The notes beneath the pieces were generated by a model. The model had not been told where the DNA came from, did no database searches, and was given only the letters and a program-made list of their open reading frames with translations. From Gammaproteobacteria bacterium (GTDB taxonomy: Bacteria > Pseudomonadota > Gammaproteobacteria > SpSt-1174): a stretch of 44,051 bases of DNA. Location: positions 1-44,051 of the forward strand of contig JARRKE010000028.1 in NCBI GenBank assembly GCA_037388465.1. The letters are read 5' to 3'. Below are positions 1 to 44,051 of the stretch, piece by piece (position 1 is the first letter of the stretch; every line of letters starts with the position of its first letter). The position numbers and the translations under genes are program-made.

Positions 1-636
1 GAAACGCTGGACGCCTTCCTGGTCGATCAGCCCGAGGTGCACATCCCGGTAATCGGCAAGGAGCAGCTCAACCGCAAGCTGGGCAAGGTGTTCGAGGTGC
101 TGGAGCGCGCGGTGAAGGATAAGCGCCTGCGCTATTACGGCATCAGCACCTTCGAGGGTTTCCGCGTGGAGACGGACGACAAGATGTTCCAGTCCATCAC
201 TTCCATGCTGGGGCTGGCCGAGAACGCGGCCCGTGAGGCGACCGGCAGCCCCAATGCCCGGCATCACTTCAAGATCGCGATGATGCCGTTCAACCAGGTC
301 ATGCTGGAGGGGTTCACCCGCTTCAACACGGCGACCGGGCAGGGCAACGTGGCCTCGCCGATCCAGGCCGCGCACCAGCTCGAGGTGTACATGATGGCCA
401 GCCATACCCTGTTCAAGGGGCATCTTGCCGGCCAGTGCCTGGACGTGGTGCGCCAGGCCATGCCCACGCTGGCCAATCCCGCGCAGTGCGCCATGCAGTT
501 CAACCGTTCCACGCCGGGGCTGGGCACGTCGCTGGTGGGCATGAGCCGTCCCGAACACCTGGATGACCTGCTGGCCGTCGCCAAACTGCCGGTCATGGAA
601 AGAAAGGCTTATCTCGCCATGTATCAAAAGGCCTGA
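1..636 (+). CDS. Aldo/keto reductase, C-terminal part (5' end outside window)
   Basis: The reading frame is open from base 1, so the start lies upstream of the window. The 211 visible residues are the C-terminal two thirds of an aldo/keto reductase, an NAD(P)H-dependent (beta/alpha)8-barrel oxidoreductase of the cytoplasm. Recognisable pieces are the helix and strand ending in KRLRYYGIST, typical of the family's 'VREGKIRYYGIS' region, and the late barrel segment with QFNRSTPGLGTSLVGMSRPE, which resembles the C-terminal cofactor-binding segment of the family. The catalytic Asp-Tyr-Lys-His residues would be mostly in the missing part. The substrate cannot be inferred. The next gene begins 64 bases downstream on the same strand. 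Confidence 0.85.
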   Translation, partial: ETLDAFLVDQPEVHIPVIGKEQLNRKLGKVFEVLERAVKDKRLRYYGISTFEGFRVETDDKMFQSITSMLGLAENAAREATGSPNARHHFKIAMMPFNQVMLEGFTRFNTATGQGNVASPIQAAHQLEVYMMASHTLFKGHLAGQCLDVVRQAMPTLANPAQCAMQFNRSTPGLGTSLVGMSRPEHLDDLLAVAKLPVMERKAYLAMYQKA

Positions 637-700
637 CCGACCGAACCTGTGTCCACCGGGACGTCCGCAGCCGGCGCCCCCGCCACCGAGTCGATTGATT

Positions 701-2281
701 ATGCAAGCCGACCTCAAGCCACTGGAATTCGAAGCCGTTCGTCGCGTCCTCGAGCGTCTCACCAGCACACCCTACGGTGCGGATGCCGCACGCGGCCTCG
801 AACCGGCGCCTTCCATCGATGTCGCGCTGAGCATGCAGCAGGCCGTGAGCACGGCCCGCAGCCTGCTCGATGCCGGCCGCCAGCCGGTCATCGGTCAGTT
901 GCCCGATATCCGCGCCGCGCTGCGCCAGGCCTCATCCCCGGGTGCGACGCTCAATTCGCAGGCCATGTACAACCTGCAGGTGGTGATGCGCGCCGGCGCC
1001 CAGCTCGCCGAGCAGTTGGCGGGCACGGACGCCGGGGCGATCTATCCGGGCAACCTCGACGAGCTCAGGCCGCCCGCCGCGCTGACGGAACTGCTGGATA
1101 ACACGCTGATGGGCGCGGGCACCCTGCGCGACGACGCCAGCCCCGAGCTCAGCGAGCTGTTCGCGCAGCGCGGCACCCTGCGCGAGCAGGTCGAAACGGT
1201 GGTGCGCAAGCGCATGGCCAGCGCCGATATCAAGGACCTGTTCGAGGACCCGAACAAGGTCAGCTGGCACAACGAGCGCGGCGTGATCATGGTCAACTCG
1301 GGCAATGCGGACAAGGTCAAGGGCGTGCGGCGCGGCACCGCCATGGGCGGGCGTGACGTGGTGGTCGAACCCATGGAATCGGTGCCGGCCAACAACCAGC
1401 TCGAAACCGTGGTCGGCAAGATCAGCGCCGAACAGCAGAAGGTGCTGCGCGCCATCACCTCGACCATCCGCGAACACGTGGACGCCCTGCAGAAACTGCT
1501 CAGCGCCATCACCTGGATCGATCTCGCCCTGGCCTGCGGCGAGATGAGCCGGGCCCTGAACGCCCATGCGCCGAAGCTGGTCGACGAGGCGCGCGTGGAA
1601 CTGCGCGACGCCTACCATCCCCTGCTGCTGATGCAGTTCGCCGACGGTTCCGGCCCGCAGCCGGTGCCCTTGTCGATCGAGCTGGACGGCAAGGACAGCA
1701 TTCTGGTCATCACCGGCCCTAACACCGGCGGCAAGACGGTGGCGCTCAAGACCCTGGGGCTGCTGACCGTGATGGCGCATTGCGGGCTGCACATTCCGGC
1801 CGAGCAGGACTGCGTGATCGGTAACTACCGCAAGGTCATCGTCGACGTGGGCGACGCGCAAAGCCTCTTTCATCATCTCTCGACCTTCGCCGGTCACGTC
1901 GAGGTGCTCAAGCGCATCCTGGACGAGGCGGGCGAGGATACCCTGGTGTTGCTGGACGAACTCGGTACCGGCACCGATCCGGAGGAGGGGGCGGCCCTGG
2001 CGATGGCCGTGCTGGACGAGCTGACCCACCGCCGCGTGCAGGGCATCGTCAACACCCACCTCTCGCCGCTCAAGGAGTACGCCGCGGAACGCCCCGGCAT
2101 CCGCAATGCCTCCATGCAGTTCGACCACGAACGCCTGTCGCCCACCTACCGGCTGCTGATCGGCGCCCCGGGCGTTTCGCTGGGGCTGACCATTGCGGAA
2201 AAGAACGGCCTGCCCAAGGACCTGGTCGCCCGCGCCCGCGAGCACCTGGAAACGATCTGCGCCACGGGGCGGTGCGACTGA
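701..2281 (+). CDS. MutS2-like DNA-binding ATPase without a Smr nuclease domain
   Basis: This 526-aa protein belongs to the MutS family and is closest in layout to MutS2, which acts on branched DNA or stalled ribosomes. The N-terminus (LEFEAVRRVLERL, residues about 6-18) is the usual MutS2 start. The Walker A loop GPNTGGKT is at 339-346 and the Walker B/signature region LLDELGTGTDPEEG at about 417-430. The protein stops near ARAREHLE, just after the ATPase domain, so the KOW-like and C-terminal Smr endonuclease domains of full-length MutS2 (usually near 780 aa) are absent. ATG 701 is chosen because the family N-terminus follows at once; the frame is open further upstream but overlaps the preceding gene. 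No strong ribosome site is visible. It could be a naturally short subfamily rather than a truncation. Confidence 0.8.
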   Translation: MQADLKPLEFEAVRRVLERLTSTPYGADAARGLEPAPSIDVALSMQQAVSTARSLLDAGRQPVIGQLPDIRAALRQASSPGATLNSQAMYNLQVVMRAGAQLAEQLAGTDAGAIYPGNLDELRPPAALTELLDNTLMGAGTLRDDASPELSELFAQRGTLREQVETVVRKRMASADIKDLFEDPNKVSWHNERGVIMVNSGNADKVKGVRRGTAMGGRDVVVEPMESVPANNQLETVVGKISAEQQKVLRAITSTIREHVDALQKLLSAITWIDLALACGEMSRALNAHAPKLVDEARVELRDAYHPLLLMQFADGSGPQPVPLSIELDGKDSILVITGPNTGGKTVALKTLGLLTVMAHCGLHIPAEQDCVIGNYRKVIVDVGDAQSLFHHLSTFAGHVEVLKRILDEAGEDTLVLLDELGTGTDPEEGAALAMAVLDELTHRRVQGIVNTHLSPLKEYAAERPGIRNASMQFDHERLSPTYRLLIGAPGVSLGLTIAEKNGLPKDLVARAREHLETICATGRCD

Positions 2282-2293
2282 GCCCGGTAAAAG

Positions 2294-2384
2294 TCACGGT
2301 TTTTCCGTGAAATCCTCGGACGTTCGTATTAAGATGCAAGTTTTTCGCCCGCATCCGGGCGCGCCGTCCTAAACGGCGGTTTTT
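2294..2384 (+). promoter_or_regulatory. Structured ilv leader: three hairpins, the last terminator-like
   Basis: Three perfect 6-bp stems lie between the MutS2-like gene and ilvB: TCACGG/CCGTGA with a T5 loop (2294-2310), CGCCCG/CGGGCG (2346-2361), and CGCCGT/ACGGCG followed by GTTTTT (2362-2384). The last has the form of an intrinsic terminator. It may end the upstream transcript, or act as an attenuator if the ilv promoter lies upstream of it, as in other branched-chain amino acid operons. No clear leader peptide was found. Confidence 0.5.
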
Positions 2385-2498
2385 CATAAGGTTATTGCCT
2401 GCGGCCTGTTGGGAAAACAGATTCTTCCGACAGGCTGTTTCAATATTTTAAAAGTAACGGCCCTGTCCGCGGGGCCACTCTGGGCGGAGTATCGGAAC

Positions 2499-4193
2499 GT
2501 GCAACTGACAGGTGCAGAAATCTTCGTGCGCGCGCTGCATGACGAGGGCGTGGATATCGTCTTCGGTTATCCCGGCGGCGCGGTGCTGTTCATCTACGAT
2601 GAGCTGTACAAGCAGGATAAGGTCACCCACGTACTGGTACGCCACGAGCAGGGCGCCGTGCACGCGGCCGAGGGCTACGCCAAGTCCTCCGGCAGGACCG
2701 GCGTTGCCCTGGTGACCTCCGGCCCCGGCGCCACCAACGCCATTACCGGCATCGCCGACGCCTACATGGACTCCGTGCCGCTGGTGGTGTTCACCGGCCA
2801 GGTGCCCACGTCCGCCATCGGCAGCGACGCCTTCCAGGAAACCGATTCGGTGGGCATCACCCGTCCGATCGTGAAGCACAACTTCCTGGTGAAGGACGTC
2901 AAGGACCTCGCCGAGACCATCAAGAAGGCCTTTTATCTCGCCGGCACCGGCCGCCCCGGTCCCGTGGTGGTCGACATCCCCAAGGACGTCACCGCGCAGA
3001 AGGCCGACTACAAATATCCCAAGTCGATCCGCATGCGTTCCTACAAGCCGACGGTGAAGGGGCACAGCGGGCAGATCAACAAGGCGCTGGATCTGATCCT
3101 GGGCGCCAAAAAGCCGGTGCTTTACACCGGCGGCGGCGTGCTGCTGTCCGGTGCCGCGCGCGAGCTGACCGGTTTCGCCCGTACGCTCGGCTACCCCGTG
3201 ACCAATACCCTGATGGGGCTGGGCGGCTATCCTGGTTCGGACAAGCAGTTCCTGGGCATGCTCGGCATGCACGGCACCTACGAGGCCAACATGGCCATGC
3301 ACCACGCCGACGTGGTCATCGCGGTCGGTGCGCGGTTCGACGACCGGGTGGTCGGCAATATCGAGAAGTTCTGTCCCGACGCCAAGATCGTGCACATCGA
3401 CATCGATCCGGCCTCCATCTCCAAGACCGTGAAGGTCACGGTGCCCATCGTGGGCGACGTCGGGGCCGTGCTCAAGGACATGAGCGCCCAGATCAAGGCG
3501 CGCAAGGAGAAGCCCGACACCAAGGCACTCAAGGCCTGGTGGGCGCAGATCGACGAATGGCGCGCGATGGACTGCCTGAAGTTCGACCGCGACAGCGACC
3601 TGATCAAGCCGCAGTATGTGGTCGAGACGCTGTACAAACTGACCAAGGGCGACGCCATCGTCACCTCCGACGTCGGTCAGCACCAGATGTGGGCGGCGCA
3701 GTTTTATAAATTCGACAAGCCCAACCGCTGGATCAACTCCGGCGGCCTCGGCACCATGGGCGTGGGCCTGCCGTTCGCCATGGGGGCGCAGATGGCCAAC
3801 CCGGATGCGACGGTCGCCTGCGTGACCGGCGAGGCGAGCATCCAGATGTGCATCCAGGAGCTCTCGACCTGCCTGCAGTATCAGCTGCCGATCAAGATCG
3901 TGAACCTGAACAACCGATACCTGGGCATGGTGCGGCAGTGGCAGGAGTTCTTTTATCAGGGCCGCTACGCCATGTCCTACATGGATGCGCTGCCCGATTT
4001 CGTGAAGCTGGCGGAGGCCTACGGCCACGTCGGCATGCGCATCGAAAAGCCCGCGGACGTCGAGGGAGCGCTCAAGGAGGCGCTCGCCATGAAGGACCGC
4101 CTGGTGTTCATGGACTTCATCACCGATGAAACCGAGAACGTCTATCCGATGGTGCCCGCGGGTGCGGGCCAGAACGAAATGATCCTGGTCTAG
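2499..4193 (+). CDS. ilvB: Acetolactate synthase, large (catalytic) subunit
   Basis: This 564-aa thiamine-diphosphate enzyme condenses two pyruvates, or pyruvate and 2-oxobutyrate, in the first common step of valine, leucine and isoleucine synthesis. Seen: QLTGAEIFVRALHDEGVD at the start, the conserved FGYPGGAVL, the catalytic glutamate in VRHEQGAVHAAEGYA, and the cofactor region ending in NLNNRYLGMVRQWQ. The Mg/ThDP motif that is normally GDGS, or GEGS in some proteobacteria, reads GEAS here (coding about 3829-3840), which is unusual. GTG 2499 is preferred because GGAG lies 8-9 bases upstream and the length matches the family. An in-frame TTG at 2409 would add 30 unconserved residues. ilvN follows after 9 bases, so the two subunits are co-expressed. 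Confidence 0.95.
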   Translation: MQLTGAEIFVRALHDEGVDIVFGYPGGAVLFIYDELYKQDKVTHVLVRHEQGAVHAAEGYAKSSGRTGVALVTSGPGATNAITGIADAYMDSVPLVVFTGQVPTSAIGSDAFQETDSVGITRPIVKHNFLVKDVKDLAETIKKAFYLAGTGRPGPVVVDIPKDVTAQKADYKYPKSIRMRSYKPTVKGHSGQINKALDLILGAKKPVLYTGGGVLLSGAARELTGFARTLGYPVTNTLMGLGGYPGSDKQFLGMLGMHGTYEANMAMHHADVVIAVGARFDDRVVGNIEKFCPDAKIVHIDIDPASISKTVKVTVPIVGDVGAVLKDMSAQIKARKEKPDTKALKAWWAQIDEWRAMDCLKFDRDSDLIKPQYVVETLYKLTKGDAIVTSDVGQHQMWAAQFYKFDKPNRWINSGGLGTMGVGLPFAMGAQMANPDATVACVTGEASIQMCIQELSTCLQYQLPIKIVNLNNRYLGMVRQWQEFFYQGRYAMSYMDALPDFVKLAEAYGHVGMRIEKPADVEGALKEALAMKDRLVFMDFITDETENVYPMVPAGAGQNEMILV

Positions 4194-4202
4194 GAACACG
4201 AC

Positions 4203-4697
4203 ATGCGTCATATCATTTCCATCCTGATGGAGAACGAGGCCGGCGCGCTGTCGCGGGTATCGGGGCTGTTTTCCGCACGCGGCTACAACATCGAATCGCT
4301 CAGCGTGGCGCCCACCGACGATCCCACGCTGTCGCGCATGACACTGGTGACCAACGGCAGCGAAGAGATCGTCGAGCAGATCATCAAGCAGCTGAACAAG
4401 CTGGTCGATGTGGTCAAGCTGCTCGACCTTACCGAGCATCGTCATATCGAGCGCGAGATGATGCTGATCAAGGTCGAGGTCGAAGACAGCATGGCCTGCG
4501 AGCAGGTCAAGCGCATGGCTGACATCTTCCGCGGCCGCATCATCGACGTTACGCGCAAGACGTACACCATCGAGATGACCGGCACCAGCGACAAGCTGGA
4601 CGCCTTCATCGAAGCATTGAGTAACAACCGCATCCAGGAAGTGGTGCGGTCCGGTTCCATGGGTATTGCACGCGGGGACGTCGTGCTCAAAGTCTGA
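4203..4697 (+). CDS. ilvN: Acetolactate synthase, small regulatory subunit
   Basis: This 164-aa protein has the standard length of the IlvN/IlvH regulatory subunit. An ACT domain at about residues 2-75 begins RHIISILMENEAGALSRVSG and continues SARGYNIESLSVAPTDD; this is the valine-binding fold that mediates feedback inhibition and activates the large subunit. A C-terminal domain follows (about 80-160, including IRGR-like IFRGRIIDV and the ending VVRSGSMGIARG). It starts 9 bases after ilvB and precedes ilvC by 71 bases, giving the order ilvB-ilvN-ilvC. The choice between the names ilvN and ilvH is only a matter of naming here. Confidence 0.95.
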   Translation: MRHIISILMENEAGALSRVSGLFSARGYNIESLSVAPTDDPTLSRMTLVTNGSEEIVEQIIKQLNKLVDVVKLLDLTEHRHIEREMMLIKVEVEDSMACEQVKRMADIFRGRIIDVTRKTYTIEMTGTSDKLDAFIEALSNNRIQEVVRSGSMGIARGDVVLKV

Positions 4698-4765
4698 GCA
4701 CGGGTCCGGCGGACAATCGCCACGGGTTGTTTCTGTATTTCGTTATTCGAGATCCATTGGGGTAA

Positions 4766-5785
<1,020 letters not shown>

Positions 5786-5801
5786 TCCTGCCCTTGTCCT
5801 G

Positions 5802-5886
5802 CCGGTATCGGGGATCACAGCCCTCGATACCGGCGGCGATCACCGTTTGACGCAAATGCCCGGCTTTAAGCCGGGCATTTGCGTTT
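5802..5886 (+). terminator. Terminator hairpins after ilvC
   Basis: Two hairpins follow the ilvC stop. The first pairs CCGGTATCG-GGG with CCC-T-CGATACCGG (5802-5833). The second is a perfect 16-bp inverted repeat around a single central T (5851-5883), beginning CGCAAATGCCCGGCTT and followed by TTT. The second is a convincing intrinsic terminator for the ilv operon. Confidence 0.8.
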
Positions 5887-5940
5887 CCGGGCCCCGTTTC
5901 TTCCCGGTGAATTTCGTATCGCCGTTCACCGGCGAAATCG

Positions 5941-6055
5941 GCACGTTCATCAGTATTCGATTAAATTATTAAACACTGTTTGGCACCCTGTAGGCGCGGG
6001 GAGGCACTTGTTCTGTATCCCGCTTTTATTCGTACAGCTATGGGGATGACGATCA
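5941..6055 (+). promoter_or_regulatory. AT-rich upstream region of the PilJ-like pair; weak sigma-54-like match
   Basis: This AT-rich stretch precedes the two PilJ-like genes. TGGCAC at 5981-5986 is followed by GC exactly ten bases after its GG (GC at 5994-5995), the sigma-54 spacing, but the -12 element is AGGC instead of TTGC. CTGTATC at 6013-6019 with TACAG at 6033-6037 recalls half of the element upstream of the Fap-like genes. Both matches are imperfect. Confidence 0.25.
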
Positions 6056-6883
6056 ATGTATCTATTCAATTTATTCATAAAAAAGCGTGTCTTATTGGTG
6101 CTGGGGCTGCTGGTATGGTCTGCCGCCGCCGAGGCCGGTTCCCATCCATATGCGCGTGCCCTGGTGGACATCGACGACCTGTGCGTCGTCACCAGTCAGA
6201 TGGAGCGTGACTATGCGATCGAAGGCATGGGCGTTTCCCAAAAGGCCTCTGCCGACAGGCTGGCCCGTTCCGAAAAACTCTTCAAAAAGGAGTTTTCGGA
6301 CGTGGAAAAGGCCAAGTTGTCGCCGGCGCTTCATCAGGAGGTCATCGGACTTCAGCAAAACTGGAATCCGATCCTGGCGATCCTGAAGGCAGCGCCGCAG
6401 AAAAATCAGATGACGAACCTGGATGCGGAAGTCCGGACGTTCGCAAGCCATTGCGAAAAGGTGGCGCAGGATATCCAGGCCAGGTCCGATGTGTCCGGTA
6501 GTGAGGATGCCCTGCTGCTCAGCAGGTACGACGTGGACACCCAGCGCCTGGCGGCGATTTACATGATGAAGGCATGGGGCGTTGCGGATGCGAACTACAG
6601 CAGCGAAGCAAAGGCGCTGCTGACGAAATCATCCGGGGTGATTTCCAAATTGCGTTCGTCCAGCCAATTGAGTTCGACGTCCAAACAGCGTCTGCAGCAC
6701 ATTCAGACGCAGTTCAAGCTTTTCGAGTTCATGGCGGTACGCGACACCAAACGTTTCGTGCCGGCGCTGATGAATAAAAAGGCGGACACCATCGTAAAAG
6801 AGGTCAATGCAGTCCTCGATAAAGAACTTGCGGTCCTGGGTATCGCCGGGCAAATGGGATTTCATGAGGTGAAGCCATGCTGA
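6056..6883 (+). CDS. Exported PilJ/NarX-sensor-like protein 1
   Basis: The product has 275 aa with a signal peptide (KKRVLLVLGLLVWSAAAEA, about 9-27) and no later membrane segment, so a periplasmic or secreted protein is expected. Two helical segments (about 36-60 around DLCVVTSQMERDYAIEG and about 153-176 around SRYDVDTQRLAAIYMMKAWG) resemble the repeated helix of the PilJ/NarX-type extracellular sensor domain, usually found in front of chemoreceptors or histidine kinases. No signalling domain is attached. The next gene overlaps by 7 bases and encodes a protein of the same kind. Base composition is more AT-rich than the flanking biosynthetic genes. The assignment rests on a pattern, not a strong motif; function unknown. 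Confidence 0.55.
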   Translation: MYLFNLFIKKRVLLVLGLLVWSAAAEAGSHPYARALVDIDDLCVVTSQMERDYAIEGMGVSQKASADRLARSEKLFKKEFSDVEKAKLSPALHQEVIGLQQNWNPILAILKAAPQKNQMTNLDAEVRTFASHCEKVAQDIQARSDVSGSEDALLLSRYDVDTQRLAAIYMMKAWGVADANYSSEAKALLTKSSGVISKLRSSSQLSSTSKQRLQHIQTQFKLFEFMAVRDTKRFVPALMNKKADTIVKEVNAVLDKELAVLGIAGQMGFHEVKPC

Positions 6884-7662
6884 ACAAAATAACCGGATTC
6901 AATAAATTCCTGCTGACCTTTGCATTGGCGTTTGTCGCCAACAACGCGCATGCGGCATCGGTATCCGATGATGTGCTGGCCATGGCCGGCGAACAACGTG
7001 AACTGACGCAGCAGACGGCCAAGGACTATATGTACATCGGCCAGCATATTTTCGAAGCGCGAGCCCGCAAGTCGCTCGAAACCCGCCTGGCGCGGATGGA
7101 GCACAACCAGGCTGTCTTGCGACAGGCCATCAAGGATAACGATAGCCGCGATCTGCTCGACTACGCCGATATACAGTTCAAGGAGTACAAGGCTTCGCTG
7201 GAAACGCCGTATGGTGCGGAAAGCGCTTCTCTGGTGATGGACAACAGCGACGTGCTGCTTGAGATTTATGATGAGGTCCTCAAGAAGATGATGGCGAACG
7301 ACCATTCCCATTTTCTCCAGTTGTACGGTATGGCCAACTCGCAATCGGTGCGTATTGCCCGTATTGGTAAGTTTTATCTTGCCCAAAAGGATGGAATTAC
7401 CGATTACAACTCAAAGAAGCAGATCCAGAGTGAGATAGTCGCGTTCGAAAAGACCAAGGCCCTGCTGGAGCAGGAAAAGGCCAATCCGGGCACCGTTGCC
7501 GATGGCCTTAATGAGGTAAATCATCTGTGGCGCCTTGTTCGCGGTTTCTTCCTGGATGTGAACAAGGAGGACCTGCCCATCGTCGTCGATACATCGACCA
7601 ACTCCCTGCAGGAGTCGATGGACAAGATTGCCAAGCACTATCTCAAGGCACAAAGGAGTTAA
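6877..7662 (+). CDS. Exported PilJ/NarX-sensor-like protein 2
   Basis: The product has 261 aa with a signal peptide ending near NNAHA (residue 26) and no other membrane segment. Two sensor-type helices are clear: AGEQRELTQQTAKDYMYIGQ (about 37-56), close to the PilJ consensus AGRQRMLSQR, and GMANSQSVRIARIGKFYLAQ (about 151-170). Known PilJ and NarX domains sense surface contact or small ligands at the periplasmic face; here the domain is free-standing. ATG 6877 overlaps the previous stop, so the pair is translationally coupled and probably forms a complex or heterodimer (inference). The pair sits between ilvC and the lipid genes, close to the Fap-like module, to which it may be functionally linked. 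Confidence 0.6.
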   Translation: MLNKITGFNKFLLTFALAFVANNAHAASVSDDVLAMAGEQRELTQQTAKDYMYIGQHIFEARARKSLETRLARMEHNQAVLRQAIKDNDSRDLLDYADIQFKEYKASLETPYGAESASLVMDNSDVLLEIYDEVLKKMMANDHSHFLQLYGMANSQSVRIARIGKFYLAQKDGITDYNSKKQIQSEIVAFEKTKALLEQEKANPGTVADGLNEVNHLWRLVRGFFLDVNKEDLPIVVDTSTNSLQESMDKIAKHYLKAQRS

Positions 7663-7738
7663 TCGAGGCACGGTCTTTTCAGGTCGGTCGGCAACACATA
7701 TGCTTTAACGCATTGTTGATTGCCCGAGTCAGTCATTG

Positions 7739-8347
7739 ATGCTGCCGATTGCTCCTGAAGGACGTTTGCTGCTACTGACGGCGGCGGCATTGGCCGCCGT
7801 CGTTCATTATTTTTTCGGTGCGGCGGTTGCCGCCCCGTTCTGGGGGCTGACGGTTTTGGTGCTGATCATGTTCAGGATCGTACCGCGGCACGTACAGGCC
7901 TCGCCGCTGGGAATCGTCAGTCCCGTTGACGGCCATGTCACTGCCGTACATCGCCAGACCGATCCCTTCCTGAAGCGCGACAGCCTGGTGATCGAGCTCG
8001 AACAGCGCTTGCTGGGTGAATTCAATATTCATAGTCCCACCGAGGGGCGGGTGATGGATGTCTGGTACCCCGGTGCGAACCCCGAGCAGCCGGGGCGTTT
8101 TGCAGTCCGGGTGCAGACCGACGAGGGCGACGACGTGGTGGTTGCGATCGGGGTCGGCGGTTGGACATCGGTCGTGCATTGCAGCCTGCAGACCGGGCAC
8201 CGCATCGGGCAGGGGCATCGCTGCGGGTTCGCCGGTTTCCTCCGGCCGGTGACCATCTATCTGCCCGCCAATTCCCAACCTCAGGTACAGGCCGCCGACC
8301 GGGTGCGCTGGGGGCGGAGTGTGCTGGCCCTGCTGAGGCACGAGTAA
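7739..8347 (+). CDS. Phosphatidylserine decarboxylase-like protein lacking the Gly-Ser cleavage site
   Basis: This 202-aa protein has the layout of short (about 210-230 aa) proteobacterial phosphatidylserine decarboxylases: two hydrophobic segments at about 9-47, the motif SPVDGHVTAVH (61-71), FNIHSP (95-100) and the late strand VTIYLP. In active enzymes the sequence before this strand is FGSR, where self-cleavage turns Ser into the pyruvoyl group. Here it reads GFAGFLRP (163-170), with no serine, so the protein should neither mature nor decarboxylate. It stands directly in front of pssA, the usual partner. It may be a pseudoenzyme, or a gene whose role has passed to another psd copy elsewhere. 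The ATG is taken at 7739; a TTG at 7736 is possible and no clear ribosome site is seen. Confidence 0.7.
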   Translation: MLPIAPEGRLLLLTAAALAAVVHYFFGAAVAAPFWGLTVLVLIMFRIVPRHVQASPLGIVSPVDGHVTAVHRQTDPFLKRDSLVIELEQRLLGEFNIHSPTEGRVMDVWYPGANPEQPGRFAVRVQTDEGDDVVVAIGVGGWTSVVHCSLQTGHRIGQGHRCGFAGFLRPVTIYLPANSQPQVQAADRVRWGRSVLALLRHE

Positions 8348-8407
8348 GGCGTATACGTTGTTTCCATGAGTGTCGTCTGCGGCAGCATGCTGATATTATT
8401 GGAGATT

Positions 8408-9205
8408 ATGAACGCACCCAACGAACAGCCCACGCTCGACAAGGACGATCAGGAACAACGCGCCCGGCGTTCGATCTATCTGTTGCCGAATCTCTTCACC
8501 ACCGGCGCGCTGTTCGGCGGTTTTTATGCCATCGTGGCGGCCATGTCGGGGCGGTTCGAGGCGGCGGCGATCGCGGTGTTCATCGCCATGGTGCTGGACG
8601 GCATCGACGGCAGGGTGGCGCGCATGACCAATACCCAAAGCGCCTTCGGTGCCGAGTACGACAGCCTGTCGGACATGGTGTCTTTCGGCCTGGCGCCGGC
8701 GCTGGTCATGTACGAGTGGGCCCTGGTGCACATGAAGCTGTTCGGCGCCATCCCCGGTAAGATCGGCTGGCTGGCCGCATTCTTCTACGCTGCCATGGCG
8801 GCCATGCGCCTGGCGCGCTTCAATACCCAGGTCGGCAAGGTCGACAAGCGCTACTTCCACGGCCTGCCCAGCCCGACGGCGGCAGCCATTCTGATGAGCA
8901 TGGTGTGGACCCTTCACGGTCTGGATATACAGGGCGAGTCCGTGCGCTTCCCCGCGCTGTTCGTGACCATCGTCGTCGGCGCCCTGATGGTCAGCAACTT
9001 CCGCTATTACAGCTTCAAGGACCTGGACTTCCGCAATCGCGTTCCCTTTGCCATTATCCTGTTGATCGTGCCGGTGCTGATGGTCGCCGCGCTCGCACCG
9101 GCCAAGGTGCTGTTCGCCGCCGCCACCGGTTATGCCTTGTCGGGCCCGATCCTGGCCCTCCTGCGCTGGCGTCGCCGGCGTGTCCGCCGTAGCGAGAGCC
9201 AGTAG
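8408..9205 (+). CDS. pssA: CDP-diacylglycerol--serine O-phosphatidyltransferase
   Basis: This 265-aa integral membrane enzyme transfers a phosphatidyl group from CDP-diacylglycerol to serine, the first step towards phosphatidylethanolamine. The CDP-alcohol phosphatidyltransferase signature DG-x2-AR-x8-G-x3-D-x3-D is complete, from DGRVAR through FGAEYDSLSD. Six to eight hydrophobic stretches follow, and the C-terminus is very basic (RWRRRRVRR). ATG 8408 has GGAG 6-7 bases upstream; an in-frame ATG at 8366 is less likely. It follows the decarboxylase-like gene by 60 bases, the usual psd-pssA arrangement. Confidence 0.9.
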   Translation: MNAPNEQPTLDKDDQEQRARRSIYLLPNLFTTGALFGGFYAIVAAMSGRFEAAAIAVFIAMVLDGIDGRVARMTNTQSAFGAEYDSLSDMVSFGLAPALVMYEWALVHMKLFGAIPGKIGWLAAFFYAAMAAMRLARFNTQVGKVDKRYFHGLPSPTAAAILMSMVWTLHGLDIQGESVRFPALFVTIVVGALMVSNFRYYSFKDLDFRNRVPFAIILLIVPVLMVAALAPAKVLFAAATGYALSGPILALLRWRRRRVRRSESQ

Positions 9206-9484
9206 TCAGGCGTCTGATCTGTCGGAAATTCGACGCTCTTGGTAGCGTTTTTGCCGCAGATAGTCATCACTTATTCATTCAGCATCTATACTTTCACTTC
9301 TCACCGGCTGTAAAGTCCGTGGGGCAGGCTGGGCTGGAAGCCCGGGAAGGTTCAATATCAAACCGGCGCCAGGGTAGAGGGCGTAAAGTCGAAATAATAA
9401 AGAGCCGGAAGGAATGGAGCGGCCAATCGGGTTCCAACGGGGCACACCGAGAAACCCGGACAGCAGGAGCAGCAAGGAGGACTT
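9206..9484 (+). promoter_or_regulatory. Leader and probable promoter of the VpsR-like regulator
   Basis: This 279-base gap precedes the regulator gene. A -10-like TATACT is at 9287-9292 without a good -35. The direct repeat GTAAAGTC occurs at 9310-9317 and 9383-9390, 73 bases apart. A short hairpin GGGCT-GGA-AGCCC lies near 9327-9340. A strong ribosome site AGGAGG lies just before ATG 9485. The long G-rich leader could be structured, but no riboswitch class was matched. Confidence 0.3.
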
Positions 9485-10840
9485 ATGGGGGATAACCGCG
9501 GTCTGTTGTACTATCGCCCGCATCACGAAGCACAGCAGTTGCTTCCGGTATTGTCCCAGGCAGGTTGGGACGTCCATATTGCAGAATCTGCCGTTGAGGC
9601 AGTCAATCTACTCAAGGACGACCACATCAAGGTCGGCTTGGCGCCGTTGGCCGAAGGGTTGAGCAACGGGGTCGACGATCCGGAATACCTGCTCCCGGTC
9701 AACGTACCCATGCCGGCCGGTGTCGAATGGGTCGCCCTGCTGGACGAGCACAGCCTCGAATCCACCAGCTACCGCAACCTGATTGCGGAGCACTTCTACG
9801 ATTACCACACTCTGCCGCCGGACCTGACCCGCCTGCTGTTCTCGCTGGGTCACGCCTACGGTATGGCGGAGATGTTGTCCGTGCAGCCCGAGGCCGACCC
9901 GGCCGGTATTGTCGACGAGCCGCAAATGGTCGGCTCCAGTCAGGTGATGCGGGCGGTGTTCAGCAATATCCGCAAAGTGGCCGGTGTGGACGCGCCGGTC
10001 ATGATTACCGGGGAGAGCGGCACGGGCAAGGAGCTGGCGGCCAGGGCGGTTCACGAGCGTTCGAGTCGCGCGACCGCGCCGTTCGTTGCCGTCAATTGCG
10101 GCGCGTTACCCGCGTCCCTGATCCAGTCCGAACTGTTCGGGCACGAAAAGGGGTCCTTTACGGGGGCGCACGAACGCAAGATCGGCTTTATCGAGGCGGC
10201 TGCCGGCGGCACCCTGTTTCTGGACGAGGTCGGGGACCTGCCCCTGGATCTGCAGGTCAATCTACTGCGCTTTTTGCAGGAAGGCACCATCGAGCGTGTC
10301 GGCTCGCGTGAAAAGATCCACGTCGATGCCAGAGTCATTGCGGCCACCCATGTCGATCTCGAACAGGCGGTCGAGAACAAGCGCTTTCGCGAGGATTTGT
10401 ACTACCGTCTCAACGTGCTGAACATGCGCATGCCTTCCCTGCGGGAACGCGACGGTGACATCGAATTGCTGGGCAGATACTTTTTCGATCAGTTTGCGAA
10501 CGAACGCAACGGGCGTTTGAAAGGTTTCAGCGAGGCCGCGCTGAAGGCGATGCGCCTGCACGACTGGCCGGGCAATGTCCGCGAGCTGATCAACCGCATT
10601 CGCCGTGCCATCGTCATGTGTGAAGGCAAACTCCTCTCCGCGGGGGATCTCGGCCTGGGCCGTAACGAGGTCGAAAAACGTCTGATGACGCTGGAGGAGG
10701 CCCGTGCTCTGGCCGAAAAGGATGCGATACGTTATGCCCTGGAAAAAACCGGCCAGAACATCTCTCTTGCGGCACGCAGCCTGGGTGTCTCACGTGTGAC
10801 GCTTTACCGCCTGATGTACAAGCACGATATTCAGACCTGA
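9485..10840 (+). CDS. VpsR-like sigma-54-type enhancer-binding protein
   Basis: This 451-aa transcription activator has three parts: a degenerate receiver domain (1 to about 125), an AAA+ ATPase domain (about 146-375) and a Fis-type helix-turn-helix (about 415-451, LAARSLGVSRVTLYRLMYKH). Walker A is GESGTGKE (176-183); Walker B is LFLDEVG with D247 and E248. The sigma-54 contact loop is GSFTGA (223-228) rather than GAFTGA, a mild change. The receiver lacks an aspartate where the phosphoacceptor strand should be (KVGLAPLAEG), as in VpsR, which responds to cyclic di-GMP instead of phosphorylation and controls biofilm matrix genes. It is followed by its own terminator and then by two sigma-54 promoters in front of the Fap-like genes, which it most likely controls (inference). 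Confidence 0.85.
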   Translation: MGDNRGLLYYRPHHEAQQLLPVLSQAGWDVHIAESAVEAVNLLKDDHIKVGLAPLAEGLSNGVDDPEYLLPVNVPMPAGVEWVALLDEHSLESTSYRNLIAEHFYDYHTLPPDLTRLLFSLGHAYGMAEMLSVQPEADPAGIVDEPQMVGSSQVMRAVFSNIRKVAGVDAPVMITGESGTGKELAARAVHERSSRATAPFVAVNCGALPASLIQSELFGHEKGSFTGAHERKIGFIEAAAGGTLFLDEVGDLPLDLQVNLLRFLQEGTIERVGSREKIHVDARVIAATHVDLEQAVENKRFREDLYYRLNVLNMRMPSLRERDGDIELLGRYFFDQFANERNGRLKGFSEAALKAMRLHDWPGNVRELINRIRRAIVMCEGKLLSAGDLGLGRNEVEKRLMTLEEARALAEKDAIRYALEKTGQNISLAARSLGVSRVTLYRLMYKHDIQT

Positions 10841-10874
10841 CCGATCGCGCGTCGTTCGTTTGCGTCCACTTCCC

Positions 10875-10904
10875 GGGCCGGCTTTTGCCGGCCCTTTTTA
10901 TTTT
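10875..10904 (+). terminator. Intrinsic terminator after the VpsR-like gene
   Basis: A perfect 8-bp GC stem, GGGCCGGC (10875-10882) and GCCGGCCC (10887-10894), with a TTTT loop is followed by TTTTTATTTT. It separates the regulator from the amyloid genes. Confidence 0.92.
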
Positions 10905-10925
10905 CCGTTCCTGCTACTCCGATTC

Positions 10926-10952
10926 GTAACACCTGTATCGCGTTGTTTACAG
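10926..10952 (+). promoter_or_regulatory. Candidate upstream activator element, copy 1
   Basis: The 27-base element has the form GTAACA-N-CTGTATC-N6-TTTACAG. The same element recurs at 12810-12836 with 20 of 27 positions identical. It starts 176 bases upstream of the -24 GG of the sigma-54 promoter at 11101, an enhancer-like distance. The outer arms GTAA and TTAC form an imperfect dyad, as expected for a dimeric Fis-type helix-turn-helix. The neighbouring VpsR-like protein is the obvious candidate binder (inference). Confidence 0.55.
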
Positions 10953-11017
10953 AGTATGGGTAAGCCCCTGAAGTTGCTTGCGTGTCCATGCTTGTCGCCG
11001 GTTTGAGCCCGGTGGGG

Positions 11018-11035
11018 TGTTTCGATTTCGAAACA
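11018..11035. promoter_or_regulatory. Perfect palindrome upstream of the FapC-like gene
   Basis: TGTTTCGA and TCGAAACA are 8-base perfect inverted arms separated by TT. It lies between the upstream element and the sigma-54 promoter, about 66 bases before the -24 box. It has no T-run, so it is more likely an operator for a dimeric regulator than a terminator. It does not recur before the second Fap-like transcript. Confidence 0.45.
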
Positions 11036-11081
11036 GGCAGGGGGCCTGTTGAATATTCGCTAAAGAAGAAATCTTTATTTG

Positions 11082-11094
11082 AATCAGCGGGTTA
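11082..11094 (+). promoter_or_regulatory. IHF-like site
   Basis: AATCAGCGGGTTA fits the IHF consensus WATCARNNNNTTR at every defined position. It lies in an AT-rich stretch just upstream of the sigma-54 promoter, where IHF bending commonly helps a distant activator reach the polymerase. The consensus is short, so chance is possible. Confidence 0.4.
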
Positions 11095-11100
11095 TTCGAT

Positions 11101-11116
11101 TGGCACGGGGCTTGCT
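11101..11116 (+). promoter_or_regulatory. Sigma-54 promoter of the FapC-like gene
   Basis: TGGCACG (11101-11107) and TTGCT (11112-11116) match the sigma-54 consensus TGGCACG-N4-TTGCW exactly, with GG (11102-11103) and GC (11114-11115) ten bases apart. The predicted transcript start is near 11127, giving a leader of about 137 bases. Confidence 0.9.
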
Positions 11117-11198
11117 CTTCTTGAAACGGGACAAGCCAAAACAAGAATTCGTGACAGGGGGTGCGGATGAAGACCCCGAGGCTTGGACCGAAATAAAA

Positions 11199-11240
11199 GC
11201 GGGCTGCGCAACAGCCCGCTCAACGACCCCCGAAGGGGTC
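11199..11240 (+). promoter_or_regulatory. Two hairpins in the 5' leader of the FapC-like mRNA
   Basis: Perfect stems GCGGGCTG/CAGCCCGC (11199-11219) and GACCCC/GGGGTC with a CGAA loop (11225-11240) stand just before the ribosome site AGGAG (about 11251-11255). Neither has a T-run. They may protect the mRNA of an abundant structural protein or regulate its translation. Confidence 0.5.
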
Positions 11241-11263
11241 ATCAATCAAGAGGAGAATAACTC

Positions 11264-12640
11264 ATGAACTTCAAAATCGCACCTCTGGCTGTTGCAGTAG
11301 CGGCCGTGTTGGCGGCCCCTGCGGTGCTGGCCAGCGGCCAGAATGAGGGTGGTAACGGCTACGGCCAACATCACCGCGGCGGGTATCACGAAAGCACCAG
11401 CGTCGAGGTCAAGAACAAGGTCTCCGTCGAGACCAGCAAGAAGGACGAGTCCTCGCGCCATATCAGCATCGTGGGTGGTCTGTTGGTGGGTGGTATCGCC
11501 AACATCGACTCGTCTTCCACCTCGCTGATCGACGACAAGCAGATCAACACCAACAATGCGGTCACCAATACGCACAACGTCAACAACGCGAACGTGGGTG
11601 ATTCCGCGCTGAACGGCGCCGGCGGCAACATCGGCGTGAACTCGGCGGCCGGTGACAACAACATGCAGGACAACGCAGCCGCGCTGTCCTCCGCGGATGC
11701 CAGCTTCGTGTTCGGTTCCAGCGACGCCACCGCGGTGGCCTACCAGAAAGGCGCGAATAACGCCACGCTCAACGACGGCAACGTGAACAACGCCAACATG
11801 AGCGGTTCGGCGCTGTCCGGCGCCGCCGGCAACATCGGCGTGAACATCACCGCCGGCGACAGCAACCTGCAGAAGAACAACTTCTCCGGTGCGGTCGCCA
11901 CCGCGCGTGTCGCCAACGCCAACGTGACCACCATTCAGCGCAGCGGTGGTAACGAGACCACGAACCAGGGTCGTATCGACCAGCTGAACGACACCACCCA
12001 GGTTACGCTGAACGGCGGTATGACCGGGTTCTACGGCGGTCACACCAGTGGTTCGTATCAAGGTCAGACCGGTGGCCACTATTACGGCGGCTCCTATGGT
12101 GGCTACAGCGGTAATGCCTCAGGCGATACCAGCGGTACCTCCGACCAGCGGGGCAATGTCTATCTGGACATCTGGAATGCAGGCTCGAATGGAAGTGTCA
12201 CCCATCCCACCGACACCGGTGCGATCGGCCACGTTGACGTGGACAACCAGGCCCAGGGTGCCCAGGACCCGAATGGGAATGGCGGCGCCTTCACCTTCGA
12301 CAACTCGGGCACCTATTCCGGCACAGAGTCGGGTCGTACCTGGAGCAAGGAGCACGGCGGTTATTCCGGCGGCGAGTCCGGCAGCTACTCGGGTAAAGAG
12401 GTTGGCGGCCAGGCGCTGTGGGGTTCCTTCTCCGGTGAAGTCGTCACGACGCGGTATGTGGTCACTCCGTCCGAGAACAACGCCAACCTGAGCGGTAACG
12501 CCTTGCGCGGCGCGAGCGGCAACATCGGGGTGAACGTCTCCGCCGGCACCGGCAACATGCAGAACAACAGCCTGGCGATTTCCGCGACCCAGGCCGGCAT
12601 GTCCATCCCTGGCGGTGGCGGCACTGGTGGCGAGCAGTAA
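11264..12640 (+). CDS. FapC-like functional amyloid repeat protein (probable major subunit)
   Basis: This 458-aa exported protein has a signal peptide cleaved near VLA-S (residue 23-24). Three imperfect repeats start at about residues 107, 175 and 405, each of the form NNAN-x5-AL-x-GA-x-GNIGVN-x2-AG-x2-N-x-Q-x-N. This Asn/Gln/Gly/Ala-rich unit is the kind found in Fap amyloid proteins of pseudomonads. A Gly/Ser/Tyr-rich linker, about residues 245-385, separates repeats 2 and 3 and is rich in GGY and SGSY. There is no cysteine, so the C-terminal CXXC of Pseudomonas FapC is missing. AGGAG lies 8 bases before ATG 11264. The gene is a single-gene transcript, with its own sigma-54 promoter and terminator, which would allow more subunit than accessory protein. 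The amyloid role is inferred from repeats and neighbours. Confidence 0.8.
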   Translation: MNFKIAPLAVAVAAVLAAPAVLASGQNEGGNGYGQHHRGGYHESTSVEVKNKVSVETSKKDESSRHISIVGGLLVGGIANIDSSSTSLIDDKQINTNNAVTNTHNVNNANVGDSALNGAGGNIGVNSAAGDNNMQDNAAALSSADASFVFGSSDATAVAYQKGANNATLNDGNVNNANMSGSALSGAAGNIGVNITAGDSNLQKNNFSGAVATARVANANVTTIQRSGGNETTNQGRIDQLNDTTQVTLNGGMTGFYGGHTSGSYQGQTGGHYYGGSYGGYSGNASGDTSGTSDQRGNVYLDIWNAGSNGSVTHPTDTGAIGHVDVDNQAQGAQDPNGNGGAFTFDNSGTYSGTESGRTWSKEHGGYSGGESGSYSGKEVGGQALWGSFSGEVVTTRYVVTPSENNANLSGNALRGASGNIGVNVSAGTGNMQNNSLAISATQAGMSIPGGGGTGGEQ

Positions 12641-12700
12641 AAAAAGCTGCTGTACCGAGCCCCTGGAACTCGAGAGTCGACTGATTCTTCGAGTCCCTTT

Positions 12701-12737
12701 GAACCCGGCCTGCAAGGGCCGGGTTCCTTCTTTTTTT
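12701..12737 (+). terminator. Intrinsic terminator after the FapC-like gene
   Basis: A perfect 10-bp stem, GAACCCGGCC (12701-12710) and GGCCGGGTTC (12717-12726), is followed by CTTC and seven Ts. It makes the FapC-like gene a separate transcript from the accessory genes. Confidence 0.92.
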
Positions 12738-12809
12738 CAGACCGGGAAAACGTCGTTTCGGGGGCGGCGTGGCAGTGCTGAAGCGTGGATTTTCAGTGGC
12801 TTGCCGGGT

Positions 12810-12836
12810 GTAACAACTGTATCCGCAGCTTTACAG
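12810..12836 (+). promoter_or_regulatory. Candidate upstream activator element, copy 2
   Basis: This is the second copy of GTAACA-N-CTGTATC-N6-TTTACAG, starting 171 bases upstream of the -24 GG of the promoter at 12980, nearly the same spacing as copy 1 (176). The flanking T makes the outer dyad TGTAA/TTACA perfect in this copy. The six central bases differ entirely from copy 1, while the three outer blocks differ at only one position, which suggests selection on the blocks. Confidence 0.55.
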
Positions 12837-12979
12837 GTTTCGGGCATCCCCGCTTTTCCAACCCCGCCAAGGCGTTTGGCGTTCGCGGCGTTTCCAGGTG
12901 TTGCCAAGCCCTTACACGTCTGTCCCGGCCGGGTGATCCAGCCCCATTAAAAATTAATAAAAACAGTTAGATAACAACA

Positions 12980-12995
12980 TGGCCTGCATATTGCT
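12980..12995 (+). promoter_or_regulatory. Sigma-54 promoter of the Fap accessory operon
   Basis: TGGC (12980-12983) and TTGCT (12991-12995) have GG and GC ten bases apart, the sigma-54 geometry, and match the consensus except in the ACG part of the -24 box. An A/T-rich run (about 12946-12975) precedes it. The predicted start near 13005 leaves a 24-base leader containing the ribosome site AGGAGGAGAG. Confidence 0.8.
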
Positions 12996-13028
12996 CTGAT
13001 TATTTGCAGAACAGGAGGAGAGTCGGCA

Positions 13029-13367
13029 ATGCGCGACACGACCAACAAGCGCCGGTTACACAAAGCCATCGCCACAGCATGCGTGCTGGCGGGTTCCTTG
13101 CTGGTGTCCACCGCGAACGGTGGGCCGCTGTGTCAGGCGGTGTCCCGGGATCTCGCCGGTCTTCCCTGTAACGCCGTAAGCGACAGCGTGCTGCACGGCG
13201 TCAACGGCCGCGGCTACACAGCCGAGGCCAAACCGGAATTCCAACAGGCCGTCATCCTGTGGGACGAGGTCAATGGCGGGCATGGTAACAAACCCGCCCG
13301 GGTTTCCGTCCAGGACGACGGCATTAACAACCGGCAAACCAACACAGTGACGTTTACGTCGAGGTGA
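13029..13367 (+). CDS. Small exported protein heading the Fap-like accessory operon
   Basis: This 112-aa protein has an N-terminal signal (basic start, hydrophobic ATACVLAGSLLVSTANG to about 31) and two cysteines after it (C35 and C47), which could form a disulfide. Residues 50-63 (VSDSVLHGVNGRGY) share the pattern VSD-x-VL-x4-G-[KR] with the FapE-like protein at 14822 (VSDPVLAQMRGKF), and both continue into a short hydrophobic strand. In pseudomonad fap operons a small periplasmic protein, FapA, comes first; position and size fit, but no sequence match can be claimed. The ribosome site AGGAGGAGAG is strong. The stop overlaps the region that carries the ribosome site of the next gene. Confidence 0.6.
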   Translation: MRDTTNKRRLHKAIATACVLAGSLLVSTANGGPLCQAVSRDLAGLPCNAVSDSVLHGVNGRGYTAEAKPEFQQAVILWDEVNGGHGNKPARVSVQDDGINNRQTNTVTFTSR

Positions 13368-13372
13368 TCAGG

Positions 13373-14047
13373 ATGGCACTTCATCGAATCTGCAATCGCA
13401 TATGGTCCAGGCGGGAAGCCTGGGTATTGCTGGCCTTGTTGGCGGTGATGCCTGGTGTTTCTCTCGCCGACGGTGCGCCGAATCAGCTCCCGAACATACC
13501 GGATATATCGGGGTGGAGCACCAACAGCTTTATCGGGGGAAATGCGGTATCCGATTTCACCGGTTTTGCAGGGGTCAACATGGCCGCCGGCCAGGAGAAC
13601 CTGCAGAGCAATTCGGCGGCCATCGCCTTGGGCGGCATGCACGGCCGGGGACTGGCCAGGGCGCAATCCTCCCAATCCCTGCTGATGGGCAATGGCAGTC
13701 TGCCGGATTCATCGCGGGCGACGATTTCCGATGGTGCGTTCGCCCACGGTACGGGTGTCTTTTCCATCAACCAGGCAAGCGGTATGGGAAATGCTCAGGC
13801 CAACGGCATTGCGATCGGCGTTGGCGGCGGCATCCAGCAGATGTCCGACGTGGACCTGGCACAAAGCGTTACGGTACCCGCCAGCATGATGGACAAGATG
13901 CAGAAGAACACCGGACATCGCGAGGCCGTGGTCAGCGAGCAGGCCTTTAACGGGACGCGGGGCATTGTGCAGGTCAACCAGGCTGCCGGCGCGGGCAACG
14001 CGACGGCCAACGGGTTCTCGCTGAATGTCGGTGCGGGAGTACGTTGA
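13373..14047 (+). CDS. FapB-like minor amyloid / nucleator repeat protein
   Basis: The product has 224 aa with a signal peptide (about 15-32, ending VSLA). Three repeats of about 32 residues start near 58, 119 and 187. They share the pattern [ST]-[DE]-x-[AF]-x5-G-x3-[IV]N-x-A-[AS]G-x-[EG]N-x2-[AS]N, close to the repeat in the FapC-like protein but shorter and packed without a long linker. That resembles FapB, the nucleator in pseudomonads (inference). ATG 13373 is preferred: GAGGTGA lies 5 bases upstream. A GTG at 13364 would overlap the previous stop. The stop precedes the FapD start by one base, so the genes are coupled. Confidence 0.75.
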   Translation: MALHRICNRIWSRREAWVLLALLAVMPGVSLADGAPNQLPNIPDISGWSTNSFIGGNAVSDFTGFAGVNMAAGQENLQSNSAAIALGGMHGRGLARAQSSQSLLMGNGSLPDSSRATISDGAFAHGTGVFSINQASGMGNAQANGIAIGVGGGIQQMSDVDLAQSVTVPASMMDKMQKNTGHREAVVSEQAFNGTRGIVQVNQAAGAGNATANGFSLNVGAGVR

Positions 14048-14048
14048 G

Positions 14049-14759
14049 ATGCTGCTGTTTCGACAAATCGCCGGTGCATTGCTGTTCATTCTGATGCTGG
14101 TGCTGGCCATGGGCATCAACACCGCAGTGTCGGCGGAAGTGCCTTTTGACGGCGTGATTCCCGGTTACGGGGTCATGCACAAGAACGTCAAGAGCATGCG
14201 CGAGCTGAGATACGCCGGCATGATCCGCCAGCATACGGACTTCAGCTGCGGCGCCGCGGCACTTGCCAGCATCCTGCATTACGCCTACGACCGCCCGATG
14301 GACGAGAAACAGGTCCTGGAGGGATTGTTCAAGGTGGCGGACCCGAAGGTGGTGCGCGAACGTGGCTTTTCTCTCCTGGATATCAAAAATTACGTGGCGA
14401 CGCTGGGCATGCGGGGACGCGGTTACCGGGTCAAGATCCAGGACCTGTACCAGGTCCGGGTCCCCACCATCGTGCTGCTGGACCTGAAGGGCTACAAGCA
14501 CTTTGTCGTGCTGCGTCGGGCAGAAGACGGCGAGTTTTTTCTGGCGGACCCGGCACTGGGCAACCGCGTCATGACAGAGAAGGAGTTCGCGAAGGCATGG
14601 AACGGCATCATCTTCGCGGTGATCGGTCCCGGCTTTAACCGGGATACAGAATTGCGCACGGCCGTCGCGCTTCCGACGGTGCAGCGCTTCGGCCTGGGGG
14701 CGCCGATTACCAACGCAGAGCTCTATCACTACGGCTTCACGCATGCGGACCTGTTCTGA
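14049..14759 (+). CDS. fapD: FapD: C39-family cysteine-peptidase-like protein of the amyloid operon
   Basis: This 236-aa protein has an N-terminal membrane or signal segment (about 7-28) and a papain-like C39 peptidase domain. The catalytic triad is visible: Cys67 in DFSCGAAALASIL, His151 in YKHFVVL and Asp167 in LADPALGNR. C39 domains normally cleave double-glycine leaders during export, or, when degenerate, bind the leader. In fap operons FapD is essential for fibre export. Here the triad is intact, so proteolysis is possible. ATG 14049 follows the previous stop by one base, with GGGAG about 9 bases upstream. An in-frame ATG at 14025 would overlap the preceding gene and weaken the signal sequence. 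Confidence 0.88.
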   Translation: MLLFRQIAGALLFILMLVLAMGINTAVSAEVPFDGVIPGYGVMHKNVKSMRELRYAGMIRQHTDFSCGAAALASILHYAYDRPMDEKQVLEGLFKVADPKVVRERGFSLLDIKNYVATLGMRGRGYRVKIQDLYQVRVPTIVLLDLKGYKHFVVLRRAEDGEFFLADPALGNRVMTEKEFAKAWNGIIFAVIGPGFNRDTELRTAVALPTVQRFGLGAPITNAELYHYGFTHADLF

Positions 14760-14821
14760 GACAGCTTTGCTGCGGTGTAGGCCCATTTTCAATCAACCTA
14801 TGTGGCGGGAGGTCATCGGGA

Positions 14822-15634
14822 ATGAAAAACAAATTCAAACGCGGGGATTCAAGGCGAATCTCCACCTGCCTGTTGTCGACGGCGGTCGCCACCACGGCGG
14901 CGATCGGCGTCACGCTGCCCGCGCCGGCCGCCAGCTTCCCGGCTCTGCATCCGGTGGAGGTGAGCGACCCGGTTCTGGCGCAGATGCGTGGCAAGTTCGT
15001 CAGCGGCGGTCAAATCGTCTACTTCGGCGTGGAGATGATCACCCAGTTCACGACGGGGCACGGCGGTTCGTATCGGGGTGGTTTGTATGTGGGCATTCAT
15101 CGTGGCTTCAACGCCTTCCGGCCAACGATGACCGTGCTCAGCAAGGCCGAGGCGAATGACGGCGGTGCGCCATCCGGTTCAGGCGGTTCCGGCAACATTC
15201 AGTCCGGCGGGCTGGGCCAGGTCAGGGGCGTGAGTCAGTCGGTTCAAGTGACCGGCGACGCCAATGCGGCTGCCAACAACGTGTCGATGAACGTATCGGA
15301 CAATAACGGCGGTCAAACCGGTCCGAGCGGTTCGGGCTGGAAGTCGGGCACCACCCAGGCGGGTACCGGCGGCGGTCATGTCGCTACCCAGGTCAGCAGC
15401 GGCAGCGCCGGTGTCACCGTGACGGTTCCCGGGCAGGGTGTGGCACGTCAAAACGTCATCAACGCCCTGGGGTTGCAGCAGCAGTTGCAGCTCAGCGGCA
15501 ACCTGAACCAGGTGATGAACCAGATGAATCTCGATGTGCGGGTGCAGGCGGCGACCGCCCAGATGATCGCCCGTGAAGGCATCAATAACGCCCTGGCGAG
15601 CCTGAGGAATCTGCCGGGCAGCGGGCGCTTCTGA
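14822..15634 (+). CDS. FapE-like exported protein
   Basis: This 270-aa protein has a signal peptide ending about PAPAA (37). The N-terminal domain contains VSDPVLAQMRGKFVSGGQIVYFGVEM (split here as VSDPVLAQMRGKF and GGQIVYFGVEM, residues 47-72). A Gly/Ser-rich middle (about 125-200) and a helical Gln/Asn/Leu-rich end (about 215-262) follow. By position between FapD and FapF and by composition it corresponds to FapE, a minor fibre-associated component in pseudomonads. The middle region carries short repeats of the type VQVTGDANAAANNVS, related to the amyloid repeats. GGGAGG about 10 bases before ATG 14822 supports the start. Function is inferred from gene order. Confidence 0.7.
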   Translation: MKNKFKRGDSRRISTCLLSTAVATTAAIGVTLPAPAASFPALHPVEVSDPVLAQMRGKFVSGGQIVYFGVEMITQFTTGHGGSYRGGLYVGIHRGFNAFRPTMTVLSKAEANDGGAPSGSGGSGNIQSGGLGQVRGVSQSVQVTGDANAAANNVSMNVSDNNGGQTGPSGSGWKSGTTQAGTGGGHVATQVSSGSAGVTVTVPGQGVARQNVINALGLQQQLQLSGNLNQVMNQMNLDVRVQAATAQMIAREGINNALASLRNLPGSGRF

Positions 15635-15679
15635 TCAGGCGCGCGCGGTCCGTAAACAACGACGATCAGAAAACAATTT

Positions 15680-15704
15680 GTGCCAGCCCGCATCGGGCTG
15701 GCAC
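15680..15704. terminator. Strong hairpin between the FapE-like gene and fapF
   Basis: A perfect 11-bp stem, GTGCCAGCCCG (15680-15690) and CGGGCTGGCAC (15694-15704), has a CAT loop. No T-run follows on the plus strand, so it is probably an mRNA processing or stability element that lowers fapF expression rather than a full terminator. Confidence 0.4.
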
Positions 15705-15753
15705 ATCCCCGGGGGAAACGCGTACGGGGGGAATGAATAACAAGGAATAGATA

Positions 15754-17040
15754 ATGAATATAAGACGTAGTCGAGACAAGGGGCATCTGGGATTTATCCG
15801 TCCGGCTGGCTGGATTGTCGGCGCCTCGCTGGCGTTGCTGATTTCACAGCCTTCTCTTGCTGATTTCCCCGGCGATCAAAGTGCCGAAATAGCCAGGCTC
15901 AAGGCGCAGATCCATTTGCTTGAGCAGGAAGGCCGGCAATACCGCACGCAACTCGAACAAACACGCAAACGTTTAGAAATACTCGAGGCGATGCAGGAGC
16001 GTGGGAAAGGCACTCCGGAGGGTGATACCGCCGGGACGCAAAAGGTCGCTCAGGCCGAAAGTGGCGATACCGAGGCGCGTAAAACGCCGGCACCCAGCCG
16101 CAGCGCACAGGCGGTATACGAGGAACAGCATGCACTGTTCCAGAACAAGCTGACGGTGGAGCCGAGTTTCACTTACGCCTATTCGGCGGCCAACAACCTG
16201 AACCTGAACGGCTTTTACGCCCTCGGTTCCATTTTTCTTGGTTCGTTGACGGTGCAGAAGGTCCGCTCGCATACCACGACCTTCGGCCTGCTGACCCGTT
16301 ACGGATTCACGCCTCGATTCCAGGTCGACCTGGACATGCCGTTTTTGTACCGCCAGGCTACTTACCTCAGCACGGATTCGAGCAACAACGCGGTGGAAAA
16401 GACCACCCGCGTCGATCCGTCACCCGCCGTGGGGGACGTGAGCCTCGGATTCAATTTCCGGGTGTTGCAGGAGACGCTGAATCGTCCCGACCTGGTGACG
16501 TATCTGCGTGTCAAGGCGCCGACCGGCGATCCGCCCTACGGCATCAAGACGGAAACGGCCGCGGACGGCAACCTCAAGTATCCGAGCAAACTGCCAAGCG
16601 GCAATGGTGTGTGGGCCGCCTCGGTGGGATTTTCGACCGTGAAGACCGTTGATCCGGCGATCCTGTTTGCGAACCTTGGCTATACCTACAACTTTTCCCG
16701 TCACTTCAAGGACATCAGTTCCACACCGGGTACGACCCAGCCGGGCTCGGTATTGTTGGGCGATTCGATCCAGTTCGGTCTGGGTATGGCCTTCGCGCTC
16801 AACGAAACGACCAGTGTAAGCATGTCCTATTCGCAGACATTCATCAGCAAGACCAAATTAAAAAGTGACGGCGGTGAATGGCAGGGCGTCGCCGGCAGTG
16901 AGGCGAACCCGGCATTGTTCAGCATTGGCGGGACCCATTCGTTGGGAGCGAGAACCACCATGGGCGTTACCCTGGGTGTCGGCCTCACGCCCGATGCACC
17001 CAACCTGCAGGTGTCGTTCCGCTTCCCCTATCGGTTCTGA
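15754..17040 (+). CDS. fapF: FapF: outer-membrane amyloid secretion channel
   Basis: This 428-aa protein has three parts. A signal peptide ends at SLA-D (36-37). A heptad-like coiled coil covers about 43-83 (AEIARLKAQIHLLEQEG onward). After a Pro/Ala/Gly linker, a beta-barrel domain runs from about 132 to the end, with alternating strands such as KLTVEPSFTYAYS and a terminal LQVSFRFPYRF ending in aromatic Phe, as outer-membrane proteins do. This is the FapF layout: a trimeric coiled coil in the periplasm gating a 12-strand pore that exports amyloid subunits. AAGGA precedes the ATG. It closes the operon and runs convergent with sucrose synthase, only 32 bases away. Confidence 0.85.
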   Translation: MNIRRSRDKGHLGFIRPAGWIVGASLALLISQPSLADFPGDQSAEIARLKAQIHLLEQEGRQYRTQLEQTRKRLEILEAMQERGKGTPEGDTAGTQKVAQAESGDTEARKTPAPSRSAQAVYEEQHALFQNKLTVEPSFTYAYSAANNLNLNGFYALGSIFLGSLTVQKVRSHTTTFGLLTRYGFTPRFQVDLDMPFLYRQATYLSTDSSNNAVEKTTRVDPSPAVGDVSLGFNFRVLQETLNRPDLVTYLRVKAPTGDPPYGIKTETAADGNLKYPSKLPSGNGVWAASVGFSTVKTVDPAILFANLGYTYNFSRHFKDISSTPGTTQPGSVLLGDSIQFGLGMAFALNETTSVSMSYSQTFISKTKLKSDGGEWQGVAGSEANPALFSIGGTHSLGARTTMGVTLGVGLTPDAPNLQVSFRFPYRF

Positions 17041-17072
17041 GCTGGCTGCGCGTCGATCTCGTCCGAGGGGGC

Positions 17073-19493
17073 TTACTCTCCGCTCGCCTGCAATGCGAGT
17101 GCGCGGGGACGGAACTGCAGCGTGTAGAACATCTGCATGTAGCGGCGGGTCTCGTCGCGTTCCAGGTCGGTCACGTAGTGCCAGAAACCGTATACGCGCG
17201 CCAGGGTCATCAGGCGTTCGGCATAGTTGCGCCAGGTATAACGATCGGCGATACGGGCCAGGGATCGCCGTGAAATCTGGTCCCAATAACCGGGTTCGTG
17301 CTGGCAGCGCTTGAAGAATTCGGCCATGCGGGCGGCCGCCTCGTCACCGTGGTTGGGGTCGATGTGAAAACCGGATACGCCGTCACGGATGATTTCCAGT
17401 GGTCCGCCGAACCGGGTGGCGAAGGTGGGTAATCCACTCGACATCGCTTCAATGACCGTCAGGCCGAAGGCCTCGAATCGTGCCGGCTGCACGAAGGCAC
17501 CCTTGCGGTCGGCGATGGTGCGGTACAGCTCACCCGAGAATCCCTTGTCCAGGTGCATACCCAGCCAGCGGACCTGACCATCGAGCTGGTGATGATCCAT
17601 GATCGCATGCATGCGTTCGATCTCGGTGCGCTCCTCGTCATCCTGGGAACGCGACGGATCGATATGGCCGGAGATCACCAGCAGGTTCGCCCTGCTGCGC
17701 AGTTCCTCGTTCTCGCCGTACCACTCCACCAGGCCGGTGATGTTCTTGATCCAGTCCAGGCGCGCCATGGTGAACAGCAGAGGCTTGTCAGGTTCCGCAA
17801 GGGCACCGCGGCGGTCCTCGCCGGTATCCTGACCGTCGAGCAGCGCGGCGATGTCGTCGGCCAGATGGGTCAGGCGATGCTCCGACTCGGTATAGGGGAA
17901 ATAGACCTCAGGATCGGCACCGGGTGAGACGATGTTGAACTTGGGATCGTACACATCGGTGCCGTGCACCACGCGGTAAAGATCCGGCATGGTGAAGGTC
18001 ATGTAGCTTTCATACTGGCCGACGGTATGCTCGGTGCCCGCGATTTCCTGATAGGTGCTGGTGATGATGAAGTCCGCCGTGTTCATGGCGATGAGGTCGG
18101 CGGTGAACTGGCAGGAGAAGTGATAGTTCGATTCGCTTTCGCGCCAGTACAGGTCGGACAGCAGATACTTGGTCTTTTCCAGCGCGTGGGCGATGTTGCA
18201 CTGGGTGACGCCGAGTTTTTGTGCCATCAGCGAGCCGACCAGGTTACCGTCCGAGTAATTGCCGATGATGAGATCGGGGCGCCCACCCAGCTCGCTCACC
18301 ATTTCATGCTGCGCATCCGAAGCGTAGCGTTCCAGATACGGCCAGACCTCGAAACGCGAGATCCAGTTTGGCAGCACATCGCCGGCCTCGTTGCGAAACG
18401 GCACGCGCAGGATGGCCGCGCTGCGGGTGCCGGCGATGGGTTCCAGGCGCTGGTCGCAGGTCGTGCCCTCGGCCTCGGGTATCAGGCGGGTCAGTACCAG
18501 GATGCGCGGCTCGATCTCCAGGCCCTGCGCCTCCAGGCGTTCGCGCATTTCACGCTCCAGGGCGCGGACCTGATCCAGGATGTAGACCACCTGGCCGCCG
18601 GTGTCCGGGCGGCCCAGCACGTTCGATTGCCCGAACCAGCCATGTATGGAAAGGATCGCGACCGAGAAGATCATCGGTACGCGCGCCAGGAAGTCCTCCA
18701 GGTTTTTGGGGGAGGGCGCCTCCAGGATGTCCAGCAGCAGCTGCATGGTCTCCAGGGCCTGACCGACGGTGCGCCCCCAGCCGGGTTCGAACCCGAGCTG
18801 GCGCAGCCGCTGCATCTCGTCCTCCAGCACGGTGTCCGATTCGAGATGGCGCAGCCTGACGATTGCCGCGCGCAATGCCTCGCGCAGCGCGGGCACGTCG
18901 CTGATGGAGTCGCTGAGCATCAGGGTCTGGTCGCGATAGCGATGCAGGCGCAAAAAGCCCAGCAGACGGTCGTTGCCGATGCCGCCTTCCTCGAACAGCC
19001 GGCTGGACAGGCGCCGGTTGAGGAACTCCACGCCGCGGCCGATGGAATCGGCCTCCTTGAGCTTGAATATCTCCCGCGAGAAGGGACCGAGGTCCACCTC
19101 CAACTCCCAGTCGGAGGGGGCGGGGTTGCTGATCAGGGATTCCTTGAAGAGCAGGTAGATCGAGCAGTCGACCTCTTCCGGGGTCATGGCCTCGAAATGA
19201 ATCCGCACGTAAAACCATTCGCCGATGCGCGGGCGCAGGGCGAAGTGAATCCAGCCGTGGTTGACCGCGGCCTCCTGACACCAGCTGACCACGGTGGCCA
19301 GCGGGCTGTTCCACAAATCCAGCTCCGGCATGCCGTCCGCGAGTTCGGCAAAGGCATCCTCCACGTCGCTGCGCAGCAAAAAGGCGCGGCCGATCGCTTT
19401 GAAGTGATGGAGCACCTGATGGACGGCGCTGCGGTTTTCCTCCATGTAGGCGGAGAGTTCGGCGAGTAGCGATGAGCGTGAGGCTGGCGTCAT
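17073..19493 (-). CDS. Sucrose synthase (GT4 glycosyltransferase)
   Basis: This 806-aa protein has the standard sucrose synthase length. It catalyses the reversible reaction sucrose + NDP = NDP-glucose + fructose in the cytoplasm. Seen: the N-terminal regulatory region typical of the family, [17 protein letters not shown] in the first Rossmann domain, and the retaining-transferase E-x7-E motif (Glu674 and Glu682 in [13 protein letters not shown]) in the second. ATG 19493 gives a normal N-terminus ([13 protein letters not shown]); a GTG at 19625 would add 44 unconserved residues. Bacterial sucrose synthases are known in Nitrosomonas, cyanobacteria and sulfur oxidisers, where sucrose is an osmolyte or carbon store. 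No sucrose-phosphate synthase is in the window. The gene is divergent from leuA. Confidence 0.92.
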
Positions 19494-19761
19494 GATCAAA
19501 TCCCGGGTGACTGGTTTCTGCTCCGCACAGATGTGTTTGTCAGGATGGTTGGCTGTCGCTATGTTCTCAAAAAAATGCTTCGACTTCTTATCAGACCGGA
19601 CAGCGGTTTGGTCATTTCGGTTCACCTTACGCCTGACGGTGGGGCTGGCGCCACCGCTGCGGGACGTTTCCGGCCGTGCTCGTATCGCACGCTTCCCGCG
19701 CGCGGGGCGGGGATTGCGTTAAAATCGCTCGTACGGCGCAAGGCGCCGAAGCGGAGGAGTA
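19494..19761. promoter_or_regulatory. Divergent intergenic region between sucrose synthase and leuA
   Basis: This region must hold the promoters of both genes. On the plus strand a -10-like TAAAAT lies at 19720-19725 without a good -35, and a strong ribosome site GGAGGAG (about 19753-19759) precedes leuA. On the minus strand no convincing promoter was recognised. A run of seven A residues lies near 19567-19573. Confidence 0.35.
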
Positions 19762-21184
19762 ATGAACAGCGAACATTTGATCATCTTCGACACGACCCTG
19801 CGTGACGGAGAGCAGAGCCCCGGCGGAGAGCGTGCAGGACAGCACCGTCTGTGGCCTGGCGCGGGCGCTGGACCGGGACATCGACCGGGCCGGCGAGGCG
19901 CTGGCCGGTGCCAAATCCGCGCGTATCCACACCTTCATCGCCACCTCGCCCATCCATATGGAGCGCAAGCTGCGCATGTCGCCCGACCAGGTGCTGGAGC
20001 AGGCCGTGAAGGCGGTGACCCGGGCGCGCAGGTATACGGACAATGTGGAGTTTTCCCCGGAAGACGCGGGCCGCTCCGAGACCGATTTCCTGTGCCGCAT
20101 CATCGAGGCGGTCATCGACGCCGGCGCCACCACCATCAATATCCCGGATACCGTGGGCTACAACATCCCGGGCCAGTTCGGCGAACTGATTCGAACTTTG
20201 CTCGAGCGGGTTCCCAACTCGGACAAGGCGGTGTTTTCCGTGCACTGCCACAACGACCTGGGCCTGGCCGTGGCCAATTCCCTCTCCGCGGTCATGAACG
20301 GCGCGCGCCAGGTGGAGTGCACCATCAACGGCCTGGGCGAGCGTGCCGGCAACGCCTCGCTGGAAGAGATCGTGATGGCGGTGCGCACCCGCCAGGACGT
20401 GTTCCCCTGCGACACGCGGCTGGATACCACCCAGATCGTGCCGGCCTCGCGTCTGGTCTCGGGCATCACCGGCTTTCCGGTGCAGCCCAACAAGGCCATC
20501 GTCGGCGCGAACGCCTTTGCCCACGAGTCCGGCATTCACCAGGACGGCGTGCTCAAGGCGCGCGAGACCTACGAGATCATGCGCGCCCAGGACGTCGGCT
20601 GGACCGACAACCGCATCGTGCTGGGCAAGCATTCGGGGCGCAATGCCTTCAAGACGCGGCTCACCGATCTGGGTTTCGAGTTCCCCAGTGAAGAGGAACT
20701 CAACGCCGCCTTCGCGCGTTTCAAGGAACTGGCGGACAAGAAGCACGAGATCTACGACGAGGACCTGCAGGCGCTGGTTTCCGAGGCCACCGCCGAACTG
20801 GAGAACGAGGTCTACAAGCTGGTCTCCATGCGGGTCTGCTCCGAGACCGGCGAGATGCCGGTCGCCACGGTCACCCTCAACGTTGAAGGTGAGGAGACCA
20901 GCGGTGAAGCGCCCGGCGGCGGTCCGGTGGATGCGACCTTCCGGGCTATCGAGGCCATTGTGCAGAGCGGGGCGACGTTGCAGCTTTACTCGGTGAACAA
21001 CATCACCAGCGGCACCGACGCGCAGGGTGAAGTGACCGTGCGCCTGGAAAAGGCCGGCCGTATCGTCAACGGGCAGGGCGCCGATACCGATATCGTCATC
21101 GCCTCCGCGCGTTCCTACCTCAACGCCCTCAACAAGCTGTCGGCGGGCGCCGAACGGGCCCATCCCCAGCTGGAGCACGTCTAG
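19762..21184 (+). pseudogene. leuA: 2-Isopropylmalate synthase with internal deletion and frameshift
   Basis: LeuA joins acetyl-CoA to 2-oxoisovalerate as the first step of leucine synthesis. The N-terminus is normal ([15 protein letters not shown], residues 7-21, ending at 19824), then the frame continues as nonsense. Family sequence resumes in the +1 frame at [14 protein letters not shown] (from 19832) and runs to the end at 21184, including [54 protein letters not shown] and a C-terminal regulatory domain. By comparison with family members about 40 residues are missing, the part holding the second barrel strand (VDVIEAGFP region). The missing length must be 2 modulo 3, for example 122 or 125 bases. 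GGCG at about 19821-19826 could be the microhomology of the junction. Either a real loss or an assembly error; downstream sequence shows no decay. Confidence 0.85.
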
Positions 21185-21292
21185 AGCCTGTAGCCCCGGG
21201 TGCTCGCCCGGAGGCGATGTCTCTCCCGAACCCGGCGGCGCATCCCTGCACCGCCGATTCAAACCATCGGATGAGCAACCGGCTCGAGCGGC

Positions 21293-21316
21293 CGTCCGCA
21301 TGAGCGCGGACGTTTC
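21293..21316 (+). terminator. Probable terminator after leuA
   Basis: A perfect 7-bp stem, CGTCCGC (21293-21299) and GCGGACG (21306-21312), is followed by TTTCGTCGTC, a weak T-run. It lies between leuA and the Mo operon. Confidence 0.5.
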
Positions 21317-21350
21317 GTCGTCAATAGGGCTATAAGCAGTCTGGCTGCTT

Positions 21351-21386
21351 CCATATATTAGTACCCCGTGAATATCTAATACATGG
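21351..21386 (+). promoter_or_regulatory. Long dyad overlapping the ribosome site of the Mo operon
   Basis: CCATATATTAG (21351-21361) and CTAATACATGG (21376-21386) are 11-base inverted arms with one mismatch and a 14-base spacer. The right arm runs into the ribosome site GGAGGAGG, which precedes ATG 21400. It may be an operator for a dimeric regulator, or an mRNA hairpin that affects translation of the first gene. Confidence 0.5.
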
Positions 21387-21399
21387 AGGAGGTCGAGTC

Positions 21400-24174
21400 A
21401 TGGCTTGGCAGTTTCCGCGAATGACCCGCCGCAGTTTTCTTAAAGGCAGCGGCGCGAGTGTGTTAGGAATGACCCTGTTTCGCCCGGAGTGGATCAAGCT
21501 ATCGGGCCCGGCCAAGAATGAGGTTTCCGACTGGGGCCAGACCTGGAAGACGCGCGAGTCCTATTCCATCTGCAATTACTGCTCTTCCTTCTGCTCGGTG
21601 CGCGCGACGGTGGAGGAAAGCAACGGTCACGAGCGCATCGTCAAGCTTGGCGGCAATCCACGCTCGACCCTCAACGGCGACAAGCTTTGTGCCCGCGGCC
21701 AGTCGGGCTTCCGCCAGGTCTACAGTGTCGATCGCATCAAGACGCCGTTGATACGTGTGCCCGGCTCCAAGCGTGGCGAATGGGCCTTCCGCAGCGCCAG
21801 CTGGGACGAGGCCTACGCCTACATCGCGAAAAAAGCCAAATCCATCAAGCCTTATGAATGGACCGTTTACGGCGGCTGGTCCACCTGTTCCTTCTACATT
21901 CCGGAAACCTTCTGCTTCACCCTGGCGAACGACATCCCCAACCTGATCACCTCGCCGACGCAGAACTGCGTCTTCAACGGCCACCTGGGCACCAACTCGC
22001 TGACCGGCAACTACGTGGTGCATGGCGAGGTGATCGAGGACTACGGCAATTCCGACTACATCATCGCCTGCGTCGGCAATGCCTCCATCGGCGGTGTGTC
22101 CACCTGCCGCGCCGTGCGATTCGCCGAGGCCAAGGAGAAACGCACCAAGGTCGTCGTGCTCGACCCGCGTGCCTCGGAAACCGCGAGCAAGGCCGACGAG
22201 TGGCTGCAGGTCCGGCCCGGCAGCGATCTGGCCTTCATGCTGGCGATGCTGCGTGAGCTGATGCACGCCGGGCATTACCACGATACCTTCGTGCGCATAC
22301 ACAGCAATCTGTCGTTTCTGTGTTACCGCGACGAGCACGGTGCGTGGCAGCTCTACCGCTCGGCCAAGGGCGAACCGGCTGTGATCGACGGCGGCAGCGG
22401 AAGCGTGCATTTCCTGCCCGCTTTTTCCAATCGCAACGATACCGACGTCTCGGGACAGGCCGTGCACCCGGCGCTGCAGGCGCCGGCCGGATTCAAGTTG
22501 GACGGCAAAGAACTGGTGACGGTGTTCCAGGCGCAGCTGGCGGGCCTGGAGACCTATACGCCGGAGTGGGCCGCCAGGATCACGGGCATCCCGGCGGGGA
22601 CGATCCGCCGCATCGCCGCCGAGTTCGGCGCCGCCAAGCGCCCGCTGCTGCAGCCCGGCTGGTCGGGTGCGCGCTACGGCAATATGCAGATGCTGCGCCG
22701 TACCCAGGGTCTGATCCAGGGGCTGGTCGGCGGCATCGACCGTCCCGGCGGCTGGCTGTTCGGGGCGGAGTGGCGCGGGCAGGTGGCGTACATGCAGGAC
22801 CATATCGGCAAGCCCGGCTTCCCGCCCATGGGCCGGGCGGGCATGCCCTTCGTCGAATGGACGGGGGCATTGTTCTCCGATCCGAAGAATTTCAGTCACG
22901 GCTTTCCGGCCTGGTCGGTGGTGCACCGTGACAGCGTGGACAAGCTCAGCCCTCACTGGGCGGCCATCCCGGTTTCCACGGATGTCGGCTTCCTGCCCGC
23001 GGTAAAGGGCGAGCTCAGCTACCGGGGCAAGCCTTATCAGGCCAAGGCCATTCTGCTCAACGGCACCAACCCCATGCGCGATGCGCGGGAAAAGGTCTGG
23101 CGCGAGGCGCTGTCCGACTCCGCGCTCGAACTGGTGGTGGTGATGGATGTCATGGCCTCCGACACGGCGGCCTACGCGGACGTCATTCTGCCCGAGAGCA
23201 GTTATCTGGAGCGCGACGCACCGTCCATTTTCGGCAACGGCGTGAATCCGGACGACATGCTCATCACGCGCAACAAGGTGATCGAGCCGCTGTTCGATAC
23301 GCATACGCTGCCGGATATTTTCCTCAAGCTCACCGGCGTCATCAGCGGCGACGAGCGCAATTATCCGCGTACGCTTGAACGCCTCGCCGGCGTGCCGGCC
23401 AAGCGACTGATGGCGCTGACCGAGGAGTACCGCAAGCAGAAGGTGCGCGATCCGTTCAATCAGGCGCTGCGCCGCATGCGCTTCGAGGCCAAGGCCGAGG
23501 AACTGCATGTCTCGCCCGAGCACCTGGAGCAGGTGTTGCGCGAGCAGGGCGTCTACCCGGTGGCCGAGGCGCAGGAGCTGCTGAACAGGGACGCCATGCC
23601 CTGGAAGCGGCCTCTGCCCACGCCCAGCGGCCGTGCCGAATTCTTCAGCAACCTGTACGCGGGCCTGCGCGACGGATTCGAGCTGTACAACAATCCGTTC
23701 TTCGACGTGCTGGCCACCTACATCCCGCCGCATGAGCGTCCGGACAAGCCGCTGGAGGCGCCATTGGAGGATGACGAGTTCTTCTTCACCTTCGGTATGG
23801 TGCCAACGGTTTCGCATTGTTCGCCCAACAACAACTTCCTGCCGCTGGTCGGCATCAATGCCTTCCGCGGTGACGTGTATCACGGCGTGTGGATGCATCC
23901 CGACCGCGCCAGGCGCCTGGGTATCAGCCAGGGACAGAAGATCGAACTGCGCAATGCGGTATCGGGCGAGCGTACCGAGGCCAGTGCCTACCTGACGCGG
24001 CTGACCCGCGAGGACACCTTGTTTATGTACAGCGGGTTCGGCGCCAAGACATCGGCGCTGCGTTACGCGCGCGGCGTGGGTACGGCCCTGAACGACATCA
24101 CGGGCGACCTGACCGAGCCGGTCAGCGGCGGCACCAGCAATCAGGAATACACCGTGCGCGTGCGCGCACTGTGA
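21400..24174 (+). CDS. Periplasmic molybdopterin oxidoreductase, catalytic subunit (PsrA/PhsA/TtrA/Arx-type)
   Basis: This 924-aa protein belongs to the DMSO-reductase superfamily. A twin-arginine signal (TRRSFLKGSG, Arg10-Arg11) sends the folded enzyme to the periplasm. A [4Fe-4S] site follows: Cys58, Cys61, Cys65 and Cys97 (ICNYCSSFC and GDKLCARG). Cys190, in SPTQNC, sits where the Mo-ligating cysteine of polysulfide, thiosulfate, tetrathionate and arsenate reductases lies. The bis-MGD domains and the C-terminal TFGMVPTVSHCSPNNN region are intact. With the B and C subunits next door it forms a quinone-linked complex. The substrate is not resolved: sulfur compounds fit the genome context, arsenic or selenium oxyanions are possible. 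It differs from SoeA (sulfite dehydrogenase), which is cytoplasmic and has no Tat signal. Confidence 0.85.
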   Translation: MAWQFPRMTRRSFLKGSGASVLGMTLFRPEWIKLSGPAKNEVSDWGQTWKTRESYSICNYCSSFCSVRATVEESNGHERIVKLGGNPRSTLNGDKLCARGQSGFRQVYSVDRIKTPLIRVPGSKRGEWAFRSASWDEAYAYIAKKAKSIKPYEWTVYGGWSTCSFYIPETFCFTLANDIPNLITSPTQNCVFNGHLGTNSLTGNYVVHGEVIEDYGNSDYIIACVGNASIGGVSTCRAVRFAEAKEKRTKVVVLDPRASETASKADEWLQVRPGSDLAFMLAMLRELMHAGHYHDTFVRIHSNLSFLCYRDEHGAWQLYRSAKGEPAVIDGGSGSVHFLPAFSNRNDTDVSGQAVHPALQAPAGFKLDGKELVTVFQAQLAGLETYTPEWAARITGIPAGTIRRIAAEFGAAKRPLLQPGWSGARYGNMQMLRRTQGLIQGLVGGIDRPGGWLFGAEWRGQVAYMQDHIGKPGFPPMGRAGMPFVEWTGALFSDPKNFSHGFPAWSVVHRDSVDKLSPHWAAIPVSTDVGFLPAVKGELSYRGKPYQAKAILLNGTNPMRDAREKVWREALSDSALELVVVMDVMASDTAAYADVILPESSYLERDAPSIFGNGVNPDDMLITRNKVIEPLFDTHTLPDIFLKLTGVISGDERNYPRTLERLAGVPAKRLMALTEEYRKQKVRDPFNQALRRMRFEAKAEELHVSPEHLEQVLREQGVYPVAEAQELLNRDAMPWKRPLPTPSGRAEFFSNLYAGLRDGFELYNNPFFDVLATYIPPHERPDKPLEAPLEDDEFFFTFGMVPTVSHCSPNNNFLPLVGINAFRGDVYHGVWMHPDRARRLGISQGQKIELRNAVSGERTEASAYLTRLTREDTLFMYSGFGAKTSALRYARGVGTALNDITGDLTEPVSGGTSNQEYTVRVRAL

Positions 24175-24184
24175 GGAGCGAGTC

Positions 24185-24814
24185 ATGGCACATTACGCAA
24201 TGGTGATCAACGTGGATACCTGTGTGGGCTGCAACGCCTGCATGGCGGCCTGCTCGCAGGCCAACCAGACGCCGGTATGGGATTCGAGCAAGTTCCGCAC
24301 CTATGTCCATGACGAGGAGTTCGAAAAGGACGGACGCTGGGTGCGGCAGTTCTTCCCGCGCCTGTGCAACCAGTGCGACAACCCGCCCTGCGTGACGGTC
24401 TGCCCGACCGGCGCGACCTGGAAAGAGGAGAGCGGACCGGTGCGGGTGGATCCCGAAATCTGCATGGGCTGCGAGGCCTGCGCCATGGCCTGCCCGTACG
24501 ACGCCCGTTATCCGATCGACCGCGGGGACGTTGCCCACGCCAAGGCCTACTACGGCGAGGCATTTCTCAAGCGCACGCATCCGGCCGTGGACAAGTGCGA
24601 TTTCTGCTGGGACCGCCTGCAACAGGGGCTGGAACCGGCCTGCGTGGAAACCTGCGTGGCGCATTCGCGCATTTTCGGTGACCTGGACAACCCCGATGAC
24701 CTGGTCAGCAGGATCGTCGCCAGCGGCAAGGCCAAGACCCTGCTGCCCGAGATCGGCACGGGGCCCAACGTCTTCTATATCGACAAGCTTCCGGAGGGAT
24801 TGGCAAATGAATGA
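24185..24814 (+). CDS. Four-cluster ferredoxin electron-transfer subunit of the Mo complex
   Basis: This 209-aa protein carries sixteen cysteines in four groups: Cys13/16/19/23, Cys61/64/69/73, Cys93/96/99/103 and Cys138/141/153/157, enough for four [4Fe-4S] clusters as in PsrB, TtrB and DmsB. It passes electrons between the Mo subunit and the membrane subunit. It has no signal peptide and would be exported with the catalytic subunit through its Tat signal. GAGGAG precedes ATG 24185, 10 bases after the catalytic gene. Its end overlaps the start of the membrane subunit gene by 8 bases. Confidence 0.92.
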   Translation: MAHYAMVINVDTCVGCNACMAACSQANQTPVWDSSKFRTYVHDEEFEKDGRWVRQFFPRLCNQCDNPPCVTVCPTGATWKEESGPVRVDPEICMGCEACAMACPYDARYPIDRGDVAHAKAYYGEAFLKRTHPAVDKCDFCWDRLQQGLEPACVETCVAHSRIFGDLDNPDDLVSRIVASGKAKTLLPEIGTGPNVFYIDKLPEGLANE

Positions 24815-25829
24815 AGCGATTCATTTGGTCGGTACGCTCACCACGCAGGACCGCTGGGTCGGGCTGGTGATCTGGTATCTGTTCCTCGGCGGCCTGGGCG
24901 CCGCGCTGGTCGCCATTTCCGTTTTTGCGCACCGCTATGCCAGGGCTTCCACGCCGCTGACCTTATGGGGCGTACTCTCCGGTGAAGCGGCCCTGGCCGT
25001 CGGTTCGCTGCTGCTGCTGTTCCACCTGCTGGATCCGCTTCATGTCTGGCGCATCCTGCTGCCGTGGAACGTGTTCGTGAATCCCACGGCATGGATCACC
25101 TGGGGAACGCAGTTCCTGATCTGGGCCATGGTGTTCGGGGTTCTGTATATCTGGCCCATGCTGTGGAAGGCGCAAGGCTTGCGGCGTATTCCGGTGTTGA
25201 ACTGGTGGTTCGGCATCGGCTGGGTACGCTGGAGTGCGGAAATCTGCGAGCGCTTCGCCACCCTGCTGGCCTGGCTGTCCATCCTCATGTCGATTGCCGT
25301 GGCGGTCTACACCGGCCTGCTGCTGCGTTCCTTCCCGGCCGTGGCGCTGTGGCATAACCCGGTCATCCCGCTGCTGTTCACGGTGTCGGCGCTGTCGACC
25401 GGCCTGGCCTATCTGCTGCTGGTGCAGTATGCCGTGCTGCGCGAACATGGACCGCTGGCGCGCGCCTACGAGCGTTTCGACGTGCTGCTGATCGCCGTCG
25501 AAATGGCGTTGATCGGCTACCTGCTCTATGCGGTGCTTCCGGGAAGCGAATCCGGACGCGCGAGTTATGCCTTGCTCATGGACAACATGGGCTGGGTCGT
25601 CGGCTTCCTGTTGTTCGGCCTGCTGGTGCCGCTGTTGCTGGAGATCAAGGGCAGCCTGCGGGCCTGGAACTCACCGGTGCCGGTCATGGCGGCCGCGGTG
25701 CTGGTGCTGGTCGGCGGTTATCTGCTGCGCCATTATTTTCTTAACGCCGGTGTCTATTATTTCCCCTGGGCCAACGCGCACCACCTGGGCGTGCTGGGTT
25801 CGGATGTGATCGCGCATGTCATCCACTGA
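24807..25829 (+). CDS. NrfD/PsrC-like membrane anchor and quinone-binding subunit
   Basis: This 340-aa hydrophobic protein has about eight to nine membrane segments, beginning WVGLVIWYLFLGGLGAALVA, the usual NrfD start (a Trp- and Gly-rich first helix). It anchors the A and B subunits and exchanges electrons with the quinone pool. No haem-binding histidine pairs stand out, as expected for the NrfD group. ATG 24807 overlaps the end of the ferredoxin gene, and the stop overlaps the next gene by 14 bases, so the whole set is translationally coupled. Confidence 0.9.
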   Translation: MNEAIHLVGTLTTQDRWVGLVIWYLFLGGLGAALVAISVFAHRYARASTPLTLWGVLSGEAALAVGSLLLLFHLLDPLHVWRILLPWNVFVNPTAWITWGTQFLIWAMVFGVLYIWPMLWKAQGLRRIPVLNWWFGIGWVRWSAEICERFATLLAWLSILMSIAVAVYTGLLLRSFPAVALWHNPVIPLLFTVSALSTGLAYLLLVQYAVLREHGPLARAYERFDVLLIAVEMALIGYLLYAVLPGSESGRASYALLMDNMGWVVGFLLFGLLVPLLLEIKGSLRAWNSPVPVMAAAVLVLVGGYLLRHYFLNAGVYYFPWANAHHLGVLGSDVIAHVIH

Positions 25830-26379
25830 AGCCACGCCCACTCGCGCGGACGCCGCTGAGCTGCGGTTCTACGCGGCCTGCCTGGCCGAACCGACCGCCG
25901 AGGCGTTGCCCGCTTTGCGCGAAGCCGCAGGTTGGCAGCCCTGGCTCGCCGAGCCCCTGGCCGAACTGGCGGCCACCGACCTGGAGGTCTGGCAGGGCGA
26001 ACACGCGCGGCTGTTCGTGGTGCCGGGTCTGGCGCCGCCGTTCGCCTCCGCCTACCGCGAGGGCATTCTCAACGGCGCCGCTGCGAGTGCCGCCGAGGCG
26101 TATTACGCGGATCAGGGATTTGCGCTGAGCGAGGGACTGCCCGGTGATTATCTCGGCAGTCTGCTCGAATGCGAGGCCTGGCTGGTCGAGGCCGGACAGG
26201 CGCAGGAGGCGGCGACTTTCCGGCAGACCTTCCTCGCCGACTGGCTGGGACGCTTTGCCGGCCGGCTGCGTGAACATGCCCGCCTCGCTTTCTACCGTCG
26301 TCTGGGTGAGCGTCTGGCGGATGCACATGACGTCGTGCTGTCGCTCGGGAAGCGGCAGGTCGGGATGGAAACGCATTGA
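25816..26379 (+). CDS. TorD/DmsD-family maturation chaperone
   Basis: This 187-aa, all-helical protein resembles the TorD/DmsD/NarJ family of redox-enzyme maturation proteins, which bind the Tat signal and hold the apo-Mo subunit until cofactor insertion. The family-like region is WQGEHARLFVVPGLAPPFASAYREG (here EHARLFVVPG and PPFASAYR), with SEGLPGDYLGSLLECEAWL afterwards. It overlaps the membrane subunit gene by 14 bases. The partner is almost certainly the Tat-exported Mo protein at 21400. Confidence 0.8.
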   Translation: MSSTEATPTRADAAELRFYAACLAEPTAEALPALREAAGWQPWLAEPLAELAATDLEVWQGEHARLFVVPGLAPPFASAYREGILNGAAASAAEAYYADQGFALSEGLPGDYLGSLLECEAWLVEAGQAQEAATFRQTFLADWLGRFAGRLREHARLAFYRRLGERLADAHDVVLSLGKRQVGMETH

Positions 26380-26395
26380 AGACCCGGAGATATCC

Positions 26396-26767
26396 ATGGA
26401 AACGATGAAAATCGCCGTTGCCAGCCAGAATCGCCGTGAAGTGACCGGCCATGCCGGACGCTGCCGCAAGTTCTGGATCTATACGATGGTGGATGGCGAA
26501 GTGCGGGGACGCGAACTGCTGGAACTACCCAAGGAGCGGTCTTTTCATGAACACGATGTCCGCCTGCCGCATCCGCTCGACGGTATGCGGGCGTTGATTA
26601 CCGGCGGCATGGGCAGTGGGCTGGCACGCAAGCTGGCGGCGCGCGGCATCGAAGCGGTTGCGACGCCGGCGCGCGATCCCGACCGGGCAGTGGCGGACTG
26701 GCTGGCCGGCAGCCTCGAACGCCTTGCCGTTGAAGAGGAGCATGCGCATGGTGGCGGCCATGCTTGA
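26396..26767 (+). CDS. NifX/NifB-type iron-molybdenum-cofactor-domain protein
   Basis: This 123-aa protein matches the small dinitrogenase FeMo-cofactor-biosynthesis domain (NifX/NafY type): MKIAVASQNRREVTGHAGRCRKFWIY at the start, then ALITGGMGSGLARKLAARGIEAV in the second half. A His-rich tail (EEEHAHGGGHA) may bind metal. No nitrogenase gene is in the window. Its place in the Mo oxidoreductase operon (16 bases after the TorD-like gene, GGAGA ribosome site) suggests a role in handling Mo or Fe-S cofactor for that enzyme (inference). Confidence 0.75.
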   Translation: METMKIAVASQNRREVTGHAGRCRKFWIYTMVDGEVRGRELLELPKERSFHEHDVRLPHPLDGMRALITGGMGSGLARKLAARGIEAVATPARDPDRAVADWLAGSLERLAVEEEHAHGGGHA

Positions 26768-26821
26768 GCAACGTTCTGGGATGTCGTGCTGCGCCGGCAT
26801 CATAATCCGAGGCCGTTGCGT

Positions 26822-27367
26822 ATGAGCTGGCAGTTGCCTGTTGGGGAATCCGCCGCCCAGCGTCTCAATGATCTGCTCGTCGCGTTGCGGGATGTCGGCG
26901 AGGCCGAGATTGCCGGCCGTTCCTATGCAAATCCTGCCGTCGGCTACGCCTGGCGCGGCCTGGCGTCGCAGGCGGACTGGGACGTTGCCTATGTGCTGAC
27001 GCCGTGGATGCTGATGCGGGTATACCTGCCGCTGATGCCGCCCGCCATCGAACTGCCGTCGGCCTGGACGGCGCAGGCGCGTGCTGGACAGCCGTTTCAG
27101 CTCATCGGCCCGTCGCTAGATGTTGCGGTGGGGGAGGAACTGCACCGCCTGCATCTGCAATGGCTGCCTGATTACGGACACTTTCTGTTGCAGCCCCTGA
27201 TGCAGGGGCTGAATCGCTATGCCGACGATACGGCCGTGTGGGACGCATGGGACGGCGTACTGGCCGCACGCGACCGCAGCCGCCAGGAAAAGCTGGACGA
27301 GCTGCAGCGGCGGGACGCGGAGACCACCCGGCGCGATTTTTTGCGGCGCATGATCGGGGCGGGGTGA
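26822..27367 (+). CDS. HybE/HupJ-like chaperone with a C-terminal twin-arginine-like motif
   Basis: This 181-aa protein resembles the hydrogenase assembly chaperone family HybE/HupJ in its middle: VLTPWMLMRVYLPLMP (about 61-76) and the region around GEELHRLHLQWLPDYGHFLLQPLMQG. The C-terminus ends TTRRDFLRRMIGAG, which looks like a twin-arginine motif in an odd position. No hydrogenase gene is visible, so it probably serves the Mo complex. ATG 26822 is chosen from the conserved start; the ribosome site is weak and the gap to the NifX-like gene is 54 bases. The family call is moderate. Confidence 0.6.
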   Translation: MSWQLPVGESAAQRLNDLLVALRDVGEAEIAGRSYANPAVGYAWRGLASQADWDVAYVLTPWMLMRVYLPLMPPAIELPSAWTAQARAGQPFQLIGPSLDVAVGEELHRLHLQWLPDYGHFLLQPLMQGLNRYADDTAVWDAWDGVLAARDRSRQEKLDELQRRDAETTRRDFLRRMIGAG

Positions 27368-27450
27368 AACGCCACCTCGATCCTGCATCGCCGGTCTGAC
27401 ACGTTACAATTGCCATCCGAGGAGGGTTTCGTCCACAGCAGGAGGATGGC

Positions 27451-28155
27451 GTGAGCGACGTCAAACGGCAGTATCTCAAGGCCATGGACATCCCGGTGTG
27501 GGTGCGGCGTACCGCGGCGCCGGTCCGGGACGTCGAGCCGGCGTCCCCGGTTGAGGATGCGGCCGCGCCCGTCAAAGCGACCGAGTCGGTGGTCGAATTT
27601 TCCGATCAGGACTGGGAAGGCCTGCGCGAGGCCGTGGCCGGCTGCACCCGCTGCGCGCTCAGCGAAAGCCGCACCCAGACCGTGTTCGGCGTGGGCGACC
27701 GCCAGGCCTCGCTGATGGTGATCGGCGAGGCCCCGGGCGCGGAAGAGGACCGCAGGGGCGAGCCTTTCGTCGGCCGGGCGGGCAAGCTGCTGGACAACAT
27801 GCTGCTGGCCATCGGCCTGAAACGCGAGCAGGTGTTCATCGCCAATATCCTCAAGTGCCGCCCGCCCAACAACCGCGATCCCAAACCCGAAGAGGTGGCG
27901 GCCTGTCACGGGTATCTGGCGAAGCAGATCGAATGGGTGGCGCCCAAGGCCATTCTGCTGGTGGGTCGCATCGCTGCGCAGAGCCTGTTCGAGACCGACG
28001 CCCCCATCGGTCGGCTGCGGGGCGACGTACGGTCTATCAACGGGGTTCCGGCCGTGGCGACCTACCATCCGGCCTATCTGCTCCGGCAGCCGCGAGAAAA
28101 ACGCAAGGCTTGGGCGGATCTCAAGCGGATTCGTGCCTTGCTGCAGCGTGACTGA
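27451..28155 (+). CDS. Uracil-DNA glycosylase, family 4 (Fe-S type)
   Basis: This 234-aa DNA repair enzyme removes uracil from DNA. Four cysteines for the [4Fe-4S] cluster are visible (Cys65, Cys68, Cys136, Cys152). The active-site motif GEAPGAEED starts at 92 and the DNA-binding motif HPAYLLR is at 206-212. The first 45 residues are a Pro/Ala/Val-rich extension seen in proteobacterial members. The start is GTG 27451, with AGGAGG 5 bases before it; the nearby ATG (27446) runs straight into a stop. A -10-like TACAAT lies at 27405-27410. rimI follows in the same direction. Confidence 0.9.
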
Positions 28156-28215
28156 GTGCTTGTTCTGCCGCTCAGCATCACTACAATCTGCTCAAGGCCA
28201 TTTTCTCTTCGCTAC

Positions 28216-28689
28216 ATGAGTGCAGTCGTCCAAGATCGAAAGCCGGGTATCCGGCCCATGCAACCTGCGGATCTCGATGCCGTCATGGCCATCGAGAAAC
28301 GCGCCTATCACTTTCCGTGGACCCGCGGCATCTTTCAGGACTGCCTGCGGGTCGGCTACTCGTGCTGGATTTATGCACAGGAAGAGCAGGTGCTGGGTTA
28401 TGCGGTCATGTCCATGGCCGTCGGCGAGGGGCATATCCTGAACCTGTGCATCGCCCCGGACTATCAGGGGCGCGGCCACGGGCGGCGCCTGCTGCGCGCA
28501 CTGCTGGCGCAGGCCGACGCGCACGGGGTGGGCGAAATCTACCTGGAGGCCCGCCCCTCCAATATTTCGGCCCTGCGCCTCTACCTCAGCGAGGGCTTCA
28601 ACGAGATCGGCAGCCGGCGCGACTACTATCCGGCCCTGACCGGGCGGGAGGACGCGGTCGTGCTGGCGCGCACCATGGCGTCCGATTAG
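28216..28689 (+). CDS. rimI: Ribosomal protein S18 alanine N-acetyltransferase
   Basis: This 157-aa GNAT-fold enzyme acetylates the N-terminal alanine of ribosomal protein S18. Seen: IRPMQPADLDAVMAIEKRAY at the start, PWTRGIFQDCL, the acetyl-CoA pyrophosphate loop QGRGHGRRLL (84-93) and EARPSNISALRLYLSEGFNEIG at the end, all standard for RimI. ATG 28216 gives the normal length; an upstream start would add about 20 unconserved residues. The order uracil-DNA glycosylase-rimI-prfC is ordinary in gammaproteobacteria. Confidence 0.9.
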   Translation: MSAVVQDRKPGIRPMQPADLDAVMAIEKRAYHFPWTRGIFQDCLRVGYSCWIYAQEEQVLGYAVMSMAVGEGHILNLCIAPDYQGRGHGRRLLRALLAQADAHGVGEIYLEARPSNISALRLYLSEGFNEIGSRRDYYPALTGREDAVVLARTMASD

Positions 28690-28723
28690 GGCCTGGCCAC
28701 AGGTTTTAAGTCGCCGCCGCTGG

Positions 28724-28729
28724 TATAAT
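28724..28729 (+). promoter_or_regulatory. -10 element of the prfC promoter
   Basis: TATAAT is a perfect sigma-70 -10 box just after rimI and 27 bases before the prfC ATG. The -35 region (around AGGTTTTA, 28701-28708) is poor. Confidence 0.55.
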
Positions 28730-28755
28730 GGGCGATTTTCTCCGCCCTGAGCGAC

Positions 28756-30357
<1,602 letters not shown>

Positions 30358-30471
30358 GCGGGGCTTTTCGATTTCGCGTACCGGCTCGCCGAAGGGTTGC
30401 TGCGACCCTTCCCGAACCGGGGTGAACCGGCTCATCCCCGGGGGTTCACATCGAGAATCGGAGGTGACGCC

Positions 30472-30987
30472 ATGTCGAATACCATCCCGACCCGCTTGTA
30501 TTCCCTGCTCGCGCTGTTGCTGCTGGCGCTGGCCATGCCGCCCACACTGGCGGCGGATGCTCCGGCCGATTCCGACATCGCGAAGACGGTCATCAAGATG
30601 CCGCTGGCGGAGGGCGTCACGATCGATGACGCGGTCGAGTCCATGAAGCTGCGCGCCAACCTGCTCAACTTCAAACTCGTTTCGGAACAGCCGCTGTCGG
30701 AACAGTTGAAGGCCATGGGGGTGAAGAACGTCCGCCGGCTGGAAATCTATCAGTTCTGCAATCCGGAAACGGCCTACGAGATGGTCAGGTTCAACATGGC
30801 CTACGCCGCCTATCTGCCCTGTCGGATCGCGGTGGTCGAGGACGAGCACGGCAAGGGCTGGCTGGTGATGATGAACCCCGAGCGCCTGATGTCGCCCGAC
30901 ATGCCGGCGGGACTGAAAAAGAAGGCCGAAAAGGTGGTCGACACCCTGAAACAGATCATGAAGGCCGGCGCCAACGCGGAACTCTGA
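30472..30987 (+). CDS. Exported DUF302-family protein
   Basis: This 171-aa protein has a signal peptide (RLYSLLALLLLALAMPPTLAA, to about 28), so it is likely periplasmic. The remainder fits the DUF302 fold (TT1751-like): MKLRANLLNFKLVSEQPLSEQL, then LEIYQFCNPETAYEMVRFN and YLPCRIAVVEDEHGKGWLVMMNP. Two conserved cysteines lie within it. DUF302 proteins occur often with sulfur-oxidation or metal genes but have no established activity. ATG 30472 has a perfect GGAGGTGA site. It is a single gene. Confidence 0.85.
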   Translation: MSNTIPTRLYSLLALLLLALAMPPTLAADAPADSDIAKTVIKMPLAEGVTIDDAVESMKLRANLLNFKLVSEQPLSEQLKAMGVKNVRRLEIYQFCNPETAYEMVRFNMAYAAYLPCRIAVVEDEHGKGWLVMMNPERLMSPDMPAGLKKKAEKVVDTLKQIMKAGANAEL

Positions 30988-31125
30988 CGCGGGCGCCGGT
31001 TCGTTACCGGTCCGGGCGTATTCGTAAGGATGCGCCCGATTCGTGAGATTTATCCGGAACACGCTTGCCTGCCAAAACCGCAGGGCTTGCGCTAGACTGC
31101 GCCTTCCCCGGATTCAGGAACACCG

Positions 31126-32124
31126 ATGTATTTTCTCGAACTCGCCCTGATGCTGCTGATCATTCTGCTGGCATCCGAGCTCTTTACCAATGCACTCGAA
31201 CATCTGGGCGAGCAGCTGAAAATTTCCGAAGGGGTGACCGGTTCGGTGTTCGCGGCGGTGGGAACCGCCATGCCGGAGACCCTCATGCCGCTGGTCGCGA
31301 TCTTCGCCGGCGGCGCCAATATCAGGATCAACGAAGAAATCGGGGTAGGCGCGATTCTGGGCTCCTCCCTGATGCTCTCCACGCTGTCGCTGTTCCTGGT
31401 CACGCTCGCCACGCTGCGCGCACGCGGCACGCGGGGCGAGTTCAGGCCCGAACCGACCGGTCTGCGCCGTGATCTGAATTTCTTTTTGTTCGCTTACGGG
31501 ATTGCCGCCGTCGCGCTGTTCGTGCCGCATCACCAGCCCGGCATCCGCCTGCTGTTTGCCTCGATACTGGTGGTGGCCTATTTCATTTACCTGCTGCTCA
31601 CCTTGCGCGCATCCGCGACCCTGGTGCAGAACGGACACGGAACGGACGCCGAGATGCCGCTGATGCTTTCGCGCATCGGTCTGCCCGAAAACCGCTGGAT
31701 TATCCTGCTGCAGCTGTTGATCGGCCTGGCCTTGCTGATCGCCGGCGCGCGCGGCTTCGTGCACGTGGTCGAAAACCTGTCCGACACCTACCGCGTGTCG
31801 GCGCTGCTGATCGCCGTGATGGTCATCCCCATCGCCACCGAGCTGCCGGAGAAGGTCAACAGCATCCTGTGGGCGCGGCGTGGCAAGGATACGCTCGCCT
31901 TCGGCAATATCACCGGGGCCATGGTGTTTCAGGGCACTCTGTTGCCGGCCATCGGCATCATGCTGACGCCGTGGGTTCCGCGTCATGAAGTGGTCAGCGC
32001 GATCGTCATCACCCTGGCGGCGGCCCTCTGGACCCGTTTGATCCTGCGCCAGGGGCTCAAGGTCTGGCATCTGTTCCTGAACGGCGCCCTGTATCTGCTG
32101 TATCTCGGGCTGGTGCTGATCTGA
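31126..32124 (+). CDS. CaCA-family sodium/calcium (cation/H+) exchanger
   Basis: This 332-aa membrane protein has about ten hydrophobic segments and the two alpha-repeats of the cation/Ca2+ exchanger superfamily: GTAMPETLMPLVAIFAGG with EEIGVGAILGSS near the start, and PIATELPEKVNSILWARRG with LAFGNITGAMVFQGT near the end. The acidic residues in PET and PEK are the ion-binding positions. The ion (Ca2+ or Na+ against H+) cannot be told from the sequence. It ends 10 bases from the convergent ABC ATPase gene. Confidence 0.85.
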   Translation: MYFLELALMLLIILLASELFTNALEHLGEQLKISEGVTGSVFAAVGTAMPETLMPLVAIFAGGANIRINEEIGVGAILGSSLMLSTLSLFLVTLATLRARGTRGEFRPEPTGLRRDLNFFLFAYGIAAVALFVPHHQPGIRLLFASILVVAYFIYLLLTLRASATLVQNGHGTDAEMPLMLSRIGLPENRWIILLQLLIGLALLIAGARGFVHVVENLSDTYRVSALLIAVMVIPIATELPEKVNSILWARRGKDTLAFGNITGAMVFQGTLLPAIGIMLTPWVPRHEVVSAIVITLAAALWTRLILRQGLKVWHLFLNGALYLLYLGLVLI

Positions 32125-32134
32125 ACCGGCAGTG

Positions 32135-33238
32135 CTACAGGCGCTGACCGTCCCGGTCGAACCAGTGCAGGGCATTCGTCCGAAGAGTCAGCCGGATGTG
32201 CTGCCCGCGCTCGAGCGGCGGCGTCGCGGAGATGCGCGCGGTCATCAGTCCGGACGGGGTCCCCGCGTCGATCTGCCGTAGCGGCAGGGGGGATTCGAAG
32301 TGCAGAATCTGTTCGTGACCCAGTGCCTCCACCTCGACGATCGCCACCTCGATCGGTGAGCCGCGCTCGTTGGTTGCAGCCGGCTCGAAGGACTCGGGCC
32401 TGATACCGACGGTCGCCGCCGCAGGCGGGATCGGCGCATCGAGCGGGACGGATTGATCCCCGAAGTCCAGCCGACGCGCATCCCGCGCATCGGCGGGCGG
32501 CAGCTGCAGCAGGTTCATCGCCGGGCTGCCCAGGAAGCCCGCCACGAACAGGTTGGCGGGACGCGCGTACAGTTCGGCCGGCGTGTCGATCTGCTGCAGC
32601 CGGCCCGCGTGCAGCACGGCCACCCGATGTCCCAGCGTCATGGCCTCCACCTGATCGTGCGTGACGTACAGGGTGGTGGTGTCCATCCGGCGCTGCAGGG
32701 CGGCGATCTCGCCGCGGATCTGGCTGCGCAGCTTGGCATCCAGATTGGACAGCGGTTCGTCCATCAGGAACACGCTCGGCTCGCGTACGATGGCACGCCC
32801 CATGGCCACGCGCTGGCGCTGCCCGCCGGAAAGCTGCGCGGGTTTGCGTTCCAGCAGGGCCCCGATGCCGAGCGTTTGCGCCGCCTGCATGACGTGCGCC
32901 TCGATTTCCCGTTTCGGCATGCCGCGCATTTTGAGCGGAAAGGCGAGATTCCCACGCACGCTCATATGCGGGTACAGCGCATAGTTCTGAAACACCATGG
33001 CGACGTTGCGCTGTTGCGGGGTCATTTCGTTGACCACGCTCCGGTCGATGAGGATTTCGCCGCCGGTGATGTCTTCCAGGCCGGCCAGCATGCGCAACAG
33101 GGTCGACTTGCCGCAGCCGGACGGACCGAGCAGCACCATGAATTCGCCCGGTTCGATGGTCAGCGACAGTGAACGGATGATCTCCGGCCCGTTGTCGTAG
33201 CGTTTGGTGACGGATCGAAATTCGACTCGGCTGCTCAT
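32135..33238 (-). CDS. Sugar ABC transporter ATPase (MalK/UgpC type)
   Basis: This 367-aa ATPase powers the import complex encoded upstream. Walker A is GPSGCGKST (38-46), the signature LSGGQRQRVAMGRAI starts at 136, Walker B VFLMDEPLSNLD is near 156, and the switch is YVTHDQVEAMTL. A C-terminal regulatory/TOBE domain (about 240-360) is typical of carbohydrate importers. It follows the second permease gene by four bases in the order binding protein-permease-permease-ATPase. Confidence 0.93.
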   Translation of the reverse strand: MSSRVEFRSVTKRYDNGPEIIRSLSLTIEPGEFMVLLGPSGCGKSTLLRMLAGLEDITGGEILIDRSVVNEMTPQQRNVAMVFQNYALYPHMSVRGNLAFPLKMRGMPKREIEAHVMQAAQTLGIGALLERKPAQLSGGQRQRVAMGRAIVREPSVFLMDEPLSNLDAKLRSQIRGEIAALQRRMDTTTLYVTHDQVEAMTLGHRVAVLHAGRLQQIDTPAELYARPANLFVAGFLGSPAMNLLQLPPADARDARRLDFGDQSVPLDAPIPPAAATVGIRPESFEPAATNERGSPIEVAIVEVEALGHEQILHFESPLPLRQIDAGTPSGLMTARISATPPLERGQHIRLTLRTNALHWFDRDGQRL

Positions 33239-33242
33239 GTCC

Positions 33243-34073
33243 CTATCCCTTCAGTCCGCTGGATGCCACGCCCCGCACGAAGCCGCGTTGGAAGATCAGG
33301 AACAGTGCCAGCACCGGCGCGACCATCATGACGCCGAAGGCCAGTATCTGTCCCCAGTGCAGCGGCGGCAGGGTGAAGAAGGTGGCGATACCCAGCGGCA
33401 GCGGTCGCACCGCCGGCCCGGTGGTCATCAGCAGCGGCCACAGATAAAGGCCCCAGTAGAACAGCAGCGTGACAATGGCCACGCTGGCGAAAACGGGCCT
33501 GGCGTTGGGTACCACCACCGTGAAGAAGGTGCGCAGCGGCCCTGCACCGTCGATGCGGGCGGCTTCCTCCAGTTCGCGCGGCAGGCTCAGGAAGAAGGTA
33601 TAAAAAAGGTAAATCGACAAGGGGTTGGCGACGAAGGGCGCGATCTGCACGCTGAAGTCGTCGCGCCAACCCAGCAGGCTGAGCTGATAAAACAGCGGTA
33701 CCGCGATCGCCTCGAAGGGGATCACCAGGATCGCCAGTACCGCGCCGAGCACCGCGTCGCGTCCCCGCCAGCGCAGGCGGGCGAGCGCATAGCCCGCAAG
33801 GCTGTTGATCAGCAGCCCCAGGCCGACGATGAGGCCGTTGATCAGCAGCGAATTGAGCAGGTAATGCCAGAACGGCGTGCGGGCAAGCACGGCGCGGTAA
33901 TTCTCCAGCGTGATGCCGTCCGGCACCAGGGCGCGCCAGCTGCCCGCTTCGCTCAGCACCCGCGCATCCGGCTTCAGGCTGCCGGCCAGCATGAACAGGA
34001 TCGGGGCCAGGAACACCAGGGCGGCGCCCAGCAGCAGGCCGTAATGAATGATTTTCAGTGCCACACGTCGCAC
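33243..34073 (-). CDS. Sugar ABC transporter permease (MalG/UgpE type)
   Basis: This 276-aa inner-membrane protein has six hydrophobic segments and the cytoplasmic EAA loop EEAARIDGAGPLRTFFTVVVPNARP, here from LEEAARIDGAGP, which docks on the ATPase. GTG 34073 is the likely start: it has GGGAGGTG upstream, lies two bases after the preceding stop, and gives the usual family length. Longer in-frame readings overlap the other permease gene. Confidence 0.9.
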   Translation of the reverse strand: MRRVALKIIHYGLLLGAALVFLAPILFMLAGSLKPDARVLSEAGSWRALVPDGITLENYRAVLARTPFWHYLLNSLLINGLIVGLGLLINSLAGYALARLRWRGRDAVLGAVLAILVIPFEAIAVPLFYQLSLLGWRDDFSVQIAPFVANPLSIYLFYTFFLSLPRELEEAARIDGAGPLRTFFTVVVPNARPVFASVAIVTLLFYWGLYLWPLLMTTGPAVRPLPLGIATFFTLPPLHWGQILAFGVMMVAPVLALFLIFQRGFVRGVASSGLKG

Positions 34074-34075
34074 GC

Positions 34076-34993
34076 TCAGCGCACCTCCCGTTCGGTGCGC
34101 AGCAACCTGCGCTGGATCAGCGTGATGGCCAGCACGATGACGAAAAACACCACGGCCATCGCCGCGCCGCGCCCGGCCTGGGCGCGGTCGAAGGCGCTTT
34201 GCACGGCCTGATAGACCACGGTGGTGGTGGCATCGAGCGGACCGCCCTGCGTCATGATACGGACCTGGTCGAAGACCCGGAACGACAGGATCGACGTCAC
34301 GATGACGACGAAGATCAGCGGATTGCGCAGACCGGGCAGGGTGATGTGCAGGAAGCGTTGCCACGGCCCCGCACCGTCCACGGCGGCCGCCTCGTAGCGC
34401 TCGCGGGGAATCTCCTGTAGCCCGGCCAGCAGGATCACCATCTGGAAACCCGCGCCCTGCCAGATGGAGGTGAGCATGATCGCGGGCAGGGCCAGATGGG
34501 GATCATGCAGAAAATCGCGCGGCTGCCAGTGATGCAGGGTCAGGGCGCCGAGCACGCCGTTGAGCAGGCCGTTCGGTCCTGGCGCGTAAATGAGTATCCA
34601 CACCACCGCGACCAGCGACATGGGAAACACCACCGGCATGAAGAACAGGGTGCGGAAAACGGCCACACCGCGCAGCGGCCGGTTCAGCGCCAGCGCCAGC
34701 CCGAGCGCCAGCAACGTCTGCACGGGGACGACGCCCAGCGCGAACAACGCGTTGTTGATCAGGGCGCGTTGAAACGAAGCATCCTGCAGCAGGCGCAGAT
34801 ACTGTTCGAAGCCGACGAACTGGGCGCCCAGCGGCGAGCCCATGCGCAGGTGGGTGAGCGACATGCCGAGCGCGAGCACGAAAGGCGCTACGACGAACAC
34901 GGTCAGCCCCGCCAGCGCCGGCAGCATCATCAGCCAGCCCGTGGCGTTGTCCGTCAGGGCGGTGCGCGCGGATTTGCCGGGTGTGCGTTTCAT
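34076..34993 (-). CDS. Sugar ABC transporter permease (MalF/UgpA type)
   Basis: This 305-aa inner-membrane protein has six membrane segments, starting GWLMMLPALAGLTVFVVAPF, and the EAA loop RYEAAAVDGAGPWQRFLHITLP. It pairs with the MalG-type permease to form the import channel. ATG 34993 overlaps the stop of the binding-protein gene (ATGA), which shows translational coupling. Confidence 0.92.
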   Translation of the reverse strand: MKRTPGKSARTALTDNATGWLMMLPALAGLTVFVVAPFVLALGMSLTHLRMGSPLGAQFVGFEQYLRLLQDASFQRALINNALFALGVVPVQTLLALGLALALNRPLRGVAVFRTLFFMPVVFPMSLVAVVWILIYAPGPNGLLNGVLGALTLHHWQPRDFLHDPHLALPAIMLTSIWQGAGFQMVILLAGLQEIPRERYEAAAVDGAGPWQRFLHITLPGLRNPLIFVVIVTSILSFRVFDQVRIMTQGGPLDATTTVVYQAVQSAFDRAQAGRGAAMAVVFFVIVLAITLIQRRLLRTEREVR

Positions 34994-36324
34994 CCCCGCA
35001 CGGCCTCGCGGTTCGGATAGCCCTTGTTGTCGGCGATGTCCCGGTCGATCAGGGTCGCCGCCCGGTGCAGCGTTTCCGGCACCTTGGCCCCATCGCGTAC
35101 GGCATGGAACGCCTGCTGGAAGGCGGAGGTGATCGCGGGATAGGCCGGCGTGCGCGGCCGGGGCAGGGCATAGCCCTCGGCCAGTTGTTCGATGTAGAGC
35201 CGCAGCGGCCCGTCCTGGGCATACAGCGGCGAGCGGGCGACGGCGCTGCGGGTGGCGGGCGGTGCGCCGTTGGCTCCGCTCATGGCGAGCACATTGCTCG
35301 TTTGCAGCAGGTAGCGCAGAAATTCGGCGGCGGCCTCGGGGTGGCGGCAACCCGCGCTGATGCCCCAGGTCCAGGAACCTTCACCGGTACGGGCGCCTTC
35401 GCCGAAGTCCGGCAGGGGCAGCAGGGCGAGGTCCCTGCCGACGGCCTGTCGGTAGCGCGGATATTCCCAGTGGCCGACCCAGGACAGCGCTACGCGCCCG
35501 GTGGTGAAGGCGGCGTCATCGAGGTTGGGGTCCACCCGCCCGGCGGCGGTCCAGCGCTGGATATGACGCATGGCGGCGGTCGATTTTGATCCGTCGAGCA
35601 CGCCCCCGGCATGCGGCGGCCGGGTGTCGCGGCTGACCAGCCCGCCGCCGGCCGACCACAGGGCAGGCGCAAAGCCGTACGTGAACCACTCGCCGCGGTA
35701 ATTGAGCTTGAGGTCCAGCGGTGGCCGATTGCCGGTCGCTGCGGCGAGGCGGGCGAGCAGGTCTTCGAAGTGTTCCACCGTCCAGGCATCCCCGGGCGAG
35801 GTCGGCAGGCTTGCGCCGATGGCCGTCAGGCGGTCGCGGCGCGCGAACAGTCCGAGGCCCGAGTCGTACTGGCCGACCGCGTACAGGCGTTTGTTGTAGG
35901 TGCCCTGGGAGAGAATGGAAGGCAGCAGGTCCTCGCGCAGCGTTGCCGGCAGCAGTTCGTCCAGCGGTTGCAGCTGGCCCATCCAGGCATAGTCCGCGGT
36001 GTAGGGGCCGTCGAATTCGAATACGTCCGGGAGTTGTCCGGCGAGGGCCGCGGCCTGGAGCTGGCCGTTGTAGGCGCCTTCAGGCAGCAGCGTGAGATGC
36101 ACGGCGAAGCGGCGCCGGCCGGCGTTGAAGCTGTCCGCCAGGCGGACGAGCGTGCGGCGCTCGCCGACCTGACCGGCGTGAGCCCATACCTCGAGTGTCG
36201 GTTTGCGTGCGGACAGCTTGGAGGTGCCGCTGCGGCAGCCGCCGAGCATCGCCGCCAGTGGCAGCGCTGCCAGACTGCCCAGCATCGCACGCCTGGACAG
36301 GGAGACAGGCGGTTCGCGTCGCAT
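34990..36324 (-). CDS. Sugar ABC transporter substrate-binding lipoprotein
   Basis: This 444-aa extracellular solute-binding protein (family 1 type) begins with SRRAMLGSLAALPLAAMLGGC: a lipobox (LGGC, Cys30) with a preceding double arginine, so it is a lipoprotein that may use the Tat route. The mature part has TLEVWAHAGQ, then DSFNAGRRR and LPDVFEFDGPYTADYAW, typical of carbohydrate binders. The ligand is not known; sugars or compatible solutes such as glucosylglycerol or trehalose are candidates. It is the first gene of the four-gene transport operon. Confidence 0.88.
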   Translation of the reverse strand: MRREPPVSLSRRAMLGSLAALPLAAMLGGCRSGTSKLSARKPTLEVWAHAGQVGERRTLVRLADSFNAGRRRFAVHLTLLPEGAYNGQLQAAALAGQLPDVFEFDGPYTADYAWMGQLQPLDELLPATLREDLLPSILSQGTYNKRLYAVGQYDSGLGLFARRDRLTAIGASLPTSPGDAWTVEHFEDLLARLAAATGNRPPLDLKLNYRGEWFTYGFAPALWSAGGGLVSRDTRPPHAGGVLDGSKSTAAMRHIQRWTAAGRVDPNLDDAAFTTGRVALSWVGHWEYPRYRQAVGRDLALLPLPDFGEGARTGEGSWTWGISAGCRHPEAAAEFLRYLLQTSNVLAMSGANGAPPATRSAVARSPLYAQDGPLRLYIEQLAEGYALPRPRTPAYPAITSAFQQAFHAVRDGAKVPETLHRAATLIDRDIADNKGYPNREAVRG

Positions 36325-36421
36325 GCCGACCGAGTATACGGCATCGCGGCACGGCGCCCCACGGCCTCGTCGGCGGTTGGGAAATCAGCCGGGCCGGACG
36401 CCCGGCAGCGGTAGCCGGCGC

Positions 36422-37552
36422 CTAGCCACGGTATTTGGCGAGATAACGGCCCTCGAACAGACGCTTGGCCCAGTGCATGAGGCGCATCGGCGGCAGGATC
36501 AGGGCCCGTTGTTCGTTGCGGAACACCAGTATGCCCTTGGCCAGCGTGTCCACGATGCAGACCAGTTCCACCTTGAAGCGGTGGCGCGGCGGCCTGCCGT
36601 CCAGTTCTTCGCACAGGTTGGCGGCGGCGGCCTCGGCCTGAAGATCTGCCATGTGCGCCTGCTTGGGCATCCAGTCGGGGCCCGGGAAGCTGCCGGCGTC
36701 GCCCGCCACGTAGACGCGTTCGAAGCCGTCCACGCGCGCCATGCGGTCGGCCTGGATCATGCCACCCGGCGACAGAGGCAGGCCGCTGTCCGCCACCCAG
36801 TCCGGGCCGGTCATGCCGGGCATGAACAGGATGAGATCGGCCGGTATTTCGTCGCCCTCGGTCACCACCCTGTCGGCTTCGAAGCGCACGGGTTTGTGTC
36901 CGAGATGGGTTTCGATGCCGCGCTTTTTCATTTCCGCCAGCAACCCGTCGACGGCGCGTTCGCCGAGTCGTGCACCCGGCCGCGGGGCGGGATTGAAGAA
37001 CACCAGTTTGAACCGCTCGCGCCGGCCTTCGCGCCGCAGCTGCGTATCCAGGCCGAACATCAGCTCGAACATGGGTCCGCCGCGCATGGCCGAGGGCTCA
37101 TTCGGGTTGCTGGCGAACCCCAGGGCGATGGTGCCGCCCTGCATGTCCTGCAGCCGTTCACGGATGCGCTGCGCCGCCTGCGTGCCTTCGCACAACGTGA
37201 TCGCATGTTCGATGCCGGGCAGTTTTTTGATGAACCGGCCGCCGCTGGCGATGATCAGGCCATCGTTGGTCACCTCGCCTTGATCGGTGACCACCGTGCG
37301 CCCGCCGTCATGGATGCCGGTGACGCGGCCGGCGTGAAATTGTATGCGCTGGCGTGTCAGGAACCCCTGCAGGTCTATATGCAGGTCTTCCGGACGGCGC
37401 AGGCCGGACGGAATCCAGATCAGGCTGGGCAGGTAGACCAGCTCGGCTCGTGGTGCGACGAGCGTGATTTCCGCATCCGGCAGCCGTTTGCGAAGGCTTC
37501 TGGCGGCGGTGAGAGCGGCGAAACCCGCACCGATAACGGTGATCTTATGCAT
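36422..37552 (-). CDS. Sulfide:quinone oxidoreductase-like FAD flavoprotein
   Basis: This 376-aa protein has a FAD-binding start ITVIGAGFAALTAARSL (4-20), a central GGRFIKKLPGIEH and a late FAD segment VYVAGDAGSFPG, as in SQR and flavocytochrome c flavoproteins. Cys121 and a cysteine near the C-terminal side (ELVCIVD) are candidates for the redox pair. The C-terminal amphipathic LPPMRLMHWAKRLFEGRYLAKY is like the membrane-association tail of SQRs. It is the last gene of a three-gene operon with a persulfide dioxygenase, which supports sulfide oxidation. The SQR type is not resolved. ATG 37552 directly precedes the FAD motif. Confidence 0.8.
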   Translation of the reverse strand: MHKITVIGAGFAALTAARSLRKRLPDAEITLVAPRAELVYLPSLIWIPSGLRRPEDLHIDLQGFLTRQRIQFHAGRVTGIHDGGRTVVTDQGEVTNDGLIIASGGRFIKKLPGIEHAITLCEGTQAAQRIRERLQDMQGGTIALGFASNPNEPSAMRGGPMFELMFGLDTQLRREGRRERFKLVFFNPAPRPGARLGERAVDGLLAEMKKRGIETHLGHKPVRFEADRVVTEGDEIPADLILFMPGMTGPDWVADSGLPLSPGGMIQADRMARVDGFERVYVAGDAGSFPGPDWMPKQAHMADLQAEAAAANLCEELDGRPPRHRFKVELVCIVDTLAKGILVFRNEQRALILPPMRLMHWAKRLFEGRYLAKYRG

Positions 37553-37559
37553 GATGACA

Positions 37560-38042
37560 TCAGCCTCTGTAGTCTCGGGGAACGGGGCTGGGATTCGCGG
37601 CGGCCGCGTAGCCGCCGCGCACGAAGGCATCCACGGTATCGCCATGGGCATGAATCAACTTGACCACCTCCGGGTCTCTGCTGGTTTCCGTGACCTCCAC
37701 ACCGTTCGGCAGCAGGGTGACCTGCATGTCGATTTTGTCCCGGTGACGAAACAGCTCGGCGTAGAGCCGGTCCCAGCGCCGCAGGGGAAAGTTTTCCTCC
37801 AGCCGCGCATGCATTGCCGGCACGTGGTCATGCAGCAGCGCGACGACCTGCGGGTCCGGCGACGTGGTGGTGGCGCGGATGCCGTTGTCCAGTTTCACCA
37901 CCCGGCGCCTTAAGGCTTCGTGGCTGTCGAGCAATTGGTGAAAGACGTCCCTGTCATGTTGGTGCCGCTCGCGGCGTGCGGGGTCCGGGCCACCGCAACC
38001 GCCACGCCTCCTGTGCTGCAGCGGGGCGTGTATCGTACTCAT
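37560..38042 (-). CDS. Internally duplicated 160-aa protein in the sulfide oxidation operon
   Basis: I do not recognise a family. The protein consists of two copies of a 60-residue unit, about 31-90 and 91-150, in exact register. Each has an N-terminal helix (DVFHQLLDSHEALRRRV; LYAELFRHRDKIDMQV), a two-strand part ending in NGIRATTTSPDP or NGVEVTETSRDP, and a helix beginning QVVALLHDHV or EVVKLIHAHG. His71/His73 match His131/His133, so a metal- or haem-binding role is possible (inference). The N-terminal 30 residues are basic and His/Arg-rich; it has one cysteine. ATG 38042 overlaps the stop of the dioxygenase gene (ATGA). It stands between a persulfide dioxygenase and an SQR-like protein. 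Confidence 0.75.
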   Translation of the reverse strand: MSTIHAPLQHRRRGGCGGPDPARRERHQHDRDVFHQLLDSHEALRRRVVKLDNGIRATTTSPDPQVVALLHDHVPAMHARLEENFPLRRWDRLYAELFRHRDKIDMQVTLLPNGVEVTETSRDPEVVKLIHAHGDTVDAFVRGGYAAAANPSPVPRDYRG

Positions 38043-38725
38043 GCGGCCAGTCCGCAATGCACGTTCGCCGGCAGGGCCTCGTCGATCCTGCGCGGGTAGG
38101 GCAGATCCAGGCCGTTCATGATGGCGACGAACTCGTCCTTGGCTTTGCCGGCCAGACGCGGGTTGATCGCCTTTTCCTGGACGATGCTGGAAACGCGGCG
38201 GCCTTCGTAGTCATGCCCCGGATAAACCAGCGTCTCGTCCGGGAAGGCGAACAGTTTCTGGATGCTGTCGTACAGGGTTTCCGCATTACCCTGCTGGAAG
38301 TCCGTGCGCCCGCAGGCGTTGATCAGCAGGGTGTCGCCGGTGAATAGGCGGTCGCGCCAGTGATAGCTGGTGCAGCCGTCGGTATGACCGGGCGTGGCGA
38401 TGGCCGTGATGACTTCGTTACCGAAGCTTAGGGCGTCGCCCTGACGGATGCCGATGTCGGCGCAATCCACACCCGCGGCGTCGCCGACCACCGTCTCGCA
38501 GCCGGTGGCCTCGCGCATCAGACCGGAACCGGTGACGTGGTCCGCATGGACGTGGGTCTCCAGGCTGTAACGCAGGGTGACGCCCAGCTCGCGCAACACG
38601 GACATGTCGCGTTCGTGGCGTTCCCGTACCGGGTCGATGATGACCGCATCCCGGGTGTCGGCGTCCGCGATGATATAGGTATAGGTCGAGCTTTCGGGAT
38701 CGAACAACTGTCTGAAAATCGCCAT
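38039..38725 (-). CDS. Persulfide dioxygenase (ETHE1-like, metallo-beta-lactamase fold)
   Basis: This 228-aa non-haem iron enzyme oxidises glutathione persulfide to sulfite. The ETHE1-type metal motifs are present: THVHADHVTG, GHTDGC, GDTLLINACGRTDFQQGN and PGHDYEGR. The RTDFQQGNAETLYDS segment is characteristic of the persulfide dioxygenase group and separates it from glyoxalase II. AGGAGG precedes the start. It is the first gene of the operon with the duplicated protein and the SQR-like flavoprotein, which would supply the persulfide. Confidence 0.92.
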   Translation of the reverse strand: MAIFRQLFDPESSTYTYIIADADTRDAVIIDPVRERHERDMSVLRELGVTLRYSLETHVHADHVTGSGLMREATGCETVVGDAAGVDCADIGIRQGDALSFGNEVITAIATPGHTDGCTSYHWRDRLFTGDTLLINACGRTDFQQGNAETLYDSIQKLFAFPDETLVYPGHDYEGRRVSSIVQEKAINPRLAGKAKDEFVAIMNGLDLPYPRRIDEALPANVHCGLAA

Positions 38726-38749
38726 ATGAAAACCTCCTAGGCGTATTCA

Positions 38750-38767
38750 AGTATTTCCTAAAATACT
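38750..38767. promoter_or_regulatory. Palindromic operator candidate before the persulfide dioxygenase operon
   Basis: AGTATTT (38750-38756) and AAATACT (38761-38767) are perfect 7-base inverted arms around CCTA, 25 bases upstream of the dioxygenase ATG (minus strand). A shorter related dyad, AAATA-AG-TATTT, lies at about 38825-38836. The position suits a repressor such as a sulfide-sensing ArsR-family protein (inference); no regulator gene is nearby. Confidence 0.5.
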
Positions 38768-38889
38768 GATATGGGTGCCCGTACGCATTGATTAAAGTCA
38801 TAACTGAGTAAATTGGTCAGAAATAAGTATTTACCCTTGTGAAAGCGGCGGCCTTGGCCGGTCGGCGGGGCTGTGCGATAGTCGCCCGC

Positions 38890-40161
38890 ATGCTGCCGAC
38901 ACTGCCACGCCAGACTTGGGCCTGGGCGTTTTACGACTGGGCCAACTCCGCCTTCGCCACCGTAGTGATCGCCGGCTTTTTCCCGGTGTTTTTCCGGGAA
39001 TACTGGAGCCGGGACGTGGCCTCTTCGGAAATCACCTTCCACCTCGGGCTGGCCAACTCGGCGGCCAGCGTGGCCATCGTGGTGCTGGCGCCGGTGCTCG
39101 GCGCCATCGCGGACAGCGCGGGTATCAAGAAACGCCTGCTGCTGCTGTTCGCCACCCTGGGCATCGCCATGACCGGCGCGTTTTTCTGGCTCGCCGCGGG
39201 TGAGTGGCAGATGGCGGCGCTGTTGTACGTGTTCGCCTCCATCGGGTTCATGGGCGGCAACGTCTTTTACGACTCGCTGCTGGTGAACGTGGCCGAGCAG
39301 CGCCACTACGATTTCGTGTCGGCCTTCGGTTACGCGCTGGGCTATCTGGGAGGCGGCTTGCTGTTCGCCTTCTGCGTGGCCATGACCATCAAACCGGCCT
39401 GGTTCGGATTGAGCGGGGCAGCGGAGGCCGTGCGTTTGTCCTTTCTGCTCACCGCCGTGTGGTGGGCCCTGTTCTCGCTGCCCGTTCTGCTGTGGGTGCA
39501 GGAGCCGAAGCCCCTGACGCGCGGCGGCCTGGTGCGCGAGATCGCCGGCGGTTTCGCCCAGCTGTATCGCACCTTTCACGAGATCCGTCGCCTGCGTGTA
39601 CTGTCGCTGTTCCTGCTGGCCTACTGGCTGTACATCGACGGCGTGGATACGGTGATCCGTATGGCGGTGGACTACGGCCTGTCGCTGGGCTTCGGAACCA
39701 ACCAGTTGATTACGGCCCTGCTGATCACACAGTTCGTCGGGTTTCCCGCTGCGGTCGTGTTCGGCCGGCTCGGCGAGCGTTACGGCACCAAGCGCAGTAT
39801 CGAATTCGGTATTGCGGTGTTTATCGTCGTCACCATACTGGGATCGATGATGCAAAAGACCTGGCACTTTTACGCCATCGCGGTGATCATCGGTCTGGTG
39901 CTGGGCGGCGTGCAGTCGCTGAGCCGCTCGTTCTACGCGCGCATGATCCCCGCCGGCAAGTCGGCCGAGTTTTTCGGGTTCTACAACATGCTCGGTAAGT
40001 TCGCCGCCGTCATCGGGCCGGCCTTGATGGGCGGCGCGGCCGTGCTCACCGGCGATCAGCGCCTGGCGATCCTGTCTCTGCTGATCCTGTTCGTCGCCGG
40101 CGGCGTATTGTTGTACTTTGTGGATGAACAGGCCGGTATCGCAGCCGCCAAAGAGCTGTGA
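38890..40161 (+). CDS. MFS transporter, UMF1 family
   Basis: This 423-aa membrane protein has about twelve hydrophobic segments. The N-terminal AWAFYDWANSAFATVVIAGFFP is the hallmark of the UMF1 (Atg22-like) family, and GVQSLSRSFYARMIPAGKSAEFFGFYNM in the second half (here GVQSLSRSFYARMIP) is also typical. The substrate is unknown. ATG 38890 starts directly before the conserved part; a GTG at 38839 would add 17 residues. The next gene, DUF2970, follows after 30 bases. Confidence 0.85.
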   Translation: MLPTLPRQTWAWAFYDWANSAFATVVIAGFFPVFFREYWSRDVASSEITFHLGLANSAASVAIVVLAPVLGAIADSAGIKKRLLLLFATLGIAMTGAFFWLAAGEWQMAALLYVFASIGFMGGNVFYDSLLVNVAEQRHYDFVSAFGYALGYLGGGLLFAFCVAMTIKPAWFGLSGAAEAVRLSFLLTAVWWALFSLPVLLWVQEPKPLTRGGLVREIAGGFAQLYRTFHEIRRLRVLSLFLLAYWLYIDGVDTVIRMAVDYGLSLGFGTNQLITALLITQFVGFPAAVVFGRLGERYGTKRSIEFGIAVFIVVTILGSMMQKTWHFYAIAVIIGLVLGGVQSLSRSFYARMIPAGKSAEFFGFYNMLGKFAAVIGPALMGGAAVLTGDQRLAILSLLILFVAGGVLLYFVDEQAGIAAAKEL

Positions 40162-40191
40162 GCCGGGAATAATGCATCAGGAGGAGAGGGG

Positions 40192-40401
40192 ATGAGCGAG
40201 ACCAAACCGAGTCTCATGGATAGCGCCAAAAGCGTGCTGTCCGCATTTTTTGGCGTGCAGAGCAACAGGAACCGCGAGCGGGATTTCACCCAGGGCAATC
40301 CCATGCACTTTATCGTGCTGGGATTCGTCGCCGTGCTGGTGTTTATCCTGCTGGTGTGGGGGGCGGTGAAGCTGGTGCTGTACCTGGCGGGCGTCAGTTG
40401 A
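40192..40401 (+). CDS. DUF2970 small membrane protein
   Basis: This 69-aa protein has a conserved soluble start (SVLSAFFGVQSNRNRERDFTQGNPMHFI, here SAFFGVQSNRNRERDF) and one membrane helix (about 39-66). This is the DUF2970 pattern of beta- and gammaproteobacteria. Function unknown. GGAGAGG lies just before the ATG. Confidence 0.88.
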   Translation: MSETKPSLMDSAKSVLSAFFGVQSNRNRERDFTQGNPMHFIVLGFVAVLVFILLVWGAVKLVLYLAGVS

Positions 40402-40449
40402 ATCGACGCCGCCTCAGCAACGACGTACCGTCTCTGGAATTTCTTCTCT

Positions 40450-41004
40450 TCAATGCGCTTCCAGTTTGCCGAGCTCTTCGAGGATGGAGAGCACCAGCGA
40501 CTGGGTCTGCGCATTCATGTTCTTGATCAGCTTGTCGGGGTCGCGCTCGCCGTCGACCAGACGCTTCATGATGCCGCCCACACGGGCCATGTCGCCGCCG
40601 GCCTGAGTCATCTGCTCGGCCATGTTGGCCAGCAATTCCAGCGCCTGAACCTGGCCGCGGGTGGCGTCGTGAATCATATGCGCAAGTCCCGGGGCGGCCA
40701 TGCTGGGATCGGGGCGCATGTTGGGGTCGGGCAGGGTGGACGGATCCTGAATGCCGCGCAGGATGGCTTGGACAATCGTGCTGTCTTCCTCGTCCAGGCC
40801 GACCAGTATCTGTTCGTTGCGGTCGCCATTGAGAATGCGCCGGATGGCCGCGACGAGATCGGTCCAGCCGTTCTCCTCGGATACCTTGAGGGCATTCTCG
40901 AGTTCCGGGCGTGCGTCCGGATTCTGCACGGCCTTTACCACGCCGACGATGAGGTCGGCGTGGGCGATGACGATTTGTTCCTGATAACTCGGTACTTCAG
41001 GCAT
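40450..41004 (-). CDS. Conserved-looking 184-aa cytoplasmic protein, unknown function
   Basis: No family was recognised. The protein is soluble and mostly helical, acidic, with no cysteine or signal peptide. A Pro/Asp/Met-rich linker (DPSTLPDPNMRPDPSMAAP, about 89-107) separates an N-terminal helical half from a C-terminal half with long Met/Gln/Ala-rich helices (ALELLANMAEQMTQAGGDMARVGG). It starts 49 bases after the valS stop on the same strand and may be co-transcribed. Confidence 0.8.
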   Translation of the reverse strand: MPEVPSYQEQIVIAHADLIVGVVKAVQNPDARPELENALKVSEENGWTDLVAAIRRILNGDRNEQILVGLDEEDSTIVQAILRGIQDPSTLPDPNMRPDPSMAAPGLAHMIHDATRGQVQALELLANMAEQMTQAGGDMARVGGIMKRLVDGERDPDKLIKNMNAQTQSLVLSILEELGKLEAH

Positions 41005-41053
41005 GGGGTGTACCTTTGTAATTCTTTAAAGAATAGGCCACAGGGGCGCGGGG

Positions 41054-43885
41054 TCAAAGGGCGCGAATGCGTTCCGCCTGGGCCTGGAGCTGGCCCAGCG
41101 CGCCCTGCATTTCGGCGACGCGGGCGCGCTCCTGGGCGACGACGGCTTCGGGCGCACGTTCCACGAAGTTCGGATTGGTCAGCTTGGCCTGGCATTTTTC
41201 CAGGTTGCCGCTGAGCTTGCCGATCTCCTTTTCCAGCCGGGTCAGCTCGGCCTCCTTGTCGATCAGGCCCGCGAGCGGGATCAACACGCGCATCTCGCCC
41301 ACCAGGGCGATGGCCGATTCCGGTGCCTTCTCGTCGGCGCCCAGCCAGTCGACGGACGCCAGCCGGGCGACCTGGGTGACGAAGTGCCCGTTGGCCTCGA
41401 AGCGGCCGCGGTCCTCGGGGTTCCAGTTCTGCAGCAACACGGGCAGGGGCTTGCCGGGCGGGATATCCATCTCGGCGCGGATGCGGCGTACGCCGAGGAT
41501 GAAGGTCTTCACCCATTCGATTTCCTGCTCGGCAAGTTCATCGATCTTGCCCGCATCGGGCGTCGGCCAGGGCTGCAGCTGAATGGTCTCGCCCGATTTG
41601 CCGGCCAGCGGGGCGACCTGCTGCCAGATTTCCTCGGTGATGTAGGGCATGTAGGGATGCAGCAGGCGCAGCAGGGCTTCGAGTGCGCGCACCAGGGTGC
41701 GGCGGGTGCCGCGCTTGGCATCCAGGGACATGCCGTCGTCGTACAGCACGGTCTTGGACAGCTCCAGGTACCAGTCGCAGTACTCATGCCAGGTGAATTC
41801 GTATAGTGCCTTGGCGGCGAGGTCGAAACGATAGTCGTCCAGCTGTGTCTTGACCTCGGCCTCCAGACGCTGCAGCAGGGTGACGATCCAGCGGTCGGCC
41901 AGGGACAGTTCGACCGGTTCGCCGCCCAGGCCGGTATCGGCCACCGTCCCGGCAGGCGCATCGTCCTCTACGCCGCACTGCATCAGGACGTAGCGCGCCG
42001 CGTTCCACAGTTTGTTGCAGAAGTTGCGGTAACCCTCGATACGTCCCAGGTCGAAACGGATGTCGCGTCCGGTCGAGGCCAGTGCGCCGAAGGTGAAGCG
42101 CAGGGCGTCGGTGCCGAAGGCGGGGATGCCGTCCGCGAACTGCTTGCGCGTGGCCTTTTCGATCTTGGCCGCGAGCTGCGGCTGCATCATGTTGCTGGTG
42201 CGTTTGGTGACCAGGGTTTCGAGTTCGATGCCGTCGATCAGGTCGATCGGATCGAGCACGTTGCCCTTGGACTTGGACATCTTCTGCCCTTCCGAATCGC
42301 GAATCAGGCCGTGCACGTAGACCTCCCGGAAGGGCACGTCGTCCATGAACTTGAGGCCCATCATGATCATGCGGGCGATCCAGAAGAAGATGATGTCGAA
42401 GCCGGTGACCAGCACGGAAGTCGGGTAGAACTGCCTGAGCTCTTCGGTGTTGTCCGGCCAGCCGAGCGTGGAGAAGGGCCACAGGGCGGAGGAGAACCAG
42501 GTGTCGAGCACGTCCTCGTCCTGGGTGAGTTCGACGTCCGCGCCCAGGCCGTATTTTTCGCGCGCGCCCGCCTCGCTGTGGGCGACGTAGACGTTGCCTT
42601 CGATATCGTACCAGGCGGGGATCTGGTGCCCCCACCAGAGCTGGCGGCTGATGCACCAGTCCTCGATGTTCTCCAGCCAGTTGAAGTAGGTCTTGTCCCA
42701 GTTCTCGGGTACGAACTTGATGCGCCCGTTGCGCACCACCTCGATGGCCGGGTCGGTGATCTCGCGCTTGCCGCCGGGACGGCCGTCGGGCTGGACGTCG
42801 CGGGTCAGGTCCACGTACCACTGGTCGGTAAGGTAGGGCTCGACCACGGCGCCGCTGCGGTCGCCGCGCGGCACCATCAGCTTGTGGTCGTCGATCTTTT
42901 CCAGCAGGCCCCGGGCTTCCAGGTCCGCCACCACGCGCTTGCGCGCCTCGAAGCGATCCAGGCCGCGGTAGGCCTCGGGGGCGTTTTCGTTCAGGGCCGC
43001 GCTGGGGGTAAAGATGTTGATCATCGGCAGATCGTGGCGCTGTCCCACCGCATAGTCGTTGAAGTCATGCGCCGGGGTGATCTTGACGCAGCCGGTGCCG
43101 AATTCCGGGTCCACGTAGTCGTCGGCGACGATGGGGATCTCGCGCTCGGCCAGCGGCAGGCGCACGGTCTTGCCGATCAGATGCCTGTAACGCTCGTCCT
43201 CCGGATGCACCGCCACGGCGGTGTCGCCCAGCATGGTTTCGGGGCGGGTGGTGGCCACCACCAGGTGCCCGCTGCCGTCGGCCAAGGGATAACGCATATG
43301 CCAGAGATGGCCGTTCTCCTCTTCGGAGACGACCTCGAGGTCGGAAATGGCGGTGTGCAGGACCGGGTCCCAGTTGACCAGGCGCTTGCCACGGTAGATC
43401 AGGCCTTCGTCGAACAGCCGTACGAAGACCTCGGTGACGGCGCGCGACAGGCCGGCATCCATGGTGAACCGTTCGCGGCTCCAGTCCAGCGAGGCACCCA
43501 TGCGGCGCAGCTGCTGGGTGATGTTGCCGCCGGATTCCTCCTTCCAGGCCCAGACCCGTTTCAGAAACTCTTCTCGGCCCAGGTCGTGCCGGCTCAGGCC
43601 CTGGGCCTCGAGCTGGCGCTCCACCACCATCTGGGTGGCGATGCCGGCATGGTCGGTCCCTGCCTGCCACAGGGTGTTGCAGCCCTGCATACGGTGGTAG
43701 CGGATCAGGGCGTCCATCAGGGTGTCCTGGAAGGCGTGTCCCATGTGCAGCGTGCCCGTCACGTTGGGCGGCGGGATCATGATGCAGTAGGGGGTGCCTT
43801 CGCCCTTGGGCGCGAAATGGCCGCGGGATTCCCAGGTTTGGTACCAGCGTTTTTCTATGGCGTGGGGGTTGTAGGTCTTTTCCAT
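41054..43885 (-). CDS. valS: Valyl-tRNA synthetase
   Basis: This 943-aa class I aminoacyl-tRNA synthetase charges tRNA-Val. The HIGH signature is HMGH (47-50 in [12 protein letters not shown]) and KMSKS is at 535-539 (coding 42269-42283). The CP1 editing domain lies between them, and the anticodon-binding domain and a C-terminal coiled coil ([20 protein letters not shown]) follow. The length matches the bacterial norm. A -10 box lies about 34 bases upstream of the ATG. Confidence 0.97.
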
Positions 43886-43918
43886 GGATGCAGGCGAGGC
43901 CGGTAGCCAAAACCGCGC

Positions 43919-43924
43919 ATTATA
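43919..43924 (-). promoter_or_regulatory. -10 element of the valS promoter
   Basis: TATAAT on the minus strand, 34 bases before the valS ATG. A weak -35-like CTGAAT lies 17 bases upstream, overlapping the end of the preceding gene. Confidence 0.5.
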
Positions 43925-43939
43925 GCGGAGCGGCCGGGG

Positions 43940-44051
43940 TCATTCAGAATCGGATGGGGTATTTCGAAGCAGGCGGCGGATTTCGCGCTGCAGCTCGGCG
44001 CGGGCGGCGTCGAGATGACGTTCCAGTATTTCCGCCGCACGCTGTTCGAGC
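43940..44051 (-). CDS. C-terminal end of a gene upstream of valS (partial)
   Basis: The last 36 residues of an open frame run into the window end: LEQRAAEILERHLDAARAE, then LQREIRRLLRNTPSDSE and a stop. It is a charged helix. In gammaproteobacteria valS follows holC (DNA polymerase III chi) and in some a small unknown gene; this could be the latter. The identity cannot be settled from the visible part. Confidence 0.55.
   Translation of the reverse strand, partial: LEQRAAEILERHLDAARAELQREIRRLLRNTPSDSE

Follow-up and report, generated by a model that had tools for sequence, protein, structure and literature searches.

A HybE subfamily linked to Sre-type molybdoenzyme operons and its probable role in their assembly

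Introduction

Why should an operon for a membrane-anchored molybdopterin oxidoreductase encode, besides a TorD-family chaperone, both a relative of the hydrogenase chaperone HybE and a small protein with a NifX domain? The question is raised by six ORFs (A, B, C, D, X and E) that lie on the same strand (+) at 21400–27367 of the window, by which we mean the whole stretch of 44,051 nt analysed here, from a gammaproteobacterial draft genome (2.79 Mb, 98.85% complete). A first-pass annotation, made from the sequence alone, had described six genes in the same direction with TorD-like, HybE-like and NifX-like products, which was confirmed by the ORFs and by Pfam, and had read them as signs of either an expanded maturation route or an enzyme with unusual cofactor needs. 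We have examined which of these genes belong together and how E is related to the HybE proteins of hydrogenases. Our results indicate that D and E form a conserved pair beside a Sre/Psr-type enzyme and are probably its two dedicated assembly chaperones, and that X is a local insertion.

Methods

One genome per species was scanned for relatives of A; 411 were found and 80 loci kept. Presence of E was counted in the 58 of these 80 loci in which A is full-length and followed by 3.5 kb or more of sequence, the other 22 (A shorter than 800 aa or less than 3.5 kb downstream) being left out. For the hydrogenase and PF11939 searches 50 of the 80 loci were chosen and L059 was excluded, leaving 49 genomes, of which 44 carry E at the sre locus and five do not; the Thiomargarita MAG locus L096 was counted among the former although its E lies upstream of A in the opposite orientation. 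Alignment A3 (45 sequences) comprised the window and 44 of the 50 loci with a sre-linked E, leaving out L026 and L030 (truncated), L055 (degenerate motif) and L023, L073 and L090 (near-copies). A quick tree of A was used only to view the spread of E, and the wrong-frame sequence L037, on an absurd branch, was disregarded.

Results

The operon and its catalytic complex

The features of the operon are given in Table 1. The frames of B and C overlap, as do those of C and D; X begins 17 nt past D, with GGAG preceding its ATG, and E starts about 54 nt past X. No promoter was found in a scan of 21150–27700, where terminator-like sites numbered five against 4.6 expected by chance.

Table 1. Coordinates of the operon and of the C-terminal motif of E in the window
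Feature	Position	Strand	Description
A	21400..24174	+	Catalytic subunit of molybdopterin type, SreA/PsrA-like; 924 aa, with Tat signal RRSFLKG
B	24185..24814	+	Four-cluster [4Fe-4S] subunit, 16 Cys, without own signal
C	24807..25829	+	NrfD-type membrane anchor; start taken from frame, Pfam run on 24810–25829
D	25816..26379	+	TorD/NarJ-family chaperone
X	26396..26767	+	Small protein with NifX domain (PF02579) and a short tail containing His; lies between D and E
E	26822..27367	+	HybE-like, sre-linked subfamily, 181 aa from ATG 26822; listed ORF starts at GTG 26786
Tat-like C-terminal motif TRRDFL of E	27326..27343	+	Residues 169–174; twin arginines are residues 170–171

A matched the Pfam families Molybdopterin, Molydop_binding and Molybdop_Fe4S4, B the 4Fe-4S dicluster family and C NrfD (108 bits). 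The Pfam TAT signal scored 19.6 bits in A, below the cut-off of 22.7; the Tat motif RRSFLK is present, and RRx[FLM] occurs in 74 of 75 A relatives. The best NCBIfam match of A was PhsA (315.9 bits, against a cut-off of 694 for the curated PhsA equivalog NF012032) and its best PDB match was Thermus PsrA (2VPW, 189 bits). All 76 of 76 sequences, that of the window included, have cysteines 58, 61, 65, 97 and 190 of A; Cys190, the presumed Mo ligand, aligns with a Cys of 2VPW. With a MopB catalytic subunit bearing 4Fe-4S cysteines, this presumed Mo-ligand cysteine and a Tat motif, together with a four-cluster FeS subunit and an NrfD anchor, A-B-C has the composition of a Sre/Psr-type CISM enzyme; the Tat motif of A sets it apart from SoeABC, in which the catalytic subunit lacks a Tat signal. 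The suggestion of unusual cofactor needs was not borne out: an unusual Mo ligand in A was rejected because the four N-terminal cluster cysteines and Cys190 are kept throughout, and B has the 16 Cys to be expected in an ordinary enzyme of Psr type.

Elsewhere in the source genome (L002, G000:C17) there is a Soe-like catalytic subunit of about 964 aa without a Tat signal, plus an FeS partner; judged from sequence, two enzymes of the three-subunit plan, one cytoplasmic and the other exported, seem to coexist in this genome.

Upstream of the operon, leuA (19762–21184, +) has a disrupted 5' end, in that its ATG frame (19762) differs from the frame of its main body (19802–21184), and an internal stretch close to its N-terminus is seemingly missing, through either deletion or assembly error. 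A sucrose synthase gene (17073–19625, −; 508 bits to its first GT-B domain) adjoins leuA. The sre genes of the window stand between leuA and UDG (19762–28689), whereas in an Acidihalobacter MAG (L013:3302–11031) leuA, UDG and rimI are adjacent and sre lies about 2 kb further on, so that the operon must have moved or been inserted.

Distribution of the operon and pairing of D with E

The 80 loci include Acidithiobacillus, Allochromatium, Imhoffiella, Thiorhodococcus, Sulfuricella, Sedimenticola, Thiomargarita, Magnetococcales and Sulfurivirga, with deeper members from Chlorobiota, Bacillota, Chloroflexota and Fraserbacteria. Within its own class A is patchy, being present in five of 368 other genomes and in neither of two genomes of the same family; a plasmid search with A gave, among the matches listed, only PhsA-type proteins of less than 30% identity. 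At one locus (L017) the operon adjoins genes for a LysR-type regulator, the RuBisCO large chain and CbbQ, a neighbourhood that fits a sulfur-oxidizing autotroph.

D and E occurred together at 44 of the 58 countable loci, D alone at seven and neither at seven. All 44 are from Pseudomonadota and they make up 44 of the 53 proteobacterial loci, the other nine having no E beside ABC; the five non-proteobacterial loci (Chlorobiota, Bacillota and Fraserbacteria) all have D without E. E starts no more than 79 nt past D in 48 of 49 loci, and 234 nt past it in the remaining one (L070). In one Thiosymbion and in Allochromatium warmingii, where ABC stands alone, D and E lie elsewhere and are still adjacent, having been relocated as a pair. 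Two of the proteobacterial loci have D without E: in that of a Hyphomicrobiales member HybE was not found genome-wide, and in that of Thiospirillum E lies elsewhere in the genome, in two frames. In L096, A is split across three ORFs, and D as well as E lies upstream of it on the other strand.

On the tree of A, E is scattered among the proteobacteria and missing from the deep non-proteobacterial rows. Since the Sre of Chlorobiota, Bacillota and Fraserbacteria has D but lacks E, E is not essential to this type of enzyme, and its absence there suggests that it is a later refinement in Pseudomonadota rather than an enzymatic need.

E is distinct from the HybE of hydrogenases

D matched the Pfam family Nitrate_red_del/TorD with 54.5 bits and E matched NiFe-hyd_HybE (PF11939) with 37.4 bits (cut-off 25), a profile that also matched 43 of the 45 members of alignment A3 at E<=0.01. 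The predicted structure of E (mean pLDDT 96.1) had E. coli HybE (2KC5) as its only strong match in VIA-align (Z 8.7, rmsd 3.6, 120 residues aligned; next chain 4.3), which supports a match that Foldseek alone gave at just E 2.5e-3. By both profile and fold, E therefore belongs to the HybE superfamily. The NCBIfam model for [NiFe] hydrogenase HybE (TIGR03993) had no match in E at E<=0.01, whereas it scored 133.8 bits (cut-off 78.5) with the other HybE of the genome. That protein, which scores 150 bits where E scores 37, is encoded separately, on contig C2, as is the NiFe hydrogenase to which it belongs (787.7 bits). The claim that hydrogenase genes are lacking thus holds for the window and does not extend to the genome; as to nitrogenase, NifH was not found over its cut-off in the source genome.

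When 101 HybE proteins were placed on one tree, the 58 sre-linked sequences formed one side of a branch supported at 97/80. The other two groups, each at 100/99, were six sequences of a third kind and 37 of hydrogenase type (from the PF11939 surveys, at least 116 bits), a label given from the coordinates of the members from sre genomes; on the nine contigs compared, these lie within 1–5 kb of the gene for a NiFe large subunit, the distance in G378 being about 14 kb. The sre-linked clade is therefore separate from that of hydrogenase HybE. E is also too divergent for single-sequence patterns, and a scan of the genomes' contigs with its sequence alone found none.

PF11939 was present in 45 of the 49 sre genomes searched, and PF00374 exceeded its cut-off in 40 of them, a count that includes complex I-like matches. 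In 13 of the 44 genomes with E in the sre locus (G369, G372, G383, G394, G396, G397, G398, G401, G406, G408, G409, G410 and G412) PF00374 was absent or no better than 2.5e-21, a weak, complex I-like match, and since most of the genomes are MAGs such absence may reflect incompleteness; G391, with a short hydrogenase-like fragment, was kept outside the 13. The isolate Sulfurivirga caldicuralii, which is among them, has no PF00374 match at all.

A survey of HybE in the phylum also gave 20 lower-scoring places: seven sre-linked, eight of a 'thi' type and five with an in-frame stop. The eight (L208, L210, L212, L214, L215, L221, L222 and L223) are a third HybE subfamily, found beside ThiS–ThiG fusion genes (thiamine synthesis); the label denotes a position beside ThiS/ThiG-like ORFs, Pfam-checked in two, or membership of that type, L222 standing at a contig start with its neighbour outside the sequence. 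Six of the eight are in the 'thi' set of the tree. The matches with one in-frame stop (L216–L220), from five genomes of family f171, are possibly pseudogenes.

X is a local insertion

X matched Nitro_FeMo-Co (PF02579) with 41.6 bits. The earlier description of X as NifX-like with a His-rich tail stands as regards the domain and a short tail, HAHGGGHA, with three His, but X is no NifX equivalog (20.1 bits with TIGR02663, cut-off 112) and the MrpORP model fits it better (44 bits). It is the sole PF02579 protein of the source genome. At none of the 49 loci with D and E on one strand, the closest relative (A 76% identical) among them, does X lie between the two. Only two sre loci (L029 and L031) gave a match to X at all, in each case kilobases upstream on the other strand. 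Relatives of X occur in 25 of 368 other genomes, and the ten neighbourhoods read, with names assigned partly by eye, held SLAC1-type, AhpD-like, flavoprotein and other genes, and no recognized sre genes. X as a conserved sixth gene is thus rejected: it is a local insertion, a lineage-specific passenger or accessory. In another genome a relative of X lies about 1.2 kb from leuA (L168:5006–8142), by chance or as a trace of the arrival of X.

The survey of neighbourhoods therefore upheld conservation beside the complex for E and not for X, and of the expanded maturation route proposed at the outset the TorD–HybE half stands while the NifX half falls.

A twin-arginine motif at the C-terminus of HybE proteins

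All three HybE subfamilies found end in a Tat-like motif, S/T-R-R-x-F/L-F/L; the Tat consensus is S/TRRxFLK. Within the C-terminal 45 residues, the pattern [RK]Rx[FLMI][FLMI] is present in 36 of 37 HybE proteins of hydrogenase type, 57 of 58 complete ones of sre type and all six of thi type, against 2–4% of shuffled tails and none of 61 TorD proteins from the same loci. The stricter, Tat-like [ST]RRx[FLMI][FLMIK] is found in 27, 53 and six, respectively. R170 and R171 are among only five invariant columns of alignment A3, from which L055, reading SRWELL, is excluded, and in the predicted model of E they lie near the end of a 44-residue helix. No report of such a motif in HybE was found in a literature search thin on subscription journals.

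Discussion

The gene order, the pairing of D with E and the separate clade formed by sre-linked E, found independently of hydrogenase, point to a role for E in the assembly of the enzyme beside which it is encoded. Judged from gene content, A-B-C-D-E is a conserved five-gene unit that appears to match the genes of the SreABC 'sulfur reductase' of Acidithiobacillus and Allochromatium. In Allochromatium vinosum, genes Alvin_1317–1319 are named sreABC and SreA is periplasmic (PMC3368242); for A. ferrooxidans, a five-gene sulfur reductase cluster, AFE2177–81, is described (PMC2621215), the enzyme is said to form H2S from sulfur by reduction and to be anaerobically expressed (PMC12016491), and its role in sulfur oxidation is noted as untested (PMC6397845). 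Accounts in print are thus divided between reduction and oxidation.

We consider it probable that A-B-C is a Sre/Psr-type enzyme whose assembly is served by two chaperones of its own, D and E, the latter coming from an enzyme-specific HybE subfamily and having a HybE-like role. The complex would face the periplasm, be linked to quinone and act on sulfur or polysulfide: A, the bearer of the sole Tat signal, would carry B across, and C would anchor the complex and contact the quinone pool. According to PMC4273604, HybE binds the Tat signal of HybO, probably masking it during cofactor loading. By analogy, D most likely guards A during insertion of Mo-bisPGD, and E most likely acts as a second maturation or Tat-proofreading chaperone, holding the precursor and masking or checking its Tat signal until the second subunit has been loaded and docked, as HybE would for hydrogenase 2. 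Its partner may be A or an A-B precursor, or equally B.

It could be argued that E serves a hydrogenase that cooperates with Sre in a hydrogen:sulfur oxidoreductase supercomplex, as proposed for Aquifex and Acidianus, and is encoded with sre for that reason. Such coupling has been proposed in print (PMC2621215 and PMC11636981), the source genome does have a NiFe hydrogenase and PF00374 matches are frequent in sre genomes. We nevertheless judge a hydrogenase role for E very unlikely, given the 13 genomes that have E in the sre locus and lack a clear NiFe hydrogenase, the separate HybE, from another clade, that goes with the hydrogenases present in sre genomes, and the failure of E to match TIGR03993. 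Slightly less improbable, though still quite unlikely, is that maturation of the complex depends on TorD alone, E being a chaperone of general use that simply accompanies the operon. The non-proteobacterial Sre that do without E would agree with this, but the monophyly of sre-linked E, the closeness or overlap of the D and E genes and their joint relocation speak against it. As for X, its strand, its short distance from D, the GGAG before its ATG and its being the only PF02579 protein in a genome where NifH over the cut-off was not found would suit a working part in Sre maturation of this lineage, as a carrier of Mo or of an iron–sulfur precursor in a three-protein set. We think this unlikely, if the least so of the three alternatives, because X is missing between D and E elsewhere and in the 76% relative, and its own relatives, in the ten neighbourhoods read, sit among genes none of which was recognized as sre.

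Returning to E as a chaperone dedicated to Sre, the C-terminal motif allows a speculative extension, which we put forward as a doubtful one. In the HybE family as a whole, a mimic of the Tat motif (S/T-R-R-x-F/L-F/L, 8–25 residues from the end, at the end of a long helix) might engage a receptor for Tat signals, be it the site on TatBC or the groove in which a partner chaperone binds such signals, so that release of the masked signal would be a competition of two twin-arginine motifs, TorD and HybE providing a two-key export check in Sre. If so, this check would be a device common to molybdenum and nickel–iron enzymes. Thi-type HybE proteins, beside ThiS–ThiG where no Tat substrate is evident, run counter to a Tat role of the motif.

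E beside Sre puts an established chaperone family to a new use, specific to one clade, next to an enzyme that is itself known. HybE has been treated as the chaperone of hydrogenase 2; the monophyletic branch linked to a sulfur molybdoenzyme shows a wider use of the family, and for some molybdoenzymes a second chaperone, unrelated to the first, may be necessary. This suggests that the checking of metal enzymes before export is shared between molybdenum and hydrogen enzymes, and makes testable the general question of how chaperones judge the readiness of a Tat precursor. It also offers a handle on the expression of Sre-type complexes and corrects the annotation of the fifth sre gene as a hydrogenase protein.

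Among known systems, SreABC (AFE2177–81 and Alvin_1317–1319) is alike in having a periplasmic catalytic subunit with a Tat signal, an FeS subunit and an NrfD anchor, and the same genera are among the 80 loci; A-B-C is equated with it by genus, layout and gene number. In the accounts of sre clusters consulted the fifth gene is not described as a HybE relative, and a literature search thin on subscription journals found no HybE relative described in a sre operon. PsrABC and PhsABC (Thermus PsrA, Salmonella-type PhsA) supply the best PDB and NCBIfam matches of A, but A is longer (924 against about 760 aa), scores far under the PhsA cut-off and has a HybE-like partner. SoeABC sulfite dehydrogenase has the same three-subunit plan, whereas SoeA, according to PMC6620896, is cytoplasmic and A has a Tat signal. 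X shares the PF02579 domain, above the Pfam cut-off, with NifX- and MrpORP-type proteins, but differs from NifX in not being its equivalog and in coming from a genome where NifH was not found. Finally, E has in common with the hydrogenase chaperones HybE and HupJ the PF11939 profile, the fold of 2KC5 and the C-terminal twin-arginine motif, but it belongs to a separate clade without a TIGR03993 match and is linked to a molybdoenzyme.

Follow-up and report, generated by a model that had tools for sequence, protein, structure and literature searches.

A duplicated protein encoded between PDO and SQR genes: a possible soft-metal accessory of sulfide oxidation

A gene located between those for a persulfide dioxygenase (PDO) and an SQR-like oxidoreductase encodes a 160-residue protein, given the working label REP, that consists of an old tandem duplication and carries an invariant set of two histidines and a methionine. 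The family to which it belongs comprises a cytoplasmic clade, recurrently linked to sulfide oxidation, and a secreted clade. As a tentative explanation, held at less than even confidence, we propose that REP is a cytoplasmic accessory of the SQR-PDO pathway that binds a soft, Cu(I)-like metal through a His2Met site, the metal being suggested by the residues and by the relatives of the protein.

Gene, duplication and conserved residues

The window (the whole stretch of DNA analysed, 44,051 nucleotides) carries the three genes on the reverse strand. The first (38039..38725) encodes an ETHE1/PDO-like dioxygenase of the metallo-beta-lactamase fold, with Pfam/NCBIfam matches to Lactamase_B (2.3e-17) and to the dioxygenase part of Blh (1.5e-33). 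The second (37560..38042) is the REP gene, a real open reading frame, and the third (36422..37552) encodes an SQR-like FAD oxidoreductase that matches Pyr_redox_2 (3.8e-23) and for which the top NCBIfam model is type III SQR, at 1.5e-25 and far under the cut-off of that model. Such an operon is defined by a metallo-beta-lactamase-fold PDO with an SQR-type FAD protein as its neighbour, and this pairing is present; the window proteins are 53-75% (PDO, against the other trio loci) and 58-72% (SQR, against the other complete trio loci) identical to their counterparts. The stop-start overlap that had been described for this gene exists at the PDO/REP junction, where a shared ATGA holds the start of REP and the stop of PDO, but not at the REP/SQR junction, where the ATG of SQR lies 7 nt past the REP stop. 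No sigma-70-like promoter was found between positions 36100 and 39000, and the three terminator-like sites in that interval are all on the other strand, a number at chance level. Starting 97 nt downstream of SQR, on the same strand, is a predicted sugar-type ABC transporter (33243-36324; a binding protein and two permeases) with no evident link to sulfur.

Residues 31-90 (37773..37952, reverse strand) and 91-150 (37593..37772, reverse strand) of REP align without gaps. The top ungapped self-match has an offset of exactly 60 and places residues 33-73 on 93-133 (BLOSUM62 score 79); the observed scores were matched by none of 300 whole-protein shuffles and none of 20,000 shuffles of the repeats. 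The doubling is seen in all 30 aligned members, for each of which no more than 3 of 1000 shuffles score as high as the ungapped repeats, and the profiles of repeats 1 and 2 match each other with an hhalign probability of 98.7 (E 2.7e-16). The first-pass annotation had described an exact 60-residue tandem duplication: the tandem arrangement, the offset and the absence of gaps stand, but the repeats are identical at only 16 of 60 residues (27%) and their DNA at 70 of 180 positions, and the duplication is therefore old and diverged rather than exact. Similarly, the motif NG-x4-T-x-[ST]-x-DP, thought to occur in both repeats, is found as such in repeat 1. Repeat 2 has E119 in place of the T (NGVEVTETSRDP), which leaves NG-x3-T-x-T-S-x-DP as the form common to both.

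The AlphaFold (AF2) model of REP, made from an input alignment of just eight sequences (pLDDT 85.7, pTM 0.78), predicts with good confidence a doubled helix-hairpin-helix fold, with helix 21-39, strands 45-51 and 54-60 and helix 64-83 for repeat 1, and helix 92-99, strands 105-111 and 114-120 and helix 124-143 for repeat 2. Foldseek returned no match to this model at E < 0.001, and the top VIA-align match had a Z of 5.6 (rmsd 3.1 A, 77 residues aligned); neither search gave a convincing fold, and weak resemblances to Pcc1 and the C-terminal domain of the arginine repressor were set aside. Scans of Pfam and NCBIfam, with 17 members in each library, gave no match near a curated cut-off, and PDB sequence searches with REP and with the family profile gave chance-level matches only. 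We rejected as chance an NCBIfam match to SAMP1 (E 0.003, in one member, over 27 residues and far under the cut-off) as well as Pfam matches to Flg_hook and TilS. The family appears to be undescribed in the libraries and literature searched.

Conservation was counted in an alignment of 30 members of both clades, the window protein included. All 30 share R46, G54, T59, H73, M77, F98, H133 and G144, and G114, T120, S121 and D123 are near-invariant. H73 (codon 37824..37826) and H133 (37644..37646) occupy equivalent positions of repeats 1 and 2, each as residue 10 of 20 in the modelled helices 64-83 and 124-143, respectively; M77 (37812..37814) stands one helical turn past H73, and the codon of R46 is at 37905..37907 (all reverse strand). 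H41 is kept in 24 of the 30. Paired histidines had been proposed at 71/73 and 131/133. While H73 and H133 hold throughout, H71 is found in 14 of the 30 members and H131 in 5, most of the others having Q at the latter position, and the proposed pairs therefore shrink to one histidine per repeat. There is no conserved cysteine column among the 30 members, 18 of which lack cysteine altogether.

Distribution and genome context

The close relatives of REP (49-58% over the full alignment) are mostly from sulfur oxidisers, their hosts including Acidithiobacillus, Sulfuriferula, a Chromatiales MAG and the firmicute Sulfoacidibacillus. In the 30-member tree two well-supported halves are seen, one with 15 members without an evident signal peptide, among them window REP, and one with 15 members that mostly have an N-terminal hydrophobic leader (the secreted clade). 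The family is sparse: it occurs in 9 of the 369 genomes sampled from the class and in 6 of the 398 sampled from the phylum (the window genome is counted in both), and no match to it was found in the phage collection. Horizontal transfer of the gene is likely, since REP is absent from the two sampled genomes of the window's own family and the Sulfoacidibacillus copy groups with those of Acidithiobacillus and Sulfuriferula (support 89/88).

The order PDO-REP-SQR of the window recurs in loci L003, L004, L005, L007, L028, L029 and L030, the hosts being Acidithiobacillus (L003-L005), Sulfuriferula and three further genomes from the class to which the window belongs, and several unrelated sulfur oxidisers thus share the arrangement; locus L006 holds REP and SQR. 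In the class sample, REP is present in 7 of 59 genomes with this SQR subtype and in 2 of 310 without it (Fisher p 5e-5) and, in the other direction, this SQR is present in 7 of the 9 REP genomes and in 52 of the 360 others. In the same sample, a PDO gene lies within 3 kb on either side of SQR for all four SQR genes with REP beside them and for none of the 53 without (p 2.5e-6), a comparison that is limited to this SQR subtype, includes some contigs ending before 3 kb, and takes no account of kinship, two of the four REP-SQR loci being from one family. Elsewhere, PDO is also found paired with SQR of other types, and no REP-like gene accompanies those pairs.

Both enzymes have been studied in Acidithiobacillus. 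For A. ferrooxidans ATCC 23270, GSH-dependent SDO activity was reported for AFE_0269 (PMC6335251) and functional SQR behaviour on overexpression for AFE_0267 (PMC12016491); for A. caldus, the locus tags are A5904_0790 (sdo2) and A5904_0792 (the sqr-like gene; PMC5584763). In both published strains the tags of sdo and sqr thus leave room for exactly one gene in between (AFE_0268 and A5904_0791), and from this numbering together with the Acidithiobacillus loci L003-L005 we infer that these are REP genes; our literature search found no paper naming either of them. The role in a sulfide operon suggested by the first-pass annotation is thus supported by the recurrent gene order, by the finding that in the class sample SQR lies within 3 kb of PDO only where REP is present, and by the activity of the A. 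ferrooxidans enzymes.

Linkage to sulfur genes and conservation of the histidines, on which that suggestion had been staked, hold only in part, as the members in L001, L002, L031 and L032 lie beside neither PDO nor SQR and one histidine of each proposed pair is variable. The L032 member is the nearest relative of window REP in the tree; convergent to it is a gene (4805-5890) that, judged from sequence only, encodes a MauG-like di-haem peroxidase. In the Chromatiales MAG (L001, 3520-4959), genes for a SLAC1-type channel and a DUF6858 protein directly precede the REP member. In two genera of one family, a REP subfamily is paired with the thioredoxin TrxC on the same strand (L034, 4299-5249; L035, 5230-6202).

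Members of the secreted clade have tails with 7-21% Met, and on plasmids often have metal genes as neighbours. These are merA and an ArsR-rhodanese and MBL pair in L012 and L013 (for L012, an ArsR-rhodanese fusion and a PDO-like MBL protein), CsoR and two copper/heavy-metal P-type ATPases in L078, ars genes in L015 and L016, and cadmium (cad) or P-type ATPase genes in L009, L011, L014, L018 and L077; for L010 and L017 the metal link is not obvious. Control stretches of 144 kb from three of the same plasmids contain few metal genes, in one cluster on one of the three stretches. A second, more remote link to sulfide oxidation comes from L041, a chromosomal secreted member of alphaproteobacterial type, whose cluster also encodes a sulfurtransferase-SQR fusion, a Blh-type PDO, and bacterioferritin-like and DUF6691 proteins. 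The fusion (1358-3091) joins a BLH-phosphatase/TIGR01244 sulfurtransferase domain to a type III SQR-like domain and adjoins the separate Blh-type dioxygenase, the Blh and SQR domains thus being re-shuffled. Our literature search found no discussion of DUF6858 or DUF6691. The chromosomal secreted members L033, L042 and L044-L046 show no such metal or sulfur context; L033 has a cytochrome b561-like gene nearby, an assignment again made by sequence alone. Linkage to copper-homeostasis genes (CsoR and two P-type ATPases) was seen in the secreted clade and not in the window clade, which is linked to sulfur genes. The literature search found no paper that connects SQR and persulfide to copper proteins rich in Met.

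A candidate metal site and its alternatives

In the mechanism that we tentatively favour, REP, which arose when a helix-hairpin-helix unit of some 60 residues was duplicated long ago, would serve as the accessory of a three-gene module in which SQR makes sulfane sulfur and PDO oxidises glutathione persulfide to sulfite. H73 and H133, at the helix midpoints, could be joined by M77, and possibly by R46/H41, in a single non-Cys site near the pseudo-twofold axis; symmetry suggests that H73, M77 and H133 may face each other, and the invariant set is compatible with one site built by two symmetry-related helices. This candidate site may bind a soft metal ion, of which Cu(I) is placed first because of the combination of a methionine with two histidines, the Met-rich secreted cousins and the copper and mercury neighbours of the latter. 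REP might then keep thiophilic metal off the persulfide pool and both enzymes, or pass the metal on, and the secreted relatives would perform the same task outside the membrane, in metal-resistance islands. A role in metal or haem binding, as first suggested, is plausible in view of the invariance of the three residues and the Met-rich, metal-linked sister clade. Several observations weigh against the soft-metal proposal. Window REP has no Met-rich tail (2.4% Met); plasmids are generally rich in metal genes, and a metal cluster was present on one control stretch out of three as well; the chromosomal members L031, L042 and L044-L046 lie beside neither metal nor sulfur genes; and the three residues would also suit haem b, or could be conserved for structural reasons with no ligand at all.

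The first-pass annotation had also considered a persulfide carrier between the two enzymes. In its covalent form this is unlikely and was rejected, because no cysteine is conserved in the 30 members and REP thus lacks the residue that holds sulfane sulfur in rhodanese, TusA and DsrE. In a non-covalent version, REP would bind glutathione persulfide or polysulfide, or act on it as a catalyst, and so speed the transfer from SQR to PDO, with H73, H133, R46 and T59 forming an anion or acid-base pocket and no metal site. This would agree with the location of the gene, with the invariance of an arginine and a threonine alongside the histidines, with the TrxC genes adjoining in L034 and L035, and with the ArsR-rhodanese fusion and PDO-like MBL protein near the L012 member. 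We nevertheless regard it as unlikely, as the protein differs from those carriers in its lack of a conserved cysteine and the secreted clade occurs in a metal context.

REP could alternatively be an iron-delivery or iron-site protein that loads or protects the mononuclear 2-His-1-carboxylate Fe(II) of PDO, which would account for its constant position between this SQR subtype and PDO where those two adjoin. The iron site reported for the ETHE1-type SDO of A. caldus (PMC6335251) and the bacterioferritin-like gene of the L041 cluster count in favour of such a function. His2Met would, however, be an unusual set for iron(II), and the secreted relatives beside copper and mercury genes fit poorly. 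Since, in addition, most PDO genes work without a REP-like protein, we hold an iron function to be rather unlikely.

The same three invariant residues could provide His/Met or His/His ligation in a haem b protein for sulfide sensing, sulfide handling or electron transfer, and the predicted di-haem peroxidase and cytochrome b561-like neighbours in L032 and L033 point in this direction. As these neighbours are single cases, as the fold searches, with their weak scores, matched no haem-protein fold, and as the copper and mercury context of the secreted clade would be left unexplained, this seems quite improbable. Finally, a small scaffold joining SQR and PDO, with conserved residues that are structural, would agree with the perfect linkage to PDO-SQR pairing in the class sample but is very improbable, given that His-Met-His is invariant also in members without an adjoining PDO or SQR and that secreted members are unable to touch a cytoplasmic PDO.

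Significance and comparison with known systems

In Acidithiobacillus, a genus employed for bioleaching, SQR and PDO are regarded as the complete route from sulfide to sulfite, and reviews leave the role of SDO there unclear. REP offers a directly testable missing part, present wherever this SQR and PDO adjoin in our sample and unmentioned in the literature found. If its candidate site binds copper, metal tolerance would be tied to sulfide oxidation in the same habitats. A more far-reaching proposal, which we consider doubtful, is that this new family, with its cytoplasmic and secreted forms, provides sulfide oxidation with a third component of its own, one that links persulfide chemistry with the handling of soft metals and in which two symmetry-related helices would build one His-Met-His site needed for SQR-PDO function in metal-rich, acidic sulfidic habitats.

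Proteins of the CusF, CopK and PcoA type are Met/His-rich periplasmic copper proteins. The sister clade resembles them in being secreted, with Met-rich tails, and in lying beside CsoR and copper P-type ATPases; no sequence relation was found, however, the REP core is a doubled alpha-beta-beta-alpha domain, and window REP is neither Met-rich nor equipped with a signal peptide. The L041 member, with its Blh-type dioxygenase, sulfurtransferase-SQR fusion and DUF6691 (YeeE-half-like) protein, recalls the bigR/blh/pmpAB-type sulfide detoxification clusters, whereas the window operon has an ETHE1-type PDO, a cytoplasmic member and no pmp transporter. In the Acidithiobacillus SQR-PDO operons (AFE_0269 SDO/AFE_0267 SQR; A. 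caldus sdo2 A5904_0790/sqr-like A5904_0792), the gene order seen in L003-L005 is that of the window, the difference being that the literature treats just the two enzymes. REP extends the known SQR-PDO module to a variant with three genes and does not make a new kind of system.
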